DNA from: Clostridia bacterium
GTDB taxonomy: Bacteria > Bacillota > Clostridia > Christensenellales > Aristaeellaceae
Assembly (NCBI GenBank): GCA_017509255.1
Contig: JAFWQA010000002.1
Span: 148,351-212,350 of the forward strand
Length of the DNA stretch: 64,000 nucleotides
Reading direction: 5' to 3'
Shown here: positions 1 through 64,000 of the stretch, one piece after another
How the letters are laid out: each line of letters starts with the position of its first letter
Numbering within the stretch: position 1 is the first letter of the stretch
The notes under the pieces: generated by a model
What the model saw: the letters and a program-made list of their open reading frames with translations, nothing else
What the model was told of the DNA's origin: nothing
Databases searched by the model: none
Program-made: the position numbers and the translations under genes

Positions 1-1
1 T

Positions 2-892
2 CTGGGCTTTCTGATCCCAGGCATGTTCAGGGATCAGAAGGAGATCGTTCCGCAGTCCCTGGTGATGGGCGCCATCGCCCTGGCCACGGCTCCCGCCGCC
101 ACGCTGATGGTCGTGCGGCAGTACAAGGCGGACGGGCCCGTGACCCGGATGTTGCTGCCGGTGGTGGCCATGGACGACGCCCTCGGCCTGATGGTCTTCT
201 CGGTCAACACGTCCGTCGCGTCCGCCATGATGGGCGGGGAGATGACGGTATACTCCGTGCTGCTCAAGCCGCTTATCGGGATCGTCGGCTCCCTGCTGCT
301 GGGCACCGTGCTGGGCCTGCTGGTGACGTGGGCCGAGCGCTTTTTCCGCTCCAGGGGCAATTCCCTGTCTGTTGCCATCGCGGCGGTATTCGCCGGCGCC
401 GGCCTGTGCGAGCTGCTGGCGGAATACAGCTTTTCCTCCTTGCTGGTCTGCATGATGATCGGCGCGGTAGTCTCCAACCTTTCCGCCAAAAAGAAGACGG
501 TGATGGAGCAGACGGACCGGTTCACGCCGCCCCTTTTCCTGCTGTTCTTCGTGCTTTCCGGAGCGAACCTGGACCTGTCCGTGCTGCCGTCCGTGGGGAT
601 CATCGGAGCGGCGTACATCGCGCTGAGGTCCTTCGGCAAGTGGTTCGGCACCATGACCGGCGCGGCCGCGGTGAAGGCGGACGGGAATATCCGGAAATAC
701 CTGGGCCTGACGCTGCTGCCGCAGGCCGGCGTCGCGATCGGTATGGCGCAGCTGGTGATGCCGATGTTCCCGGACTTCGGCCTGAAGGTCAACGCGGTGG
801 TGCTGGCCGCCACGCTGGTGTATGAGCTGATCGGCCCGGTGATCACCAAGATCGCGCTGACCAAAGCGGGCGAGATCGCAGCGGAAAAATAA
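2..892 (+). CDS. Cation:proton antiporter, C-terminal part (5' truncated by window edge)
   Basis: The frame is open to the window edge, so the gene starts upstream; the first visible Met at 23 is internal. The protein is very hydrophobic with about eight membrane segments. It carries the CPA2 (Na+/H+ or K+/H+ exchanger) signature around residues 25-60: the A-T-A-P-A-A-T helix, then GPVTRMLLPVVAMDDALGL with the paired aspartates that bind the transported cation. It would exchange Na+ or K+ for protons across the cytoplasmic membrane. No C-terminal TrkA domain follows the membrane part. The ion cannot be told from sequence. A strong hairpin terminator follows directly. Confidence 0.85.
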   Translation: MGFLIPGMFRDQKEIVPQSLVMGAIALATAPAATLMVVRQYKADGPVTRMLLPVVAMDDALGLMVFSVNTSVASAMMGGEMTVYSVLLKPLIGIVGSLLLGTVLGLLVTWAERFFRSRGNSLSVAIAAVFAGAGLCELLAEYSFSSLLVCMMIGAVVSNLSAKKKTVMEQTDRFTPPLFLLFFVLSGANLDLSVLPSVGIIGAAYIALRSFGKWFGTMTGAAAVKADGNIRKYLGLTLLPQAGVAIGMAQLVMPMFPDFGLKVNAVVLAATLVYELIGPVITKIALTKAGEIAAEK

Positions 893-897
893 CAGAA

Positions 898-930
898 CCG
901 CGCCGGGGGATCCCCCGGCGCGGATTTTTT
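898..930 (+). terminator. Rho-independent terminator of the antiporter gene
   Basis: A perfect 13-bp inverted repeat (898-910 with 911-923, GC-rich) is followed by ATTTTTT. It lies 6 bases after the antiporter stop codon and just before the convergent gene at 937. Confidence 0.85.
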
Positions 931-936
931 AACCGC

Positions 937-1782
937 TTACTGCCACGGTACGTATACATAGCCGATGGCGTATACTTCGTTATCTCCGTTTACGGCCAGC
1001 TCGACCGTCAGATAGATCTCCGCGGCTCCGTCCTTCTTTTCAGGCTCCCTGCCCTCCAGGAAGACGTCCACGCACCACCGGTACAGGTCATCCACTGAGG
1101 TCATGGGGGAGAAGGGATCGTACAGCGGGTCGGTCGGGACCAGGATCATGGCGTCCTCCCGGACGGCGAAGGTCATTTCGCCTTCCAGATAGGCAGGCAC
1201 ATCCATGCCGTCCTCTTCCGCCACGCGCTCAAAGCGGCCGGTGATGGCGGTGACTTTTTCGTTTTCGTCCAGCGTCATGCTGGAGATGGCGAACATATCA
1301 TACTCATTGCCTTCGGCGTCCGTCATAACGGCGCGCTCCGCTTTCGGGACCAGAAGGCGTACAAAGAACATGTCTTTTCCGGCGTCTTCCTTCAGATCCT
1401 TCCAGATCAGAAGGCCCTCCTCAGTGACGGTGAAGGCGGCCTGCCCGTCTTCATAGACGGTGCGGGCATCCGTCAGCTCGCCGCTGTCGGCGAAGGTCAG
1501 AACGTCCTTCCGGCCGTAGGTGCTGGTCAGCGTGTTGGACGCTTCGTCATAATCGCAGAAGTAGACCCATTCGGTCGTTTCCAGGGCAGAGCTTTCCCAG
1601 TCCACGGTGACCTTACAGCCGCCGTCCTGGCTGCCCAATTCAATGGAAGCGTGATCATAGCCCCAGAGGCTGTATTCGGTCCAGGTAGTATCCACGGCGG
1701 TTCCCTCCGCCAGCGAGGCGATCCCGGTGAGAACCATCATCAGAGTCATGAGCAGAGCGGCTGCTTTTTTCATCATCTTCAT
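937..1782 (-). CDS. Secreted protein of unknown function
   Basis: 281 residues. The start is ATG at 1782, with AAGGAGG about 9 bases upstream; the open frame extends much further but has no ribosome site there. The N-terminus (MKMMKKAAALLMTLMMVL) is a Sec signal peptide ending near ASLAEG with no lipobox cysteine. The mature part is acidic and rich in beta-strand patterns, with no catalytic motif I recognise. It ends YAIGYVYVPWQ. It is convergent with the antiporter and divergent from the mini-gene at 1965. Export is well supported; the function is unknown. Confidence 0.75.
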   Translation of the reverse strand: MKMMKKAAALLMTLMMVLTGIASLAEGTAVDTTWTEYSLWGYDHASIELGSQDGGCKVTVDWESSALETTEWVYFCDYDEASNTLTSTYGRKDVLTFADSGELTDARTVYEDGQAAFTVTEEGLLIWKDLKEDAGKDMFFVRLLVPKAERAVMTDAEGNEYDMFAISSMTLDENEKVTAITGRFERVAEEDGMDVPAYLEGEMTFAVREDAMILVPTDPLYDPFSPMTSVDDLYRWCVDVFLEGREPEKKDGAAEIYLTVELAVNGDNEVYAIGYVYVPWQ

Positions 1783-1903
1783 CCTTACTTTCCTCCTTGC
1801 CCGGGCGTTTCTTTCTGTTTTTCCGCCCGGCTTCATCTGGTTTACGGGAACATCATAAACGCCCGTGTCCAACACATGTCCAGCAAAGAAAAAACTTTTT
1901 TTC

Positions 1904-1932
1904 TTGACACGGAAGAGCCTGTATGGTACAGT
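1904..1932 (+). promoter_or_regulatory. Sigma-A-like promoter of the 39-residue mini-gene
   Basis: TTGACA at 1904-1909 and TACAGT at 1927-1932 are separated by 17 bases, ending 18 bases before a strong ribosome site. An overlapping TATGGT at 1922 is an alternative -10. The stretch around TACAGTCACCA recurs near 63570, also at a promoter. Confidence 0.6.
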
Positions 1933-1964
1933 CACCACAATATTTCCGGAAAGGAGGATTTTCC

Positions 1965-2084
1965 ATGCGCGGATCGGTTCAGCAGCAGAATAACATGCAG
2001 TGTGCCGCATACCGGATGTATGCCGGTACGGTTTTCGCGTATGGAAATCCGCCGTGGACAGAAGCGCAGCTCCGGAAAGAATGA
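1965..2084 (+). CDS. Small 39-residue protein, unknown
   Basis: ATG at 1965 follows AAAGGAGG with 8-base spacing, a TTGACA/TACAGT promoter and ends 14 bases before a terminator, so it is a complete one-gene transcription unit. The peptide begins MRGSVQQQNNMQCAAYRMYA and ends PPWTEAQLRKE. It is Gln/Asn-rich early, with one cysteine, three tyrosines and no signal peptide or membrane segment. I do not recognise a family. It could be a leader peptide for the GNAT gene at 2170, but the intervening terminator makes it look independent. Confidence 0.6.
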   Translation: MRGSVQQQNNMQCAAYRMYAGTVFAYGNPPWTEAQLRKE

Positions 2085-2098
2085 CAGGAACGGAACAG

Positions 2099-2135
2099 TC
2101 GCTTATCCCGATGCGGATAAGCGATTTTTCTTTTT
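2099..2135 (+). terminator. Terminator or attenuator between the mini-gene and the GNAT gene
   Basis: Stem TCGCTTATCC (2099-2108) pairs with GGATAAGCGA (2115-2124) across a CGATGC loop, followed by TTTTTCTTTTTC. It lies 14 bases after the mini-gene stop and 35 bases before the GNAT start. Read-through here may set GNAT expression. Confidence 0.8.
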
Positions 2136-2169
2136 CCGGAAAAGACAAAAAAAGGAGAGGTGAAGGGAA

Positions 2170-2754
2170 ATGAACAAAACGGGAACACGGGTGATCGAAA
2201 CGGAACGGCTGATCCTCAGGCCGCTTACAGTGGATGACGCGGAGGATATGTACCGGAACTGGGCCTCCGACCCGGAGGTGACGAAGTATCTGACCTGGCC
2301 GCCCCATCCGGACGCGGAGCTCACCCGGGCGCTGCTGAAGGATTGGGTCTCCCGCTATGAGGCCGGCAACTTCTTCAACTGGGCCATCGTGTGGAAGGAG
2401 ACGGGGGAGGTCATCGGCAATATCTCGGTGGTCAGCCTGACGGAGCAGATCGGGGCGGCAGAGATCGGGTATTGCATGGGCAGGCGGTTCTGGGGGCAGG
2501 GGATCATGCCGGAGGCGCTCCTGGCTGTGGAGGACTATCTGTTTGAGACCGTGGGCCTTCTGCGGATCTGCGCCGGGCACGATGTCAACAACCCGAAATC
2601 CGGTCGGGTGATGGATAAGGCCGGAATGACGCGGGAGGGTGTTCTGCGTCAGTCCGGGAAAAACAACCAGGGGATCGTCGACGTGGAGATCCACTCGATC
2701 CTGCGCAGCGAATGGGAGGAACGCCGGAAAGGAGGATCCCGTGAAAGCCGTTGA
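2170..2754 (+). CDS. GNAT family N-acetyltransferase (RimJ/RimL type)
   Basis: 194 residues. It opens with TERLILRPLTVDDAEDMYRN, the usual start of the RimJ/RimL-like acetyltransferases, and has the acetyl-CoA loop region around RRFWGQGIMPEALLAVEDYLF. The C-terminal N-x-K/N-S-G-R-V-M-x-K motif with EGVLRQ is typical of the family. It would transfer acetyl from acetyl-CoA to an amine, either a protein N-terminus or a small molecule; the substrate is unknown. Its ribosome site is AAGGAGAGGTGAAGGG. It overlaps the methyltransferase gene by 14 bases. A close paralogue lies at 55989. Confidence 0.85.
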   Translation: MNKTGTRVIETERLILRPLTVDDAEDMYRNWASDPEVTKYLTWPPHPDAELTRALLKDWVSRYEAGNFFNWAIVWKETGEVIGNISVVSLTEQIGAAEIGYCMGRRFWGQGIMPEALLAVEDYLFETVGLLRICAGHDVNNPKSGRVMDKAGMTREGVLRQSGKNNQGIVDVEIHSILRSEWEERRKGGSRESR

Positions 2755-3601
2755 CGCCGACGTCCTGGCGGGATACGATGCCGGGATCGAAAAGGGCCGC
2801 CTGCGGAAAGGGATCGGCCTGCTCGAGTTTGAGCGGAGCAAAGAGATCCTGCTGGAAAGGCTGCCGAAGCCGCCGGCCGTCATATACGATATCGGCGGCG
2901 CCTACGGTGAATACTCCTGGTGGCTCGCGTCCCTGGGGTATGAGGCGCACCTGTTCGATCTGTCCGAAACGAATATCCGGATGAGTGGGGAAATGACGGC
3001 AGAGTATCCGGACGTTTCCCTGAAAGCCGCGCAGGTGTGCGACGCCCGGTCCGTTCCGCGGCCGGATGGCAGCGCGGACGCCGTGCTGCTCATGGGCCCC
3101 CTGTATTCCATTACCGATCATGAGGAGCGGATCCTGGCACTCCGTGAGAGCTTCCGGCTGCTGAAGAAGGACGGGCTCCTGTTTTCCGCCGCGCTGACGC
3201 CCTTCAGCGTGCTGGTCTCCCGGCTGTTTGTCTACCGGGAAAACGACACCCCGAAGAGGAGGGAGCTGGACGATCCCGGGGTGCTCTCCATGATCGGGAG
3301 GGCGCTGGAGGACGGATGCTACGTCAATCCGGGGCGATCCGTCGCCGAGGGGATCGGAAGCTCCCATCTGCATACGGCCAAAGCTCTCCGGGAGGAGCTG
3401 GCGGAAGGCGGCTTCGTGACGGATTCCGTTCACGGCGTAATGGGCGGGGCCTGGCTGGCACCGAACCTGGAGGAGCTGCTCGCGGGAAAGGAAACCAGGG
3501 AGACCCTGATGAAAACGGTCCGGATGCTGGACGGTCAGGAGGAGATCATCGGCCTGTCCGGGCATCTGCTGGCGGTTTCGCGAAAAAGGGAAGCGGAATG
3601 A
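2741..3601 (+). CDS. Class I SAM-dependent methyltransferase
   Basis: 286 residues from a GTG start at 2741 that has GGAGG 6 bases before it; the longer open frame upstream overlaps GNAT without a ribosome site. Motif I (VIYDIGGAYGEYSWWLASLGYEA, split here only as DIGGAYGEYS), an acidic post-I strand (HLFDLSE) and VLLMGPLYSI as motif IV define a Rossmann methyltransferase. It would move a methyl group from S-adenosylmethionine to an unidentified small molecule or protein. Co-transcribed and overlapping with the acetyltransferase, so the two probably act in one modification step set. Confidence 0.85.
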   Translation: MKAVDADVLAGYDAGIEKGRLRKGIGLLEFERSKEILLERLPKPPAVIYDIGGAYGEYSWWLASLGYEAHLFDLSETNIRMSGEMTAEYPDVSLKAAQVCDARSVPRPDGSADAVLLMGPLYSITDHEERILALRESFRLLKKDGLLFSAALTPFSVLVSRLFVYRENDTPKRRELDDPGVLSMIGRALEDGCYVNPGRSVAEGIGSSHLHTAKALREELAEGGFVTDSVHGVMGGAWLAPNLEELLAGKETRETLMKTVRMLDGQEEIIGLSGHLLAVSRKREAE

Positions 3602-3616
3602 AAGACCTTCATCATG

Positions 3617-3646
3617 AAAAGGGAGCTGATTCTCAGCTCCCTTTTT
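3617..3646 (+). terminator. Terminator of the GNAT-methyltransferase operon
   Basis: GGGAGCTGA (3621-3629) and TCAGCTCCC (3633-3641) form a stem with a 3-base loop, preceded by AAAA and followed by TTTTT, so it could work on both strands. Confidence 0.85.
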
Positions 3647-3664
3647 CGCGATCCGGGAGGCTTC

Positions 3665-3693
3665 TGGACAAAGGGCGGGGTATCGTATATAAT
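3665..3693 (+). promoter_or_regulatory. Promoter of the secreted HAD phosphatase gene
   Basis: TGGACA at 3665-3670 and a perfect TATAAT at 3688-3693 with 17-base spacing, about 50 bases before the start codon. Confidence 0.75.
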
Positions 3694-3746
3694 AGGCTTA
3701 TCCAAAAAAACCCGAATACGACCGGAGAAAAGGTAGGGTGTTATTG

Positions 3747-5183
3747 ATGATGAAAAAGATCCTGTCCGTGATCCTGGTATGTTTCCTGGTTTCGTTTGTG
3801 ATCCCCGCCGGCACGCCGCGCGCGGCCGCGGAGGAGAGCGCTTTTCCGGAATGGAATGAAACGGCGCCGGCGCTGAACGCGCTGCTCGACTATGTGGAGG
3901 ACGTGACGGACGAGGGTTCGCCGGACTATATTCCCCCGGAGGACCGCATCGCCGTCTTCGATATGGACGGTACCCTGATGGGCGAGCTGTATCCGACGTA
4001 TCTGGAATATTACATGCTGGCCTGGCGTATCCTGAAGGATCCGACGATCAAGCCGGACGCGGAGATGCTGGCGGTGGGCCGCGCGCTGCGGGACTGCGCC
4101 CTGGACAATTCCTTCCCGTCCGACATGCCCATGCAGCACGCCGTGCAGGCGGCCCGGGCCTACGCGGGAATGACCCTGCGGGAGTTCGCCGATTTCGTCA
4201 CACGGATCCTGGTCCGGGATGTGGACGGCTTTGAGGGCATGACCTACGCCACGAGCTTCTACCTGCCCATGGTGGAGGTCGTGGAATACCTGCAGGACAA
4301 TGACTTCAAATGCTACGTCGTTTCCGGCAGCGACCGCTTCATCTGCCGCACGTTCATCGAGGGCATGCTGGACATCCCCTATGAGAACATCATCGGCATG
4401 GACGTGCAGCTGGAGGCGACCGGCCAGGGAGATACGGACGCGCTGGACTACGTTTTCAGCGCCGCGGACAACGTGGTGCGCACGGATCACCTGCTGATCA
4501 AGAACCTCAAGACCAACAAGGTGCTGCAGATCGCCCAGGAGATCGGGCGGCAGCCGGTGCTCTCCTTCGGAAACAGCTCCGGCGACGTGAGCATGCACAA
4601 CTATACCATCCACAACAACGTGTACAAGAGCGCGGCCTTCATGCTCGTGGCGGATGACGACGTGCGCGACTACGGCAATCCGGCGAAGACGGAGCCACTG
4701 AAGGAAAAGTGGGAGGCCTCCGGTTACCATGTGATCTCCATGGCCAACGACTGGAAAACGATCTACGGCGAGGACGTGGTGAAAACGGGCGTCTTCCACT
4801 GGGCGGAGGAGCTGGCGGAGGACCGGGTGCCCGCAGAGCCCCAGCCGGCGCAGGCGGATGAGGAAGACATCCAGTATGTGATGTACCTCGGCACGAACGA
4901 CAAGGATACCAACGCGCCGGTGTTCACACAGGCGGAGGCCATGAACCGGGCCAGGGAGATCCTGAACCGGCACTTCGGCGGTTATACCATCCAGGAAGCT
5001 GACGGCGGCTGGATCGGGGACGACGGCACGGAGTACCGGGAGTATACCCTGGTGCTGCTGATCAGCGACACCACGGAGGAAAAGGTCCACGCCGCGGCGG
5101 ACGAGCTGATCGAGACCTTCCGCCAGAGCTCCGTGCTCATCCAGGCAAACCCGACGAAAACGGAATTCTATTCCGCGAAATGA
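3747..5183 (+). CDS. Secreted HAD-family phosphatase with a C-terminal DUF3574-like domain
   Basis: 478 residues from ATG 3747, which is preceded by AGGTAGGG; GTG 3738 is an upstream alternative and ATG 3750 is also possible. A Sec signal peptide covers about residues 1-27. HAD motif I is FDMDGTL (D72, D74), motif II is VVSGSDRF, and motifs III/IV are the lysine region and FGNSSGDVSM. The large cap between motifs I and II resembles phosphoserine-phosphatase-like HADs. After about residue 380 a separate domain begins (YVMYLGTNDKD to the end) that looks like the small DUF3574-type proteins of gut bacteria. It probably dephosphorylates an extracellular substrate. The two-domain fusion is unusual. 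Confidence 0.75.
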   Translation: MMKKILSVILVCFLVSFVIPAGTPRAAAEESAFPEWNETAPALNALLDYVEDVTDEGSPDYIPPEDRIAVFDMDGTLMGELYPTYLEYYMLAWRILKDPTIKPDAEMLAVGRALRDCALDNSFPSDMPMQHAVQAARAYAGMTLREFADFVTRILVRDVDGFEGMTYATSFYLPMVEVVEYLQDNDFKCYVVSGSDRFICRTFIEGMLDIPYENIIGMDVQLEATGQGDTDALDYVFSAADNVVRTDHLLIKNLKTNKVLQIAQEIGRQPVLSFGNSSGDVSMHNYTIHNNVYKSAAFMLVADDDVRDYGNPAKTEPLKEKWEASGYHVISMANDWKTIYGEDVVKTGVFHWAEELAEDRVPAEPQPAQADEEDIQYVMYLGTNDKDTNAPVFTQAEAMNRAREILNRHFGGYTIQEADGGWIGDDGTEYREYTLVLLISDTTEEKVHAAADELIETFRQSSVLIQANPTKTEFYSAK

Positions 5184-5209
5184 CCGGAAATCTTTTCAGA
5201 CAAACCAAA

Positions 5210-5241
5210 ACACCGCGGAGCTTTTTCCGCGGTGTATTTTC
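5210..5241. terminator. Bidirectional terminator between convergent genes
   Basis: ACACCGCGGA (5210-5219) pairs with TCCGCGGTGT (5226-5235), followed by ATTTTC on the plus strand and TTTTGG on the minus strand. It separates the HAD gene from the convergent amr operon. Confidence 0.85.
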
Positions 5242-5258
5242 ATGCGCCGGCCGGGCGG

Positions 5259-6089
5259 TCAGACGTTTCCGAGAAAAACGTATTTCAGGGATTTCCGCGC
5301 GGCCGCGGCCAGGGTCCGCATGAGCCCGATGTCCGTCGGCGGGTAAGCCATTTTATGCCGGGGGAAATACCGGGTGATATGCAGCACCGTTTCCGGATCC
5401 ATCGAGGCGATCCAATCCGCCTCGCGCTCCATATCCTCCGGGGAATCGCTGATCCCGGGAACGATCAGGGTGGTCAGCTCCACATGGCAGTCCTTCTGCG
5501 CGCGCCGGATGAAGCGGAGGACCGTTTCCAGGCTGCCGCCAAGCTTACGGTAGTTTTCCGCCCGGAAGCTTTTCAGGTCGATGTTCATGGCATCGGTATA
5601 CGGCAGCAGCTCCTCCAGCACGGGGAGCTCCGCCGTCCCGTTCGTCACCAGGACGGTCTTCAGGCCCGCGCGTTTGATCAGCCGGGCGGTATCCCGCACG
5701 AATTCATAGCCGGTGAGCGGCTCGTTATAGGTGAACGCCGCGCCGATATTCCCCATGCTCTCCGTCCGCATGGCCTCCTCCAGCACGTCCTCCGGGGTCA
5801 TGATCCGGACCCCGCCGCAGGAAGCCTCATCCGCGTCCGCGATGGAGTGATTCTGGCAGAAGGGGCAGCGCATATTGCAGCCGAAGCTGCCCAGGGACAG
5901 GATCCTGGTCCCTGGAAAGAAATGCACCAGCGGCTTTTTCTCAATGGGATCCAGCGCCAGGGCTGTCACCCTGCCGTAGTTCGCCGCCGTGACGGCGCCG
6001 CCGGTATTCTTCCGCGCGCGGCAGAGGCCGGTCTGCCCCTCCTCCAGGCTGCAGTGATGAAAGCACACCGGGCAGACAGCCTTACTCAT
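5259..6089 (-). CDS. amrS: AmmeMemoRadiSam system radical SAM enzyme
   Basis: 276 residues from ATG 6089, which overlaps the end of amrA by 8 bases; the open frame extends 14 codons further. The [4Fe-4S] cluster motif is CNMRCPFC, and a cysteine-rich N-terminus (CPVCFHHC, then GLCRAR) precedes it. Later conserved pieces are TYNEP and VTNG. This is the radical SAM partner that is always found with AMMECR1 and MEMO homologues in bacteria and archaea. The reaction product of the trio is not known to me. Last gene of a three-gene operon. Confidence 0.92.
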   Translation of the reverse strand: MSKAVCPVCFHHCSLEEGQTGLCRARKNTGGAVTAANYGRVTALALDPIEKKPLVHFFPGTRILSLGSFGCNMRCPFCQNHSIADADEASCGGVRIMTPEDVLEEAMRTESMGNIGAAFTYNEPLTGYEFVRDTARLIKRAGLKTVLVTNGTAELPVLEELLPYTDAMNIDLKSFRAENYRKLGGSLETVLRFIRRAQKDCHVELTTLIVPGISDSPEDMEREADWIASMDPETVLHITRYFPRHKMAYPPTDIGLMRTLAAAARKSLKYVFLGNV

Positions 6090-6597
6090 GGCGCACCACC
6101 TCAAAGCGCTGCAGGCGGATCCCCGGCTCATCGGGGGAAAGCCCCGCCTTGCGGCAGGCGATGGACACCTGGTCCTCCACGGTGTCGACCCCGTCCAGGT
6201 CCGGCAGCAGCAGGCCGCGCCGCCAACCCTTTGTGACGATGACGCCGTAGCGCTTCACGTCCAGCTCCGCCGGGGAAGAAATATCCTCGGCCTCCCCGAG
6301 GACGTCGACGCCGATCTCCAGGTCCTCCAGCTCCCTTTCCGTGAGCGGGCGGAAGCGGGGGTCCTCCGTGGCGGCGGCGACGGCGTTGCGCACGATCTCC
6401 TCCGCCAGCGACGCCCGGACGGGCGCGACCGTCCCGATGCAGCCCCGCAGGGCCCCGTGCCGGTGGAGCGAAACGAAGGCCCCGGCCCGCACAGTGTCCG
6501 CGCCCTCCGGGATGTCCGCTCCTTCCGGGCTCAGGATCCTCCCGGTCCGGAGATATGTTTCGATCGTTTTCCTTGCCAGCAGTACATATTTATCCAT
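6082..6597 (-). CDS. amrA: AmmeMemoRadiSam system protein A (AMMECR1 homologue)
   Basis: 171 residues from ATG 6597. The family hallmark LRGCIG sits at about residue 54, followed by the conserved ATEDPRF and later LLLPDLDGVDTVEDQV. The start overlaps the end of the MEMO gene by 8 bases, and its stop overlaps amrS, so the three are translationally linked. In many bacteria the A and B parts are fused into one protein; here they are separate. The function of the family is unresolved; a role with the radical SAM enzyme is inferred from context. Confidence 0.92.
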   Translation of the reverse strand: MDKYVLLARKTIETYLRTGRILSPEGADIPEGADTVRAGAFVSLHRHGALRGCIGTVAPVRASLAEEIVRNAVAAATEDPRFRPLTERELEDLEIGVDVLGEAEDISSPAELDVKRYGVIVTKGWRRGLLLPDLDGVDTVEDQVSIACRKAGLSPDEPGIRLQRFEVVRHE

Positions 6598-7414
6598 CTT
6601 CTTCCTCCCTGACCGGGTGATACACGGCAAACCCGTAGCCCACGCCGAAGGTCGCCTCATGGGCGAGGACCTCCGTTTCCAGCCGGTCCTCCCCGAAGGC
6701 GCCTCCCATGACCGTGAAGGACCTGTGGCCGCATTCCATGGCGGCGTCCAGGAAATCCTCCTCAAAATCGAGCAGTTCGCGGAAGGCGGCGCGGCCCATG
6801 ACGTCCATCAGGCGCGCGTCATAGGCGGGGCCCTCCGGACGGTACCCGTACGGGCCGTCCTTTTTCTGGCAGTGGGCCAGGTCCCCGCTGGCAACGAAGA
6901 CCGCGCGCCGGCCGCAATGCTCCACCGCCTGCCGGATCAGCGCGCCCAGCCGGACGTGCGTTTCCAGCGGCAGGCCGGACAAGCCGATCCGCAGCAGCTG
7001 ATAATCCCGGTATTCCCGGTCGATGAAGTACAGCGGGACCATGGTCCCGTGATCCAGCCGGGGCTCGACCTCTCCCCGGGTCCCCGCTGGGAAGCGGTTT
7101 TCCCGGAAAAGCTCCTCCAGCGTATCCCGCAGCCCGGTATCGTACCGGACACGGAAGCGCACCTGCGGCGCGCCGAAGCGCGCGAAGCTGCCTTCCGCCG
7201 CGCTGCCCGGGGAGATATGGAAATAATCCCGGTACAGCGTCTGGTGCGGGGAGGTCAGAATCAGCGTATCCGGCTTCAGCGAAGCGATATCCCGGGCCAC
7301 CCTCGCGTAGGCGTCCAGAGACGCCTGTATTTTTTTCTCCTCTCCCCGGCCGACCTCCGCGACGGCCAGCGGGGGATGGGGCACCATGTATCCCGCCAGA
7401 ATGGGCATTTTCAT
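6590..7414 (-). CDS. amrB: AmmeMemoRadiSam system protein B (MEMO-like)
   Basis: 274 residues, related to class III extradiol dioxygenases and human MEMO1. Visible conserved metal-site pieces are MVPHPP at the N-terminus, LTSPHQ, DHGTMVPLYF, ASGDLAHC and GHRSFTVM. First gene of the amrB-amrA-amrS operon, with GGAGAAATG (complement) as ribosome site. It is expected in the cytoplasm. Family membership is clear; the reaction is not known. Confidence 0.9.
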   Translation of the reverse strand: MKMPILAGYMVPHPPLAVAEVGRGEEKKIQASLDAYARVARDIASLKPDTLILTSPHQTLYRDYFHISPGSAAEGSFARFGAPQVRFRVRYDTGLRDTLEELFRENRFPAGTRGEVEPRLDHGTMVPLYFIDREYRDYQLLRIGLSGLPLETHVRLGALIRQAVEHCGRRAVFVASGDLAHCQKKDGPYGYRPEGPAYDARLMDVMGRAAFRELLDFEEDFLDAAMECGHRSFTVMGGAFGEDRLETEVLAHEATFGVGYGFAVYHPVREEEDG

Positions 7415-7434
7415 TTCTCCTTTCCGAACAGGGC

Positions 7435-7857
7435 TCAGTCCAGATCGGCGACGTCGATCACCCGGATGCCGCTGTCCTTCAGCCTCTGAGCGAAAAGCCC
7501 CATGCCGTCTTTCAGTGTACCGGAAAAGCGGCCGTCATAGACCTGCCTGACGCCGCAGGACGGGCTTCTGGACTGCAGGACGGCGCAGTCGATCTCCTCA
7601 CCGGCGATCCGCTCCATGGCCCGGTCCACGCCCAGCTCAAAAAAGCGGTGGACGTTTTCGCCCTTTTCGTTGTACACAATGCCGTCCCGGATCTCCGCGC
7701 GGGGCCGGGGCACGCCCAGCCCGGAAAGGAGCTCCGGGCAGATCCGGATGACCTCCTTTCCGGCAGTGAAGGCGGCGGTCTTTTCGCTGTAATTGTTTCC
7801 GCCGTTATATTTGCAGTTGTCGCCCAGCAGACAGGCGCTGACCAGGATCTTTCCCAT
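7435..7857 (-). CDS. DUF523 family protein
   Basis: 140 residues beginning MGKILVSACLLGDNCKYNGG, the DUF523 signature, with the conserved CPE motif and SPSCG. The conserved cysteines suggest a metal or thiol site, but no activity is established. ATG 7857 has GGGAGGCG upstream. It lies 20 bases before amrB in the same direction and probably forms the start of the same transcript. Confidence 0.88.
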   Translation of the reverse strand: MGKILVSACLLGDNCKYNGGNNYSEKTAAFTAGKEVIRICPELLSGLGVPRPRAEIRDGIVYNEKGENVHRFFELGVDRAMERIAGEEIDCAVLQSRSPSCGVRQVYDGRFSGTLKDGMGLFAQRLKDSGIRVIDVADLD

Positions 7858-7933
7858 ATACGCCTCCCGGGATCCGTTTTTTCCGTATCTTCAGCATACC
7901 ACAGAAATTGTTTCCGGACAACAAGCCCGCGGA

Positions 7934-9838
7934 TCATTCCGGGTCCCCCTCCTTCAGCACGATGACCGCGTCCGGGTCGAACTTCCGCGCCATGTCGTGC
8001 GCGGCCTTGCGGTTGGCTACGGTGTCAAAGACAATGGAGAAATCGTAGTCCGGCGGATACAGCTCCGAGGCCGGCACAAGCAGCTTCAGGCGGTTGTGGC
8101 GCACCTTCAGCTTCTGACCCTGCAGCTGGATGATGACGTTGCCGTCATCGTCCGCCGGGCGGTATACGATCGCGTTCTTTTTGTCCGGCAGGAGCTGTAC
8201 GCTGTCACCCATGTGAAAGCGTTCAAAGCTGCCCTCCGTTTTCCGCGGCAGGCGCTGCAGGCGGGAGGAGGGAACGCGGGCGGGCCGGGAAACGGGTCCG
8301 GGAACGGCGCCCGGGCCGTGATCCGCGACCTGCCGGGCCCGGGACAGGAGGTGCTCCTCCATGCCGAGGCGGCGGGCGATCTCGATGGCGCAGCTTTCCC
8401 CGACCCGGCCCAGCTCCAGATGATACAGGGGCTTCAGGGAGACGCGGTCAAAGGCCATGCGACCGGGAACCACATGCTCGGTCTGTTCAGCCCACTGCCG
8501 GATCTGCGGGTCGTGGGTCGTGACCAGGAAGAAGCAGCCGCGGCGGAGCAGCTCCTCCAGGATCGCCGCGGCAAGGCCGGAGCCTTCCGCCGGATCCGTG
8601 CCGCTGCCCAGCTCGTCCAGCAGGACCAGGCTGTCCCGGCTGCACTGCCGCAGGATGCGGAGAATATTGGTCATGTGGCCGGAAAAGGTGGACAGGTTCT
8701 GGCTGATGCTCTGGCTGTCGCCGATATCGCACAGCACGGCGTCCGTCATGGCGATCACCGTCCCTTCACCGCAGGGGATATGCAGCCCGCACTGCGCCAT
8801 CAGGGTCAGCAGGCCGACGGTTTTGAGGCAGACCGTTTTTCCGCCGGTATTGGGCCCCGTGACCGCGATGCCCTGATCGGGCAGGGTAAGCTCCAGGCTG
8901 AGGGGCACGCAGGTCCGCGGGTCCAGCAGCGGGTGCCGGGCGCAGACCAGCCGGAGCCGGCGCTCCGCGGTCAGCGTCACGGGCCGCGCGTCCATTTCCA
9001 GGCTCAGCTTTGCCCGGGCAAAGAGCGCGTCCAGGTCCGTCATGACGCGCACGGCCTCCCGCAGCGGCTCCGCCTCAGCGGCGACCCGGCCGCTGAGCTC
9101 CCAGAGGACGCGCCGCTCCTCCGTGTCAATGTCAGCCTGCAGCCGGTCCAGCTCCTGACGCGCGGCCTGCACGGCGGAGGGCTCCATGAACACGGTGCCC
9201 CCTTTGCCTGAGACATCGACAACGCGCCCGGGGAAGCTGCTCTGAAAGCGCTTCTGCACGGGCAGCACAAAGGCCCCGCCGCGCTGTGTGATATAGCTGT
9301 CTGCCAGCTCGTTTCTGTGATGGAAGATGATCCGGTTCAGCTTTTCGCGTATGCCCTGCTCCGTGTGCTCCCGCAGCCGGCGCAGGTTCCGGAGGGCGGG
9401 GGAGGCGTCGTCCGTCAGCTCGTCTTCCCGGACGGCGTTTTCGATCTCATTCGCCAGCGCGTCCAGGTCCGGCAGCTCCGCAGCCCAGGAGGCAATGCCG
9501 GCGCTGTGGATCCGCGCGCCGTCCAGATAGCGGCGCAGGCGGCGCGCGGCGGTGCAGAAGCGGGCGACGGAGGTCAGCTGCGCCGGCAGCAGCATGCCGC
9601 CCTGCAGCGCCCCGGCCAGGGCGGTATCCGCTCCGTCCGTTTCCGCCAGGGGCGGACTGCCGGCGTTTTCGATCACGCGGCGCGCGGCGGTCGTTTCCTC
9701 CATCCGGGCAAGGCAAAGCCCCTCGCTGAGAATGGGCGAGGTCTCCTCCAGAACGCGGCGCGCGGACTCCGAAACGGCCTGCGCCTTCAGCTGTTCAACG
9801 ATCTGATCAAAACCGAGGGTTTTCATATCCTGTGTCAT
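7934..9838 (-). CDS. MutS2-type DNA-binding ATPase lacking the Smr domain
   Basis: 634 residues, against about 780 for full MutS2. The N-terminus (LGFDQIVEQLKAQ), the core helical region and the ATPase are MutS2-like: Walker A GPNTGGKT at 328-335, Walker B LVLLDELGSGTDP at 404-416, TTHD further on. A KOW-like beta segment (about 535-590) follows, but the C-terminal Smr nuclease domain is replaced by about 40 residues without its LDLRG or HGxG motifs. MutS2 acts on branched DNA and on collided ribosomes. Without Smr it should bind and hydrolyse ATP but not cleave in the usual way. The ribosome site is AGGATAAGGG. Confidence 0.85.
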   Translation of the reverse strand: MTQDMKTLGFDQIVEQLKAQAVSESARRVLEETSPILSEGLCLARMEETTAARRVIENAGSPPLAETDGADTALAGALQGGMLLPAQLTSVARFCTAARRLRRYLDGARIHSAGIASWAAELPDLDALANEIENAVREDELTDDASPALRNLRRLREHTEQGIREKLNRIIFHHRNELADSYITQRGGAFVLPVQKRFQSSFPGRVVDVSGKGGTVFMEPSAVQAARQELDRLQADIDTEERRVLWELSGRVAAEAEPLREAVRVMTDLDALFARAKLSLEMDARPVTLTAERRLRLVCARHPLLDPRTCVPLSLELTLPDQGIAVTGPNTGGKTVCLKTVGLLTLMAQCGLHIPCGEGTVIAMTDAVLCDIGDSQSISQNLSTFSGHMTNILRILRQCSRDSLVLLDELGSGTDPAEGSGLAAAILEELLRRGCFFLVTTHDPQIRQWAEQTEHVVPGRMAFDRVSLKPLYHLELGRVGESCAIEIARRLGMEEHLLSRARQVADHGPGAVPGPVSRPARVPSSRLQRLPRKTEGSFERFHMGDSVQLLPDKKNAIVYRPADDDGNVIIQLQGQKLKVRHNRLKLLVPASELYPPDYDFSIVFDTVANRKAAHDMARKFDPDAVIVLKEGDPE

Positions 9839-9956
9839 GTCTTTTTTCCCTTATCCTTTTTTTGATAGACATGAGCGAGGATCAGGGAATGCGGCAGCAC
9901 AGAAAAAGGCAAAACAAAAAGTGCCCGGACAGCTGTCGGAACCGCGCCATGGCATC

Positions 9957-10068
9957 AGCAAACAAGCGGTCATGTCACCGCTGTATTTCCTCAACCATGT
10001 TCCCTGTTACCGAACAGTCTCCAAACACTACCTCCACAGGATCGCCCGAATCCTTCGGGATCTCTGTA
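9957..10068 (-). ncRNA. Candidate structured RNA or long leader upstream of the MutS2-type gene
   Basis: A perfect promoter at 10075-10103 would start a transcript near 10068. It folds into several clear hairpins: CCCGAA with TTCGGG enclosed by GATC/GATC, then CTGTT-CGGT-AACAG inside GTGTT/AACAT, and finally GCGGT-GACATG-ACCGC followed by TTGTTTG near 9960. About 120 bases separate this from the MutS2 start. It matches no RNA family I recognise; SRP RNA and 6S motifs were not found. It may be a small RNA or simply the 5' leader. A short open frame through it has no start codon, which argues against a peptide. Confidence 0.35.
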
Positions 10069-10074
10069 AACAGT

Positions 10075-10103
10075 ATTATAGCCCGGCGGGCGCGCTTTGT
10101 CAA
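10075..10103 (-). promoter_or_regulatory. Consensus sigma-A promoter reading toward the MutS2-type gene
   Basis: On the minus strand TTGACA (10103-10098) and TATAAT (10080-10075) are both perfect, with a 17-base spacer. The start site would be about 230 bases upstream of the MutS2 start codon. It is the best promoter in the window. Confidence 0.85.
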
Positions 10104-10315
10104 ACGGAACGCGGCGGAAACGATACAGAAATAAAAAAACTGTATCAAACGGAAACGGTTTCGTAACAGAAATCCTGTCTTTTTTCGGGATTTGTATTTC
10201 TTGCGGGAGGTGAATATGCTACAATGCCCGTAAGCAGGAGAACGCGCCCGGAGGACGGAAGCCGGGCGCGGATATACGGGACGGGAAAACCGCGCGGGAG
10301 CGGGGGAGGCAGGCA
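10104..10315 (+). other. Intergenic region before the LytTR regulator, with an inverted repeat
   Basis: The inverted repeat GATACAG (10122-10128) and CTGTATC (10140-10146) flanks an A-rich centre. A TACAAT at 10220-10225 could be a -10 with a poor -35 (TTTCTT, 10197). No gene is seen. The inverted repeat could be a regulator site, but its sequence differs from the direct repeats before the ABC transporter. Confidence 0.35.
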
Positions 10316-11029
10316 ATGATCAGGATCCTGATCTGCGATGACGACAGGGCGTTCGGCGACGGGCTGGAAAGGCTGCTGGAACGGTGCGGGATCGAGCGCA
10401 GGGATGAGTATGAGATCCGGAAGGTCTTCAGCGGGGAGGAAGCGCTGCAGGCGCTGCGGGAAGGGCAGTGGGACGCGCTTTTCCTGGACATCGAGATGCC
10501 GGGGATCAGCGGGGTGGAGGCCGGCATGCGGGTGCGGGAGCAGCTGCAGAACTACGGCCTGAAGATCGTTTACGTTTCCTCCCGGCCCGGCTACGCCATG
10601 GACCTTTTCCGGGTGAATACCTTTGATTTCCTGATCAAGCCCGTCTCCTACGAAAGCCTGGAGGCGGTGATGGATAAGCTGACACGGACCCTGGACCGGG
10701 GCGGAGAGATGTTCGTCTATCGCAAAAAGGGGCAGACGGCGCGGCGCAGGATCGGGGAGATCCTGTACTTTGTCAGCCGGCTGAAAAAGACCGAGATCGT
10801 AACGGACGGGGGGACGGACGAGTTTTACGCGCCTCTGAAGGAGATTTATGAACAGCTGAAGGACCGGCGGTTTTTCTACTGTCACAAAAGCATCCTGGTG
10901 AACTACGACCGGGTGAAGGAATTCCACTATGACCGGCTGGTGCTGGATAACGGCGGGGAGCTGGAGATCAGCCAGGCCAAGCGGAAGGAAGTACGCCGGA
11001 TGACCGGCGGGATGGGGATGGAAGGATGA
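10316..11029 (+). CDS. LytTR-family response regulator
   Basis: 237 residues. The receiver domain covers residues 1-120 with acidic D8-D10, phospho-acceptor D58 in FLDIEMPG and K in FLIKPV. A LytTR DNA-binding domain covers about 130-235 (VYRKKG, IGEILYF, FFYCHKSILVNYDRV). LytTR proteins bind imperfect direct repeats about two helical turns apart. ATG 10316 has GGGGGAGG upstream. It overlaps the kinase gene by 4 bases (ATGA). It probably regulates the ABC transporter at 12407, whose promoter region carries such repeats. Confidence 0.92.
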   Translation: MIRILICDDDRAFGDGLERLLERCGIERRDEYEIRKVFSGEEALQALREGQWDALFLDIEMPGISGVEAGMRVREQLQNYGLKIVYVSSRPGYAMDLFRVNTFDFLIKPVSYESLEAVMDKLTRTLDRGGEMFVYRKKGQTARRRIGEILYFVSRLKKTEIVTDGGTDEFYAPLKEIYEQLKDRRFFYCHKSILVNYDRVKEFHYDRLVLDNGGELEISQAKRKEVRRMTGGMGMEG

Positions 11030-12294
11030 CCGGCTGGGACAATATTCTGTTTTACCTGATCACAAACGTGCTGAACACGGTCAGCATCGCCCGCTTTTTC
11101 CGCCATGGCGCGGAGGAGAAGGTGCCCTTCCGGAAGGAGCTGGCAGCCTATGCCGCCTATTGGGCGGTGATCTCCGCGGCCTACCTTCTTTTTGCCGTTC
11201 CGGTGCTGATGCTGGCGCTGAACCTGTCCGGTATGGTGCTGCTTGCCGGCATGTATGAGAAAAGAATGAAAAGCTGCATTCTTTGGGCCGCGGTGCTGTA
11301 TGTTTCCCTGCTGCCGGCGGAGCTCATCGCCATGTGGCTGTGCAATACCGTGGCGAAGGATGTGTGGCAGCAGCAGGAAGCGTTCTCGCAGACCGGGCAG
11401 ATCGTGACGTGCGTGCTGACTGCGCTGAACGTCCAGCTGATGCTGCGGTTCAAGGGAGTGCGGAAGAGCACCGCGGGGAACAGGGTGAGCTGGGGCAGCG
11501 TCGTGCTGATCCTGCTGCTGTCGGTGGGCCTGATCTCGCTGCTGGCGGTCCACCTGCGGAGTGGTGAGAGGATCTTTGCCGTGCTGATGCTGGCGGTGAT
11601 CGACTACGCGGTGATCTATATCTATGACCGGCTGATGCTCTCCGAGGCGGAGCGGGTGAAGAGCCTGCTGCTGGCGGAACAGAACAGGAGCCTGGCCGGG
11701 GAAATGGAGATCCTGAAGGATTCCCGGAAGAGGATCCGGGGGATCTATCACGACATGAAAAACCACATCCTGGTCCTGCGCTCCTACGCGGAACAGCAGA
11801 AATACGCGGAACTGGACGAATACCTTGCCCGGATGCAGGAGGAGACGCAGGCGGCGGTGCCGCAGGTGTATACCGGGCAGCCGGCGGTGGACAGCATGCT
11901 GCATTACAAGATCGGCAGCGCGCCGGACGTACCCGTGCGGGTGGAGGCCGGCATCCCGGAGACGCTGGAGATGGACGGCTTCGACATCACCGTGATCCTG
12001 GGGAACCTGCTGGACAACGCGATCGAGGCCTGCAGAAGGCTGGAGAAGGAGGAGCGCAGCGTGCTGCTGTCGATCCGGCTGGCGAAGAACCAGCTGTTCA
12101 TCCGGATGGAGAATACCTTCGACGGGCAGCTCCGGACGCGGCAGGGCAGGCTGCTGACGCGGAAGGAGGACGGCGGCGTCCACGGCCTGGGGCTGGAGAA
12201 CGTGAGGCGGGTCGCGGACAAGTATCACGGCCTGCTGGAGACGGAGGCGGAGGGCCGGATCTTCCGCACCAAAGTTATGCTTTACCTTGGATGA
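11026..12294 (+). CDS. Sensor histidine kinase, GHKL type (AgrC/CitA-like class)
   Basis: 422 residues. The first about 200 form five to seven membrane segments with little outside the membrane, as in AgrC-like receptors of peptides or lipophilic ligands. The phospho-acceptor region is IYHDMKNH (H242), the N-box is LGNLLDNAIEAC (about 325-336) and the G-box is GLGLEN. It would phosphorylate the LytTR regulator encoded just before it. No signal peptide gene of the AgrD kind was seen beside it. The likely inducer is a substrate of the adjacent ABC transporter, as an inference from context. Confidence 0.9.
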   Translation: MTGWDNILFYLITNVLNTVSIARFFRHGAEEKVPFRKELAAYAAYWAVISAAYLLFAVPVLMLALNLSGMVLLAGMYEKRMKSCILWAAVLYVSLLPAELIAMWLCNTVAKDVWQQQEAFSQTGQIVTCVLTALNVQLMLRFKGVRKSTAGNRVSWGSVVLILLLSVGLISLLAVHLRSGERIFAVLMLAVIDYAVIYIYDRLMLSEAERVKSLLLAEQNRSLAGEMEILKDSRKRIRGIYHDMKNHILVLRSYAEQQKYAELDEYLARMQEETQAAVPQVYTGQPAVDSMLHYKIGSAPDVPVRVEAGIPETLEMDGFDITVILGNLLDNAIEACRRLEKEERSVLLSIRLAKNQLFIRMENTFDGQLRTRQGRLLTRKEDGGVHGLGLENVRRVADKYHGLLETEAEGRIFRTKVMLYLG

Positions 12295-12355
12295 TGGCAA
12301 TAAAACATTGGATCGTGGCAATGACCGCCCACGGTCCTTTTTTGATGCCTATAAT
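12287..12355 (+). promoter_or_regulatory. Probable LytTR operator and promoter of the ABC transporter
   Basis: Two direct repeats, TTGGATGATGGCAATAA (12287-12303) and TTGGATCGTGGCAATGA (12308-12324), match at 14 of 17 bases with a 21-base period, i.e. two helical turns. A TATAAT follows at 12350-12355 with no recognisable -35. That layout is typical of LytTR-activated promoters. The first repeat overlaps the end of the kinase gene. Confidence 0.6.
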
Positions 12356-12406
12356 GGCAGCGGATCGGATGATCCGAATGAATACGGGAAGGACCGGGAC
12401 GGAAAG

Positions 12407-13135
12407 ATGAGCATAATCGAAGTCCGGAATCTGACGAAACAGTACGGCGCGAAGACCGTGCTGGACGGCATCAGCTTTGAGATCCCCGCCGGGGAAACGG
12501 TGGCGGTGGTGGGCCCCAACGGGACGGGCAAGACCACGCTGCTGGAGATCCTGATGACGGTCCGGAAGCCGAACGGCGGCACGGTGACGGTGCTGGGGAG
12601 GAACGCCGGCGAGCAGAAGGCGGTGGACGAGATCCGCGCCAGGATCGGCGTGATGCTGCAGGAGGGCGGCATGTACAGCTTTATCAAGCTGAAGGAGGCG
12701 CTGGACCTTTTCGCTTCCTTCTACTCCGTGAGCAGGGAGAAGATCGCCCGGCTGGTGGAGTATTTTGAGCTGCAGCCCTACCTGAACACCAAGTACGAAA
12801 AGCTCTCCGGCGGCTGGAAGCAGCGATTCCTGCTGGCGATCGCCTTTCTGCATGACCCGGACCTGGTGTTTCTGGACGAGCCGACCACCGGGCTGGACCC
12901 CAAGGCCACCCAATTGGTGTGGGAAAAGATACGGGGCGGCGTGCAGAAGGATAAGACGATCCTGCTGTCCACCCACTCGATGGAGGAGGTGGACAAGTTC
13001 TGCGACCGGGTGATCGTGCTGTGCGGCGGGAAGATCGCGGCGAACGGCTCTCCCCGGAGCATCAAGGAGGCGCTGGGGGCGGATTACTTCTCGGACGCGT
13101 ATTTCAGACTGGTGGAAGGGGGCGAAAGACTGTGA
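12407..13135 (+). CDS. ABC transporter ATP-binding protein
   Basis: 242 residues from ATG 12407 (MSIIEVRNLTKQYG); the longer frame starting at 12287 would cross the promoter. Walker A is GPNGTGKT (36-43), the Q-loop is MLQEGG, the signature LSGGW (133-137), Walker B LVFLDEP (153-159) and the H-loop STHSM. It is of the drug/lantibiotic/polysaccharide export subclass that pairs with ABC-2 permeases. Its stop overlaps the permease start by 4 bases. Likely exports a toxic compound sensed by the upstream two-component system. Confidence 0.92.
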   Translation: MSIIEVRNLTKQYGAKTVLDGISFEIPAGETVAVVGPNGTGKTTLLEILMTVRKPNGGTVTVLGRNAGEQKAVDEIRARIGVMLQEGGMYSFIKLKEALDLFASFYSVSREKIARLVEYFELQPYLNTKYEKLSGGWKQRFLLAIAFLHDPDLVFLDEPTTGLDPKATQLVWEKIRGGVQKDKTILLSTHSMEEVDKFCDRVIVLCGGKIAANGSPRSIKEALGADYFSDAYFRLVEGGERL

Positions 13136-13878
13136 AATTCTCCGCGAAATGTATCTGGAAGCAGTTCAAATATGACCTGATCATCTTTTTCCGGGAGCCG
13201 TTCTTTGCCCTGCCGATCCTGCTGCTGCCCGGCGTGTTCTTTGTGATCTACGCGGGCTCCATGGCGAAGAATACGGAAAATATCGCCGGGTTCGCGCAGT
13301 ACCTGCCGATGTACATGATCCTGATCTCCTTTCTGACGGTATTCTTCAACATCGGCACGCAGTATGTGACGGACAGGCAGAGCGGGATCTTCAAGCGGCT
13401 GCTGCTCAGCCCCATCAGCCTGTTCAACGTGGTGCTGACCTATTCCCTGCGGGGCGTCCTGATCTCCGTGCTCGGGTTTTTTGAAATGATCGCCATCGCG
13501 GCGCTGGTTTTCGGGATCCCGCTGAGTGAGCACATGGCGCTGTTCTTCCTGGCGTTTCTGGGCACGGTGGTCATCATGATGCTGCTGAGCCTGACGCTGC
13601 ACGGGTTTTTCAAAAACAGCCGGCAGGTGATGCCCTTTACCATCATCGGGTTCCAGTACGTGCTGCTGGCCAGCGGGATGATCATGCCGGTGGAGAACAT
13701 GCCCGCGGCGGTGCGGTATCTGATCTACATCAACCCGGTGTATCACATGAATCAGATCCTGATCCGGGTGTGGTACGGCGCCGCGCCGGAGGCCGCGCAT
13801 CTGATGGCGCTGGCGGCCTGGGTGGCGGTGTGCCTGGCGCTGATCCGCTTCCAGAAGGGCTTCGCGTCGGACCGGTAA
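13132..13878 (+). CDS. ABC-2 type transporter permease
   Basis: 248 residues from GTG 13132 (GTGA overlap with the ATPase stop). Six hydrophobic segments are visible. An ABC-2 signature region runs through ASGMIMPVENMPAAVRYLIYINPVYH, close to the family's conserved P-x-x-x-P-x-x-x-x-x-I-x-x-x-N-P pattern. It forms the membrane channel for the preceding ATPase. The substrate is unknown. A strong terminator follows, so the transcript ends here. Confidence 0.88.
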   Translation: MKFSAKCIWKQFKYDLIIFFREPFFALPILLLPGVFFVIYAGSMAKNTENIAGFAQYLPMYMILISFLTVFFNIGTQYVTDRQSGIFKRLLLSPISLFNVVLTYSLRGVLISVLGFFEMIAIAALVFGIPLSEHMALFFLAFLGTVVIMMLLSLTLHGFFKNSRQVMPFTIIGFQYVLLASGMIMPVENMPAAVRYLIYINPVYHMNQILIRVWYGAAPEAAHLMALAAWVAVCLALIRFQKGFASDR

Positions 13879-13882
13879 AAAG

Positions 13883-13925
13883 AAAAACGCCGCGGAAAGG
13901 GTGAATGCCTTTTCCGCGGCGTTTT
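13883..13925 (+). terminator. Terminator of the ABC exporter operon
   Basis: A 15-bp stem (ACGCCGCGGAAA with TTTCCGCGGCGT) with an 12-base loop, flanked by AAAA and TTTT, so it serves both the ABC operon and possibly the convergent tautomerase gene. Confidence 0.85.
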
Positions 13926-13946
13926 CGCGCGCCCGTCCGGCGCCGG

Positions 13947-14288
13947 TCAGAAGTTCTGCCCGTTCCAGCCCCAGTCGCTGACGGGGTGGTAGGTCACATA
14001 CACGGCGCTGCCGGGGATATCCAGCTTCCGGCTCAGCAGATCGCAGATCTGTCCGGTCAGCCTGTCATAGGCCTCCCGCGGGGCGTTTCCGTACAGACTG
14101 ACGGACACATACGCGCCTTTATCCAGCTTTTTCCCGCCCAGCCAGAGGTCGCAGGAATCCTCGATCCCCACCATCAGGTAGGCTTCGCTTTTGTTCAGGG
14201 TCGCGATCAGCTTGCCCAGCTCTGACTTGATGTCCTCCTTCTGGGCGTCGGTGAGCCTGACAGTGATCCTGGAATCGATCATCGGCAT
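13947..14288 (-). CDS. MIF/tautomerase family protein
   Basis: 113 residues from ATG 14288 with GGAGGG upstream. Removing the initiator Met exposes Pro at position 2 (MPMIDSRITVRL), the catalytic base of the tautomerase superfamily. The length and the pattern KLIATLNKSEAYLMVGIED (near the MIF KxE-x-M-V region) support a macrophage-migration-inhibitory-factor-like phenylpyruvate tautomerase. The physiological substrate in bacteria is unknown. It stands alone between two terminators. Confidence 0.8.
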   Translation of the reverse strand: MPMIDSRITVRLTDAQKEDIKSELGKLIATLNKSEAYLMVGIEDSCDLWLGGKKLDKGAYVSVSLYGNAPREAYDRLTGQICDLLSRKLDIPGSAVYVTYHPVSDWGWNGQNF

Positions 14289-14332
14289 GTTTTCTTTCCC
14301 TCCGTTTCTCATGGGCAGCGGACGCTGCCGTC

Positions 14333-14367
14333 AAAAAGGGAGCAGGGAGGTACAGGCCCCCTGCTCC
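14333..14367 (-). terminator. Terminator downstream of pfkA
   Basis: Reading on the minus strand, GGAGCAGGG (14367-14359) pairs with CCCTGCTCCC (14347-14338), followed by TTTTT (14337-14333), 16 bases after the pfkA stop. Confidence 0.8.
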
Positions 14368-14382
14368 GTATTGTTTCAGGTA

Positions 14383-15381
14383 TCAGAACTCTCTGTCGTG
14401 ATTGGAGCCGAACTGCATGACCTCCATGATCTTGTAGCGGTCCATCTGCAGATGCTTCGTCATGGTCAGCGCCTTCTCGATCGGGATCTCGACGATGCTG
14501 CCTTCCTGTGTGGCGATGATGCTGTTGCCGCGGCCTTCCACAAAGGCCTGCACGGCGTAGTAGCCCATGCGGGTGGCAGTCTCGCGGTCACGTCCGGTGG
14601 GGGAGCCGCCGCGCTGGATATGGCCGATGACGGAGACGGTGGGCTTGATGCCAAGGGCTTCATGGATCTTCTCGCCGACATCCATGGCGCTGCCGGCGCC
14701 CTCGGCGACCACGATCATGAAGTGGGTGTAGCCGGCCAGGCGGGAAGCGCGGATGCGCTCGATCACATCCTCTTCAAAGTTCAGCTTGTGCTCGGGCACC
14801 AGCACGGCGGTGGCGCCGACGGCAGTGCCGACGTACAGGGCCAGGAAACCGGCGTTGCGGCCCATGACCTCGATGACGGAGCAGCGCTCGTGGGACTGCA
14901 TGGTGTCACGGAGCTTGTCGATACACTCGATAGCCGTGTTGCAGGCGGAGTCGAAGCCGATGGTGTAATTGGTGCAGCCGACGTCGTTATCGATGGTGGC
15001 CGGGATGCCGACGACCTGCACGCCCAGACGGGACAGCTCCAGCGCGCCGCGGAAGGTACCGTCGCCGCCGATGGCCACAATGCCCTCGAGCCCGAGCATC
15101 TTGCAGGTGGAGACCGCCTTCTGGCGGCCTTCCGGGGTCATGAATTCCTCACTGCGCGCGGTGTACAGCATGGTGCCGCCCAGGGAAAGAAGATGGCCCA
15201 CGCTGGCGCGGGACAACTGAACAAAGTCGCCGTTGATCAGGCCCTGCCAGCCGCGGCGGATGCCGACGCACTCAATGCCCTTTGCCAGAGCGGCACGCAC
15301 AACGGCGCGGACCGCGGCGTTCATGCCGGGGGCATCGCCGCCGCTTGTTAAAACACCGATTCTTCTGATTCTGTCAGCCAT
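14383..15381 (-). CDS. pfkA: 6-phosphofructokinase, ATP type
   Basis: 332 residues, close to the usual 320. It has TSGGDAPGMNAA at the N-terminus, GGDG at 105-108 and TIDND at 129-133, where D131 is the catalytic base; MGRNAG and GHIQRGGSP follow. Gly rather than Asp in GGDG and a small residue (Ala) before TIDND point to ATP rather than pyrophosphate as phosphoryl donor. It phosphorylates fructose 6-phosphate, the committed step of glycolysis. It is a single-gene unit, and pyruvate kinase lies separately 6 kb away. Confidence 0.95.
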   Translation of the reverse strand: MADRIRRIGVLTSGGDAPGMNAAVRAVVRAALAKGIECVGIRRGWQGLINGDFVQLSRASVGHLLSLGGTMLYTARSEEFMTPEGRQKAVSTCKMLGLEGIVAIGGDGTFRGALELSRLGVQVVGIPATIDNDVGCTNYTIGFDSACNTAIECIDKLRDTMQSHERCSVIEVMGRNAGFLALYVGTAVGATAVLVPEHKLNFEEDVIERIRASRLAGYTHFMIVVAEGAGSAMDVGEKIHEALGIKPTVSVIGHIQRGGSPTGRDRETATRMGYYAVQAFVEGRGNSIIATQEGSIVEIPIEKALTMTKHLQMDRYKIMEVMQFGSNHDREF

Positions 15382-15440
15382 GTTACTCCACTCCTTTATA
15401 TTTGTCGCGTATGCTTTTCAGTCCGTAAAGATTCCGAACC

Positions 15441-15470
15441 AATATACCACATTTTTCCCGGGGGCGTCAA
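15441..15470 (-). promoter_or_regulatory. Promoter of pfkA
   Basis: On the minus strand TTGACG (15470-15465), 18-base spacer and TATATT (15446-15441), about 60 bases before the start codon. Confidence 0.75.
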
Positions 15471-15523
15471 TTGACGCGGGGCCGGAGCCGTTGTATTTTT
15501 CACGTTCCGGAACCGGCCTTTCC

Positions 15524-16078
15524 TCAGAAATAACTGATGTCCGGCTGACCGATGCTATAGGCAAATTCCATGATTTCGGCATGTTCCATCTTTTCGGTGC
15601 CCGTCAGGCTCCGGAAGGCCATGCCGTGGCCGACGAGGATCACCCTGTCCAGATCCGCGTACTTATCCGCCACGCGGCGCATCCGGGTCCGCATGCTGCT
15701 GACGGTCTCCCACCGGAGCTTTTTTCCCTCCGGGTATTCCCCGCGGTATGCCTGAAATTCCCGCTGCAGCTCCACGCTTTCCTCCTGGGTGACGTACCGG
15801 TTTTCCCAGTCCGGGATCCATTCGCGCAGATCCAGCTCCACGGCGACCTTCAGCCCGGTTGCCCGGGAAATGATCTGGGCGGTTTGCAGCGCCCGGGGAT
15901 AGGGGGAGGAAACGATCAGCCGGGCGGTCTTCAGCCGGGGATCCTGTGCCGCGTTTTCCGCCTGCGCGACGCCTCTTTCCGTCAGGGGAGCGAAGTCCAC
16001 GCCGAAGCCCCGGAAGCCCGCTTCCCGTACGGTGCTGTAATCCGGCTCGCCGTGCCGGACCAGATAAAACATTGCCAT
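15524..16078 (-). CDS. Histidine phosphatase (phosphoglycerate-mutase-like) family protein
   Basis: 184 residues. The active-site motif is LVRHGEP at residues 6-12, with the phosphohistidine at H9, and the second catalytic His is in VGHGMAFR. Arg in SPYPRALQTA completes the phosphate pocket. It hydrolyses a phosphate monoester; candidates range from sugar phosphates to nucleotides. It sits upstream of pfkA on the same strand but with its own spacing, 140 bases away. Confidence 0.88.
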   Translation of the reverse strand: MAMFYLVRHGEPDYSTVREAGFRGFGVDFAPLTERGVAQAENAAQDPRLKTARLIVSSPYPRALQTAQIISRATGLKVAVELDLREWIPDWENRYVTQEESVELQREFQAYRGEYPEGKKLRWETVSSMRTRMRRVADKYADLDRVILVGHGMAFRSLTGTEKMEHAEIMEFAYSIGQPDISYF

Positions 16079-16131
16079 ATGAACTCCTTTGGGGGCGGCC
16101 GCGGATCCCGCGGCGGTTCCCCTCTTTGCTT

Positions 16132-16740
16132 TTATCCTTCCTTCAGCAGGGGCAGGATCTCCTCCGGCAGCAGGGCGGCGAGGCCGGCCGGATCCCGGTT
16201 TTCCGCCAGGAGGCGGCGCGCCCGCGTGGAGGAAACGCTCCGGATCTCCTCCGGGGCGGTCACCAGGCGGATATACGGGGAAAGCGCGCGCAGGTACGGG
16301 TCCTGCCGCAGAAGCTCCGCGCAGTCATCCTCCCCGCGGGATACGCACACAATACCGAACTCCCGGGCGATCTCCTCCACATGCAGCCAGCCGCGCTCCA
16401 GCTCCCGCAGCTTGTCAGAGCCCATGAGAAGGGAAGCCCGGACGCCTCCCTCCCGGAGGCGGCAGAGCGTGTCATAGCTGCGTGGCTGCCTGTCCTGCTT
16501 CAGCTCGATGTCGGAGACCGCCATCCACGGGCGGGTCTCCGACAGCTTTTTCAGCATGGCCAGACGGGCTTCGTCCGGCCACGCTTTGTCTTTACCCTGA
16601 TCACCCCGGATGTAGACGGAGCGGGAGGGAATAAAGATCACCGGCTCCGTCCCGGTCTGCTCCGCGGCCGCGCGGGCGGCCGCCAGATGCGCCAGGGTCG
16701 GGGGATTGAAGGCCCCGAAAAAGGCCAGCGCCGTTTTCAT
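16132..16740 (-). CDS. Nicotinate-nucleotide adenylyltransferase-like protein
   Basis: 202 residues from ATG 16740 (MKTALAFFGAFNPPTLAHL). The nucleotidyltransferase motif GxFxPxxxxH is GAFNPPTLAH, and the second motif is SVSSTRAR, as in NadD (ISSTxxR). It begins 1 base after nadE ends, and the two are probably one operon, so a role joining nicotinate mononucleotide to AMP in NAD synthesis is likely. The tyrosine/histidine after the first Pro is Thr here, so a related substrate cannot be excluded. Confidence 0.75.
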   Translation of the reverse strand: MKTALAFFGAFNPPTLAHLAAARAAAEQTGTEPVIFIPSRSVYIRGDQGKDKAWPDEARLAMLKKLSETRPWMAVSDIELKQDRQPRSYDTLCRLREGGVRASLLMGSDKLRELERGWLHVEEIAREFGIVCVSRGEDDCAELLRQDPYLRALSPYIRLVTAPEEIRSVSSTRARRLLAENRDPAGLAALLPEEILPLLKEG

Positions 16741-16741
16741 G

Positions 16742-17515
16742 TTACGCTTCCTCTCCGGCAAACGGGTCCAGGCGCGCCGGCATGCGGCGCTTGTGCATGT
16801 TTTTCATCTCCCGGTCGCGGATCTTCGCGTCCGTTTCGGCGTTCCCGCAGGTGCCGAGGCGGATGTAGCTGTGGATGTCCGCGTAACGGAGGCCCATGTT
16901 TTCCTCATCCGTCATGCCGCTCAGCCCGTCGGAGGGCGCCTTCCGCACCAGCTCCCGCGGGAGCTCCTCCATGGTCAGGCCGATCTCCACGACCTCCACA
17001 CTGGTCAGATTGCCCAGCACGGAAAAATCGCAGGAGGTGTCGCCGTCCTTGGTGCAGTAGCCGACCGTGGCCTCGCTGAGGTTGCCGGTGCCCGCGACCC
17101 GGGCGCCCAGCGCCTGGGCAATGTAGCGGACCGCCGTCATGCGCAGCCGCGGGCCGATGTTGGTGTTGGCTTGCCAGCTGTCCGGCACGGCGAACTCATC
17201 CTCCGCCGCGAGCCGGTCCGTTTCCGCCCGGAGGGCCCGGTGCATCGCGCCGATGTTGACGGTCTTTTTGCGGATGCCGAGCGCCTCGCAGACGCGGCGG
17301 CTGTCGTCCAGATCCTTCTGCTCCCCGTCCGGCATCATCACGCCGTATACATTTTCCTTTCCCAGCGCCCGCGCGCAGAGCGCCGCGGTCACCGTGGAAT
17401 CCTTTCCGCCGGAAATGCCCAGAGCGACCCGCTCAAAGCCCTGCTCCCGGGCGAATTTCCGGATCTCCCGGACCAGCGTGTCGCGCGCCTTTGCCGCGTC
17501 AAACGGTACAGCCAT
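16742..17515 (-). CDS. nadE: NAD+ synthase, ammonia-dependent type
   Basis: 257 residues from ATG 17515, with GGAAAAGAGG upstream. The PP-loop SGGKDST at about residues 39-45 activates nicotinate adenine dinucleotide by adenylation; TGNLSEATVGYCTKDGD is the conserved NaAD-binding segment. No glutaminase domain is present, so it uses ammonia. It carries out the last step of NAD synthesis and is paired with the nadD-like gene. Confidence 0.93.
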   Translation of the reverse strand: MAVPFDAAKARDTLVREIRKFAREQGFERVALGISGGKDSTVTAALCARALGKENVYGVMMPDGEQKDLDDSRRVCEALGIRKKTVNIGAMHRALRAETDRLAAEDEFAVPDSWQANTNIGPRLRMTAVRYIAQALGARVAGTGNLSEATVGYCTKDGDTSCDFSVLGNLTSVEVVEIGLTMEELPRELVRKAPSDGLSGMTDEENMGLRYADIHSYIRLGTCGNAETDAKIRDREMKNMHKRRMPARLDPFAGEEA

Positions 17516-17603
17516 TTCTTTTCCTCTTTTCCTTGTGATCTTTTTTCCCGCCCCTTCCGGCGGGAAGTGCTTTATACGGTGATCCTGTCCGGCAGGAAAA
17601 GCT

Positions 17604-17628
17604 GTCAATGAGAACCGTCCCTGCTGAC
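17604..17628. repeat. Short dispersed imperfect inverted repeat, copy 1
   Basis: Ends GTCA and TGAC bracket a CGTCCC core. It matches 57444-57468 at 21 of 25 bases. This copy overlaps the last codons of the YcaQ-type gene and supplies its stop codon region. Confidence 0.5.
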
Positions 17629-18810
17629 TGCTTTGCAGAGGTTGAAGGCGGCGAAGCGGTCCAGGGCGCGGTCCAGCGCGGCCTGAAGCGCTTTGGTCTG
17701 CCGCACGCCCGGCTCATACCAGACGTTTTTGACAGTCAGGACGCCCTTCTTCACGTCCGCGGCCGCCTCGATGCGGCCGACGAAGCGGTCGCCGTACAGC
17801 ATGGGCAGCACGTAATAACCGTACTTTCTCTTTTCCGGCGGGGAGTAGATCTCCCAGGAATACCTGAAGCCGAACAGGGACTCGATCAGCTTCCGGTCCC
17901 AGAGCATCGGGTCCAGCGGGGCCAGGAATTCCAGCCGCTTTTTCGTGTCCGCGCTGCCGTCAAGCACCGCCTGCAGCAGAGGGAGGTCGGAGGAAAGCAT
18001 GTACAGGGGGAAGCGGATGCCCTCCACGCGCAGCTCCGTGATCTTTCCTTCCTCCTCCAGGAGCCGGAAGGCTTCGTTCCGGGCATCGTTGTCCAGCTCA
18101 ATGCCGAGGAAGGCGTCCGACCGGCGGTTCCACATCAGCCCGACGGCGCCGACGCGGCGCAGCACGCGCCAGCGGAGCCATTCCGCCTGATCCGCGCAGG
18201 GGCTGGGCTGCCGGAGAAGCTCCGCGTCAATGTATTTCTCCGCCAGGTCATAGAACTTGCGGGAGCCGTTCTTGTGATGGATCAGCAGCACGCCGTCGGT
18301 ATACAGCTGCTCCAGCACGGAGCGCGCCGCTTTGGACTTGCCGTGCCAGTTGCCGCTCCAGTGCATGGAGGAGTGCCAGATGAGCTCGCCCTCAATGGGC
18401 AGGGTGTCGCTGCTGACGGGACCGTTTTCCCGGATATAGGCCACGGCCTGCTCCGCCAGCTCCGGAATGCCCTCAAAGGTCCTGCCCAGGGCTTTGCTCT
18501 TCTCCCGGTAGGGCCGGAAGTACGGCCAGTCCTCCACGGGCCAGATGGACAGCTCCTTGTCGCTGTAATCCACCAGGGAGCGGTCCTTGTACAGCAGGTC
18601 CTGCAGGGTCTGCTTTTTGAAGCCCTTCACGCGGGACTGCAGCGTCAGCTCCGCGTTCCTGCCGCAGACGTCCACGGGGTCGAACTGGATGCAGCCGGCC
18701 CGGCGCACATACGCCAGCGCACCGCTTTTGCCGGCAAAGATATGCTTCCCGAGCAGGCCCTGCCGGGAGAGAAGGAACTGCCGCGCCTGCGCGGCGGTGA
18801 TCTCAGTCAT
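17605..18810 (-). CDS. YcaQ-type (AlkX/AlkZ family) DNA glycosylase
   Basis: 401 residues from ATG 18810; the frame extends further upstream into the DUF402 gene. It belongs to the HTH_42 winged-helix family. The catalytic Q-x-D motif is QFD (Q42-D44), matching the YcaQ type that removes bulky or cross-linked alkyl adducts, rather than the Q-x-Q of AlkZ. Three winged-helix-like repeats are expected through the protein. It overlaps the DUF402 gene by 8 bases. The last residues (SRDGSH) come from the dispersed repeat at 17604, so the C-terminus is atypical. Confidence 0.85.
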   Translation of the reverse strand: MTEITAAQARQFLLSRQGLLGKHIFAGKSGALAYVRRAGCIQFDPVDVCGRNAELTLQSRVKGFKKQTLQDLLYKDRSLVDYSDKELSIWPVEDWPYFRPYREKSKALGRTFEGIPELAEQAVAYIRENGPVSSDTLPIEGELIWHSSMHWSGNWHGKSKAARSVLEQLYTDGVLLIHHKNGSRKFYDLAEKYIDAELLRQPSPCADQAEWLRWRVLRRVGAVGLMWNRRSDAFLGIELDNDARNEAFRLLEEEGKITELRVEGIRFPLYMLSSDLPLLQAVLDGSADTKKRLEFLAPLDPMLWDRKLIESLFGFRYSWEIYSPPEKRKYGYYVLPMLYGDRFVGRIEAAADVKKGVLTVKNVWYEPGVRQTKALQAALDRALDRFAAFNLCKAVSRDGSH

Positions 18811-19453
18811 GCCGTACCTCTTTTTCTTCCCGCCGGAGAAGGATCCGGTCGTTTTCCTGAATACGCTTTTCCACATGCGCCCGGATCCGGGCAAAGCGCG
18901 CCTCCGTGGCGGGGATATCTTCCGCCAGCTCCCTGCGGATGGCGTCCCCCTCCGCGAGGGCGGCTTCATACTGCTCCGGGGTCAGCTCCCCGGAGGCGTA
19001 CGCGGCGTCCAGCTCGTTCCGGTCGTCCACCTTGACGTCACCCTCCGGTGAGAAGATCACGTCCAGGTATTTGTCGATGAAAACAGCCACACCGTCCTCC
19101 GCGTCCTCCATGCCCTCAATGACGTCGGCATACCAGACCGATACCGGATACTGTTTATTCACGAAGGAAGGGTAATTCTCCCGCTCCGGGCCGGGCTTTC
19201 CGTCCGGGAAATACTTGGCCGTGACGACCCGGTGTTCTCCGTCCGGGACCAGCTCCAGCCAGGTCATGCCCTCGCCGCAGACGGCGAGACGGCCGGCTTT
19301 CGGCATTTCCCAGTAATAATAATCCCCGCCCGGGATCCGCAGCAGGCAGGCGAGGCCGTGAAAGTCCTCCGTGTCCACCCGCAGCTGGTAATACGGGAAA
19401 TGCCAGAAGCCCCAGGCATCCCGGTCAAGACGTTTATGCTTCAAAGGAATCAC
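18803..19453 (-). CDS. DUF402 family protein
   Basis: 216 residues from GTG 19453; an in-frame TTG three codons later is an alternative. Conserved acidic pieces are SVWYADVIEG, DKYLDVIFSPEG and DDRNELDAAY, which form the metal site of DUF402 nucleoside di/triphosphate phosphatases and fluoroacetate-hydrolase relatives. The C-terminal third is a charged helix. It is co-transcribed with the YcaQ-type glycosylase, with an 8-base overlap. Confidence 0.85.
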   Translation of the reverse strand: MIPLKHKRLDRDAWGFWHFPYYQLRVDTEDFHGLACLLRIPGGDYYYWEMPKAGRLAVCGEGMTWLELVPDGEHRVVTAKYFPDGKPGPERENYPSFVNKQYPVSVWYADVIEGMEDAEDGVAVFIDKYLDVIFSPEGDVKVDDRNELDAAYASGELTPEQYEAALAEGDAIRRELAEDIPATEARFARIRAHVEKRIQENDRILLRREEKEVRHD

Positions 19454-19572
19454 CTCATCCGGCTTATTTTACTATATTTACAGCCCGCACGCGAGGGGAA
19501 CAAAACGGAAATATGAAAAAAAGACAAAAAAACGGAACCGCCCGTACAGGCGGCTCCGCGGGGATACAGCGG

Positions 19573-19764
19573 TCATTTCCGGAGCTTCAGCACGGTGGTG
19601 AAGCCGAACACCGCCAGGGAGGCCAGACTCAGGATGCCGCAGACCCGGACCAGGGTGTCCGGCAGCTCCTGCCCCGACAGGCTTCCGTACAGGAACAGGA
19701 TGCCCGAGACGGCAATGACGATGAGGGAAACCGTCCAGAGAAGGTTGATCTTATTGCTTTTCAT
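19573..19764 (-). CDS. Small two-helix membrane protein
   Basis: 63 residues from ATG 19764 with AAAGGAGTG upstream. Two membrane segments (about 8-27 and 38-58) are joined by a short polar loop; the C-terminus is KLRK. It is the last gene of the PadR-DUF2812 operon, 37 bases after DUF2812. No family recognised; a partner of the DUF2812 membrane protein is plausible. Confidence 0.6.
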   Translation of the reverse strand: MKSNKINLLWTVSLIVIAVSGILFLYGSLSGQELPDTLVRVCGILSLASLAVFGFTTVLKLRK

Positions 19765-19801
19765 ACGGATACACTCCTTTTGTATTCGGTAAGGGAAACG
19801 G

Positions 19802-20359
19802 TCAATCGCCGCCGCCGTATTTGTTCCGGAGCCGGCGGAGCTTGACGCCGCAGTAGACGAACAGTCCGATCTCAAAGAGCAGCAGAATGCTCAGAACAAA
19901 AAGCATCGAGCGGGCGGACGAACTGCGGAATTCGGACAGCGAGAGGAAATTCGGGAGCTGGATCAGCACGAACACCAGCACCAGCGGGATCAGCCGCTTG
20001 AGCGCGACGCGCTGCACCATTTTCACGCGGGACGCGTTGTCGGAGAGGATCTCGCTGTCCTGCTCCGAATCGGCCTCCGAGGCGGGCTTGCGGAAATACA
20101 TCCAGCCGAGCCAGCGGGCAAAATACTCCCAGCCGTAGTCCCGGAAGAGCTGGAGATAGTCTCCCTCCGCAATGCCGGACTGCGGGAAGTCCAGCCGGTA
20201 GACCACGTCCTCCGGCTCACAGCGCTCAAAGACGTAGAATCCCGGAGGATACAGCCGGAGCATCTTCCAGCCCTCCCTGTGCTGCTCCCGCAGCCAGGCC
20301 TCCTCCTCTTCGTAGTCGGCGATGGTGAAAAAACGGAATAATGTTTTCGTTTCAGCCAT
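19802..20359 (-). CDS. DUF2812 family membrane protein
   Basis: 185 residues from ATG 20359 (MAETKTLFRFFTIADYEEEE). The N-terminal DUF2812 domain (about 5-110) contains the usual pattern of E-x-x-W-L, a hydrophobic GxYxF and D-Y-G-W-E-Y-F. Two C-terminal membrane helices follow after a Ser/Asp/Glu-rich linker. DUF2812 genes often follow PadR regulators, as here (8-base overlap). Function unknown; it is probably the membrane target or effector of the PadR switch. Confidence 0.82.
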   Translation of the reverse strand: MAETKTLFRFFTIADYEEEEAWLREQHREGWKMLRLYPPGFYVFERCEPEDVVYRLDFPQSGIAEGDYLQLFRDYGWEYFARWLGWMYFRKPASEADSEQDSEILSDNASRVKMVQRVALKRLIPLVLVFVLIQLPNFLSLSEFRSSSARSMLFVLSILLLFEIGLFVYCGVKLRRLRNKYGGGD

Positions 20360-20675
20360 TGAATGTTTCCCCCCTGCTGTTGGCATAAAGCCGGTCGATG
20401 CGGCGCAGCTCCAATCCAAGCACCTCCGCTCCCAGATCCGTCATCTGATACAGCTTTCGCTTGTCCTCCTCCCGGACAAAGACGATCAGTCCGTCCTTTT
20501 CCATCCTGGAAAGCGTGCCGTACATCGTGCCCGCCCCGATGATGACCTCGCCGCGGGTCAGTTCCCGGATCTTCTGGCTGATCCCGTAGCCGTGCTGCGG
20601 CTCCCGCAGGCAGAGCAGGATGTAGAAGGCGCTTTCCGTCATGGGGACGTAGACGCGTTTGATCCTGACGTCCAT
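20352..20675 (-). CDS. PadR family transcriptional regulator
   Basis: 107 residues, the short PadR class. The winged helix includes ESAFYILLCLREPQHGYGI, then GAGTMYGTLSRMEKDGLI, which is the recognition helix region, followed by the RKLYQMTDLG wing. A C-terminal helix dimerises. It is first in its operon, under a promoter overlapped by repeated CGATATAT boxes, so autorepression is very likely. The signal is unknown. Confidence 0.92.
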   Translation of the reverse strand: MDVRIKRVYVPMTESAFYILLCLREPQHGYGISQKIRELTRGEVIIGAGTMYGTLSRMEKDGLIVFVREEDKRKLYQMTDLGAEVLGLELRRIDRLYANSRGETFNG

Positions 20676-20700
20676 GATGTACCTCCTTGACTATCCGACC

Positions 20701-20752
20701 TCGATATATCGAGGCGCGATATAAATATATCGGGGTTCGATATATTTGTCAA
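20701..20752 (-). promoter_or_regulatory. Promoter of the padR operon with overlapping PadR-type operators
   Basis: Minus strand: TTGACA (20752-20747), 17-base spacer, TATATT (20729-20724). Three related boxes overlap it: a perfect palindrome TCGATATATCGA (20701-20712), a near-palindrome CGATATAAATATATCG (20717-20732) and CGATATAT (20738-20745). Binding at these would block the polymerase. Confidence 0.75.
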
Positions 20753-20940
20753 GCCTTTTTTTCATTTTTTTTGAAGACGGGTGACACCGCGGCCTTATCC
20801 GTCATCCCGGCTGACACCTGAAGGGGAAGACCTTTGGCGGCGCCTTCGTTCCGACAGCATGAACGGATCACCGGACCGTTCATATAAAAGAAAACCGGGA
20901 AGCGGGAAACGCTTTCCGGATCGGGAGACAGAAAGGGGAG

Positions 20941-21582
20941 CTACAGGTATTTCGCGATATCCGCGGGGGTTTCGGCGATATAGGTGGCGCCGGCGTTCTG
21001 CAGCTCGCGGAGGCTGCCGTAGCCGTAGAGGGCGCCGATGGAGTCCATGCCGACGTTCCGGGCGGCGGTGATGTCGTTTTCCCGGTCGCCGACCATGACG
21101 CAGCCGCTGACGTCGGTGATGCCGCATTCCTTCAGGGCATAGCGGATGACCTCGGTTTTGGTGTTCCGGTCCTCATGGTTGGCGGTGGCGACAAAATCGA
21201 AGTACTGGCGCAGCGCAAAGTGCTCCAGCACCTTGTTTGTGCCGGTCTCTCCCTTGGAGGTGGAGATGATCAGCCGTTTTCCCGCGGCCCGCAGCTTTGC
21301 CAGCAGCTCCCGGATGCCGGGGTAGACCGCGTTTTCGTACACACCGCCCATACTGTGGTAATACTCCCGGTAGTAGCCGAGAGCCCGGTCGACCTGCCCG
21401 CCGGACAGACCGTAGAGCACCTGATAGGACTCCTCCAGCGGGGGACCGACAAATTTGCGCAGGTTGTCCTCATCGCCGACCTCCAGGTCCATCCGGTCCA
21501 GCGAATGGCGGACGGCGTTCATGATGCCCGGACCGGAATCGGTCAGCGTTCCGTCCAGATCAAAAAGCACAGTATCGTACAT
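20941..21582 (-). CDS. HAD family hydrolase (phosphoglycolate-phosphatase-like)
   Basis: 213 residues. Motif I is FDLDGTLTDSG (D8, D10), motif II ISTSKG, a conserved lysine in NTKTEVI and motif IV VMVGDRENDI. The helical cap between residues 15 and 85 is of the Gph/PGM type. It hydrolyses a small phosphorylated metabolite. It stands alone; about 190 bases separate it from the padR operator and hold no visible gene. Confidence 0.88.
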   Translation of the reverse strand: MYDTVLFDLDGTLTDSGPGIMNAVRHSLDRMDLEVGDEDNLRKFVGPPLEESYQVLYGLSGGQVDRALGYYREYYHSMGGVYENAVYPGIRELLAKLRAAGKRLIISTSKGETGTNKVLEHFALRQYFDFVATANHEDRNTKTEVIRYALKECGITDVSGCVMVGDRENDITAARNVGMDSIGALYGYGSLRELQNAGATYIAETPADIAKYL

Positions 21583-21650
21583 TGTTCATCCTCCCCGGGG
21601 CCTGTTCAAAAGATACGGTCATTATACCCCGGTTCCGCCGGGCGCGCAAT

Positions 21651-21683
21651 AAAAACCGGGCCAGCCCTTCCGGGCTGCCCGGG
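21651..21683 (-). terminator. Terminator of the pyruvate kinase gene
   Basis: On the minus strand CCGGGCAGCCC pairs with GGGCTGGCCCGG around GGAA, followed by TTTTT, 25 bases after the pyk stop. Confidence 0.85.
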
Positions 21684-21707
21684 AACCGGCGTTCTGTTCC
21701 GGCTCTG

Positions 21708-23120
21708 TCAGCAGACCTGCACCTTGATCATGTTGGTATTGCCGGCGCCGCCGCCCAGCACGCCGCCGGTCATGACGATGTTGTCGCCGGGCTGCAGGTT
21801 CAGCAGCTCCCGGGCGACGACGATGTCGTGCTCGAACATCTCATCCATGGAGTCGTATTTCTCGCAGAGCACGGGCAGCACGCCCCAGCTGAGGTTGATC
21901 TTCCGCCAGGCCTTTTCGGAGGCGGTCATGCCGATGATGTCCACCGGGCCGCGGAAGCGGCTGACCATGCGCGCGGTCAGGCCCGTGAGGGAATTGACCA
22001 CGATGCACTTCGCGTGGACGTCGATGGCCATGGCGCAGGTGGCGTGGGACACGGCGTCCTGATTGTTCCGGATCACGAAGTCCGCTTCCCGGAAGCGCTT
22101 TTCATAATGGATCTGCTTTTCCGAGAACTCCACGGTCTCCGCCATGGTCCGGACGGCCTCGACGGGGAATTTGCCCGCCGCGGTCTCACCGGAGAGCATG
22201 ACGGCGGAGGTGCCGTCATAGACGGCGTTGGCCACGTCGGAGATCTCCGCCCGTGTCGGCCGCGGATTCTGGATCATGGATTCCAGCATCTCCGTGGCGG
22301 TGATCACGCGCTTGCCGAGCAGGCGGCATTTGTGGATCAGGTATTTCTGCACGGAGGGCACCTCGATGGCGGGGATCTCCACGCCCAGATCGCCGCGGGC
22401 GACCATGATGCCGTCCGCCACCTCGCAGATGCCGTCGATGTTCTCCACGCCGGAGCGGTTCTCGATCTTGGCGATGATCTCGATATCCTGCCCGCGGTTC
22501 CAGTTCAGGAAATTGCGCAGGGACAGGATGTCCTCCTTGCAGGAGACAAAGGACGCGGCGACAAAGTCGACGCCGTTCTCAATGCCGAAAAGGATGTCGC
22601 TGCGGTCTGCCTCGCTCAGGAATTCCTGCTTCATCACCCGGCCGGGAAAGTTCATGCTCTTCCGGTCGGACAGCACGCCGCCGTTGACGACGGTGCACAG
22701 AGCCTCCGTGCAGGTCACCTTTCTGACCTCAAAGACGACCAGTCCGTTGTTGACCAGGATCCGGTCCCCGGGCTGCAGGTTGCGCATCAGGTCCTTGTAG
22801 CTGACGGAGACGGACTGTTCGTTCCCGACGATATCGTCCGTGGTGAAGGTGAAGTCCGCGCCCTCCTCCAGCGTGACCCTGCCGTTTTCAAAGGTACCGA
22901 TGCGGTATTCCGGGCCCTTCGTGTCCAGCATGATGGCGATGGGCATGCGCAGCTCCTCCCGCACCTGCCGGATCAGCTCAATCTTCTTTTTATGCTCCTC
23001 ATGCGTGCCGTGGGAGAAGTTCAGCCGGGCCACGTTCATGCCGGCAAGGCACATCCTGCGCAGGGTCTCCGCGTTCTGGCTCGCGGGGCCGATCGTACAG
23101 ACGATTTTGGTTTTTCTCAT
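21708..23120 (-). CDS. pyk: Pyruvate kinase
   Basis: 470 residues from ATG 23120 (MRKTKIVCTIGPAS); AGAGGTG lies 6 bases upstream, and a GTG 9 bases earlier is less likely. Substrate-site pieces are LNFSHGT, IMLDTKGPE, ARGDLGVEIP and TATEMLESM. It ends after the allosteric-type C domain and lacks the extra PEP-utiliser domain found in Bacillus enzymes. It converts phosphoenolpyruvate and ADP to pyruvate and ATP. Confidence 0.96.
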   Translation of the reverse strand: MRKTKIVCTIGPASQNAETLRRMCLAGMNVARLNFSHGTHEEHKKKIELIRQVREELRMPIAIMLDTKGPEYRIGTFENGRVTLEEGADFTFTTDDIVGNEQSVSVSYKDLMRNLQPGDRILVNNGLVVFEVRKVTCTEALCTVVNGGVLSDRKSMNFPGRVMKQEFLSEADRSDILFGIENGVDFVAASFVSCKEDILSLRNFLNWNRGQDIEIIAKIENRSGVENIDGICEVADGIMVARGDLGVEIPAIEVPSVQKYLIHKCRLLGKRVITATEMLESMIQNPRPTRAEISDVANAVYDGTSAVMLSGETAAGKFPVEAVRTMAETVEFSEKQIHYEKRFREADFVIRNNQDAVSHATCAMAIDVHAKCIVVNSLTGLTARMVSRFRGPVDIIGMTASEKAWRKINLSWGVLPVLCEKYDSMDEMFEHDIVVARELLNLQPGDNIVMTGGVLGGGAGNTNMIKVQVC

Positions 23121-23223
23121 ATCAGGCACCTCTGTTTCAGATATTGCTGTAAAAGTATATTTCGACAGAAGAAAACCGGAACCCTTTCGGGCACCGGCAG
23201 GCAGTCCGTTCAGACAGCGCCCC

Positions 23224-23982
23224 TCACAGGGGCAGCGTGGTGAGCAGGTTCAGGTGTTTTTCCGCGACGATCTTCTTCGCGCGCTCCTCGCATTCGGGCA
23301 GCCAGATCCTGTCCACGCGGTGGGAATCCGCGCCGAGGATGACGTCCGGCTGCTCCTCGCCGGCGATCTTCCAGAACCTCGCGTCGGGATAGTTCCGCCC
23401 GTCCCACATGCCCAGGAAGTTGATCTCCACGGGCATATGGCGCGCCTTTGCACGGCGGATCAGCTCCCGCATGTATTGATCGTAAATCCTGTCATCCCCG
23501 GTGAAGTTGGGCAGGTCCGGATGGGCCAGGTACAGGAACTTCCCGGTATCCATGGCGGTAATGACCTGGCTGCAGTACTGCGCCAGGATCCGCTCGTCGT
23601 CCGTGGGAAGGCCGACGTAGACGCCGTCATAGTCGTTGTTGGTGCTGTGCTGGGCCAGCAGGAAATATTCGATGGGGTAGTTCTCCGTCAGGCGGAGAAG
23701 CGCCTCAAAATGCTTCGGGAAGTATTCCACCTCCAGCCCGAGATGGATCTCAATATCGTCCTTATATTCGTCCCGCAGGTCCAGGGTCTCTCTGACGTAG
23801 CCCTCCAGCTCCTCCGGCAGCATACGGATGCCGGAAACGTAGCCGTTGTCAAAGGGGTAGGGCGTGTGGTCGGAGAAGCCCCAGATCTTATAGCCGGCCT
23901 CAATGGCCTTTTCGACATATTCCCGCTGGGTGCCGGTGGCGTGGTGGCAGCGGGAGGTATGGCTGTGATAATTGGCGATCAT
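23224..23982 (-). CDS. Histidinol-phosphatase, PHP domain
   Basis: 252 residues. The PHP metal-binding motifs are HSHT near residue 6, a further HH at about 13-14, FSDHTP at 36-41 and the late AHPDL and GADSHRVD. The length fits HisK/HisJ-type histidinol-phosphate phosphatases, which act in histidine synthesis. No other his gene is near, so another phosphoester substrate is possible. Confidence 0.82.
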   Translation of the reverse strand: MIANYHSHTSRCHHATGTQREYVEKAIEAGYKIWGFSDHTPYPFDNGYVSGIRMLPEELEGYVRETLDLRDEYKDDIEIHLGLEVEYFPKHFEALLRLTENYPIEYFLLAQHSTNNDYDGVYVGLPTDDERILAQYCSQVITAMDTGKFLYLAHPDLPNFTGDDRIYDQYMRELIRRAKARHMPVEINFLGMWDGRNYPDARFWKIAGEEQPDVILGADSHRVDRIWLPECEERAKKIVAEKHLNLLTTLPL

Positions 23983-24100
23983 GGATAATGAACCTCGTTT
24001 CTCTTCCGGTGGCGCGGCTTGTCACCCGCGGGCAACTGCCTCAGGAATTATAGTCTTCCCGCCGGAAAAACGCAACAGGGTCCGTCTTCCTTTTTTCGTA

Positions 24101-24129
24101 TTGCGCGGACTGCTTTCCCGTGCTATATT
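24101..24129 (+). promoter_or_regulatory. Promoter of the nucleoside phosphorylase gene
   Basis: TTGCGC (24101-24106), 17-base spacer, TATATT (24124-24129), 40 bases before the ATG. Confidence 0.75.
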
Positions 24130-24169
24130 ATCTCAAACCAAAAAAGAAACCGAAAAGGAGGAACCGGTC

Positions 24170-24931
24170 ATGTTGAACGAACACGATTATCCGATCCTTG
24201 AGTTTGACAGCAATCCGACTGCCAAACTGAACCCCACAGCATTCGCGGGAGAACCGCTGTGCTCCGACAAAATGATCATTACCTTCTTTCCGGAGGTCAT
24301 GGACAAACTGAAGGAGGAGGGCAGGATCGCTCCGGAGGTCACGCTGGGCGGGGAAAACCCAACCGAGCTGTACCGCTTTACGGAGGAGAACATCCTGATC
24401 ACGCTGGGCGCCGTCGGCTGCCCGTCCTGCGCGGGGAACCTGGACCTTTTCCACGCCATGGGCGTGAACAAAGTCATGTTCTGCGGCGGGGGCGGCGTGC
24501 TGGACCGGAATATCGCCGTGGGCCAGCTGCTGCTGGTCGACAGCGCCATCCGGGACGAGGGCTTCTCCTATCACTATATCGAGCCCTCCCGGTACATTGA
24601 CGCCGATCCCCGGGTGAACGCGAAGATCGCCGGCTATCTGGAGGCGCATGAGGTCCCGTACCTGCGCGGCAGGGTCTGGACGACGGACGCGCTCTTCCGC
24701 GAGACGCAGGACCGCATCGACCGCCGCAGGGCGGAGGGCGCGAAGATCGTGGAGATGGAGCAGGCCGGCTGTCTGGCCGTGGCGAAATTCCGCGGCTTTG
24801 CCTATGGCGCCCTGATCTACGGCGGGGACGACATGACCGGCGAGGAATGGGACAAGCGCGGCTGGCGCAGCCGCAAGGGCGTCCGCTACGACCTGGTCAG
24901 CCTGTGCAGAGAGCTCGTGAAGATCCTGTAA
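24170..24931 (+). CDS. Nucleoside phosphorylase (uridine/purine phosphorylase family)
   Basis: 253 residues from ATG 24170 with AAAGGAGG 8 bases upstream; the open frame upstream of this crosses the promoter. Conserved pieces: a phosphate-binding glycine run FCGGGGVLDRN, WTTDALFRET and VEMEQAGCLAVA, the nucleoside-binding V-E-M-E motif. It splits a ribonucleoside with phosphate into base and ribose 1-phosphate. An N-terminal stretch of about 35 residues precedes the core. Which base it uses is not clear. Confidence 0.85.
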   Translation: MLNEHDYPILEFDSNPTAKLNPTAFAGEPLCSDKMIITFFPEVMDKLKEEGRIAPEVTLGGENPTELYRFTEENILITLGAVGCPSCAGNLDLFHAMGVNKVMFCGGGGVLDRNIAVGQLLLVDSAIRDEGFSYHYIEPSRYIDADPRVNAKIAGYLEAHEVPYLRGRVWTTDALFRETQDRIDRRRAEGAKIVEMEQAGCLAVAKFRGFAYGALIYGGDDMTGEEWDKRGWRSRKGVRYDLVSLCRELVKIL

Positions 24932-25131
24932 ACAAAAGCAGATCAGAAGCGCCGGGGAGAAAAGTCCCGGGCGGGGTTGCGGCGCGGGAAAAAGATCCCG
25001 GGATCCCGGGCGGCCGGTATGGACAAAACCGGCACCACAAAATAGAACAAGTTTTATTTTTCGGTCGGGTGAACCTGCGCAGGCCGATAGGGCAAAGTGT
25101 AAAAAACAGATCGTCAGTTTTGGAACAATCC

Positions 25132-25160
25132 TTGCAATAACGGACAATTTCTGATAAAAT
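25132..25160 (+). promoter_or_regulatory. Promoter of the TetR-type gene
   Basis: TTGCAA (25132-25137), 17-base spacer, TAAAAT (25155-25160). Confidence 0.7.
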
Positions 25161-25205
25161 ACTCCCCATGCCGTACGCGGCGCAGTCAGAAAGCAGGTGT
25201 TTCAG

Positions 25206-25811
25206 TTGGAACGGAAAATGACCCCGAAACAGATCAAAACCCAGGCCAGAAAGGACCTGGTATATAAAACAGCCATCGATTTATTCCTCTCCCAGGGCTA
25301 CAGGGCGACGACCATGAGGCAGATCTCCGAGACCAGCGGCGTCTCCATCGGCTCGATCTACCATTTTTATGAAAACAAGGAGGCCATCCTTACGCAGCTC
25401 GGCGCGACCCTGATGATGACCAACGGGATCGCCCGCCTGTCCGTCACGGAGGAGAACCTGGCGGACCCCATCACCACGGTCATCCTTTACTATGTGGACG
25501 TGGCGAAGAGATTCCAGCAGATCGGCCCGGAGCTGACCCACCATCTGCAGATGCAGATCAGCCGCGTGTGGCAGAATCCGGACGGCAGCAATAACGATCT
25601 CTACATTGTGCCGGAGCTGGTGAACTACATCGCCGAGGCGCAGAAGAGGGGGAAGATGGACGCGAGCGTTTCCCCGCTGGAGACGGCGCGGATGCTGCAG
25701 TCCGCCTCGGAGGGCATCCTGGGCACCTGGTTCCTGCAGAACGGCAGCTTCTCCCTGGCAGAGTACGCGGAGGAGTTTATGACCCGCTTCGCGCGCAGCT
25801 TCGCCGTGTAA
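25206..25811 (+). CDS. TetR/AcrR family transcriptional regulator
   Basis: About 201 residues. The start is uncertain: TTG 25206 has AGGTG 6 bases upstream, ATG 25218 and GTG 25197 are in frame. The TetR helix-turn-helix is at about residues 15-60 (TAIDLFLSQGYRATTMRQIS, then SIGSIYHFYENKEAIL). The ligand-binding half has no close match I know. It is read away from the phosphorylase gene in the same direction and before a terminator, so its target is not obvious; the sugar ABC operon downstream is convergent. Confidence 0.88.
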   Translation: MERKMTPKQIKTQARKDLVYKTAIDLFLSQGYRATTMRQISETSGVSIGSIYHFYENKEAILTQLGATLMMTNGIARLSVTEENLADPITTVILYYVDVAKRFQQIGPELTHHLQMQISRVWQNPDGSNNDLYIVPELVNYIAEAQKRGKMDASVSPLETARMLQSASEGILGTWFLQNGSFSLAEYAEEFMTRFARSFAV

Positions 25812-25851
25812 GCCGGAGGAACCCCTTTTTCCCGGAACAGAATAAAAAACG

Positions 25852-25880
25852 GCCGTGCGGCATGCGCCGCACGGCTTTTG
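25852..25880. terminator. Bidirectional terminator between the TetR gene and the glycan operon
   Basis: GCCGTGCGGC and GCCGCACGGC form a perfect 10-bp stem with loop ATGC, followed by TTTTG on the plus strand and TTTTTTATT on the minus strand. Confidence 0.88.
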
Positions 25881-25904
25881 TATGTCCGGGAAGCCCGGAG
25901 GAGA

Positions 25905-27284
25905 TCAATTCGCGAAGATCTGATCCAGGGCGTCCTGAACGGTCTGACGGAATGTTTCCTGGAACTGGGCGGGGGTGTATTCCCCGTTCATCAGCGCCAG
26001 AAGCGGCAGGGCGTTGTCCCCGTTCAGCACGACGCTGACGAAGTCGACCATCTGCTTTTCACCCATCTTGTTCATGATGCCGAAGTTCCAGTCCTGCAGC
26101 TCCAGCTCGTCGCTGGTGGTGGTGTACCACCACTCCAGCTCTTCGGGGTCGTCGCGCAGGGTGGTGTCGTCATGGTACCAGTTTTCGTAGGCGCGGAACA
26201 CGTCGTAGATCAGCTTGGGATCCTTCGCGCCGGCGGGGATCATCCAGAAGGAGCCGGCAGCCAGCTTGGTGGAGTTGGTTTCGGCATTGCCGCTCGGGCC
26301 GATCGGGTAATCGACGAAGGCCATGTCGAAGTCCAGGGTGCTTTCAGCCAGGCCGTCCCAGTTGTAGTCGTCGTTCTGGGCCATGATCCAGGCGGCGGTG
26401 GAGGTGAAGGCGACCTTCTTGTCGCGGTACAGCCAGCGGCAGACGTCCCAGCCGTTCTCTTCGGGGAAGGGATAGCCGGTCTTGTCGGTCAGCCAGATGT
26501 CCTGCAGGAACTTGAGGGTCTCGCCCATCTCGTTGGAGGACAGGTTTTCGGTGGGGGTGGCGGCCATGTTCGTGCCGTTGGACATATACCAGTAGGGCAG
26601 GATATCGCCGATCCAGGCGCCGTAGCCGTAGACGTCCGGTACGGAGTCGCCGTCGGTGTCCTTCGTCAGGGCGCGGCAGTATTCACGGAATTTGTCCCAG
26701 GTCCATTCGCCGCGGGCGGCCAGGTCACGGGGATCCTCCAGGTTGGCTTCCTGGAGCATCTGGACGTTAAAGGCCAGAGGCATGGTGGCGGTCACCTGGT
26801 CCTCAGCGCCGTTGACGGTCAGCAGGCTGACGCTGCCGTCCGCCAGGTCCACGTAATTGAGCACGGTGTCCTCATGTTTGAGCAGGGGATCGTCGGCATC
26901 CAGCACGGCGCGCAGGTCGGTGGCCAGGCCGTTTACCACGGCGGGCACGCCAAAGCCCAGCTCGACCATGTAGAGGTCGCAGTCCGGGTCGCCGGCAAGG
27001 ATGGAGTTGTTGATGGAATCCTGCAGGCCTTCATAGGTCAGATTGACGAATTCGAAGGTCACGTTGAACTTCTCCTCGATCTCCTTGACCAGGTCAAAGC
27101 GCATCAGGTCGCTGTCCTTGCCCTTGGCGGCGGGGTTGTCTTCCCAGGACGTGTCGTCAGAATCGTAGTAGAGATCCCACCAGAGACCGATGGTGAGATG
27201 ACGGGGTTCATCGGCCAGCGCCGCGGCGGATACCAGGGACAGGAGCATGGCCAGCGCCAGCATCACGGAAACAAAACGTTTCAT
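25905..27284 (-). CDS. Extracellular sugar-binding protein of an ABC importer
   Basis: 459 residues. A Sec signal peptide ends near AAALADEP. There is no lipobox cysteine, which is unusual for a Gram-positive solute-binding protein. The mature chain is a family 1 (MalE-like) binding protein: the ITYEGLQDSINNSILAG-type start region, many aromatic residues for stacking on sugars (WWDLYY, YWYM, WWYTTT). It is the last gene of the long minus-strand glycan operon, 32 bases after the triple-repeat protein. The sugar is inferred to be a manno-oligosaccharide from the GH26 gene. Confidence 0.88.
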   Translation of the reverse strand: MKRFVSVMLALAMLLSLVSAAALADEPRHLTIGLWWDLYYDSDDTSWEDNPAAKGKDSDLMRFDLVKEIEEKFNVTFEFVNLTYEGLQDSINNSILAGDPDCDLYMVELGFGVPAVVNGLATDLRAVLDADDPLLKHEDTVLNYVDLADGSVSLLTVNGAEDQVTATMPLAFNVQMLQEANLEDPRDLAARGEWTWDKFREYCRALTKDTDGDSVPDVYGYGAWIGDILPYWYMSNGTNMAATPTENLSSNEMGETLKFLQDIWLTDKTGYPFPEENGWDVCRWLYRDKKVAFTSTAAWIMAQNDDYNWDGLAESTLDFDMAFVDYPIGPSGNAETNSTKLAAGSFWMIPAGAKDPKLIYDVFRAYENWYHDDTTLRDDPEELEWWYTTTSDELELQDWNFGIMNKMGEKQMVDFVSVVLNGDNALPLLALMNGEYTPAQFQETFRQTVQDALDQIFAN

Positions 27285-27316
27285 AAACAGTTCCTCCTTG
27301 TTCGTTCAGGGTTATA

Positions 27317-29056
27317 TCACTGTACCGGCGTGCCGACGGCAACGCTGTACACATGCCAGTTGGAAGAGGATTCGCACTGCAGCATGGCGCCCCAGGTGGT
27401 CTTGTCTTCACCGCAGGCCGCTTCGATCTGCTCATAGGTCACCTGCGCGACGGAACCGGTGGCCACGTCCTGGCCGTCGTTGCCCACGCGCATCCAGCCC
27501 GCGGCAGCCCAGGGCATGACGATCCACATGGAGCCGTCTTCGGATTCGTAGTTCACGGTGATCACGGAGCCGGGGACCAGCGCGTTCAGGAAGGCTTCGG
27601 TCATTTCCACGCCGTCCTGCGCCCAGGCGCCGGCGGACTTGTCAAAGCCCTCGAGGGCGACCAGGTTCGTGAGAGCCTTCAGCTGTTTGGCGGTGCCGAC
27701 CCGCAGGGAGTAGACTTCCCAGGCGGAAGAGGATTCGCACTGCAGCATGGCGCCCCAGGTGGACTTGTCTTCGCCGCAGAGAGCCTCGATCTGCTCATAG
27801 GTGATATAGGCCTTGTTGCCGACGATCGCCGCGGCGCCGTCATTGCCTACGCGCATCCAGCCGGCGGCTGCCCAGGGCATGACGATCCACATGGCGCCGT
27901 CTTCACTCTTGAATTCCACTTCGATGACGGAGCCGGGGACCAGCGCGTCCAGGAATTCCTGCGGCATTTCAAAGCCGTTCTGGGCCCAGGCGCCGGCGGA
28001 GCAGGTAAAGCCGGGGAACTCGACGGCGTTCGTCAGAACGGTCTGATCGGCGCGCTTGCCGACGCGCAGGGCGTAGACTTCCCAGGCGGAGGAGGATTCA
28101 CACTGCAGCATGGCGCCCCAGGTGGACTTGTCCTCGCCGCAGAGGGCCTCGATTTGCTCATAGGTGATCTGGGCGATGTTTTTGCTGTTGTTGATGGCGG
28201 CGGAACCGTCATTGGCAACGCGCATCCAGCCGGCGGCGGCCCAGGGCATCACGATCCACATGGCGCCGTCCTCGCTCTTGTATTCCACTTCGATGACGGA
28301 GCCGGGGACCAGCGCGTCCAGGAATTCCTGCGGCATCTCAAAGCCGTTCTGTGCCCAGGCGTCTCCGGAGCAGGCGAAGCCGGGGAACTCCACGGGGCTG
28401 AGCAGCGCGCTCAGGTTGGACAGGTCCCTGTCAGAGGAGGCTTCCGTATAGACGGCAGTCAGGTCCAGGGGCAGGGCGTTGCCTTCCGCGTCCAGGAATT
28501 TGATGTTGTCCAGATAGAAGGGCAGGGGAGCGCCCTTGGCGGTCTGGTGGTTGTCGGTCTCCCGGCTGACGGTCAGGGTGTTGCCCAGGCCGGCCGCGAA
28601 AACCTCGCCCTCCGCCAGGGCGGTGACGACGGTGTAGGGATTCTTTTTGGCCAGGTAAACAGACCAGTCATGCTTCTTTTCGGCATTATCCTCGCCTGTC
28701 GTGGTGTAGACCTTGCCGGAAACGGCGTAGAATTTTCCGTCCTCCGCGGTCGCGACAGCGTAATCCACGCTGACGGCGCGCAGGTCGGCAAGCCGGTCGC
28801 CCAGCAGGCCTTCCACGTTCAGGGAGATGTAGGGCACCTTGCCCTGGGGGGTGACCTTCAGGGCCTTGGAGCCGTTGAAATCTTCCACGGACAGCACGGA
28901 AGCGTCCGCGTTGCCTTTCGCGGTGGACAGGCCGAGGAAGGCGTACGCGCCGTCCTCGAAGTCGATGACGGTCGCGGCGGCTTCATCCGCCAGGGCCGCG
29001 GGGTACATACCGATCGCCAGCAGGGCGACCAGCAGCCAGGAAATGACTTTCTTCAT
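27317..29056 (-). CDS. Secreted protein with three tandem carbohydrate-binding-like repeats
   Basis: 579 residues from ATG 29056 (GGAGGAACCCCCC upstream). Signal peptide 1-23, no lipobox. Residues 29-200 form a beta-rich domain (VIDFEDGAYAF...). Three repeats of about 110 residues follow at 222-334, 345-454 and 467-575. Each has W-A-Q-x-G-x-E-M, MWIVMPWAAAGWMRV, ITYEQIEA-CGEDK-TWGAMLQCESSS and VYxxxVG. Repeats 1 and 2 are almost identical even in DNA, so the duplication is recent. The invariant tryptophans look like a sugar-binding face. I do not know the family; a glycan-binding cell-surface or soluble protein is inferred from the operon. Confidence 0.75.
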   Translation of the reverse strand: MKKVISWLLVALLAIGMYPAALADEAAATVIDFEDGAYAFLGLSTAKGNADASVLSVEDFNGSKALKVTPQGKVPYISLNVEGLLGDRLADLRAVSVDYAVATAEDGKFYAVSGKVYTTTGEDNAEKKHDWSVYLAKKNPYTVVTALAEGEVFAAGLGNTLTVSRETDNHQTAKGAPLPFYLDNIKFLDAEGNALPLDLTAVYTEASSDRDLSNLSALLSPVEFPGFACSGDAWAQNGFEMPQEFLDALVPGSVIEVEYKSEDGAMWIVMPWAAAGWMRVANDGSAAINNSKNIAQITYEQIEALCGEDKSTWGAMLQCESSSAWEVYALRVGKRADQTVLTNAVEFPGFTCSAGAWAQNGFEMPQEFLDALVPGSVIEVEFKSEDGAMWIVMPWAAAGWMRVGNDGAAAIVGNKAYITYEQIEALCGEDKSTWGAMLQCESSSAWEVYSLRVGTAKQLKALTNLVALEGFDKSAGAWAQDGVEMTEAFLNALVPGSVITVNYESEDGSMWIVMPWAAAGWMRVGNDGQDVATGSVAQVTYEQIEAACGEDKTTWGAMLQCESSSNWHVYSVAVGTPVQ

Positions 29057-29117
29057 GGGGGGTTCCTCCTTTTTTATTATATGCCCGACCGTGGGCAGGG
29101 TGACAAAGGGAAAGGGG

Positions 29118-30089
29118 TCATCCGACGATGCCGGAGCGCTCCACGCCCTCAATGAAGCGGCGCTGCAGGAGCAGGTAGATCAGCACGACGGGGACCAGCA
29201 CCAGCACGACGCCGGCGTCGAAGTAAAGCTGCTGCTCCCGGATGGTCAGGATCTTCTCAGCGTTGGCGATGACCGCGACCAGGGAATCCAGCTTCCGGGT
29301 GATCAGGATGGAGTCCGGGATGTTGAAGGTGTTGGCAAAGAATGAATCGTTGTACTGCCAGACCAGGGAAAAGACGGCGACCGTGATGATGGCCGGGGAG
29401 GCGTTGGGCAGCATGATGCGGAAATAGGTGCGCCACGCCCCTGCGCCGTCTACCAGCGCGGCCTCCTCGATCTCCTTCGGCAGTCCGCGGAAGAACTGGT
29501 TGAAAATGTAGATATACAGTCCGGAACGGAGCCCGCAGCCGAAGGCGGACAGGATCACCGTGGGCCAGGGGGACTTGAGCAGGTTCACGGTGCCGTCCCC
29601 GATGCCGAAATAGCGGAAGGTCATGTACAGCGGGAACTGGATGGTATTGAGCGGGACCACGATCATGAGCACGATAAAGGCGAAAAGCACCTTTTTCATC
29701 GGGAAACGGTACCGGGCGAAGCCGTAGCCGACCATGGAGCAGATCAGCAGCTGCAGCAGCGTGACGCCGGTCACGTAGAGGAGCGTGCGGCCCAGGATGG
29801 GCAGGTAGTCCAGATATTTGACCGCCATTTCATAGCGGGCCAGGGTGGGGCTGATCGGGATCGTGAAGACCATCGGGTTGATGGAATCCTGGCGGGAGAA
29901 AAAGGAATTGGAGATGATCCCGATGACGGGCGCCAGGATCACATAGCTGATGCCCACGATGATGATGAAGCGGAAAAAGCTCAGCAGGCCGTTTTTCGTC
30001 CCGTTCAGGACGCGGCTTTTCTGATCGTCGTACCGGGCGGAGGAGCGGTACCCCCTCCAGAGCTCCGGAAGCTTCCGGGACTTCTGCAT
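29118..30089 (-). CDS. Sugar ABC transporter permease, MalG type
   Basis: 323 residues, about six membrane helices after a longer cytoplasmic N-terminus. The EAA loop that docks the ATPase is EEAALVDGAGAWRTYFRIMLP. It pairs with the MalF-type gene 14 bases upstream. No ATPase gene is in the operon, so a shared MsmX-like ATPase elsewhere must energise it. Confidence 0.93.
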   Translation of the reverse strand: MQKSRKLPELWRGYRSSARYDDQKSRVLNGTKNGLLSFFRFIIIVGISYVILAPVIGIISNSFFSRQDSINPMVFTIPISPTLARYEMAVKYLDYLPILGRTLLYVTGVTLLQLLICSMVGYGFARYRFPMKKVLFAFIVLMIVVPLNTIQFPLYMTFRYFGIGDGTVNLLKSPWPTVILSAFGCGLRSGLYIYIFNQFFRGLPKEIEEAALVDGAGAWRTYFRIMLPNASPAIITVAVFSLVWQYNDSFFANTFNIPDSILITRKLDSLVAVIANAEKILTIREQQLYFDAGVVLVLVPVVLIYLLLQRRFIEGVERSGIVG

Positions 30090-30103
30090 GGAATTCTCCT
30101 TTC

Positions 30104-31027
30104 TCAGTTATAGTAGAAGGCGCGCTTGTTCAGCAGGTAAACGATCAGCGCCAGGATCAGGCAGGTGATCAGGGTGGAGACCAGGGAGAACACCGAGGAG
30201 AGACCGTAATTGTAATTGCGGTAGGTATCGCCGGCCAGCTTCACCACCTGGCTGGCGGTAAAGCGGTCCACGACCGTATAGATCGTATTGGTGATGATGT
30301 GCGGCATCACCATCGGGACGGTCACCTTCCACAGGGTCTCATAGCCGGTGGCGCCTTCGATCCGGGCTACCTCATAGAGGGAGCCGGGGATGGACTGCAG
30401 CGCGGCGATGAACAGGATGATCTGCACACCGGAGCCCTGGATGATCGAGGCGATGCGGTTGACCGCGTCCACGATGTACTGCAGGACGGTCGGCGGCAGC
30501 GCCAGATCGCCGAAGAGCTGGATATAATATGAAACGGAGACTCCGCCGGAGGCGGCCATTTCCGCCGCGGTGGAGGAAACTCCCGTGTTCATCAGCTCGG
30601 TGGCGCGGGTGATGGCGGAGCCGACCGCGTCGGCGCTGAGGATGACCGGCAGGAAGAAGATGGCCCGGACCAGGGCACGGCCGCGGAACTTCCGGTTCAG
30701 GATCAGCGCCACGAACAGGCTGAAGAAGATGATCATCGGAAGGTCGATCAGCATGTCCATGACGGAGGAGGTCAGCACCTGGTTGAAGCTGGCGTGGGCC
30801 GTGAACGCCTCGATAAAGTTGTCAAGGCCGACGAAGGTCTCCAGACGCGCGCCGGTGGCGGCGTCGATGCTGATGTTCATCAGGCTGAAGCGTACCAGCT
30901 GGATCAGGCAGCCCAGATAGAAAACCAGGAAGCCGATCAGCCACGGCAGGATGAAGCCGAGGCCCCGCAGGGAATTCCGCTGCTCAAAGGAAAGGCGGAA
31001 GCGCCTTCCATTCCGGATGGCTGTCAC
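30104..31027 (-). CDS. Sugar ABC transporter permease, MalF type
   Basis: 307 residues from a GTG start at 31027 that overlaps the DUF5696 stop (GTGA), with GGAGGTGAA upstream. Six membrane segments; the EAA loop is YEVARIEGATGYETLWKVTVP. First of the second permease pair of the operon. Confidence 0.93.
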   Translation of the reverse strand: MTAIRNGRRFRLSFEQRNSLRGLGFILPWLIGFLVFYLGCLIQLVRFSLMNISIDAATGARLETFVGLDNFIEAFTAHASFNQVLTSSVMDMLIDLPMIIFFSLFVALILNRKFRGRALVRAIFFLPVILSADAVGSAITRATELMNTGVSSTAAEMAASGGVSVSYYIQLFGDLALPPTVLQYIVDAVNRIASIIQGSGVQIILFIAALQSIPGSLYEVARIEGATGYETLWKVTVPMVMPHIITNTIYTVVDRFTASQVVKLAGDTYRNYNYGLSSVFSLVSTLITCLILALIVYLLNKRAFYYN

Positions 31028-33621
31028 TGTGCTTCACCTCCCACAACCAGATAATCCAGAGCCTTCACTGTCCGTCCGTCCGCCTCAGCGTCCGCTTCGC
31101 CCCGGTTGACGTAGACCGTGACGCCGTTGGCGTACACAGCGCGGCTCAGGGTGCCGCTCAGCCGTTCAAAGGAGACCATGGCGGAGCCGCTGACAGGCCT
31201 GAGCGCGCCGTTCACGAACCGGTAGGCCTCCGCCGCCTCGTCCTTCCAGGAGGAGAAGGTGGTGGCATACTGCCGGTTCAGCCCGGTATATTTCATGTCG
31301 GCGGCGTCCCGGTACGTGAAGGCGTAGTGCACGGAGGCGCCGTATTCCACCAGGTGCAGCAGGTCCTGACGGGAGGAGGCGCTCTGGGTCATGTTCATGG
31401 CGCTTCCGCAGTAGGAGAAGGACCCGTGCACGATCATCTGCCAGAGCGGGAACTCCTCATCCAGGATCGGAAAGGAGGTGCACTGCAGCGGAGCGTTCAG
31501 GACGTGGGAGATATAGGGGAAGGAATAGTCGTTCCCGCCGCTGACCATCAGGCTGCGGTTTCCGGACCGGAGCGTTTCAAAGGCGCGGCGGGTCAGGTCC
31601 AGATCCGCCTCGCGGCTGATGACGTTGGCGCGGCGCTTGTCCGCGTGCAGCTCCTGGCCGAGATCGCGCAGGCTCAGGCAGTCCAGCCCCAGCCGGCCGG
31701 CAGCGTCACTGAGGCCGCGGGCGTAGCGGGGAAGGTATTTGGGGGAAAGAAGCTTGAAGCCAAGCTCCCGGTAGCCCAGCGTGCCGGTCCGGCGGAGGGA
31801 GACGGGGTTGATCAGCCCCAGCTCCACGATATAGCCGTCGGCATAGTAGCGGCAGGCCTCCTCGGTGGCCAGGAAGCCGCGGGCGATATCCGTGACGAAC
31901 TGCAGGGACGCGTCGGGATACAGATGCCCGCCGCCCTGCTCCACGGTGTCCTTCAGGCGGCGCAGGCCGTTTTCCCCGCCCAGCACGGAGAGGACGTTCA
32001 CCCGGGAGACGGGGTCGTGATAGTATCCGCCGTTCATCCAGCCCTGCAGGTTCACGCACTGGTTGGCGATCCCCTCGTGGCGCAGCCGGGAGACGATCTC
32101 CTCCGCCTGGCTGAAGGTGGTCATGGGCAGCACGCGCAGGTGCTGGATGCCCAGGAAATGGGCGGTCTCCTTGATGCCGCCGATCACGTCGTAATAGAAG
32201 GGGAGGTCCTCCGCGGAGCCGCCGGCTTCCGCCAGGGCGCCTTCCCGGATCAGCTTTTCCCGGCAGGCCCTCGCCAGCCCGGAGGGCCCCGCGTGATCCT
32301 CTCCGAGGAGCGTGTAGCGCACGGAGCAGTCCACGGGGTAAAGGTCCTTCTCCGCCACGATGACCTCCTCCCCGACGATGGACAGGGTGTCCGTCCGCCG
32401 CAGACTGAAGGTGAAGTAGGCGAAGTTGCGGCTGTTGTTCCGCCCGGAGGTATCCGCCGTAATGGCGGCCAGGGAGGCGCCGCGCTCGCATACGGCGAGG
32501 ACGGAGGAGCTCTCCCGGCAGATGCCGAAGAGGGCGAGCCGGACGGACTGCATGTTCTGGGTGGCGGAATAGTCGCTGTCCACCAGGTCCAGGTCGTAGA
32601 CGTTTTTGCTGTACTGCGGGGAGGAGGACTTGCCGTTGTTGAAGCGCATCAGCGCCCCGCTGCCCTCCGGCAGCACCAGCGTGCCGGTCTCCTCCGCGCC
32701 GGCGGAGCCGAAGAAGGGAAGAAGCTGTATGGCGCGGAGCTTGCCCTTGCCGGACTCATGCAGCCCTTCATAGGGGAGGGTGACGCGGACGCCGTCCTCC
32801 GTGAGCTGCCAGTCCAGGGTGACCGTGAAGGCCAGGATCTCCGCGGCCTCTTCGCCGCCTTCCTCATCTTCCTTCAGGGCCTGCATTTCCTCATAGTCCT
32901 CCAGGGTGAAGCCGGCGCCGCGGGCATCCAGGTCGATCTGCTGGCGGTGCCGCGCGCTGACGCCGCGGGTCTTCATTTCATAGAGGCCGGAGGCTTCATT
33001 GAGCTCATAGGACTTGGCGGCCTGCTTCCTGCCCGCCTCCGAAAGGACGGCGAACCATTCCGGGGTCAGCTGGTCCGGCACCAGCAGCATTTTTTCGCCG
33101 GAGAGGCTGTAGACGACCCGGACCCCGTCCGGGAGCGGCTCGTATTCCACCTGGCCGTTGGAAACGGACTTGGCCCAGGAGCTCCAGGCGGTGCCTTCCT
33201 TGGCGTTGGCGTCCAGATAGCTGATGATGAACTGGCTTTTCAGGTTTTCCAGATTGGTGGCGCGGGCTACGGGATCCCTGTCCGCGTCCGGCGGATTGGA
33301 ATAGACGGTCTGTCCGCTCTGCCTGTCGTATAACGCGACCTCCGCGGTCTCCTTTTTCAGGTAGAGCGCCATACGGCCGTTATCCGCCGCGAGGGTGAAG
33401 CCGGGGACCGCCTTCAGGGTGTCCTCCGGGAAGCCGGCGCCGCCCGCTTCCGCCAGGGCCTCCGGCTGCCGGATCAGGGAAAGGTATTCATTGTAATTCC
33501 GGTAATCCGCGATATACCGCCAGACCAGGATGCCGGCCGCGATCAGCAGCAGGCCGAGCAGGATCAGCAGGATCCGCTTCACGCGGAACGGAAGCTGAAG
33601 CCCGGATTCCGTCTTTTTCAT
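31024..33621 (-). CDS. DUF5696 family membrane-anchored protein, glycosidase-like
   Basis: 865 residues. One membrane helix near the N-terminus (about 14-36) anchors it with the bulk outside. The first 440 residues are beta-rich; the second half has the alternating pattern of a TIM barrel with tryptophan and acidic motifs (NLQGWMNGGYYHD, YADGYIVELGLINP, LSLRDLGQELHADKR). DUF5696 proteins accompany sugar ABC importers in Bacillota; a glycoside-hydrolase-like role is suspected but no activity is known to me. Between the YIP1 gene (16 bases) and a permease (4-base overlap). Confidence 0.82.
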   Translation of the reverse strand: MKKTESGLQLPFRVKRILLILLGLLLIAAGILVWRYIADYRNYNEYLSLIRQPEALAEAGGAGFPEDTLKAVPGFTLAADNGRMALYLKKETAEVALYDRQSGQTVYSNPPDADRDPVARATNLENLKSQFIISYLDANAKEGTAWSSWAKSVSNGQVEYEPLPDGVRVVYSLSGEKMLLVPDQLTPEWFAVLSEAGRKQAAKSYELNEASGLYEMKTRGVSARHRQQIDLDARGAGFTLEDYEEMQALKEDEEGGEEAAEILAFTVTLDWQLTEDGVRVTLPYEGLHESGKGKLRAIQLLPFFGSAGAEETGTLVLPEGSGALMRFNNGKSSSPQYSKNVYDLDLVDSDYSATQNMQSVRLALFGICRESSSVLAVCERGASLAAITADTSGRNNSRNFAYFTFSLRRTDTLSIVGEEVIVAEKDLYPVDCSVRYTLLGEDHAGPSGLARACREKLIREGALAEAGGSAEDLPFYYDVIGGIKETAHFLGIQHLRVLPMTTFSQAEEIVSRLRHEGIANQCVNLQGWMNGGYYHDPVSRVNVLSVLGGENGLRRLKDTVEQGGGHLYPDASLQFVTDIARGFLATEEACRYYADGYIVELGLINPVSLRRTGTLGYRELGFKLLSPKYLPRYARGLSDAAGRLGLDCLSLRDLGQELHADKRRANVISREADLDLTRRAFETLRSGNRSLMVSGGNDYSFPYISHVLNAPLQCTSFPILDEEFPLWQMIVHGSFSYCGSAMNMTQSASSRQDLLHLVEYGASVHYAFTYRDAADMKYTGLNRQYATTFSSWKDEAAEAYRFVNGALRPVSGSAMVSFERLSGTLSRAVYANGVTVYVNRGEADAEADGRTVKALDYLVVGGEAQ

Positions 33622-33637
33622 ACTGCCGTTCCTCCCT

Positions 33638-34270
33638 TCAGAAGCGGAATACCAGTTCGGTGTAGATGCTGCGCAGGAAGCTCCAGACCTGCGTGATAAA
33701 GTTGATGACCAGCAGCGCGAGGAAGACGATGATCAGCACGGCAATGACCGTCAGGAAAAGCGTGACCAGCGTTTTGCCCAGCGTATAGTTGTGTACCTGC
33801 ATGATGCCGGTCAGCATCAGCAGCAGCGTCCAGGCGATGCCGATGCCCATCAGGATGGTATAGAAGGCCTCCTCGTTCTCCGCCAGGAACTGTGAAACGA
33901 CGGTGGCCAGCGCGGTGCACGCGATCATGGGCACCAGGGAATAGCCGACCGCGGTCACGATGTCCCGGAAGCGGCCCTCGCCCTCCATGAGGCAGGTGAC
34001 GGACCAGTTGCCGGTGCAGATGACCAGGAAGAGGACCAGAACGCCGAAAAGCTCGGCGACGGAGTTGACGCTGCGGGGCTCGATATCGTTGACGATAAAG
34101 GCGGCGCCGATCCGGTTCATGGAGAAGGCGGCCGCGTAGAGGATCACCAGCAGGACCGCGATGGCCACGCTGCCCTTTTCCTGATGGCGGATCCAGTAAA
34201 AGCCGTCCGAGGGGTGGTTGACCGTGTGGAAAAGCCAGCCCCATTTTTCTTTGCTCAGCAGCTCCTTCAC
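33638..34270 (-). CDS. YIP1 family membrane protein
   Basis: 210 residues from GTG 34270, which overlaps the NHL/TPR gene stop (GTGA) and has GGGAGGG upstream. Five membrane segments with the Yip1 pattern: DGFYWIRHQEKGSV, then SLVPMIACTALATV. Yip1 proteins act in membrane trafficking in eukaryotes, but the bacterial role is unknown. Found here, as in related operons, beside DUF5696 and NHL proteins. Confidence 0.82.
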   Translation of the reverse strand: MKELLSKEKWGWLFHTVNHPSDGFYWIRHQEKGSVAIAVLLVILYAAAFSMNRIGAAFIVNDIEPRSVNSVAELFGVLVLFLVICTGNWSVTCLMEGEGRFRDIVTAVGYSLVPMIACTALATVVSQFLAENEEAFYTILMGIGIAWTLLLMLTGIMQVHNYTLGKTLVTLFLTVIAVLIIVFLALLVINFITQVWSFLRSIYTELVFRF

Positions 34271-35766
34271 GCGGGGGTCCCTCCCTTCGCTTTCTTTTTC
34301 TCCCGAAGCTTCGGCCGGACGACTCGGAGGAACACGGCCAGCAGCGCCGCCAGGACGACGGCCGCGGTCAGCACCCAGCCGATGTTGTCCCGGAGGATCT
34401 CGTTACGCCAGCGCTTGAAGGCGACGGAGTAATAGGCCCGGTTCATGCCGCGGCGCAGATAGGTCAGCGCCCGCTCGTTGTCCCCGGCGGAAAGGTAAGC
34501 CTTGCCGATGCCGGCGTTGGCCAGTTCGTTGTTCTCGTCCAGCCGGAGCACCTGCTGCCACAGATCCACCGCCTGCGCTTCATCCCCGCTGAAGCGGAGG
34601 GCGACGGCCCGGTTGATCAGGGAGCCGTATTCCGTTTCGGAAAACAGGTTGACGCAGGCCTGCTGGGAATCCAGCACCAGCAGCAGGCTGCCGACGTGCT
34701 CGATGGCCGCCGGCGTGCGGAACGTGCCGGACTGCGTGCCGAGACCGCCGAAGATGTACAGCAGGCTGCCCTCGTGATCGTAGGTGAAGACCCTGCCGCG
34801 GCGGGCATCCAGCAGCGAATAGATGCCGTGGTCCCGGTAAACGACGTCCACGATCTGACTGGGGCCGGAATAGTTGCCCAGGCTGCCGAAGACCAGATCG
34901 CCGCCCAGGTTTTCCCGGGCGCCCCTGCGGATGACGTCCTCTCCCCGGGGGTTCAGCCGGCGCACGGCCTGGATGCCGTCCGTGTCCTTGTTGGAGGCGT
35001 AGACGAAGCCTTCCTCGTCCACGTCGATGCCCGTGAATTCCGTCGGGATGAAGAGCTGCTGTTTGGAGCGCTCCTCCTTGGTGGACACTTTGCGCCAGAA
35101 CTTTTCCCACAGGCTGATCTTGACGCTGATGGTGCCGAAGAAGCCGGTGAAATCGCCCTCGGCGGTGAAGACCATGATGCCCTGGAACATGTTCTGCGCC
35201 ACGCAGTAAACGCGGTCGGCATAGTCCACGGAAACCTTCAGCGGGGTGAAGACGTAGTTTTCGTCCAGCACCTCGCTCCGGGGATCCCGCACATAGCGGT
35301 AAAAGGATCCGTCGGGGTTCAGGATCACGATGCGGTGATTCTGGGAGTCGGCGATGTAGAGCCTGCGGCTTTCGGAGACCGCGACGCCGGAGGGGGAGCT
35401 GAAGGACTGTGCCACGCCGTTTTCCTCAAAGCCCGTGATGATGTTCGTGACGGTCTTCATGTCCGGGGAGAAAACGACCACCCGGTTATTGCCGGTGTCG
35501 GCCAGATAGAGGCTGCCATCCGGGGAAACGCAGAGGTCCTGCGGGGTCCGGAAGGCCCCGACCGGCTCGCCCCGAAAGGTGTAGTCGGTGCCGGCAAGGC
35601 TTCCGGAGGGCACGTAGGGCGCGGGCGTGTAAAGGATATTGTTCCAGTGGTCGTAGTTGTAGCAGTCGTAGGGAAGGGTGTCGTCCGCCCGCGCGGCCGG
35701 AAGGAGCAGCAGGAGGATCAGCGCCGGGCAGAGCAGGCGGAGGAGAAGCCTCGTTTTTTTCGTCAT
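34267..35766 (-). CDS. NHL-repeat/TPR protein with N-terminal signal and C-terminal membrane anchor
   Basis: 499 residues from ATG 35766 (GGAGGGTGAAGAG upstream). Signal peptide 1-28. A six-bladed beta-propeller of NHL type covers about 70-395; two clear blades are GSLYLADTGNNRVVVF and RRLYIADSQNHRIVIL. TPR-like helices follow (about 400-460, AVDLWQQVLRLDENNELANA), then one membrane helix (about 470-490) and a basic tail. It is therefore displayed outside the cell and anchored at the C-terminus. Its job is unknown; it may bind glycan or organise the YIP1 and DUF5696 partners. Confidence 0.8.
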   Translation of the reverse strand: MTKKTRLLLRLLCPALILLLLLPAARADDTLPYDCYNYDHWNNILYTPAPYVPSGSLAGTDYTFRGEPVGAFRTPQDLCVSPDGSLYLADTGNNRVVVFSPDMKTVTNIITGFEENGVAQSFSSPSGVAVSESRRLYIADSQNHRIVILNPDGSFYRYVRDPRSEVLDENYVFTPLKVSVDYADRVYCVAQNMFQGIMVFTAEGDFTGFFGTISVKISLWEKFWRKVSTKEERSKQQLFIPTEFTGIDVDEEGFVYASNKDTDGIQAVRRLNPRGEDVIRRGARENLGGDLVFGSLGNYSGPSQIVDVVYRDHGIYSLLDARRGRVFTYDHEGSLLYIFGGLGTQSGTFRTPAAIEHVGSLLLVLDSQQACVNLFSETEYGSLINRAVALRFSGDEAQAVDLWQQVLRLDENNELANAGIGKAYLSAGDNERALTYLRRGMNRAYYSVAFKRWRNEILRDNIGWVLTAAVVLAALLAVFLRVVRPKLREKKKAKGGTPA

Positions 35767-35780
35767 TCTCTTCACCCTCC

Positions 35781-36713
35781 TTATTCCTTCATGCCCGATG
35801 TGGTCATGGTTTCCAGGATGGAGCTCTGGCAGACGAGGAAGAAAATGATCGGGACCGCGGCGATGATGAAGGTGACCGCGGCGCCCGCGCCGGCGCGGCT
35901 GATGCCGCCGGTGGTGATCTGCTGCAGGGAATACTGCAGCGGCTTGAGCTCCTCGGAGCGGAGGTAGATGCCGCCGGTGGTGCCCCACATCTGCTGGAAC
36001 TGGAAGATGGCCAGCGTCAGCCAGGCGGGGCGCACATTGGGCATCACGATCCGCCAGAAGATCTGCCATTCACTGGCGCCCTGCAGGCGGGCGCTTTCCA
36101 TCAGGGAATCCGGGAGCTGCTCCATGAACTGCTTCATCAGGTACAGGCCCATACCGAAGCCCCAGGCCGGCAGGATCAGCGCGGCGTAGGTGTTGTTGAT
36201 GCCCAGCCAGGAGATGATCAGGTATTTCGGGATCTCGGTGACGGTCCAGGAGAACATCAGGGACAGGACCACCAGGGAGAAAAGCAGCTTTTTGCCCGGG
36301 AATTTGTTCTTGGCCAGGGGATAGGCCGCCATGGAGGCAATGATCACGTGGCCGGCCATGCCGCCCAGGGTGATGATCAGCGTGTTGAAGACGTAGCGGG
36401 AGAAGGGGACCCAGCTTTCGTTCATGAGAACGAACAGGTCGCTGAAGTTGCTCAGCGTGGGATTGCGGACAAAGATCCGGGGCGGGAACTGATAGATCTC
36501 GTCCAGCGGCTTGAGCGCGTTGTTGACGATCATGACCAGCGGGAGCGCCATGAAGACGCCGCAGATGCCCATGACGATGAACAGCAGCGCGTTTCCGGCC
36601 CGGGAGCGGTTCAGCTTCTTTTTGGGGCCGGAGGCGCGGGCCATCTTTTTCTGCAGTTTGACAATTTTGGGCGGAAGGGGAGCCGCGGTCTGCGCTTTGA
36701 CGTTTGGAGCCAT
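35781..36713 (-). CDS. Sugar ABC transporter permease, MalG type
   Basis: 310 residues from ATG 36713; a GTG at 36722 overlapping the previous gene is an alternative start. A basic N-terminus precedes six membrane helices. EAA loop: LMESARLQGASEWQIFWRIV. Pairs with the MalF-type gene immediately upstream and with the large binding protein. Confidence 0.92.
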   Translation of the reverse strand: MAPNVKAQTAAPLPPKIVKLQKKMARASGPKKKLNRSRAGNALLFIVMGICGVFMALPLVMIVNNALKPLDEIYQFPPRIFVRNPTLSNFSDLFVLMNESWVPFSRYVFNTLIITLGGMAGHVIIASMAAYPLAKNKFPGKKLLFSLVVLSLMFSWTVTEIPKYLIISWLGINNTYAALILPAWGFGMGLYLMKQFMEQLPDSLMESARLQGASEWQIFWRIVMPNVRPAWLTLAIFQFQQMWGTTGGIYLRSEELKPLQYSLQQITTGGISRAGAGAAVTFIIAAVPIIFFLVCQSSILETMTTSGMKE

Positions 36714-36714
36714 C

Positions 36715-37647
36715 TTATTCACCCACCCTTCTGAGCACCTTCTGCACCAGCTTGTTGGTCCCGACCATCAGCAGGAACAGGATCGTGGCGATGGCCGACG
36801 CGTATCCCATATCCAGGCGGGTGGAACCGTAGTCCAGCAGGTGCGTGACGATGGTGGCGCCGGAATAGTTGACGGACGGGTTCCCCGCCAGGTTGATGGA
36901 GATATCCGCCACGGCGAAGGACTGCGTGATCTGCATGACCGCGCCGAAGAGCAGCTGCGGCTTCATGGCGGGCAGGGTCACGAACCAGAGCTCCTGCCAG
37001 CGGTTCCGCACGCCGTCGATGGCGGCGGCCTCATACATGCTCTTGTCCACGGTCTGCAGGCCGGCGATGAAGGAAAGGAAGCCGGTGCCGAGGGAGAGCC
37101 ACAGCTGGACGACGATCAGGACGGGCATGACGTATTTTTCCGTCTGCATCCACAGGACCGCCTCGTTGATCAGGCCGACCCGCATGAGGATGCCGTTCAG
37201 GTAGCCGTAGCGGTCCCCTGTCAGGATCAGGTTCCAGACCATGTACGCGTTGCCGCAGATGGACGGCGCGTAGAAGACCAGCGTGAGCAGGGCCCGGACC
37301 TTCGGGCGGAACTCGTTGATGATCCAGGCGAAGAGGAGGCAAAGCATATAGCTGACCGGGCCGGTGACCACGGCGAAGATCAGCGTGTTGCGGAGGGAGA
37401 TGATGAAGATGTCATCCTCCAGCAGCAGCTTGATATAGTTGCCCCAGCCGATCCAGCGGGGAGCCTCCAGCATGTTGAAATAGTTGAAGGACAGGTAGAC
37501 GGACATCAGCACCGGCAGCACCGTGAAAAAGAAGAACACGGTGTAGTACGGCGCCATCAGCAGATAGGAGGCCGCGTTTTTCCGGATATCGTGCCGGAGG
37601 GCCGCGCCGCGGCTCAGGGCCGGCCGTTTTCCTTCGACCCGGTTCAT
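36715..37647 (-). CDS. Sugar ABC transporter permease, MalF type
   Basis: 310 residues. Start ATG 37647 overlaps the stop of the binding-protein gene (ATGA). Six membrane segments and the EAA loop YEAAAIDGVRNRWQELWFVT. It lies between its binding protein and its MalG-type partner, so these three form one importer. Confidence 0.93.
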   Translation of the reverse strand: MNRVEGKRPALSRGAALRHDIRKNAASYLLMAPYYTVFFFFTVLPVLMSVYLSFNYFNMLEAPRWIGWGNYIKLLLEDDIFIISLRNTLIFAVVTGPVSYMLCLLFAWIINEFRPKVRALLTLVFYAPSICGNAYMVWNLILTGDRYGYLNGILMRVGLINEAVLWMQTEKYVMPVLIVVQLWLSLGTGFLSFIAGLQTVDKSMYEAAAIDGVRNRWQELWFVTLPAMKPQLLFGAVMQITQSFAVADISINLAGNPSVNYSGATIVTHLLDYGSTRLDMGYASAIATILFLLMVGTNKLVQKVLRRVGE

Positions 37648-40634
37648 TTGTCATCCCCCTCCCGTTGATCCGCGGTCGGAAGACCGAACTCGATCCTTTT
37701 GTAGGTGATCTCCGCGTTGATGTAGAAGATGCGGTCCGTCAGCTCCTCGCGGGGCGTGTTGCCGGACTCGTTGCGCCCCTTGCTGGCGTTGTCGGTGGTG
37801 ACGGCGTAGAAGGCGTTGTTGATGTTCCGCCAGGTGTAATAGCCGCCGGGCACCTGCGGGATGCCCTTCACGTTTCTGAACTGGGTCTCCAGGGCGCGGT
37901 AGTCGCGCACTGGCCAGGACATGCCGGCCAGCGCCTCCAGGTTGGCGGTCGCCACGCGGGCGGAGGCGCCCATCAGGGATTCCATTTCCCGGCCGTACAG
38001 GATCTGGGTCCCGGCGGAGGTCCACCATTTCAGGAAGGCCCAGCTGGCATCCGGATCCCGGGTGGCGCTCATGATGATGTCCGCCAGGCCGGAGCAGCCG
38101 GTGGCGGTGCTGACGGTCCCGTCCTCCCGGAGGGTCCCCGGCACGGCGGTGAAGTCCCACAGGCCCTTGATGTCCGGCGCGGAGACCTGCAGGTTGTTAT
38201 AGGTGGTGTAGTCGGAGATGATGATCGGGCACTCGCCGGTGCGGAAGCGCTCCTCCGCGCTGGTCGACTTGTCCAGCTTGTAATCGGTGTAGAACTCGCA
38301 GTAGCGGCGGAACACGTTGACGGCGATATCGCTGTCCAGCGCGGAGGCGTCGCCGTTCGGGGTGTAGTACTCGCCGCCGGACTGATACAGCAGCATGGCG
38401 AAGGTCTGCTCCCCGGGCAGCATGCCGAAGTCCATCTGGTTCTTGGACAGCACGCTCATGGCGACCTTGACGTCGTCCCAGGTCCGGGGGACCTCCAGCC
38501 CGATCTCCGACAGGATATCCTTGCGGTAGAACATCATGGGGAAGGTCTGCGTGTCCGGCAGCGCGTAGGTGGCCCCGTCAAAGGAGAAGGGCACCAGCGC
38601 GGAGGGGGCGAAGCGCGCCGCCACCGAGTCAAAATCGGAGAAGCGGGTCAGGTCCAGCACGGCGTGGCGCAGGCCGTAGTTGACGGGCGTGTCATTGCCT
38701 GTGTTCATGACGGCGCCGGCGATGCCCGTGGTGTTGGCGACCTGGATGGCGACGTCCGGCCCCTGGCCGGAAAGGGTGGCGCGGAGCAGGGTGTTCATGT
38801 CCACCAGCTGCACGTTGACCCCGATGCCGGTCTCCGGCGTGAAGTGTTCGTCGATCAGGGATTTGATGACGTTGGCCTGGTCGCGGCCGGTGCCGATCCA
38901 GAGCGTGATGGCCCGGGAGCCGTTCTCTGTGCCGGCGATGTTGCCGACCTGGTTATAGTCGATGACAAAGGAGTTGACCAGGCGCTGCGCCTCGTGGCCC
39001 AGGCCGGAAAGGAAGGAGCCGTTCTCCGGGGACGGGGTGACGTCCGCCGTGTGCACCCAGATCCGGTCGATCTGCAGAGGCTGGCCCAGCACCTGGGTGA
39101 TCCAGTTGCCGCAGGCGCGCACGTTGACCTTGTAGGAGGAAAGCACCTCCGTGAACCGCTCCCGGTCCCGGATCAGCTCGGTCAGCTGGTCGTCCATGGT
39201 CCTGAGCACGGTCAGCTTGTCGCTGGAATGCCCGGCGGCCTCCTCCAGGCGGGCGATCGCCCCGCGCAGGCCCTCCTGGACCTCGATCAGCTGCGGCTCC
39301 AGCCCGGGCAGGCTGCGCTCGATCTGGTAGTCGCGGTACGGGTCCGGGGAGGTGCCGGTGATGTACAGGACCTGGCGGTAAATGCTGTTGAGCTGCAGCA
39401 CGCACTGCTGCACCCGGCTGATGATATCAGCCATTTCGCCGAGGACGACCTCCATGCGCAGGGTGTGCTTCCCGGCCGTCAGGCGGATCCGGTAGGGCGT
39501 TTTGTCCGGGGCGGAGGCGGTCTCCGTGCGCCAGCTCTGGCTGTAGGGAAAGGGCAGGGCGCTGAATTCGGAGAAGGGGACCCGCCCGTCCACGGTGATC
39601 TTCCGGTAGATATCCATGCCGCGGACGAAATTCTGCTTGTCATGGAAGGACAGGCAGTAATCGCCGTCGGCGGGGACTTCAAACTCCCACTCGATCCACT
39701 GGCCGGCGCTCTTCCAGGCGTTGCCGCCCACGGTGTTGTTCAGCAGGTAACGCGCGCTGGCGGGGTAGACGGCGGCGGAGGACTGGTCCTGCACCGGATA
39801 GAGCATCTGGGAGGAGGTCCGGTCCGCGGCTTCGGCCTCGATCCGGACGCATACGTTCTCCGCTCCTCCGGTCAGGGAGGAGACGGTCTCCGCGTAGGCG
39901 GGGGGACGGGGATCGTTGCGGAAAACGAGCCGCCGGATCAGCATCGGCTCCTTCAGGGAGAGAGCGGTCAGGGTGTGCGACCCTTTTTCCAGCCAGAAGC
40001 TCAGGGGCTCCGTGATATATCCGTTGCTGTCATAGACGGGGGTGTCCACCCATTCCGGCACTTCCGCCGGGGAGGGCTTCAGGTCGTTGCCCTGGTTGTC
40101 CTTCCGCCAGCGGACGGTGAGGACGCCATTTTCATCCGTGACGCGCTCCGTGCCGGGGTGCGTGTCGTTGCGCCAGACGCGCTGGAAAGCGACGAGGGAA
40201 AGCTCCCGGCAGGGCAGCTGCCCGTCCAGGAAAAAGGCGCGCTGGATCTCGGCGTTCTTCCCCTCACAGGGGTAATAGCAGACGTGGAGGTCGTACCAGC
40301 CGGCCTCCTCCACCTCGAACTCCCACTCGGCGAGGGCTTCCTCGCCGGTCAGCAGGGAATCCCCCGGCATGCCTTCATAACCGTTCAGCACGGCCATTTC
40401 AGCCGCCTGATCCTCATAGCGCGCGGCGGAGGCGCCCTCGATCACGATCTCCGCGGAAGGCCTGAGGTCGGGGCGGCCTTCCCTGCATTCGGCCCAGGAC
40501 AGGATGCTTTTATCAACAGAATAGGTGCTTACCAGCGTTTCATACTCCGGAACGGACAGCTCCGTTACGGCCGCCGCGGAAGAGACCGCGCCGAGAAGCA
40601 GCAGCGCCAGCAGCAGCCCGAGTTTGTTCTTCAT
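37644..40634 (-). CDS. Sugar-binding ABC protein fused to N-terminal carbohydrate-binding-like domains
   Basis: 996 residues, more than twice the usual solute-binding length. Signal peptide 1-23 with no lipobox. Two beta-sandwich regions resembling CBM6/CBM35 lie at about 45-255 (EWEFEVEEAGWYDLHVCYYP) and 265-425 (WIEWEFEVPADGDYCLSF). A helical linker with many charged residues spans about 430-580. The family 1 binding protein fold starts near residue 590 (AITLWIGTGRDQANVI) and fills the rest (GPDVAIQVANT, YALPDTQTFPMMFYRKDIL). It would capture oligosaccharide at the cell surface, with the extra domains holding the polymer. Second gene of the operon, 44 bases after GH26. Confidence 0.85.
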   Translation of the reverse strand: MKNKLGLLLALLLLGAVSSAAAVTELSVPEYETLVSTYSVDKSILSWAECREGRPDLRPSAEIVIEGASAARYEDQAAEMAVLNGYEGMPGDSLLTGEEALAEWEFEVEEAGWYDLHVCYYPCEGKNAEIQRAFFLDGQLPCRELSLVAFQRVWRNDTHPGTERVTDENGVLTVRWRKDNQGNDLKPSPAEVPEWVDTPVYDSNGYITEPLSFWLEKGSHTLTALSLKEPMLIRRLVFRNDPRPPAYAETVSSLTGGAENVCVRIEAEAADRTSSQMLYPVQDQSSAAVYPASARYLLNNTVGGNAWKSAGQWIEWEFEVPADGDYCLSFHDKQNFVRGMDIYRKITVDGRVPFSEFSALPFPYSQSWRTETASAPDKTPYRIRLTAGKHTLRMEVVLGEMADIISRVQQCVLQLNSIYRQVLYITGTSPDPYRDYQIERSLPGLEPQLIEVQEGLRGAIARLEEAAGHSSDKLTVLRTMDDQLTELIRDRERFTEVLSSYKVNVRACGNWITQVLGQPLQIDRIWVHTADVTPSPENGSFLSGLGHEAQRLVNSFVIDYNQVGNIAGTENGSRAITLWIGTGRDQANVIKSLIDEHFTPETGIGVNVQLVDMNTLLRATLSGQGPDVAIQVANTTGIAGAVMNTGNDTPVNYGLRHAVLDLTRFSDFDSVAARFAPSALVPFSFDGATYALPDTQTFPMMFYRKDILSEIGLEVPRTWDDVKVAMSVLSKNQMDFGMLPGEQTFAMLLYQSGGEYYTPNGDASALDSDIAVNVFRRYCEFYTDYKLDKSTSAEERFRTGECPIIISDYTTYNNLQVSAPDIKGLWDFTAVPGTLREDGTVSTATGCSGLADIIMSATRDPDASWAFLKWWTSAGTQILYGREMESLMGASARVATANLEALAGMSWPVRDYRALETQFRNVKGIPQVPGGYYTWRNINNAFYAVTTDNASKGRNESGNTPREELTDRIFYINAEITYKRIEFGLPTADQREGDDK

Positions 40635-40678
40635 GTTCTTCCGCTCCTGTCTGTTATGACGGTCCCGCAGGCCCGCCG

Positions 40679-42148
40679 TCAGTTCGTTCCCTTCAGGTCC
40701 GGGATATCCGCCCGGGTGACGGCCCGTTCGTCGCCGTACATCTTTCGCAGCATGGCGACTTCGGTATACCGCTCGCTGGGACGGTTGAATTTAGCGCTTT
40801 TGAGGACAAAGTCGCCGCCCCAGGTGCAGTAGCTGCCCCAGACGGTGCCGTCCCGGAAGACCAGGTCCGGATCCGGAACGCAGCCGTTCTCCGAAAGGAT
40901 GATCATTTTCCGGCCCTCCGTATAATCCAGGCAGTCCATGAACACGGGGCTCTGGGAGGAGTAGACCCGCTCACCCGGATAGATATCCTCCCCGATGATG
41001 TCCACTGTGGCGTCGCCCGGATACCAGGCTTTGTCCTGGCCGTTCCAGATCCAGATCAGGTTGTTCAGCCCGTGAACATTGGTCAGCCGGTCGTAAAGCA
41101 GGTTCCACAGCCGCAGATAGGGCTCCGGGCCGGAGGCCCCCCACCAGAACCAGCCGCCGGAGGCCTCGTGCAGGGGCCGCCAGAGGACGGGGACGCCCGC
41201 GTCGCGCAGGATCGCGAGCTGCTCCGCGACGGCGTCGATATCCCGGATCAGGAGCGCGTAGCCGGCTTCATCCTCCCCGTCCATCACCTTTTTCAGATTG
41301 AAGGTGGTGTACTCCGTGTAGAAGCCGGAATACCACCTGTCCGCCTGCAGGTAGGGGGAGGGCGCGTTCCAGTGCCAGCAGAAGTCGACGATGCCGCCCT
41401 TGTCCCAGTATTCCAGGGCGTGGTCCACCGCCTTGCCGGCGCCGCCGCGCTCCACGCGGGAAGGGGTATAGTCGATCATGTCCAGGCCGAGGATGGCGGG
41501 ATAGGAACCGCCCGTTGCCCGCCAGACCGCCTGGTTTTCCAGCCCGTACATCCCGCCGTCGCAGAACTGGCCGGTGATGATCTTTTTTCCGTAGCATTCA
41601 CAGAGCCAGCGGAAAAGATTCCGCGCCTCCGGGGACGGATCCGGGACCGAGAGGACCGGGTCGATCCGGTAGAGGTCTTCGGGCAGCGGGTCCGAGGGGA
41701 CGAGCTCCGCGGCGTCCGCGCGGATCCAGCCCCAGCCGGTGCCGAGGGAAAGCCTGTGCTCCCCGGCGGAGAAGAAAACGCGCCGGAGCACGGAGGGCCG
41801 GAAGCCTTTGCCGTCACAGGCCGCCTGGCCGATGCTCACGCCGTCCAGCAGCACGGGGTTTTCCTTGTGCCCGCCGTCCGCGCTGGCCAGGATCAGCCGG
41901 ATATCGTAGAAGCCTTCCGCCTCCACGGCAACGGTCATTTCCACGCCGTCCCCTTCTCCGCGGAAGCCTTCGGCCCAGCCGGACTCTCCGTCGGAAGCCG
42001 CAAAGACGGCGCCGGTGAAGATCCCGCTTTCCGCCTCCACGCGGAGAACGGCTTCCTCCTCACCCACAGCGCAGACCGGGAGCAGCGCGGCGCACAGCAG
42101 GCCCGGGAGCAGCCGGCGGAGGTACCGGGAAACAAGGCGGCCTTTCAT
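40679..42148 (-). CDS. Secreted GH26 beta-mannanase with a CBM35-like domain
   Basis: 489 residues. Signal peptide about 1-28. A CBM35-like domain at 33-150 (RVEAESGIFTGAVF, GFYDIRLILASADGG) precedes a GH26 barrel (165-480). The acid/base Glu is E328 in WRPLHEASGGWFWWG and the nucleophile E420 in MIILSENG, both in the family contexts; ITGQFCDGG and WHWNAPS are also typical. It cuts internal beta-1,4-mannosidic bonds in mannan or glucomannan. It leads the operon, so the locus is assigned to beta-mannan. The ribosome site is AAGGGGG. Confidence 0.9.
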   Translation of the reverse strand: MKGRLVSRYLRRLLPGLLCAALLPVCAVGEEEAVLRVEAESGIFTGAVFAASDGESGWAEGFRGEGDGVEMTVAVEAEGFYDIRLILASADGGHKENPVLLDGVSIGQAACDGKGFRPSVLRRVFFSAGEHRLSLGTGWGWIRADAAELVPSDPLPEDLYRIDPVLSVPDPSPEARNLFRWLCECYGKKIITGQFCDGGMYGLENQAVWRATGGSYPAILGLDMIDYTPSRVERGGAGKAVDHALEYWDKGGIVDFCWHWNAPSPYLQADRWYSGFYTEYTTFNLKKVMDGEDEAGYALLIRDIDAVAEQLAILRDAGVPVLWRPLHEASGGWFWWGASGPEPYLRLWNLLYDRLTNVHGLNNLIWIWNGQDKAWYPGDATVDIIGEDIYPGERVYSSQSPVFMDCLDYTEGRKMIILSENGCVPDPDLVFRDGTVWGSYCTWGGDFVLKSAKFNRPSERYTEVAMLRKMYGDERAVTRADIPDLKGTN

Positions 42149-42216
42149 GAGAACGTCCCCCTTTGCAAGGATGATTCAGGAGGGAAAACCGGATAACTTA
42201 ACAAAATGATTAACAA

Positions 42217-42232
42217 GTTTACAGCTGTAAAC
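42217..42232. promoter_or_regulatory. Candidate operator of the GH26 operon (LacI-type palindrome)
   Basis: GTTTACAGCTGTAAAC is a perfect 16-base palindrome, 70 bases before the GH26 start codon and next to the adjacent lacI gene. LacI-family repressors bind palindromes of this size; the assignment to this LacI is inferred. Confidence 0.5.
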
Positions 42233-42243
42233 CAAACGGGTAT

Positions 42244-42272
42244 AAAAAAACGGCTCAGCCCCGGCTGACCGT
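42244..42272 (-). terminator. Terminator of lacI
   Basis: On the minus strand CGGTCAGCC pairs with GGCTGAGCCG, followed by TTTTTTT (42250-42244). Confidence 0.75.
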
Positions 42273-42476
42273 TCACAGGCCGATCCGGACGGATCAACAC
42301 CTGGCCCGAAGCCGCCGCGGAAACGGCGGGGAAGCCCGGGACAGGAAAAGCAGGGAACGGAATACCGCGCGGAGCGGAAGGGAAAAACGGCAGATATTGA
42401 ACCGCTTAGTTCATATTGAATCCTATCATAAAGTAAAATTTAAGTCAATATGTATATGAAAAAGGGACAAATTATA

Positions 42477-43466
42477 TCAGGTGGATTCCCGGAGGATCAG
42501 GCTGCCCGGAACGATCCGGACCGGGGCTTCCACCGGCTCGCCTTTCAGGCGGTGATTCAGCAGGGAAACGGCGGACTCCGCCATCCGGGCGATATTGACG
42601 GAATAGGTGGTCAGCGCGGGGCGGCAGAGGGTGGCGTAGCGGAAATCGTCATAGCCGCAGACGGCGATGTCCTGAGGGACACGGTAACCCTTTTCCGTCA
42701 GGAACTCCACCAGGTTGTAGGCGACCTCGTCACAGCTGCAGACAAAAGCGTCCGGGAGCTCCCGCGGGAGGAGGAAGGGGATATAGGCGCCCGTATCGTC
42801 CCGGTCCTCCAGGCGCCGGTCGGCGCGCGGCTCCAGGCCCGCCTCGATCAGCGCCTTGCAGTAGCCCAGGTACCGGTCCATGATGGAGCTGGTCTTCGCG
42901 CAGCTGCCTACGAAGGCGATCCTGCGCCGGCCTGAATCCAGCAGGTGGCGGGTCAGCAGATAGCTGCCGTGGACATTGTCGGAGATCACGTTGTCCGCCG
43001 GCAGGTCGTTTTTGTAAAAGTCCAGCAGCACATACGGAAGCCCGAGGGCGACCGCTTTGCGGACGTAATCCAGGCTGAGCTCGCCCATGAAGATGAGGCC
43101 GTCCACCCGGCCGGCCTGCGTCAGGGCGGGAAGCTCGCAGGCCTTTTCCGCTTCGGCGGTGACGATCTCCAGCATGGCCACCAGGCCGAGGCTCTGGCAG
43201 CAGGTCACGATATCCCGGTACATGGTGTAATAAAAAGCGTTTTCGTTGAAGAAGCGGTCGGCGATCAGGACCCCGATGCTCTTTCCGGCGGAAAGCAGGG
43301 AGGACGGCTGCCGGGTCTCCCCGTAGCCGAGCTCCCGCGCGGTGGCGATGATGCGTTCCCGCAGGGCGTCGCTGATGCCTTCCTTCCCGGAAAGGCCCTT
43401 GGAAACGGAGACGATGCTGATCCCGAGCTTTTCGGCGATATCCGCCATACGAACCGAACGTGCCAT
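42477..43466 (-). CDS. LacI family transcriptional regulator
   Basis: 329 residues. Helix-turn-helix at 5-27 (VRMADIAEKLGISIVSVSKGL) with the hinge helix region ISDALRERIIATARELGYG, then a periplasmic-binding-like sensor domain (IGVLIADRFF, ... DAFVCSCDEVAYNLVEFL). Binding a sugar should release DNA. It sits just upstream of the GH26 operon in the same direction and has its own promoter with an A/T palindrome over the start site, suggesting autoregulation. Its likely targets are the palindrome at 42217 and its own promoter. Confidence 0.92.
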   Translation of the reverse strand: MARSVRMADIAEKLGISIVSVSKGLSGKEGISDALRERIIATARELGYGETRQPSSLLSAGKSIGVLIADRFFNENAFYYTMYRDIVTCCQSLGLVAMLEIVTAEAEKACELPALTQAGRVDGLIFMGELSLDYVRKAVALGLPYVLLDFYKNDLPADNVISDNVHGSYLLTRHLLDSGRRRIAFVGSCAKTSSIMDRYLGYCKALIEAGLEPRADRRLEDRDDTGAYIPFLLPRELPDAFVCSCDEVAYNLVEFLTEKGYRVPQDIAVCGYDDFRYATLCRPALTTYSVNIARMAESAVSLLNHRLKGEPVEAPVRIVPGSLILREST

Positions 43467-43494
43467 CTTCTCAGTCCTTTGCTTCTTTTATTGA

Positions 43495-43549
43495 ATTTAA
43501 TTAAAAATTTACTTAAATGAAGTATAACGGGAAGGACACCCGAAGTCAA
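43495..43549 (-). promoter_or_regulatory. lacI promoter with overlapping A/T palindrome
   Basis: Minus strand: TTGACT (43549-43544), 17-base spacer, TATACT (43526-43521). The inverted arms ATTTAA and TTAAAT (43495-43518) with a 12-base AT centre lie over the expected transcription start. Confidence 0.65.
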
Positions 43550-43562
43550 GCGGGGAGCAATG

Positions 43563-43592
43563 AAAAAAGCCGCTGATGAAAAATCAGCGGCT
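43563..43592 (-). terminator. Terminator of the GH31 gene
   Basis: AGCCGCTGAT pairs with ATCAGCGGCT, followed on the minus strand by TTTTTT (43568-43563). Confidence 0.88.
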
Positions 43593-43597
43593 TTCTG

Positions 43598-45649
43598 TCA
43601 GTCTGCCCGTTCGAAGACGGCCATTTCGTCCAGGGGGACGCGGAGGGTGATCCACCGGCCGCCGTCCCATTCGCTCTCGCCGCGGAAGCGGCGCCAGCGG
43701 CAGCCGGAGGGGAGGTAGACCTTCAGGGTCTCGTCCGGCGTTTCGATCCTTTCGCCGCCGGGCAGGTAGTACATCGGGCGGGTGACGGGGCAGAAGAGAA
43801 GGCGGTCCCCAAGCATCATTTCCGTATCCAGGCGCTGGAGCTCCGGGTCATGGGGGAACTGCAGGGCCGGATGCCGCTGCGGCGGCAGGCCGGTGCGGCA
43901 GGTCTCCTCCAGCAGCTGCTTCAGCAGGGGCTTGAGCTCATAGCGGAAGCGGATGGCCTTTTCCAGCGCGTCATAAAAGGGCTCGCCCTTCTCGCCGAAG
44001 CGCCAGATCTCCCGCGGGGTGTCCGTGCCGTGAAAGCGGAGCATGGTCAGGAAGCAGCCGAACTGCGCCCAGCGGACGAAAAGCTCCCGGTAGCCGGGAT
44101 CCTTCACACCCAGCGGGAAGTCTCCCCGCCAGAACCAGGGTTCCCTGCGGTCGGTAAAGAAGCCGCCGATGTCGCAGTGCCAGAAGGGCTCGCCGGTGGC
44201 GAAGAAGTTGAGGCCCTCCGGGACCTGCCTGCGCAGGGTTTCCCAGGTGGCGCAGATATCGCCGCTCCAGGTGACCGCGGCGTAGCGGTGCTGCCCGGCC
44301 CAGGAGGAGCGCGTCACGTTCAGAAAGGGTTTGGCGCTTTCCCGGCGCTGCCCTTCCCACATGCCCATGGAATGGTACAGGCAGTACAGAGAGATCTTTG
44401 TCGGATCCAGATAGAGCTTCGCCTCGGCGGTGTTGACGCGCGCGCGGCTGTCCTCATCCGGCTTTACGCTGCCATGCCAGTCGCTCTCGAAGGGCTCGGT
44501 GCAGTCGCACCACCAGGCGTCCACGCCCTCGGAGAAGAGCCCGTGGCTGGCCTGCCGCCAGTACAGCGCCCGCGCCTCCGGCAGGAAAGCGTTGTAGGTG
44601 GAGCGGTTGCCCAGCATGAACCCGGCGCGGAGCATCTCCAGCCGGTCGGCGTTGGCGTCCCCCTGCATGTTCGGCCAGACGGAGACCATCAGCTTCACGC
44701 CCAGGGAATGGAGCTTTTCCGCGAAGCCCCTGGGGTAACGGCTGCGGTCGAAGCGCTTGTAGCCCCACTGGCCCTCGGGCCAGGTCATCCAGTCCTGCAC
44801 GATCATGTCCAGCGGGATCTTCCGCTGGGCGTACTCAAGCACTACGTCCTCCAGCTCCTTCGCGCAGGTATAGCGTTCTTTGGACTGGACCAGCCCCAGC
44901 GCCCAGTCCGGCAGCATGGCGGCCGGCCCGGTCAGCGCGCGGTAGCGCTTCATCAGGGAGGCGTAGCTGCCGTCCCCGGTAAAGAAGAACCAGTCCAGTT
45001 CGTCCGCGCAGTCCACCCACAGGAAGCTGCCTTCCGCGTCATCCCGGAACTCCATCCCGCAGCCCATGTTGAACAGGACGCCCCAGCCGGCGGTGGAGAC
45101 CAGCACCGGGACGACGGCCTTGAGATTGTGCTGGTAGAGCAGGCGGCGGTGCCCTCGCAGGTTCCCGATGCCCTCCTCATGGGAGCCGAGCCCGTACAGG
45201 GCCTCGTCCCCGGAAAAGGAAAAGAACTGCTTTCCGGTCAGGCCGACGCGGTCGATACAGCTTTCCGCGGGCACGGTCCCGGTCCGGACGCCGTCCGCGC
45301 CGCCGGTCTCGGTCAGCGGCGCCGTCGCGTCAAAGCGGTGGAGGACGACAGGCGCGGAGGACAGCTCACAGGGGCGGTCTTCCGGCTCCCGCAGAAGGAT
45401 CTTTCCGGCGGTATTCATAAAGGTGAGGGAGGCGCTTTTGCCGTCCACGCGGACGCTGACCCCCGGGAAGAGGACCAGGTCTCCGCCGGCGGTACGGGTG
45501 AAGGTTTCGCCCGGGACCTCCTCCGCGGTAACGGCCGGGCCGGCGTCCGGCAGGAAGCTCTTTGAGAGCGTCCGGGTCACGCGGACAATGCCGTCGCCGT
45601 AACCGGCGAGGCGGGTGGTCATTCCGCTGCGCTCGATGATGTAGGACAT
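43598..45649 (-). CDS. GH31 family glycosidase (alpha-xylosidase/alpha-glucosidase-like)
   Basis: 683 residues from ATG 45649 (CCGGAGGAAAAC upstream). A beta domain (1-240) precedes the barrel. The nucleophile is D382 in WWCDCTEP, and the acid/base D464 in WSGD, both in GH31 contexts (LDMIVQDWM at 280-288 is also typical). No signal peptide, so it works on imported oligosaccharides. It removes alpha-linked xylose, glucose or galactose side groups; which one cannot be decided here. Divergent from the AraC-type gene, which probably controls it. Confidence 0.9.
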   Translation of the reverse strand: MSYIIERSGMTTRLAGYGDGIVRVTRTLSKSFLPDAGPAVTAEEVPGETFTRTAGGDLVLFPGVSVRVDGKSASLTFMNTAGKILLREPEDRPCELSSAPVVLHRFDATAPLTETGGADGVRTGTVPAESCIDRVGLTGKQFFSFSGDEALYGLGSHEEGIGNLRGHRRLLYQHNLKAVVPVLVSTAGWGVLFNMGCGMEFRDDAEGSFLWVDCADELDWFFFTGDGSYASLMKRYRALTGPAAMLPDWALGLVQSKERYTCAKELEDVVLEYAQRKIPLDMIVQDWMTWPEGQWGYKRFDRSRYPRGFAEKLHSLGVKLMVSVWPNMQGDANADRLEMLRAGFMLGNRSTYNAFLPEARALYWRQASHGLFSEGVDAWWCDCTEPFESDWHGSVKPDEDSRARVNTAEAKLYLDPTKISLYCLYHSMGMWEGQRRESAKPFLNVTRSSWAGQHRYAAVTWSGDICATWETLRRQVPEGLNFFATGEPFWHCDIGGFFTDRREPWFWRGDFPLGVKDPGYRELFVRWAQFGCFLTMLRFHGTDTPREIWRFGEKGEPFYDALEKAIRFRYELKPLLKQLLEETCRTGLPPQRHPALQFPHDPELQRLDTEMMLGDRLLFCPVTRPMYYLPGGERIETPDETLKVYLPSGCRWRRFRGESEWDGGRWITLRVPLDEMAVFERAD

Positions 45650-45712
45650 GTTTTCCTCCGGCGATGGATCATTCAGGGCCAAGAAAGGAGTTTTGTCTCT
45701 TTGCTGCAGTAA

Positions 45713-45741
45713 AGTGTAAGGCTGACAGCACTTTCATTCAA
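45713..45741 (-). promoter_or_regulatory. Promoter of the GH31 gene
   Basis: Minus strand: TTGAAT (45741-45736), 17-base spacer, TACACT (45718-45713), 64 bases before the start codon. Confidence 0.6.
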
Positions 45742-45762
45742 TGACAGTTGGCGGGCGTGATT

Positions 45763-45901
45763 CGGACAAAAATATCCATTTTGGTCAAAATTTGTCCTGC
45801 CGGGGCATGAACATAAAAAAATCAAGACATTTTTGTCCTTTCGGCTTTTCAGACGGGATCATTCTGTATATAATGCAAAAAGATAGTTTTGTCCTGTCCG
45901 G
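45763..45901. promoter_or_regulatory. Cluster of TTTGTCC sites between GH31 and the AraC-type gene
   Basis: Three direct copies of TTTGTCCTnnCGG-like sequence at 45791-45803, 45832-45844 and 45888-45901, plus an inverted CGGACAAA at 45763-45770; a weaker TTTGTCTC is at 45692. AraC proteins bind such repeated asymmetric sites. A TATAAT at 45869-45874 with TTTTCA at 45846 lies among them and would serve the AraC-type gene. Confidence 0.6.
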
Positions 45902-45910
45902 GGAGGTGAA

Positions 45911-46714
45911 GTGTCCGTGTTTCTGCAGGTGATCCGCCGGAATCTGTTTGTCGGAACGGCATGCCCGTTCGATTTCCCGGCCCATGTGCACGAGGGGATC
46001 GAGATCGTTTATGTCCATCACGGGGAGCTGAACATGACGGTGAACGGCGTGAGCTACTGCCTGAAGCCGGGGGACATTCTCTGCTCCTTCCCGATGGTCA
46101 TCCACAGCTATGAGGGCGCGACGCAGGAGGAGGGCGCCATGTGCGTCGGCTTCCGCCCGAGCCTGATCGCCGAGTTCCGGAACCTTTTTCTGACCATGTT
46201 CCCGGAGGACCCGCTGATCCACGTGACGGAGGAGGATACCGAGCTGAAGGAGATCATTGACCGCATGATGGCCAATGCCCACGAGCCCTATCCGCTGCAG
46301 ATGACGGCCTATGTGCACCTTTTCCTGGCCCTGATCCTGCAGAAGCTGAAGCTGCGCCCGTACGACGAATTCATGGACAGCGGCCTGATCCAGCGCACGC
46401 TGATCTACATGTCGGACCACATGACCGAGCCGCTGACGCTGCAGTCCGTGTCCTACGCGCTGGGCATCAGCGCCAGCCACCTGAGCCACATCTTCTCCCG
46501 CCGGCTGAACATCCATTTCCGCAAGTTTATCAACGGCATGCGCATCGAGCACGCCTGCACCCTGCTGCGCAACCCGCGCAACTCCATCAAGGAGATCATT
46601 TACGCCTGCGGGTACGAGAACTCCCGCACCTTCCACCGCACCTTCCTGGAGGAGGTCGGCATGACGCCGGGCGAGTACCGCAAGCGCAGGCATGACGCGC
46701 CCGAGCTGACGTAA
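45911..46714 (+). CDS. AraC family transcriptional regulator
   Basis: 267 residues from GTG 45911 or GTG 45917 (GGGAGGTGAA upstream). A cupin-like N-terminal sensor (FDFPAHVHEGIEIVYVHHGEL, split here as PAHVHEGIEIVYVHHGEL) is followed by two helix-turn-helix motifs at about 165-260 (LTLQSVSYALGISASHLSHI; IKEIIYACGYENSRTFHRTF). Divergent from the GH31 gene, with TTTGTCC repeats between. It should activate the GH31 gene in response to a sugar. Confidence 0.92.
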   Translation: MSVFLQVIRRNLFVGTACPFDFPAHVHEGIEIVYVHHGELNMTVNGVSYCLKPGDILCSFPMVIHSYEGATQEEGAMCVGFRPSLIAEFRNLFLTMFPEDPLIHVTEEDTELKEIIDRMMANAHEPYPLQMTAYVHLFLALILQKLKLRPYDEFMDSGLIQRTLIYMSDHMTEPLTLQSVSYALGISASHLSHIFSRRLNIHFRKFINGMRIEHACTLLRNPRNSIKEIIYACGYENSRTFHRTFLEEVGMTPGEYRKRRHDAPELT

Positions 46715-46723
46715 AGGGATATT

Positions 46724-46758
46724 TACGCTGTATGTCGAAATACAGCGTATTCTTTTTT
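46724..46758 (+). terminator. Terminator of the AraC-type gene
   Basis: TACGCTGTAT (46724-46733) pairs with ATACAGCGTA (46740-46749) across GTCGAA, followed by TTCTTTTTT. It ends just before the ATPase gene at 46767, so that gene may depend on read-through or a promoter not visible here. Confidence 0.85.
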
Positions 46759-46766
46759 GTCTGGAG

Positions 46767-47498
46767 ATGGGGAAAAACGTGAATGAGCTGCTTATCCGGG
46801 GACTGAAGGTGGACTGGGGCGAGATCGCCCCGGACAGCTATCTGCGAAGGATCGAAGCCATCCAAAAAATAAACGCGCTTGATTTTCACAGGCGCGTGAC
46901 CTTCTTTGTCGGGGAAAACGGCAGCGGCAAATCCACGCTGCTGGAGGCCATGGCGGTCTCCGCCGGCTTCAACCCGGAGGGCGGCACCTACAACTACCGC
47001 TTTTCCACCCGGGATTCCCACTCGGAACTGTACGGCGCCATGAGCCTGATCCGCAGCCCGGGACGGCCGAAATGGGGGTATTTCCTGCGGGCCGAAAGCT
47101 TCTATAACGTGGCCACGGCAGAGGAGGAATACTCCCGGCTGGGCGGCGTCCCGCGCGGGTACCATCTGAAATCCCACGGGGAGAGCTTCCTGGCCACGGC
47201 GCAGGACAATTTCCGCGGCGGCGGGCTGTATTTCCTGGATGAGCCGGAGGCGGCCCTGTCCCCGCAGCGGCAGCTGACCCTGATCGTGGAGATCGCGCGC
47301 TGCGTGAAGGAGAACGCGCAGTTCTTCATCGTCACCCATTCCCCGATCCTGCTGGGGATCCCGGACGCGGAGATCCTCTCCTTTGACGGCGGGCCGATCC
47401 ATCCGGTCAGCTATGAGGAGACGGACAGCTACCGCATTACGGAGATGTTCCTCCGCGGCCGGGAGCAGCTGCTGAAAAGGCTGCTGGAGGAGGATTAA
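46767..47498 (+). CDS. Small ABC-type AAA ATPase
   Basis: 243 residues from ATG 46767, but GTG 46779 has a better-spaced GGAGATGGGG and may be the true start. Walker A is GENGSGKST (49-57), the Q region AESFYN, a degenerate signature, Walker B GGLYFLDEPEAALSP and the H-loop VTHSP. This is the stand-alone soluble AAA_21/AAA_23 type that resembles RecF/OLD ATPases, not a transporter. Its role is unknown. The stop overlaps the convergent GH5 stop by 4 bases. Confidence 0.88.
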   Translation: MGKNVNELLIRGLKVDWGEIAPDSYLRRIEAIQKINALDFHRRVTFFVGENGSGKSTLLEAMAVSAGFNPEGGTYNYRFSTRDSHSELYGAMSLIRSPGRPKWGYFLRAESFYNVATAEEEYSRLGGVPRGYHLKSHGESFLATAQDNFRGGGLYFLDEPEAALSPQRQLTLIVEIARCVKENAQFFIVTHSPILLGIPDAEILSFDGGPIHPVSYEETDSYRITEMFLRGREQLLKRLLEED

Positions 47499-48502
47499 GG
47501 CCTGAGCAGCTCCAGGAGCCTCCTGTCCACCCGGAAGCCTTTATGATCCTCATATACCGTACCCGGCCTTCCGTGCTCCACGATGCCGAAGGGCCCGCGG
47601 AAGTTCCACAGGGACCAGCCCCAGCCGTTCTCCCGGAACACGGTCAGAAGATCCGTGAACCAGCGGAGGGCGGTTTCGTTTTCCACTTTGTTATAACAGC
47701 CGAACTCGCCGATATGCACCGGCACGCCGGCGTCGGACAGCTCCTTCCACGGCGCGTAGAAGCGCCGCAGGAAACCGATATCCCATTTCTGCCCGTCCGG
47801 GCGGACGCAGGGGTATTCCGGCATCGGGGCGTTCATGTCCCCGCCGCGCACCCATTCGGCCCGGTGGTGGGTGAGCGGGAAGGGCGTATACCCGCGCCCG
47901 CTGTGGACCACGCCGCGCTCCAGACCCAGGTCCTTCAGCTCCGGCAGAGCCTCGTGCCCGCCGTGGAACCCGTCGATCACCAGCTGCCGGTCCGGGTCCT
48001 GCGCAAGGATCGCGGAGACGGTTTTCCGGATCACTTTTTCGTGATCCGCCCGGGAGCAGGGATGGGTCGGCAGGATCTCGTCCGGCTCGTTCACCAGGTC
48101 AAAGCTGAGCGCGGAGGAGGGAACCCCCTGATAACGCCGGGTGAAGGTCAGCCACAGGGAGATGAAGTCCCGCTGCGCGTCCGCGTCCCGCCAGAGGTTC
48201 CGGCCTTCCGTTTCCGGCCGGTTGACGCAGTAGCCCGGCGCGCGGTGAAGGTTCAGGCACATATGCAGGCCCCTCTCCCGGCAGGCGGCGAGATACCGGT
48301 CGGCAAAAGCCAGCGCTTCCTCCCGGGGACGCGTGAAATCCCCGTCCGGCACAAAAAAGCGGTAATCCGCCGGGACACGGATGAAATTGAAGCCTTCCTC
48401 CGCGATAAAGTCCAGTTCCCGCTCATCCGCTTCCCGGGGCAGGGGATCCTTCCACCGGGAATAGCACCAGAGCATATTGAAGCCCGTTTTGACAGCAGCC
48501 AT
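47495..48502 (-). CDS. Intracellular GH5 family glycosidase
   Basis: 335 residues from ATG 48502, where GGAAGG is 9 bases upstream; two upstream ATG codons have no room for a ribosome site. The acid/base Glu is E139 in FDLVNEP and the nucleophile E266 in VHIGEFG; R42 in FNFIRVPADYR and the WGWSLWNFRG motif complete the family pattern. No signal peptide. GH5 includes mannosidases, mannanases and glucanases; with GH26 and GH31 nearby, cutting imported manno- or gluco-oligosaccharide is likely. Confidence 0.88.
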   Translation of the reverse strand: MAAVKTGFNMLWCYSRWKDPLPREADERELDFIAEEGFNFIRVPADYRFFVPDGDFTRPREEALAFADRYLAACRERGLHMCLNLHRAPGYCVNRPETEGRNLWRDADAQRDFISLWLTFTRRYQGVPSSALSFDLVNEPDEILPTHPCSRADHEKVIRKTVSAILAQDPDRQLVIDGFHGGHEALPELKDLGLERGVVHSGRGYTPFPLTHHRAEWVRGGDMNAPMPEYPCVRPDGQKWDIGFLRRFYAPWKELSDAGVPVHIGEFGCYNKVENETALRWFTDLLTVFRENGWGWSLWNFRGPFGIVEHGRPGTVYEDHKGFRVDRRLLELLRP

Positions 48503-48702
48503 GCGGCACATCCTTCCTTTTAATCCATTCCCCCCGCATGATAGCACAGCCGGGGGCGGGAAATCCTGTAAAATTCGCTTTTCTTCCTGTATTTTTCCCT
48601 GACTGACAAAAGGTTTACAAAAATGTCGCCCGGCAGGCGACCCAAAGAAAAACGCTGTGTGGTATGATCAGTACGTAATCCGGACAAAGGAGGTTATGCA
48701 GT

Positions 48703-49518
48703 ATGTACGGAGCGATCCTGGGGGACATGATCGGAGCCCCCTATGAATTTGACCGGGGAAAGAAAGTCAAGGAATTCCCGCTTTTCGGCCGGAGAAGCGG
48801 GTATACGGACGATTCCGTGATGACAATCGCCGTGGCGGACGCCCTTATGGCAGTACGGGAGAGCGGCGCGGAGGAGGACCCGGACGCCGTGCGCGAAGCG
48901 CTCGTCGCCGCGATGCGGGACTGGGGGCACCGCTATCCGGACGCGGGCTACGGCGGGCGGTTTTACGGCTGGCTGCGCGCGGAGAACCCGCAGCCCTACA
49001 ACAGCTGGGGCAATGGCTCAGCCATGCGCGTTTCTCCTGCCGGCTGGCTGTATCCCACGCTGGAGAAGACCCGGGCCATGGCCCGACTGACCGCGGACGT
49101 GACCCACAACCACCCGGAGGGCATCCGCGGCGCGGAAGCGGCGGCGGGCGCCATCTTCCTGGCCCGCACGGGGCACACGAAGGAGGAGATCCGGGACTAC
49201 GCCGTCCGGGAGATCGGGTATGATCTGTCCCGCACCTGCGACGAGATCCGCCCGGGCTATCACCATGTGGAAAGCTGCCAGCAGACCGTGCCGGAGGCGC
49301 TGACCGCCTTCCTGGAGGGGAATGACTTTGAGGACGTGATCCGCACAGCGGTCTCCCTCGGCGGGGACTGCGATACGCTCACCTGCATCGCCGGCGGCAT
49401 CGCGGAGGCCTTCTACGGCGTTCCGGAGGAGCTGAAGGCGGAATGCCGCGCCCGCGTGGAACCGGACATGCTGGAGGTGCTGGACCGGTTTGACAGGGTG
49501 AGGATCCCGAGAGTATAA
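48703..49518 (+). CDS. ADP-ribosylglycohydrolase family protein
   Basis: 271 residues, near the family norm. Start ATG 48703 with AAAGGAGGT 10 bases before. Metal-binding motifs are ILGDMIGAPYE (residues 5-15), YTDDS (34-38) and SLGGDCDT (about 221-228), which coordinate two Mg2+ ions at the ADP-ribose site. It removes ADP-ribose from proteins or small molecules. The next large gene encodes a likely NAD+-cleaving TIR domain, so the two could be connected, though they are separate transcripts. Confidence 0.9.
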   Translation: MYGAILGDMIGAPYEFDRGKKVKEFPLFGRRSGYTDDSVMTIAVADALMAVRESGAEEDPDAVREALVAAMRDWGHRYPDAGYGGRFYGWLRAENPQPYNSWGNGSAMRVSPAGWLYPTLEKTRAMARLTADVTHNHPEGIRGAEAAAGAIFLARTGHTKEEIRDYAVREIGYDLSRTCDEIRPGYHHVESCQQTVPEALTAFLEGNDFEDVIRTAVSLGGDCDTLTCIAGGIAEAFYGVPEELKAECRARVEPDMLEVLDRFDRVRIPRV

Positions 49519-49595
49519 TCCGAACGCGGAACGGACAGGGAGGCGGAAGACCCGCCTCCCCCGATCCCGTCCCGCAAGGAAAGGAAGCGAGAAAA

Positions 49596-49784
49596 ATGAA
49601 AGCCTTTATCCCCGAAGCCAAGCTGAGCAAAAAGGCCCGGAAGGAGCTGGCGAAACAGAAACGCCGCCTTTGGGAAGCCGATCCCCGCATGAAGGTGATC
49701 GAGAGCAAAAAGCTCTACAGCAGAAAAAGAAACGCTCATGACCGTTACGATGATTCCGGCATGAGCGTTTTGTTTTGCATATAA
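49596..49784 (+). CDS. Small basic protein with its terminator inside the coding end
   Basis: 62 residues from ATG 49596 with AAGGAAAGGAAG upstream. Lys/Arg-rich, opening MKAFIPEAKLSKKARKELAK and containing ESKKLYSRKRNAHDRYDD; short proteins of this pattern seem to recur in Clostridia, from memory rather than a search. The stem AACGCTCATG/CATGAGCGTT that ends transcription covers codons 46-58, so termination happens before the stop codon unless the ribosome shields it. No family assignment. Confidence 0.6.
   Translation: MKAFIPEAKLSKKARKELAKQKRRLWEADPRMKVIESKKLYSRKRNAHDRYDDSGMSVLFCI
49731..49778 (+). terminator. Terminator overlapping the 3' end of the 62-residue gene
   Basis: AACGCTCATG (49731-49740) and CATGAGCGTT (49760-49769) form a 10-bp stem with a 19-base loop, then TTGTTTTG. 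It ends just before the stop codon at 49782. Confidence 0.65.
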
Positions 49785-49862
49785 GGGGATCAGAAGCCTG
49801 TTTTGTCCGGAACGGAAGAAATTTTCATCTTTTCAGCGGACTGTCATCGCAGCCGGCCTCCG

Positions 49863-49891
49863 TTGACAGTTTGTATATCCTGCGGTATATT
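49863..49891 (+). promoter_or_regulatory. Promoter of the leader RNA/TIR operon
   Basis: TTGACA (49863-49868), 17-base spacer and TATATT (49886-49891). The inverted pair ACTGTCA (49840-49846) and TGACAGT (49864-49870) overlaps the -35 and could be an operator. Confidence 0.8.
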
Positions 49892-49897
49892 GTGTCT

Positions 49898-50024
49898 GAA
49901 AGCGGACTGTGGCGCGGCCTGGCCGTACAGGTGAGAGGCATTGCTGCCACTTGCAACCACAGGGGCTTTCTTTTTCGTGTCATTGTGTTGTCAGCGGGCC
50001 TGTATCCCGTTGACACTTTTTTTT
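49898..50024 (+). ncRNA. Structured RNA with terminator, upstream of the TIR operon
   Basis: The transcript from the promoter at 49863 would start almost exactly on a closing stem: AAAGC and CTGTGG (49899-49912) pair with CCACAG and GCTTT (49956-49972 region). Inside are CGGC-CTG-GCCG and CAGGTG with CACTTG, i.e. a three-way junction. Downstream the hairpin at 49989-50024 ends in eight T. The layout (junction closed by P1, then a terminator before the coding region) is that of a riboswitch or an independent small RNA of about 126 bases. I recognise no known class. Confidence 0.5.
49989..50024 (+). terminator. Terminator in the TIR operon leader
   Basis: TGTCAGCGGG (49989-49998) pairs with CCCGTTGACA (50006-50015), one G-T wobble, loop CCTGTAT, followed by eight T (50017-50024). 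Confidence 0.85.
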
Positions 50025-50036
50025 GCAGCGGGTAAA

Positions 50037-50150
50037 ATGACAGAAAAGAAAGAAAAGCCAACAGTTCTCATATACAGAAAACCGCGCGCGCGTACCGGAA
50101 AACAGAAAAACCTCCGCAGACAGCTCCAGAAAGGATGGAAGCAGACATGA
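50037..50150 (+). CDS. Small basic ORF translationally coupled to the TIR gene
   Basis: 37 residues from ATG 50037: starts MTEKKEKPTVLIYRKPRART and ends RRQLQKGWKQT, with about 14 Lys/Arg against 3 Glu. The stop overlaps the TIR start as ATGA, the form used for translational coupling. The same frame is open back to a TTG at 49941 behind AGGTGAGAGG, which would add a hydrophobic stretch and give 69 residues, but that would cross the terminator. No ribosome site of good quality precedes ATG 50037. Possible leader peptide or small partner protein. Confidence 0.4.
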   Translation: MTEKKEKPTVLIYRKPRARTGKQKNLRRQLQKGWKQT

Positions 50151-52921
50151 TCGACACTCAGTACAAAGCGTTTATCAGCTACCGCCATCAGAGCCCGGAC
50201 CAGGATATCGCCGTGCGGCTGCACCGGCAGATCGAGCGGTACACGGTCCCTTCCGCCCTGCGGAAGGACGGCGCGAAGCATCCCGGCAGGGTCTTCCGGG
50301 ATCAGGATGAGCTGCCACTGTCCCCGGACCTGGGTGAGGATATCGAGGCCGCGCTGGATCACAGCGAGTGGCTGATCTGCGTGTGCTCTCCGCGGTATCT
50401 GGAGAGCAGATGGTGTCTGCGGGAGGTGGAATACTTCCTGAAGCATCATGACCGGAACCGTGTGCTGCCCATCCTGGCGGAAGGGGAGCCGAAGGACGCG
50501 TTCCCGGACCTGCTGCTCTACGAGACAACGGAGGACGGGAAGAGGACGGAGCATGAGCCGCTGGCGGCGGACGTGCGGGCCGAAAGCGTTTCCGGGTCCA
50601 TGAAAAAGCTGCGGAAGGAAAAGCTGCGGATCCTCGCCCCGATGCTGGGCACGACCTTTGACGGGCTGTACCAGCGGCAGCGGAGACGGGCGCTGCGCAA
50701 CGTACTGGCCGGCGCGCTGGCGGCAGTGGCGGTTCTGGGCGGCTTCCTGGCTTACGCCCTGGTCCAGAACGGGAGGATCACCCGGCAGAACGAGCAGATC
50801 ACCGCGCAGAACGAGCAGATCAGCCGGCAGAACACCGAGCTGACGGAAAAGAATGAAAAGATCGAGGCGCAGAACACCGAGCTGACGGAAAAGAACGAAC
50901 AGATCGAAGCGCAGAACACCGAGCTGACGGAAAAGAATGAAAAGATCGAGGCGCAGAATACGGAGCTGACCGAGAAAAACGAGCAGATCACCGCGCAGAA
51001 CAAGCAGATCAGCGAGCAGAACGTGCGCATCGAGGAGGAACGGACCGCGGCCGCCCGGAATGAGTGCGACCTGCTGACGGAGAAATCCGTCTACTATTCC
51101 TCCATCAACCGGAAGCAGGAGGCGACCCGGCTGGCGCTGGAGGCGCTGGACGTGTCCGCGACCATCGACGGCTATGCCGATGAGCAGATCAAGGAAGCGC
51201 TGGCGGTCTCCTGCTTCATGGGGGACTTCGCCGTGGAATCCGAGCTGGACTTCCCGGGCTTCGTGAATTATGACCCAAAGTGCATTTTCTCCCCGGACGG
51301 GACAAGGATCGCCGTGGTGGACTCCCGGTCCGGGCTGACCCTCTGCGACGCCGCGACGGGCGGGCGGCTGTGGGTCTCGACGCCCTTCAGCCACGATATC
51401 TCCTCCGTCTGCTGGAAGGAGGACGGCACCCGGCTGGCGGTCACGGCCAAGTGGGGACATACGGTCTGCCTGATCGACGCGGCTACGGGCGAGCACCTGA
51501 AGGAATTCCATATCCCCTGGGCGCACAACGCCGTCTTTGACGGGGACGGCCTGATCATCGCCTTTGAACGGGGCCTGATCCGCTGGCAGCCGGACGTGAG
51601 CGACGAGAACTTTCCCTATGTGATGGAGAAGGAGCCGGACCAGCACTCCACCTCCAGGACCCTGCTGGACGGCCGGTTCATCACCTGGTGCGACCTGAAT
51701 CCCGCGGGCCAGAAGATCTATTTCCGCAACAATACCGACGGGAAGATCTATGTGATGGAGCCGGGCGGCACAAGCCTGGTCACCGGCTATACCCTGTCGC
51801 CGGACGGGAAGTGGATGTACGCGCATCAGTACGACCGGGGCCTGGTGATGAACCTGGAAACCGATGAGGTCCGGTGGGACATCCAGATGGAAAAGGGCAC
51901 CTATGACGGGCTGGACGGCTGCAGTCCTGTCTGGACCGGGGACGTGATCCTGGACTGCGGGTATGCCTATAACGCCCTGACCGGCGAGGTGCTGTACACC
52001 ACCGGCAATGAGACCGTCGCAGCCGTTTCGCCGGACGGGGAGTATTTCGCTTCCGCCACGGCCATCTACCGCGTCCGGGACGGCAGCTGGTACGCGGACG
52101 TGCCCGGAACCCTCCGGGGAATCAGCCCCGCCGGGGACCGCGCGGTGGTCTACCAGGGAGTGGAATACAGCCGGGGCGTTCCCGGGAACCCGGACGCGGT
52201 CATGGCCCGGAGGCAGAAGGCGTACGTGGAGCTGTATCCGGGCAACGGCAGCCAGTACACCGTGGAGAAATATGAAGGCACACTGCTGGACGTGCCGGAC
52301 TGGACGGATCCGAAGGTGGAGGAGGGCACCATCCTGGGCTTCAATGACCCGTACGGATCGAACACCATGGGCTACATTCAGTCCAAAGGCCTCTTCAGCC
52401 CGGACGGCCGGTTCTATCTGGTCACCAACCTCGGGGCGTATATTCCCTTCTACGACCTGGAAAAGGGCAATGAGCCGATCGCCCGCGTGTATGATTTCAG
52501 CGTCGGTGACCATGTGGAGGCGATCGACGCGAGCTTCTCCCCGGACAGCCGCCTCGTGGCCGTTGCCGGCGCGGCCGGGCACATCGCCGTCTATGAGCTG
52601 GAGACCGGCAGCATGGTCCGCTCCTTTACCGACACCTATCTGGCCCATTCCCTGTCCGAGGTCAAATTCAACCGGAGCGGGAACTACCTGATGGCGGCGG
52701 ACTTCAGGCGGAGCAGCTTCCGCGTCTACTCCGTCACCAACGGGCAGACGCTGTACATCATCCACGCCGTGAAGGAAGTGGAATCCTGGGGCTTTGACGA
52801 AAAGACCGGGGACGCCGTGCTGGTCTACACCGACGGCAGCGCCCTGATCCACCGGATGTTCGAGGACCGGGAGGAGCTGCTGAGCTACGCGCGGAGCATC
52901 AGCGAAAGCAGCTCCCGCTGA
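50147..52921 (+). CDS. TIR - membrane helix - coiled coil - beta-propeller protein
   Basis: 924 residues from ATG 50147 (AAAGGATGGAAG upstream; ATG 50135 sits on the ribosome site). The TIR domain (5-125) has AFISYRH, VFRDQDELPLSPDL and SRWCLREVEYF; E93 in WCLRE matches the catalytic Glu of NAD+-cleaving TIRs. One membrane helix lies at about 184-206. Next is a long coiled coil (208-300) of 14-residue QNTELTEKNEKIEA repeats, a short helical piece (305-352), and a WD40-like propeller (about 360-900; FSPDGTRIAV, LSPDGKWMYA, FSPDSRLVAV). So TIR is inside and the propeller outside. It should sense something outside and trigger NAD+ loss or signalling inside. Homologues with this plan are common in Clostridia, but no function is known to me. 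Confidence 0.85.
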   Translation: MIDTQYKAFISYRHQSPDQDIAVRLHRQIERYTVPSALRKDGAKHPGRVFRDQDELPLSPDLGEDIEAALDHSEWLICVCSPRYLESRWCLREVEYFLKHHDRNRVLPILAEGEPKDAFPDLLLYETTEDGKRTEHEPLAADVRAESVSGSMKKLRKEKLRILAPMLGTTFDGLYQRQRRRALRNVLAGALAAVAVLGGFLAYALVQNGRITRQNEQITAQNEQISRQNTELTEKNEKIEAQNTELTEKNEQIEAQNTELTEKNEKIEAQNTELTEKNEQITAQNKQISEQNVRIEEERTAAARNECDLLTEKSVYYSSINRKQEATRLALEALDVSATIDGYADEQIKEALAVSCFMGDFAVESELDFPGFVNYDPKCIFSPDGTRIAVVDSRSGLTLCDAATGGRLWVSTPFSHDISSVCWKEDGTRLAVTAKWGHTVCLIDAATGEHLKEFHIPWAHNAVFDGDGLIIAFERGLIRWQPDVSDENFPYVMEKEPDQHSTSRTLLDGRFITWCDLNPAGQKIYFRNNTDGKIYVMEPGGTSLVTGYTLSPDGKWMYAHQYDRGLVMNLETDEVRWDIQMEKGTYDGLDGCSPVWTGDVILDCGYAYNALTGEVLYTTGNETVAAVSPDGEYFASATAIYRVRDGSWYADVPGTLRGISPAGDRAVVYQGVEYSRGVPGNPDAVMARRQKAYVELYPGNGSQYTVEKYEGTLLDVPDWTDPKVEEGTILGFNDPYGSNTMGYIQSKGLFSPDGRFYLVTNLGAYIPFYDLEKGNEPIARVYDFSVGDHVEAIDASFSPDSRLVAVAGAAGHIAVYELETGSMVRSFTDTYLAHSLSEVKFNRSGNYLMAADFRRSSFRVYSVTNGQTLYIIHAVKEVESWGFDEKTGDAVLVYTDGSALIHRMFEDREELLSYARSISESSSR
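50786..51030 (+). repeat. 21/42-base tandem repeats coding for the coiled coil
   Basis: Two 21-base units (50786-50827), then four 42-base units at 50828, 50870, 50912 and 50954, each 14 residues, and degenerate units to 51030. Units 1 and 3 are identical. Each 42-base unit adds exactly four helical turns, so copy-number change keeps the frame and alters only linker length. Confidence 0.85.
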
Positions 52922-52965
52922 CACCCGAAAAAGAGAAAAAGGACGATACCAAAGGAGGGCGGAGC

Positions 52966-53634
52966 ATGTTCAAATTCTGGGGAGACGGGTCGGAGACCGC
53001 GAAGGAGCAGATCCGGCAGATCACTGTACGCAGCACGGAAAACTTCAACTGGACCTTCATCTTTATTCTCGCGGTGGTTTTCTATGTTTACTGGTCGGAG
53101 ATCCGTAAGAAGGAATGGCACGCGGTGTGGGCGGGCCTGGCGCTTTACGGGGTGCACTGGCTGTACGAGATCGCCAACGCCGTGATCGCGAAGCTGTCCG
53201 GCTATCCGCTGTGGGCCGTCAGCAACGGCTCCACCACCTTCATCCTGCTGGTCGGCGTGTGCTGGGAGCTGTCCATGATGTTTTCCCTGGCAGGCATCAT
53301 TTCCTTCAAGATGCTGCCGGACGACCGGAGCAAAAGGTATTTCGCCAAAGGGAAGTTCAAGGGCATCAGCTGCAGGCTGACGGGCGCGGTCGGGATGGCG
53401 CTGCTCTTTGCCCTGGTGGAATCCTTCCTGGCCGCGACGAGCAACCGGAGCTTCATCTGGGTGTATCCCTGGTGGGGCGTGCTGCCGGTCTTCATCACGA
53501 CCTATATCCCGTTCTTCCTGGCCTCCAACTATGTGCCGGACCTGCCGGCAAAGAAGCGCAGCGCCTTCCTGATCACCGAATGGGCGCTGGTGGCGGTGCT
53601 GCTGGCCGCGCTGATCCCGCTGGGGATCATCTGA
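52966..53634 (+). CDS. Multi-pass membrane protein of the TIR operon
   Basis: 222 residues, start ATG 52966 with AAAGGAGGGCGG upstream, 44 bases after the TIR gene. About six membrane segments from residue 28 on. The first 27 residues are polar and probably cytoplasmic; a loop DRSKRYFAKGKFKGIS is basic. No family recognised. Its place suggests it is co-expressed with TIR and may be its target, a regulator or a pore. Confidence 0.7.
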   Translation: MFKFWGDGSETAKEQIRQITVRSTENFNWTFIFILAVVFYVYWSEIRKKEWHAVWAGLALYGVHWLYEIANAVIAKLSGYPLWAVSNGSTTFILLVGVCWELSMMFSLAGIISFKMLPDDRSKRYFAKGKFKGISCRLTGAVGMALLFALVESFLAATSNRSFIWVYPWWGVLPVFITTYIPFFLASNYVPDLPAKKRSAFLITEWALVAVLLAALIPLGII

Positions 53635-53636
53635 GT

Positions 53637-54059
53637 ATGCAGACCGCTTCGTATATCGCTTTGGCCGTCCTCTGGATCTGGTTCCTGGGCGCTGTCACGA
53701 CCTATAGGATCGGGAAATGGCTGCTGGTGGAGGGCGAAGGCCTCCGCAGCGTGGAGTTCGGGATGCTCGCCGCCTTCACCGCGGCGTGCGTCTGGTACGC
53801 GCTTTCCCCCGCGGCCGGCGGATGGGTGCTGCTGGGCCTTCTGTGCCTGTGGCTGGCCGCGCAGTTCTTCAGCCACTGGTATTACACCCTTTTCGGCGCC
53901 TCCGAGAAGAAACTGCGGGGCTACAACGAGTGGTTCAGGGGCACCCTGCGCCTCTTCCCCGCAAGCGATACCCGCCTCATCCCGGACCTGTATCACATCA
54001 TTCTGCATCTGCTGCTTGTGATCAATATGGTATTGATCCTGACCGTGATGATACAGTGA
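53637..54059 (+). CDS. Small membrane protein of the TIR operon
   Basis: 140 residues from ATG 53637, 2 bases after the previous stop. Three to four membrane segments (6-25, 42-58, 61-85, 118-138). A polar loop contains EKKLRGYNEWFRGTLRLFP. No family recognised. Tightly coupled to the preceding membrane gene, so the two probably form one complex. Confidence 0.7.
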   Translation: MQTASYIALAVLWIWFLGAVTTYRIGKWLLVEGEGLRSVEFGMLAAFTAACVWYALSPAAGGWVLLGLLCLWLAAQFFSHWYYTLFGASEKKLRGYNEWFRGTLRLFPASDTRLIPDLYHIILHLLLVINMVLILTVMIQ

Positions 54060-54133
54060 GACAGGGGAAGGCTGCGGGCGCGGCCGGGCCGGAGTTCCTG
54101 CGGGAATTGTTTTTTGTATTGCTGCTTTGTCCG

Positions 54134-54736
54134 CTATTGGAAGAAGCCGTCCGCCTTCAGCGCGCCCAGGATCTCTTCGGCCAGGACCTGGTAGCCCTCA
54201 TCTGTAAAATGCAGCCCGTCATTTCCCTGAAGGGCCGCCTCATTTTCAGGGGTGATCCTTTTGCTGCGCGCGAGGTCTATGACGGAAAGCTTTGATTCCG
54301 CGCCGTATTTTCTGACAAAACCGGTGGCCTGTCTGACCTGCGGTTCGTATCCGCAGTTGGAATAATCCGGATTCACGGTGGCATTGGGCGGCGTGCAAAG
54401 GTAAATCCTCGCGTCAGGCGCATCCTGCCGGATCAGCGCTGTCAGCTGCCTGTATGCTTCATTTTCGGGAGAGTCTCCCTCCACGGACTGACCGCCGTTT
54501 GTACCCAGCATGATCAGGACGATATCGGCGTCCTTCACGCGGACTGCCCCGGTTTTATACCACCGGAGCATATCCGAGGAACGCCAGCCGCATCTGCCGT
54601 AATTCCGGACTTCCGCCCCTGTCATCCGGGACAGGAACCAAGGATAATTGACGGGACTTACATTCGCGATCCCCCGCATGCCCCTGACGCCGTGATCGCC
54701 CTCCGTCAGGCTGTCACCGATACAGACAAGAACCAT
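54134..54736 (-). CDS. SGNH/GDSL hydrolase
   Basis: 200 residues from ATG 54736 (GGGAGGTACC upstream). Block I is CIGDSLTEG (catalytic Ser), block III LGTNGG and the Asp-x-x-His pair is DGLHFTDEG. It cleaves an ester, e.g. acyl groups on sugars or lipids. No signal peptide. It is convergent with the TIR operon. Confidence 0.88.
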   Translation of the reverse strand: MVLVCIGDSLTEGDHGVRGMRGIANVSPVNYPWFLSRMTGAEVRNYGRCGWRSSDMLRWYKTGAVRVKDADIVLIMLGTNGGQSVEGDSPENEAYRQLTALIRQDAPDARIYLCTPPNATVNPDYSNCGYEPQVRQATGFVRKYGAESKLSVIDLARSKRITPENEAALQGNDGLHFTDEGYQVLAEEILGALKADGFFQ

Positions 54737-54756
54737 GGTCCGGTACCTCCCGCTTA

Positions 54757-55125
54757 TCATTTGCCGCAGTATGCGACTGCGTCCGCCTGGAAATGCAGGC
54801 CGTCAGGACCTCCGACATGCGCGAAATCGGTCTGGATGGATTTCCGGGCGGGATATTTCCCGTTGAATCTTTCCCGGATGACCTTTTCCATGACGGGGAT
54901 GTTCCAGACATCCCGGAACAGGCAGTCCATCTGAACAACATTCTCAAGCGTCAGTCCGACCATGGCCAGCCGCTCCTCCATGTTGTCAAAAGCTCCGTTG
55001 ATCTGTTCTTCGACCGTGCCGCCGATATTGCCGACGCAGTAACTCAGGAAACAAAAGTCCCCTGCCTTCACCAGGCCTGAATGATTCCATTCCTGATGCA
55101 CTTCGTACCTTTCGATCTGACTCAT
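54757..55125 (-). CDS. RidA family (YjgF/Rid) protein
   Basis: 122 residues. The Rid fold is visible from VKAGDFCFLSYCVGNIGGTVEEQ and the conserved central segment ENVVQMDCLFRD. The Arg-containing KYPARKSIQ replaces the usual R-x-x-v segment that binds imines in RidA. It may hydrolyse reactive enamines or belong to another Rid subgroup. 20 bases upstream of the SGNH gene, same strand, so likely one operon. Confidence 0.85.
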   Translation of the reverse strand: MSQIERYEVHQEWNHSGLVKAGDFCFLSYCVGNIGGTVEEQINGAFDNMEERLAMVGLTLENVVQMDCLFRDVWNIPVMEKVIRERFNGKYPARKSIQTDFAHVGGPDGLHFQADAVAYCGK

Positions 55126-55164
55126 TGTCTTCTCCTCCTATATATCTACGGCGGTAAGTACGGC

Positions 55165-55626
55165 TTACCGCTTCTGAACCGGGAAGTACATATAATCTTT
55201 CCCGGTTGTGGGGCAGGTATAATCATACACGGCGCCCGCGAGCGGAATGCCGTGCTCTTTCATATATTGCCACATCTCTGAAAAAGTATCGGGTCCTTCG
55301 CGCTCGACCACCAGGTAGTCATACGCGGGAAGCACCCATTTGACCCATCCTTCCGGAGCTTCCGCGTCATCCCTGCATTCTGCCCCTGCCAGATAAAGGC
55401 CCCGGTTGAAATCGTCCCACGGCTTAAAAGAACGGGAAAAGTCAGTCATGGCTCCCCATATGCCGGCGAGATTCCCGGATCCGTCTCTTTTGGCCAGGTC
55501 GGCGATCTCGCCGAAATGGGCATTGGCATCCTGCCAGAGCCTCTGAATGAAGCCGTCCCCGTCCCGTGTCGATCCTTCCTTTCCGATCACGGTAAACGAA
55601 TCCTTGTAAGCCTTTTCAATCTTCAT
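55165..55626 (-). CDS. GyrI-like (AraC effector-binding type) small-molecule-binding protein
   Basis: 153 residues with the two-repeat GyrI-like pattern: KIEKAYKDSFTVIGKEG at the start, AGAEC, YDYLVVEREGPDTFSEMWQYM and the final KDYMYFPVQKR. Stand-alone members bind small hydrophobic ligands or hydrolyse cyclopropanoids. First of the operon with the Rid and SGNH genes. It has no DNA-binding part. Confidence 0.85.
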   Translation of the reverse strand: MKIEKAYKDSFTVIGKEGSTRDGDGFIQRLWQDANAHFGEIADLAKRDGSGNLAGIWGAMTDFSRSFKPWDDFNRGLYLAGAECRDDAEAPEGWVKWVLPAYDYLVVEREGPDTFSEMWQYMKEHGIPLAGAVYDYTCPTTGKDYMYFPVQKR

Positions 55627-55988
55627 GTACGCTTATGCCTCCCTTCCATGAAAAACACGGTATCAGTTTTTCAGACGCGGGACCCGGTTTTTCCAGCCGG
55701 GCACCCGATCTTCTTTTCGGAAAACGGGAAACAGTCACTCTGCTGCAGCAGCAGGCGCAATTTCCTCTTCATCTTCCATACCTGAAACCGAAAACCCTTT
55801 TTTCTCATACATCTTTCCCGCGACGGGAGAACCGTCTGCGTTGACACCTTCGGTACCGCGGAAGCATTGACGGAAGGGCGCAAAACGTATATTTTAAATG
55901 GAGCAGAGATATCACCGGCACGGCCGTACGGGAATATCGGGATAATCGGCGGCATTCAGATGCCGCAATAAGGAAGAAGGTTTTGGTC
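55627..55988. other. Gap between the GyrI-like and GNAT genes
   Basis: No complete gene. It holds the possible remnant at 55735-55900 and a weak promoter for the GNAT gene: TTGACG (55867-55872) with TATTTT at 55890 (17-base spacing). Confidence 0.4.
55735..55900 (-). pseudogene. Possible remnant of a coding gene
   Basis: On the minus strand an open frame without a start codon reads about GTEGVNADGSPVAGKMYEKK, then GFSVSGMEDEEEIAP and a stop at 55737-55735. The composition looks like coding sequence, but the upstream end is broken by a stop. The family is unknown. It may be only chance. Confidence 0.2.
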
Positions 55989-56534
55989 ATGAATCATTGC
56001 GGGACGGTACGGATGGAAACGGAGAGGCTGGTTCTGCGCCCCTTCCGGCCGGAGGACGCGCCGGATTTCTACCGGAACGTCACGTCCGACCCGGAGGTCA
56101 ACCGGTTCCTGACCTGGAAAAACGACGCGGACGTGACCGAAACGGAAGAACTGCTGAAGGGGTTTATCAGCCGGTATGAGGACCCGCAGCGGTACTGCTG
56201 GGCCATCGCGGTCAGGGAGACGGGCGAGGTGATCGGGACCATCGCCGCCCCGACTGTCAAGAACAGGACGGAGACCGTGGAGGTGACCTACGCCATCGGA
56301 AAAAGCTGGTGGGGGAAAGGGATCACCGCGGAAGCCCTGCGGAGGGTGATGGAATTCTTTTTTGAAGAGGTGGGCGCCAACCGGATCGAAGCCGGGCACG
56401 ACCTGAACAATCCCAATTCCGGCAGGGTCATGCAGAAATGCGGCATGCGCCGGGAGGGCGTCCTCAGGCAGGCGGGAAGGAACAACCGCGGTCTGTTCGA
56501 CCTGGTTTTCTACGCGAGGCTGAGATCTGACTGA
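55989..56534 (+). CDS. GNAT family N-acetyltransferase (RimJ/RimL type)
   Basis: 181 residues from ATG 55989 (AAGGAAGAAGG upstream; a TTG at 55983 is less likely). It resembles the protein at 2170: ETERLVLRPF, NSGRVMQKCGMRREGVLRQAGR and the same core spacing. Acetyl-CoA site around SWWGKGITAEALRRVMEFFF. The substrate is unknown. Confidence 0.87.
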   Translation: MNHCGTVRMETERLVLRPFRPEDAPDFYRNVTSDPEVNRFLTWKNDADVTETEELLKGFISRYEDPQRYCWAIAVRETGEVIGTIAAPTVKNRTETVEVTYAIGKSWWGKGITAEALRRVMEFFFEEVGANRIEAGHDLNNPNSGRVMQKCGMRREGVLRQAGRNNRGLFDLVFYARLRSD

Positions 56535-56582
56535 CTTTTTTCATGGACCGGGCGGACGCCTGAAAAACAGGAGGAAACAATT

Positions 56583-57314
56583 ATGGCGGAGTGGGTATCT
56601 CATCTGATCGTCGCAGACAGGGTGCTGAAAAAACTGCCCCGGCTGAAAAAGCACGAATTCTGTATCGGGAATATCGCGCCGGACTGCAATATACCGAATG
56701 AAGACTGGACGGAATTCACGCCTCCGAGGCAGGTGACGCACTGGATGACGGGGGAGAAGAAAAAGGCGTCCGACTGCTTCCGGTTCTGCGAGGAGTACAT
56801 TATCGGCAGAGCGGACAGGATCAGAACAGAGGAAGAGCTGTCATTCCTGCTCGGCTACTATGCCCATCTGATCACGGACGCGGAGCTGCAGCGGATCACC
56901 CGGGACCCCGGTCGGATCGCGGCCGCCTGGGCAAGGGCAAAACAGTTTCCGGAGCTGGCGGAAAAAGCAAAAGGAATGGAAGAAACCTGGGACGGCTTCA
57001 AGAAGCTTTTTCCGGACAGGAAAGACAGGCTGAAGGATTTTTTTGTGATCGAAAGGGAGTATCTGGACGCCCATCCGGAATCCGGATACCTGACAGAGCT
57101 GAAGGACCTGGATTCCTTCCCCGATTATCTTGATTATCTTCCGCGCGGCGCGATCCCGGCCAAGGTCAGAATGATGTATTATATGCCGACACTGGAAGAA
57201 GGGACATATCCGTTTGTCGGATACACGCGGGAGGAATATAACGGATTTCTGGACAGCGCGGTCGATCTGAGCGTGAAAGCGATCGAAGAAGCGGACAGAA
57301 TGCTCCGCGGCTGA
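56583..57314 (+). CDS. Zn-dependent phospholipase C-like protein
   Basis: 243 residues. The N-terminal H-L-I-V-A (residue 7 His), GNIAPDCN, HWMTGEK and GYYAHLITD motifs resemble the zinc sites of the phospholipase C/S1-P1-like helical family. It has no signal peptide, so it is probably not a secreted toxin; many such cytoplasmic proteins are of unknown role. Start ATG 56583, GGAGGAAACAATT upstream. Confidence 0.75.
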   Translation: MAEWVSHLIVADRVLKKLPRLKKHEFCIGNIAPDCNIPNEDWTEFTPPRQVTHWMTGEKKKASDCFRFCEEYIIGRADRIRTEEELSFLLGYYAHLITDAELQRITRDPGRIAAAWARAKQFPELAEKAKGMEETWDGFKKLFPDRKDRLKDFFVIEREYLDAHPESGYLTELKDLDSFPDYLDYLPRGAIPAKVRMMYYMPTLEEGTYPFVGYTREEYNGFLDSAVDLSVKAIEEADRMLRG

Positions 57315-57374
57315 ACGCGTCATTCTCCCCGACGGGAGGGAGAAATCCCGCGCGCACAGCGCCCCGGAGAGCAA

Positions 57375-57409
57375 AAAGCTGCCGGCGGGAAAATCCCGCC
57401 GGCAGCTTT
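57375..57409. terminator. Terminator between the phospholipase-like gene and the next convergent gene
   Basis: GCTGCCGGCGGGA pairs with TCCCGCCGGCAGC across AAA, flanked by AAA and TTT runs. Confidence 0.8.
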
Positions 57410-57443
57410 CATCTGATCCGCTGAGCTGTAAAAACCGGAAAGC

Positions 57444-57468
57444 GTCAGTGAGGAGCGTCCCCGCTGAC
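57444..57468. repeat. Short dispersed imperfect inverted repeat, copy 2
   Basis: GTCA and TGAC ends around a CGTCCC core, 21 of 25 bases identical to 17604-17628. It lies between the terminator at 57375 and the stop of the convergent gene at 57477, both copies thus next to gene ends. Confidence 0.5.
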
Positions 57469-57476
57469 AAACCGGA

Positions 57477-57959
57477 TCATTCGGCCGTTTCAGGATGCAT
57501 CATGTACATCGCGAGCCAGAGGACCGCTCCGTCCTCGCCGGGATAGAAGACGGTGATCACGATGTTCCCGTCCTCCAGGGCCTCAACGACGAACGCGAGG
57601 CCGTCGTCATCCTCGCCCTGCAGCTGACCGGCCGTCAGGGTATACGGGATCTCTTCGGTCACGAACTCGCCGTATTCATTCTGCTGGTCCTGCAGAATCT
57701 TCCCGCCGCCGATGACATACGGCTCATAGTTGAAGTTATATTTGTTGAAAAGCTTCTCCGAGTCCACATAGCCTTCGGTGTCAAAGGCAGCGTTCAGCAC
57801 CCAGGTGCCCTCAAACGCCGCTTCTTCGACAACCGTCTCTCCGTCTTCGATGATCACGCCGGGCATGTCCGCCATCGTCGGGATCACCATGTCGGCGGAC
57901 GCCGCGCAGGCAGCGCACAGCAGGACCAGAACAGTCAGGACCGCAATTGTTTTCTTCAT
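57477..57959 (-). CDS. Secreted protein of unknown function
   Basis: 160 residues from ATG 57959 with AGGTAACC upstream. Signal peptide about 1-23 (MKKTIAVLTVLVLLCAACAA); the two cysteines do not form a proper lipobox. The mature part has FEGTWVLNAAFD, a motif common in small beta-barrel extracytoplasmic proteins, and is acidic. Similar in style to the protein at 937, not in sequence. Function unknown. Confidence 0.7.
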   Translation of the reverse strand: MKKTIAVLTVLVLLCAACAASADMVIPTMADMPGVIIEDGETVVEEAAFEGTWVLNAAFDTEGYVDSEKLFNKYNFNYEPYVIGGGKILQDQQNEYGEFVTEEIPYTLTAGQLQGEDDDGLAFVVEALEDGNIVITVFYPGEDGAVLWLAMYMMHPETAE

Positions 57960-58120
57960 ACCGGTTACCTCCGTCCTTATCTCCCCGGACGCTTTCGCCC
58001 GGGTTTTTTCTTTTTCCGCGCCGGCCCGCGGGCCGGCAGCCGGGATCTTCCCCGCGCCGCGGGGAAAACCGCTGTATATTTTCACCGCTTCCTGCCGGTT
58101 TTCCTGCCTGACCGGGCGTG

Positions 58121-58519
58121 TCAGCGGACAGCATCTCCGCCGGCACGCAGCTTTTCAATGAACTCCAGGTCCGCCGGGAGCCAGTTCACGCTTCCCAGTT
58201 CCTCCGGGGCCAGCCATTTCGCCGCCTCATGCTCCAGCAGCGTCAGCTTTCCGGAAACGGGAACGCAGTCATAGCAGCCCATGGACAGGTGGAACTCCGG
58301 ATAGTCGTATTCCACCTGGGCCAGCTTTTTCCCGACGGAGACCGCGGTGTCCAGTTCCTCCCGGATCTCCCTTTCCAGGGCCTGCTCCGGCGTTTCGCCC
58401 TCCTCGATCTTCCCGCCGGGGAACTCCCAGTAATCCTTGTACGCGCCGTAGCCCCGCTGCGTGGCGAAGATCCTTCCGTCCCGCCGGATCACCGCGGCGA
58501 CCACCCGAACCGTTTTCAT
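58121..58519 (-). CDS. Nudix hydrolase (MutT-like nucleoside triphosphate pyrophosphohydrolase)
   Basis: 132 residues from ATG 58519. The Nudix box is GGKIEEGETPEQALEREI plus REEL, complete, at about residues 34-56. FPGGK precedes it. Size and motif spacing fit MutT/NudG (8-oxo-dGTP or modified dCTP removal). A restriction enzyme for modified cytosine lies 1.7 kb away; relation unproven. Confidence 0.9.
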   Translation of the reverse strand: MKTVRVVAAVIRRDGRIFATQRGYGAYKDYWEFPGGKIEEGETPEQALEREIREELDTAVSVGKKLAQVEYDYPEFHLSMGCYDCVPVSGKLTLLEHEAAKWLAPEELGSVNWLPADLEFIEKLRAGGDAVR

Positions 58520-58651
58520 CCGGAACCGCTCCTTCCCCAATATCTGTGCCCATTATACCAGAGAAGGGGCACGGAAAAAAAGTGGATTTCGGCCCGGATT
58601 TGTTATATGATGGTTCCTGAGAAAAAAAGAAGGAATAAGGAGGCGGAAGGC

Positions 58652-59377
58652 ATGAGCGAAAACAGGCCGGTCACGGAACACCCGGATGAAAGAACGTGGA
58701 TCTTTGACGAAGGCGGCGTACGTTTTTTCCTGCTCACGGGGGACGAAAAGGCCCTTCTGATCGACAGCGGCATGAAGACCCGGAACGCGAAGGAGATCGC
58801 GCGGGAATACACGGACCTCCCGCTCTTCCTGCTCAATACCCACGCGGACGGCGACCATACCGGCAGCAACGCGGAGTTTGACCGCTTCTATATGCACCCG
58901 GCGGAGGGCGTCAATTACTATAACAAGAACGGGACAAAGGGAGACTTCGATCCCGTCTGGGACGGGGACGTGCTCGACCTGGGCAGCCGGCCCCTTCAGA
59001 TCATCGAAATACCCGGGCATACGCCCGGCAGCATCGCCGTGCTGGACACGGTAAACCGCCGCCTCATCTCCGGCGACCCGATCCAGCGCAACGGGCACAT
59101 CTTCATGTTCGGCCCCTACCGGGATATGCACGCCTACCGCGTGAGCCTGAAGCGGCTGGAGGGAATGACAGACCGCTTTGACGAGATCTGGCCCTCCCAC
59201 GGGGATCTGCCGCTGCCGCCCTCCGTGATCCCGGCGCTGTACGAGGAGGCCGGAAGGATCCTGCGCGGGGAAGCGGAAGGGAAGGATACGGAGCGCTTCG
59301 GGAACCGGATCACCGTATACAACACCGGCACGGCGCTCTTCCTCTGCGCGCCGAAGGAAAAGGACGGGGAAGCATGA
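58652..59377 (+). CDS. Metallo-beta-lactamase-fold hydrolase
   Basis: 241 residues from ATG 58652 (AAGGAGGCGG upstream). The metal motif is THADGDHTG at 63-71; the middle His of HxHxDH is Asp here. Further ligands: GHTPGSI and a C-terminal SHGD. Substrate unknown. Its stop overlaps the next gene by 4 bases (ATGA). Confidence 0.87.
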   Translation: MSENRPVTEHPDERTWIFDEGGVRFFLLTGDEKALLIDSGMKTRNAKEIAREYTDLPLFLLNTHADGDHTGSNAEFDRFYMHPAEGVNYYNKNGTKGDFDPVWDGDVLDLGSRPLQIIEIPGHTPGSIAVLDTVNRRLISGDPIQRNGHIFMFGPYRDMHAYRVSLKRLEGMTDRFDEIWPSHGDLPLPPSVIPALYEEAGRILRGEAEGKDTERFGNRITVYNTGTALFLCAPKEKDGEA

Positions 59378-60033
59378 GGATCGGCATTCTTTCGGATACC
59401 CATAACCTGCTCCGACCGGAAGTAAAGGAGGCCCTGAAGGGCTGTGACGTCATCCTCCACGCCGGGGATATCTGTGAGCGGAAGATCCTGGACGAACTCC
59501 AAAGGATCGCCCCGGCGCGCGCCGTCCGCGGCAACGGGGACAAGGAATGGGCGGAGCATATCCCGCAGAGCCTGGAACTGGAGCTCGCGGGCCTGCGCTT
59601 TTACATGACCCACAAAAAGAAGGACCTGCCGCAGGACCTTTCCCCATATGACATCGTCCTCTTCGGCCACAGCCATCAGTACACGGAGGAAAAGAAAGGG
59701 AACACCCTTCTCCTGAACCCCGGCAGCTGCGGCCCCAGGCGCTTCCACCAGCCGATCACCCTGGCCGTTATGGAAGTGAACGAAAACAGGGAATACACGG
59801 TCCAAAGGATCGACATCCCCCACGAAAAAAAGGAAGATATCCCTGCCCCCGCCCCCGGAGACATGCGGAAGATCATCGAGGGCGTAGTCAAAGAAACGCA
59901 GAAAGGGAAAAGTGCGGAGGACATCTCCAAAAAGCTGCGCATCCCCCAAACCCTCGCCGAGCAGATCGCCCGCCTCTACGTCACCCACCCCGGTGTCACA
60001 ACAGAGGGCATCATGGCAAAGATGGGACTGTAA
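59374..60033 (+). CDS. YfcE/MJ0936-type metallophosphoesterase with a C-terminal extension
   Basis: 219 residues. Metal motifs: ILSDTHN (residues 5-11), HAGDI, RGNGDKE, and GHSHQ, with NPGSCGPRR typical of the YfcE family. The core ends near 150; the last 65 residues form a helical piece (AEDISKKLRIPQTLAEQIARL) that resembles a helix-turn-helix. It hydrolyses phosphodiesters. Coupled to the preceding hydrolase gene. Confidence 0.87.
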   Translation: MRIGILSDTHNLLRPEVKEALKGCDVILHAGDICERKILDELQRIAPARAVRGNGDKEWAEHIPQSLELELAGLRFYMTHKKKDLPQDLSPYDIVLFGHSHQYTEEKKGNTLLLNPGSCGPRRFHQPITLAVMEVNENREYTVQRIDIPHEKKEDIPAPAPGDMRKIIEGVVKETQKGKSAEDISKKLRIPQTLAEQIARLYVTHPGVTTEGIMAKMGL

Positions 60034-60056
60034 AAAAACAAGAAAGAAACCAAACA

Positions 60057-60092
60057 GCGGGACTGCACAAAGGTGCAGCCCCGTTCATTATT
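60057..60092 (+). terminator. Weak terminator-like hairpin after the phosphoesterase gene
   Basis: ACTGCAC and GTGCAGC pair inside a CGGG/CCCG frame at 60058-60083, followed only by TTCATTATTC. It marks the edge where the sequence becomes AT-rich. Confidence 0.4.
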
Positions 60093-60130
60093 CTACAATA
60101 ATAGAAATAGTTCTTTCTTGGTTTATATCG

Positions 60131-60160
60131 TTGAAAAAAAGCATAAAACAATGATACAAT
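60131..60160 (+). promoter_or_regulatory. Promoter of the SauUSI-like gene
   Basis: TTGAAA (60131-60136), 18-base spacer, TACAAT (60155-60160), about 100 bases before the start codon. Confidence 0.7.
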
Positions 60161-60258
60161 CAAGCGAATTATATATTGGGAAGTAGCCCAAATAATCTGA
60201 TAAATAATACTGTTGTGGTTAACAAGAGAGAATCTACCGAAAACATGGAGTTGTTGAT

Positions 60259-63200
60259 ATGTTAAAACCTGGATTATATGAGCAAATAATAAGTCAGGGC
60301 GTATCGGATGAATTGGCATCTATTCCAGATCAATGCAAAAGTATAGAGAAGATAGATTCAGAAGAAGCTCCGAAGGCTTTGGCTGAGTATTTGGCAAGTG
60401 TTACCCGAAAAGCCTTGGAAAATATTTCTGAAAATACTGACGAGAAGAAAAAAACGGAAAGACAGGTCGAACTTGTCAACCGTATGTTAAAAGTGCTTAC
60501 AGAACAGGAAATAACAAAATCAAACCAAATGGTTGAAAATCAGGCTCAAATGTTACTTCATATACTACAAAGAAATGATCCCAGATTAGTGAGTGGAGAA
60601 AAAATAAAGAGCTTACCTCGCCCTGAAACTCCCATGTCTTCCAGCAGCTTATTCACCGGGGCTGTCCATGAACCGCAAATGTTTGCTGAATTACAAAAAG
60701 AAATAGTCAGTGCGGATAGAATCGATTTGCTGGTTTCTTTTATCAAGTGGAGTGGACTACGAATGCTTTATCCGGCGTTAAAAGAGTTTACGGATAAAGG
60801 GGGACTCCTGAGAGTTATAACCACGTCCTATATGGGCGCAACGGATATCAAAGCGATTGATGAACTGGAGAAACTGCAGAACACAGAGATCAAAGTTACC
60901 TATGACACGAAGCGTACGCGCCTTCATGCAAAGACATATGTTTTTTATCGTGATACAGGTTTCACAACTGCTTATATCGGTTCGTCCAATTTGTCCAATG
61001 CTGCTATGTCAAGTGGACTTGAGTGGAACTTGAAACTAACTGCAGCTGATCAACCGGACACTTTGAGAAAAATATATGTTTCATTTGAGAGTTATTGGAA
61101 TTCCGACGATTTTGAAACATATACGGAAGATAGCCATAATCGTCTGGAAGAAGCACTTAGAAGTGAAAAACACCCAACAAGCAACCCTACCTTTTTGTTT
61201 GATGTAAGGCCTTACCCGTATCAGCAGATGATCCTTGATCAGTTACGGGCAGAAAGAGAAATCAGGGGATATTATCGTAATCTGATAGTCGCTGCAACAG
61301 GTACAGGAAAAACAGTTATTGCTGCATTAGATTATCGTGGCTGGAGAAAAGCACATCCGAAGGAAAATAGCAGGTTACTTTTCATTGCACATCGGGAAGA
61401 GATTCTTAAACAAAGTTTGGTAACCTTCCAAGGCGTTTTGAAAGATCCGAACTTCGGAGAGCTCTGGGTGGGAAACAACAAACCCAGCAATCTGGATAAT
61501 CTGTTTGTTTCGGTGCAAACAATGAATTCACAGGAGCTTTGGAAACGGCTTCCTGTGGACTATTATCAATACATTGTCGTAGATGAAACACATCATGCTG
61601 CTGCTGATTCTTATGCAGAAGCCTTGGAAACTTTTAAGCCAAAGGTTCTGCTTGGCCTAACAGCTACTCCCGAACGTATGGACGGGAAAAGCATCCTTCA
61701 GTTTTTTGATAATCGGATTGCAGCAGAAATCAGACTTCCGGAAGCAATTGACAGGAAGCTGCTTTGCCCATTTCAATACTTCGGTGTAGCTGATACAATT
61801 GATTTGCAGGACCTTAAATGGGCGAGAGGCGGATATGACAAGACAGAATTAAACAACATTTACACCCTTTCAGGAAAGATTTCACAGCAACGCGCAGAGC
61901 ATGTGATGCAAAATCTGATTCGATATACAACAGATATAGATGATGTAAAGGCTTTGGGTTTTTGCGTGTCTATCGAACATGCACATTTCATGGCAGATTG
62001 GTTTAATGAACATGGGGTTGCAGCTACAGCATTAGATAGTCATTCTTCAGATGAGGAACGAAACTCAACAAAGAAACGTCTTGTCGATGGAGAAATCAAG
62101 ATCGTTTTTGTTGTGGATTTGTACAATGAAGGTGTTGATATCCCAGAAGTAAATACAGTTCTGTTTCTAAGACCTACGGAATCTCTGACGATTTTCTTGC
62201 AGCAGCTCGGTCGTGGTCTTCGCTTATGTGAAGGTAAGGATTGTCTGACGGTATTGGATTTCATAGGTGCTGCAAATAAACGATATAATTTTATCGATAA
62301 ATTTGCTTCAATTCTGGATGATGATCGACACAGTGTCAGGGAAGAAATAGAGAAAGGATTCCCGGGGACCCCAAAGGGTTGTTATATCCAGCTGGAAAAG
62401 AAAGCAGCAAGTATTATTCTAGACAATATAAAGCAAAACTTTGGCCAGCGGGAAGAAATGATTTATCGCCTAAGAACATTTAAGGAGGATAGCGGGAAAG
62501 ATCCCACATTCAGAAATTTTCTGGATTGGTATCATTTAACTCCGGGAGACATATATAGCAAAAAAATAACCTTTTCGAGAATGTGTGAAAAGGCAGAATT
62601 AATAGATCGTTTTAATGAACCGATAGAAGAAAAACTAAATAATACGATGTATCGTTTGGCAGCATTTAACTCAAGACGATGGATTGAATTCTTATTGGCT
62701 ATTCTTCCGAATCTGGACAATACAAAATTTGATGAGATTCCTCATCTGGAACAGCAAATGCTCCGTATGTTTTATATTACCATTTGGGATGAATATCCTG
62801 AAAACTTAGATAGTGACGATACTCTACAAAATCTTTATTCACTTTCAGACAGCCCGATTCTTCTTGAGGAAATCCAGGAAATGCTTCGGTATCAATATGA
62901 TCATATTGATTTTATTGATTCAACCACGGAACTGGGGTATGACTGCCCGCTGGATGTGCATTGTTCATATACTCAGCGTCAACTACTTGCTGCATTGGAT
63001 TATAAAAACTTCAGTTCAATGCGGCAGGGTGTTCTGTACTTGAAGGATAAAAAAACAGATATTTTCCTGATCACACTAAACAAAAGCGATAAAGATTTTT
63101 CGGAATCGACAATGTATGATGATTATGCACTTAATCAAAGGGAGTTTCATTGGCAAAGCCAATCAACGACAACGCCTGAATCACCTACTGGACAAAGATA

Positions 63201-63405
63201 TATTCATCATGCCGAATCGGGAAATAAGGTTTTGCTTTTCGTGCGCGAGTTTAAAAAAGACAAGCTGGGGACGTCGCCTTATACATATCTTGGGCCGGCA
63301 ACTTATGTAAGTCATATGGGAAGTAGGCCGATGAGCATCATATGGAAACTTGAAAAGGAGATACCGGCTAAGTATCTGAGAAAAGTACAACAGGTTATGG
63401 GCTAA
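60259..63405 (+). CDS. SauUSI-like type IV restriction enzyme (PLD nuclease - helicase - DUF3427)
   Basis: 1048 residues, ATG 60259 with GGAG 8 bases upstream. A PLD nuclease domain (about 130-290) holds LHAKTYVF (H223, K225) and IGSSNLS. A superfamily 2 helicase follows: Walker A AATGTGKT (345-352), DETH (442-445), LTATPER, and a second domain with QQLGRGLR. The last third fits DUF3427, the recognition domain in SauUSI, which cuts DNA with 5-methyl- or hydroxymethylcytosine. An extra helical piece of about 120 residues is at the N-terminus. AT-rich codon use unlike all neighbours marks recent transfer. Function in defence is inferred from the family. Confidence 0.88.
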   Translation: MLKPGLYEQIISQGVSDELASIPDQCKSIEKIDSEEAPKALAEYLASVTRKALENISENTDEKKKTERQVELVNRMLKVLTEQEITKSNQMVENQAQMLLHILQRNDPRLVSGEKIKSLPRPETPMSSSSLFTGAVHEPQMFAELQKEIVSADRIDLLVSFIKWSGLRMLYPALKEFTDKGGLLRVITTSYMGATDIKAIDELEKLQNTEIKVTYDTKRTRLHAKTYVFYRDTGFTTAYIGSSNLSNAAMSSGLEWNLKLTAADQPDTLRKIYVSFESYWNSDDFETYTEDSHNRLEEALRSEKHPTSNPTFLFDVRPYPYQQMILDQLRAEREIRGYYRNLIVAATGTGKTVIAALDYRGWRKAHPKENSRLLFIAHREEILKQSLVTFQGVLKDPNFGELWVGNNKPSNLDNLFVSVQTMNSQELWKRLPVDYYQYIVVDETHHAAADSYAEALETFKPKVLLGLTATPERMDGKSILQFFDNRIAAEIRLPEAIDRKLLCPFQYFGVADTIDLQDLKWARGGYDKTELNNIYTLSGKISQQRAEHVMQNLIRYTTDIDDVKALGFCVSIEHAHFMADWFNEHGVAATALDSHSSDEERNSTKKRLVDGEIKIVFVVDLYNEGVDIPEVNTVLFLRPTESLTIFLQQLGRGLRLCEGKDCLTVLDFIGAANKRYNFIDKFASILDDDRHSVREEIEKGFPGTPKGCYIQLEKKAASIILDNIKQNFGQREEMIYRLRTFKEDSGKDPTFRNFLDWYHLTPGDIYSKKITFSRMCEKAELIDRFNEPIEEKLNNTMYRLAAFNSRRWIEFLLAILPNLDNTKFDEIPHLEQQMLRMFYITIWDEYPENLDSDDTLQNLYSLSDSPILLEEIQEMLRYQYDHIDFIDSTTELGYDCPLDVHCSYTQRQLLAALDYKNFSSMRQGVLYLKDKKTDIFLITLNKSDKDFSESTMYDDYALNQREFHWQSQSTTTPESPTGQRYIHHAESGNKVLLFVREFKKDKLGTSPYTYLGPATYVSHMGSRPMSIIWKLEKEIPAKYLRKVQQVMG

Positions 63406-63447
63406 ATGTGAAGCCCAAGCTTAATCCTGCATCCTCTTCCTGCCACA

Positions 63448-63488
63448 GTTCCGGGTCAGCTTTAACCCTGCTCCCGGGCTATTTTTGA
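63448..63488 (+). terminator. Terminator-like hairpin after the SauUSI-like gene
   Basis: CCGGGTCAG and CTGCTCCCGG arms, imperfect, followed by CTATTTTTG. It lies where GC-rich sequence resumes. Confidence 0.4.
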
Positions 63489-63539
63489 AAAAAGGAACAA
63501 AACGGAACGGAATGTGGCAAAGAAGTACGGTCTGCTATC

Positions 63540-63569
63540 TTGCGCGGGCAAATCCGGGTGTGGTATGAT
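63540..63569 (+). promoter_or_regulatory. Promoter before the last gene
   Basis: TTGCGC (63540-63545), 18-base spacer, extended -10 TGG-TATGAT (63561-63569). Confidence 0.65.
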
Positions 63570-63590
63570 ACAGTCACCAAAGTTGGGAGA

Positions 63591-63618
63591 GGGATCTCAG
63601 GAAATGAGGTCCTTTTTT
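63591..63618 (+). terminator. Terminator/attenuator in the leader of the last gene
   Basis: GGATCTCA and TGAGGTCC (one G-T pair) around GGAAA, followed by TTTTTTC, 22 bases after the promoter -10 and before the gene start. Confidence 0.7.
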
Positions 63619-63652
63619 CATACCCTTTTTGACGGAAGAAAGGAGCAAAAAG

Positions 63653-64000
63653 ATGAAAGACATGTCCTGGTTCAAATTCAGATGGTCCTGGGTCGCGCTG
63701 TTTCACAAAATGAACAAGAAGGAATCGAATCTGCTGCTGGACTGCATTGACGCTTACCTGTCGGAAACGGAGGTGCCGGAGCTCCCGGAGAAGCTGGAGC
63801 TTGCCTGGCTGCTGATCGAACAGGATCTGGCAGAAGACCTGGGCCGGGTGAAAAATGCCCGGGAGGCGCACAGGGAGGCCGGCAAAAAGGGCGGAAGGCC
63901 CAGGAAAACAAGCGAAACCACGGAAGAATCCCCCTTATCCGCTTCAGAAAGCAAAAGAAGCAGAATAAGAATAAGAGAAGAAAAAGAAGAAGAACAAGAA
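63653..64000 (+). CDS. DUF6291-like replication-region protein, N-terminal part
   Basis: 116 codons are visible; the frame is open at the window edge. ATG 63653 follows AAAGGAG with 8-base spacing. It reads MKDMSWFKFRWSWVALFHKM, then a helical piece and AREAHREAGKKGGRPRK, ending in a very charged tail. The GKKGGRP element occurs in the DUF6291-type proteins near phage and integrative-element replication genes, which is my best guess. If correct, a mobile element begins here. It is separated from the SauUSI-like gene by about 250 bases. Confidence 0.55.
   Translation, partial: MKDMSWFKFRWSWVALFHKMNKKESNLLLDCIDAYLSETEVPELPEKLELAWLLIEQDLAEDLGRVKNAREAHREAGKKGGRPRKTSETTEESPLSASESKRSRIRIREEKEEEQE

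Follow-up and report, generated by a model that had tools for sequence, protein, structure and literature searches.

In Thoeris, which pairs a TIR protein (ThsB) with ThsA, the TIR protein is cytosolic. Animal Toll-like receptors place an LRR sensor outside the cell and join it through one membrane helix to a cytoplasmic TIR domain. Networks of TIR-SLATT and SLOG/RyR genes were reportedly predicted by comparative genomics by Burroughs et al. in 2015. TIR-SLATT is discussed in two papers, where SLATT is predicted to be an ADPr-regulated membrane effector adjoining TIR genes (PMC9503650, PMC7159879). A 2026 preprint reports that phage proteins with RyR (ryanodine-receptor) domains cleave or sequester 2'/3'cADPR and that signals of Thoeris are acted on by RyR proteins (PMC13232231). 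For sensor histidine kinases, linker lengths that change in steps of seven are taken to indicate that the signalling coiled coil is continuous (PMC6798134).

The locus studied here lies in a window of 64,000 nucleotides, the whole stretch of DNA that was analysed, from a gut-type Clostridia genome. Its central gene, gene A, was resolved into the following parts, with an in-frame ATG at 50135 as a possible alternative start.

50147..52921, + strand: gene A, 924 aa, in the order TIR, membrane helix, coiled coil, propeller
50147..50680, + strand: TIR domain of gene A, residues 1-178, with the E93 codon at 50423-50425
50690..50773, + strand: single membrane helix of gene A, residues 182-209, K/R-rich toward the TIR
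50774..51046, + strand: coiled-coil stalk of gene A, residues 210-300, with DNA repeats of 21/42 bp
51047..51226, + strand: segment of gene A conserved in alignments (AARNECDLLTEKS...LALEAL), residues 301-360, probably helical
51254..52900, + strand: WD40-like propeller region of gene A, residues ~370-918, from profile matches

The sequence-only reading had described an intact TIR domain with E93, one membrane helix, a repeat-built coiled coil and a WD40-like propeller, and all four parts were borne out. Against Pfam, gene A matched TIR_2 at 1.7e-13 (51.5 bits, cut-off 28) and TIR at 8.5e-8 (32.6 bits, cut-off 21.3). In matches to solved structures, E93 (WCLRE) aligns with the glutamate of the plant TIR of L6 (WCLME) and of the Cat1 TIR (WCWDE), and this position is E in 41/41 aligned proteins, the window protein counted. 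We take the residue to be the catalytic glutamate of NADase TIRs. Only one hydrophobic helix was found (residues 182-209, Kyte-Doolittle 2.14), the coiled coil is encoded by a tandem DNA array with units of 21/42 bp, and WD40/propeller models match between residues ~370 and ~890 (THOC3 propeller, 2.7e-16; ANAPC4_WD40, 2.1e-11). The absence of an NTPase, also proposed earlier, agrees with the searches, since none was seen among the listed family matches of the adjoining genes B and C and the significant matches of A are of TIR, propeller and coiled-coil type.

Like Thoeris, gene A carries a TIR enzyme that likely acts on NAD+, and a SLOG-type neighbour likewise occurs in some of its relatives; unlike Thoeris, it is membrane-anchored, with the sensor predicted outside. 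The marks of Thoeris were looked for in gene A and its neighbors. No ThsA match was found in A, B, C or the gene upstream of A, the Pfam model ThsB_TIR scored 19.3 bits, under its cut-off of 21.2, and PADLOC TIR matches of gene A were weak and partial.

In 41/41 aligned proteins the membrane helix has more K/R on its TIR flank than on the other. Together with the helical phase kept in the stalk (below), this bias supports a predicted arrangement with the sensor outside, one membrane helix and the TIR inside, so that the earlier proposal of a transmembrane receptor with an outer propeller gains ground as a prediction. Animal Toll-like receptors are an analogue of this layout, with an outside sensor (predicted for A), one membrane helix and a cytoplasmic TIR, but gene A is not a member of that group: it is bacterial, its TIR is N-terminal, its sensor is a propeller and not an LRR, and the catalytic-type glutamate is kept.

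The architecture of gene A is not rare; it belongs to a large family, mostly of gut Clostridia, and 481/532 pattern matches proved to code for relatives. The nearest two are 68-69% identical overall. The A propeller was found in 14/300 genomes, a cleaner count than that of TIR genes, whose numbers are undercounted because only two candidates per genome were scored. A search for plasmid relatives of A returned seven records that match the TIR part alone (best 42.7%), and was set aside. One relative (L110) adjoins a BspA-type LRR protein. Among the titles and abstract openings listed in literature searches on the architecture, partners and stalk, mostly of open-access papers, none describes a family with this TIR-TM-coiled coil-propeller layout.

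The most regular feature of the family is the length of the stalk. In gene A, the distance from anchor Y203 to anchor A302 is 99 residues, or 15 + 12 x 7. From 98 clustered proteins, 13 identical over residues 21-400 were dropped and then 8 more at >=95% identity, and among the remaining relatives <95% identical the length from membrane helix to sensor is 15+7k in 76/77, with k up to 30. Before the 95% thinning, the rule holds in 84/85 non-identical proteins; it holds in 41/42 proteins whose stalk exceeds the minimum and for 16/17 distinct lengths, which range from 15 to 225. The sole exception is a step of +11, which likewise preserves helix phase. With anchors placed outside the coil, the rule was recovered in 72/76 proteins after thinning and 80/84 before, and an alignment-free check, usable for 25 proteins only, put 22 in one class. 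For control intervals (n=13), distinct lengths scatter across residue classes. On the tree of relatives, at least 31 length changes (32 in a second count) were counted versus one phase change. Linkers in whole heptads, as expected of a phase-locked coiled coil, were thus found in all but the +11 protein, and the heptad-stepped stalk suggests a phase-locked, probably dimeric receptor. Sensor histidine kinases share linker steps of seven with this family, but the output of gene A is a TIR, the family has 0-30 added heptads and the linker is predicted to lie outside the membrane.

Slippage of 21-bp repeats would likewise shift lengths by sevens, and the rule could then be a mere mutational footprint with no signalling meaning. 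Gene A, L139 and others do have clear 21/42-bp DNA repeats, and DNA self-similarity lies above a codon-shuffled control in most extended linkers. However, the rule holds across different coil types and also in linkers whose DNA self-similarity is near control (L204, 0.44 vs 0.36; L190, 0.46 vs 0.42; L171, 0.45 vs 0.39; L187, 0.37 vs 0.31). The lone exception of +11 is the other phase-preserving step, and no earlier array is needed for a 15-residue stalk to reach 22 or 29. Slippage as the whole explanation is therefore considered unlikely.

Two further genes follow gene A on the same strand.

52966..53634, + strand: gene B, 222-aa membrane protein from a conserved family in its own right, which does not adjoin A in any relative examined
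53637..54059, + strand: gene C, 140-aa membrane protein of a separate conserved family

With gene A ending at 52921, the gaps of 44 bases (A-B) and 2 bases (B-C) given earlier are correct, and the description of B and C as membrane proteins is upheld by several hydrophobic segments in each. All three genes are regarded as real coding because relatives exist for each protein, with closest identities among relatives of up to 79% for B and up to 64% for C. Neither B nor C matched a family above cut-off in Pfam, NCBIfam or PADLOC. A phage origin of B and C was considered and rejected, since phage records gave no match and searches of IMG/VR yielded no relatives, nor did one with alignment A1.

The sequence-only reading had proposed A, B and C as one possible system, in which B and C might serve the TIR receptor as channels or as regulators. 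The close spacing on one strand favors this, as do the lack of any terminator-like site found on the + strand between A and C, the placement of + strand promoter-like sites upstream of A only, and family-wide co-occurrence (A-B p 0.016; B-C p 0.002; a broader TIR set with C p 0.016). Window C also lacks four cysteines common to all 20 C relatives examined, which could mean a new role. The conserved association, however, is absent. Neither A nor C is present in any of 20 B loci, neither A nor B in any of 20 C loci, and neither B nor C in any of 101 A-type loci, in a test where each query was recovered in every locus of its own group. The B loci cover 20 of 23 B-carrying genomes (a weak match, a partial match and the own genome were left out) and the C loci from 20 of 27 genomes with C; the A-type loci comprise 20, the own-genome paralogue and 80 more, some counted twice, or ~81 distinct proteins. 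Neighbor genes in relatives were called by ad hoc ORF callers rather than a trained gene finder, and in the gene B alignment (A5) row L024 was ignored as being in the wrong frame or strand. In several other genomes the genes lie apart: an A-type gene, B and C are each on a different contig in G218; in G259 B has a separate contig and 26 kb lie between C and an A-like TIR gene; 300 kb separate an A-type gene from B in G091; and the distance between B and C exceeds 1 Mb in G163, G132 and G185. Among the 36 members listed for the genus, co-occurrence is at chance (A-B p 0.23, A-C p 0.61, B-C p 0.12; none significant). A three-gene system is thus very improbable, and B and C are best described as orphan membrane proteins with no tie to A that are probably co-transcribed with it here. 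The earlier proposal of an undescribed system accordingly survives in its receptor part and falls in its three-gene part, which takes a false A-B-C system out of consideration.

Other candidate partners, likelier than B and C, recur beside part of the family. HD-RyR and/or SLOG-SLATT genes occur in the flanks of 17/80 TIR loci, adjoining the TIR gene in 14, and in 0/40 control loci centred on B or C, which cover about half as much DNA. Among genomes with the A propeller, 9/14 have HD-RyR (expected 1.45, p 6e-7), as do 6/6 among the 36 listed members of the genus, possibly not all of its members (expected 1.67, p 1e-4), with related species counted separately in these p values. No HD-RyR was found in the other 5/14, many genomes being incomplete. 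In the own genome, an HD-RyR gene lies on contig C52, 13 bp from a gene for a membrane TrkA_N-RyR protein (RyR at 1.2e-7, above cut-off; TrkA_N just under cut-off), and the pair has no linkage to A. A search of that genome gave no SLOG-SLATT, and the 64-kb window has no member of either cluster. In the proteins most closely related to A (L139, L140, L100) the flanking DNA contains neither partner, though both occur elsewhere in the L140 and L100 genomes.

The domain assignments of these partners are mostly of low score. In the HD-RyR protein both HD and RyR score under Pfam gathering; RyR is the best Pfam match for 5/5 C-terminal pieces, all under cut-off (E 1.6e-4 to 0.2, one piece at 0.2 only), and the majority of SLOG/SLATT matches are also under cut-off. 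The HD-RyR profile gave no match to solved structures, and NCBIfam no match for the HD-RyR or TrkA_N-RyR protein. For SLOG-SLATT, two weak structure matches (best KtrA, E 0.021) were taken as chance. Genes of the RyR, SLOG and SLATT types accompany part of the gene A family and point to ADP-ribose signalling. Like the TIR-SLATT/SLOG/RyR networks, a minority of the gene A relatives thus has SLOG, SLATT 2TM and RyR-type neighbors beside the TIR gene. In contrast to those networks, the TIR of A sits on a TM-coil-propeller receptor, the family partner is HD-RyR plus SLOG-SLATT or TrkA_N-RyR, and the locus in the window has no adjoining partner.

Gene A could instead be a stand-alone, NAD+-depleting receptor for abortive infection or stress, with RyR/SLOG genes as neighbors in shared defence loci. 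Neither partner was seen in the flanks examined of 63/80 TIR loci, there is no constant neighbor there or in the closest relatives, NAD+ depletion by TIR domains is possible according to PMC9503650, and a type IV restriction enzyme-like gene begins ~6 kb downstream of C. Against this, among the neighbor clusters listed only ABC and MATE transporters, HD-RyR and SLOG-SLATT exceed five loci, a partner sits directly beside the TIR gene in 14/17 loci that have one, and co-occurrence holds also at the level of whole genomes. This explanation is held to be rather doubtful.

The DNA around gene A was also surveyed. Its neighbors are an ADP-ribosylglycohydrolase gene, a 62-aa ORF, B and C; no tRNAs were found in the window, and no Rfam matches at the gathering threshold. 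Two palindromes lie upstream.

49842..49868, strand not assigned: palindrome 1, 27 bp, TGTCA-N17-TGACA, whose right arm contains the TTGACA of a promoter-like site at 49863-49891
49989..50015, strand not assigned: palindrome 2, 27 bp, TGTCA-N17-TGACA, containing TTGACA (promoter-like site at 50010-50038)

These are the only exact copies of TGTCA-N17-TGACA in the own genome, with a third at one mismatch at C47:61237, and no operator-like palindromes were found within 600 bp upstream of 97 other clustered family members (duplicates counted). Palindrome 2 is a possible regulator-binding site; it scores also as a terminator-like hairpin with a T run.

Genes upstream in the window look metabolic by eye (transporter permeases, pyruvate kinase and others), which would fit a role for A in environmental or envelope signalling in the gut, for example toward polysaccharide or neighbors, with the TIR as messenger synthase and not in defence. 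The sensor part is more variable than the TIR part among relatives, and the LRR neighbor of L110 could be read in the same way. Yet the patchy presence of the A propeller, together with the occurrence of further TIR or TIR-like proteins at 8/26 HD-RyR loci or close by, is more like a conflict-type gene pool, and such a role is judged quite unlikely.

The preferred reading, given a probability of about 0.5, is that A is an outside-sensing TIR receptor that makes an ADP-ribose-type messenger, with RyR/SLOG membrane proteins as readers. It builds on what was observed by computation, namely the architecture, the charge bias, the intact glutamate, the heptad stalk, the lack of a tie to B or C among the relatives examined and the partial RyR/SLOG association. 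The C-terminal propeller, outside the cell, would sense a ligand or a change of the surface. The signal would be relayed inward by a parallel coiled coil in phase with the membrane helix, probably by rotation or repacking of a dimer, and the cytoplasmic TIR would turn active, converting NAD+ to an ADP-ribose-type signal or simply depleting it. HD-RyR, SLOG-SLATT and TrkA_N-RyR proteins may be receivers or erasers of the TIR signal. In this model dimerisation, the messenger, the way in which the signal runs and what the RyR proteins do are inferred. A bolder version, offered tentatively, is a bacterial counterpart of the Toll-like receptor, in which an outward propeller would act through a phase-selected coil of 0-30 heptads on a TIR whose cyclic-ADP-ribose-type messenger RyR-domain membrane proteins read or erase.

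A large family from gut Clostridia that resembles transmembrane TIR receptors provides a testable model of outside-in TIR activation, for which the stalk rule predicts sharply that only steps of 7 or 11 should work. The RyR link, if true, would join bacterial TIR signalling to a domain reported in the preprint to act on cADPR-type signals in phage proteins (PMC13232231), and in the bolder version it would make a prokaryotic axis of cADPR-RyR signalling with its trigger outside the cell.

Gene A of the window encodes a TIR domain, a membrane helix, a coiled coil and a propeller, and is followed by two membrane-protein genes, B and C.

gene A, start 50147: 924 residues (928 residues if the start is 50135)
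gene B, 44 bases after A: 222 aa
gene C, 53637-54059, 2 bases after B: 140 aa

The TIR domain of A is recognised by Pfam TIR_2 (1.7e-13), and several WD40 propeller models hit stretches past residue ~370. Using phmmer against solved TIR domains, E93 of A (WCLRE) was aligned with the Glu in WCLME of flax L6 and with that of the CRISPR-associated Cat1 TIR; the residue is invariant across 41 aligned A-type proteins, A itself and its relatives. Residues 182-209 form one membrane helix, followed by the coiled coil, which is encoded by 21/42-bp tandem repeats. The best 19-residue helix score was at least 1.5 in 39 of the 41 proteins, with a minimum of 1.41, and K/R residues were commoner on the TIR side of the helix in all 41 (means 6.5 versus 2.8). 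Under the positive-inside rule, by which the K/R-richer flank of a membrane helix lies inside, this bias predicts a TIR inside the cell and a propeller outside it. The sequence-only reading had taken A for a transmembrane receptor, and the single helix and the uniform charge bias support it.

The stalk was measured as the residues between the alignment columns of Y203, in the membrane helix, and A302, in the first post-stalk helix. Its length is 15+7k residues, k being the heptads added to a minimal stalk, in 84 of 85 non-identical A-type proteins, and in 76 of the 77 left after thinning to <95% identity. Stalks among these 77 come in 17 different lengths (15 to 225), 16 of them in phase; 35 proteins have the minimal stalk of 15, and 41 of the 42 longer stalks keep phase. 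The lone exception, 26, equals 15+11, and 11 residues (11/3) is the other step that preserves helical phase. With R177 and A333 as anchors, both outside the coil, 72/76 proteins were in phase, and in thirteen other intervals of A-type proteins, taken as a control, distinct lengths were scattered over residue classes. On a tree built from the TIR and the helix next to it, at least 31 length changes are needed versus one phase change; with a fuller protein set the numbers are 32 and one. The rule is common to coils of unlike sequence, including QNEEI-type and EEQRRA-type coils and Heliobacterium linkers whose DNA shows little repetition. Repeat slippage surely contributes to the lengths in A and in its relative at locus L139, and some DNA self-similarity is retained in most extended linkers; as evidence that phase is under selection, the rule is therefore strong without being perfect. 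In work on photoreceptor histidine kinases, heptad-step linker lengths are taken as the mark of a continuous signalling coiled coil (PMC6798134).

B and C gave no family match above cut-off. Upstream of A there are two promoter-like sites, a weak signal since shuffles average 1.3, and no terminator-like site was found on the + strand between A, B and C; co-transcription of the three in the window is plausible from these features. Each promoter-like TTGACA lies within a 27-bp palindrome (49842-49868 and 49989-50015). Elsewhere in the 2.5-Mb genome the pattern has no exact match and one site with a single mismatch (C47:61237), and such palindromes are absent from up to 600 bp upstream of the 97 other clustered family members, duplicates included; a dedicated regulator may use the two as operators.

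Relatives of A were sought by scanning 84,980 species genomes with a degenerate pattern; 481 of the 532 stretches obtained encoded one. The best 80 loci, by record titles mostly from rumen/gut Clostridia, Lachnospiraceae, Oscillospiraceae and Erysipelotrichaceae, were joined with 21 from the genome search to give 101 A-type loci, about 81 distinct proteins. Among 300 same-family genomes, B was found in 23 (including the own genome, one weak and one partial match) and C in 27 (including the own genome and a few weak matches). When the loci were searched by tblastn with the three proteins as queries, all 20 B loci lacked A and C, all 20 C loci lacked A and B, and all 101 A-type loci lacked B and C; clustering of called genes agreed. 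In genome G218 an A-type gene, B and C lie on three separate contigs, and in G163, G132 and G185, each of one or two contigs, B and C are >1 Mb apart. Apparent whole-family enrichment for A-B (p 0.016) and B-C (p 0.002) disappeared within the genus, where among 36 listed members A+B co-occur in 4 (expected 2.67, p 0.23), A+C in 2 (expected 1.83, p 0.61) and B+C in 7 (expected 4.89, p 0.12). In the loci and genomes examined the three genes are not a conserved system, and the proposal that B and C are partners of A was not borne out.

The window copy of C has A, A, S and W in place of cysteines 19, 45, 79 and 99, which are present in all 20 examined relatives, and also lacks a fifth, mostly conserved cysteine. 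These residues may have made up a disulfide or metal site that was lost as a whole.

When transporters (ABC, MATE) were set aside and neighbour clusters of A-type loci were kept only if present in more than five loci, two stood out. HD-RyR, of ~670 aa, carries HD-like motifs and, at its C-terminus, a piece for which RyR was the best Pfam match in 5/5 fragments (1.6e-4 to 0.2, under the gathering score). SLOG-SLATT, of ~531 aa, combines SLOG (YAcAr) and DUF4231/SLATT-type regions, one of two DUF4231 matches being above cut-off and the remaining matches below. Among the 80 A-type loci, HD-RyR occurs in 12, SLOG-SLATT in 9 and either in 17, adjoining the TIR gene in 14; neither was found in 40 loci taken as controls from the searches for B and C, which comprise about half as much DNA. 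HD-RyR is present in 31 of 300 genomes and SLOG-SLATT in 19, 16 of them with HD-RyR too. The A-propeller subfamily is present in 14/300 genomes, and HD-RyR in 9 of these 14 (expected 1.45) and, within the genus, in 6/6 (expected 1.67), with p values that count related genomes as independent.

In 8 of 26 HD-RyR loci a further TIR or TIR-like protein is encoded at HD-RyR or in its vicinity, Pfam-confirmed in L250, L256 and L266 and by likeness or blast in L257, L258, L268, L269 and L272. In L256, L266, L257, L258, L268 and L269 a ~740-aa protein has two TIR-like stretches followed by TPRs, and is possibly another TIR partner of the RyR module. The own genome carries a paralogue of A on contig C46 (67% identity in the TIR part, 41% beyond), and on C52 HD-RyR lies 13 bp after a TrkA_N-RyR membrane protein (RyR 1.2e-7; TrkA_N 1.2e-4, narrowly under cut-off), a candidate ligand-gated channel-like protein. 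SLOG-SLATT was not found in this genome, which is 74% complete.

L256:8973-11195, TIR-TPR protein, Pfam-checked
L266:9015-11249, TIR-TPR protein, Pfam-checked
L249:10122-11783, own-genome TrkA_N-RyR membrane protein, helices predicted by eye

Three further genes of the window were noted.

46767-47498: 243-aa ATPase of AAA_21 type, resembling several defence ATPases in PADLOC; quite possibly an ordinary ABC-type ATPase
48703-49518, upstream of A: ADP-ribosylglycohydrolase family gene (PF03747, 4e-39); no such cluster is among the listed recurrent neighbours of A relatives
60259-63405: 1048-aa PLD + helicase + DUF3427 protein (PADLOC type IV methyl-directed restriction enzyme, 4e-238), near the contig end in an abruptly AT-rich stretch (GC about 40% versus about 60%)

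In a preprint (PMC13232231), RyR-domain phage proteins are described as cleaving or sequestering the 2' and 3' cADPR that Thoeris TIRs produce, and elsewhere SLATT is described as a predicted ADPr-regulated membrane effector occurring beside TIR genes (PMC9503650, PMC7159879). These reports make the RyR link of A meaningful, and a messenger model is therefore proposed. The propeller would sense outside the cell, the in-phase coil would transmit the signal and the TIR would make an ADP-ribose-type signal, to which RyR/SLOG membrane proteins may respond and of which HD-RyR is a possible eraser or tuner. Against this model, most A-type loci, the nearest relatives of A among them, have no adjacent partner. 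Like Thoeris, A uses a TIR, but no ThsA was found beside it and its ThsB profile match is below cut-off; by the tests made, A is not a Thoeris member. Its layout resembles that of Toll receptors, although it is not itself one. Gene A is best called a putative membrane-receptor form of TIR-based ADP-ribose signalling.
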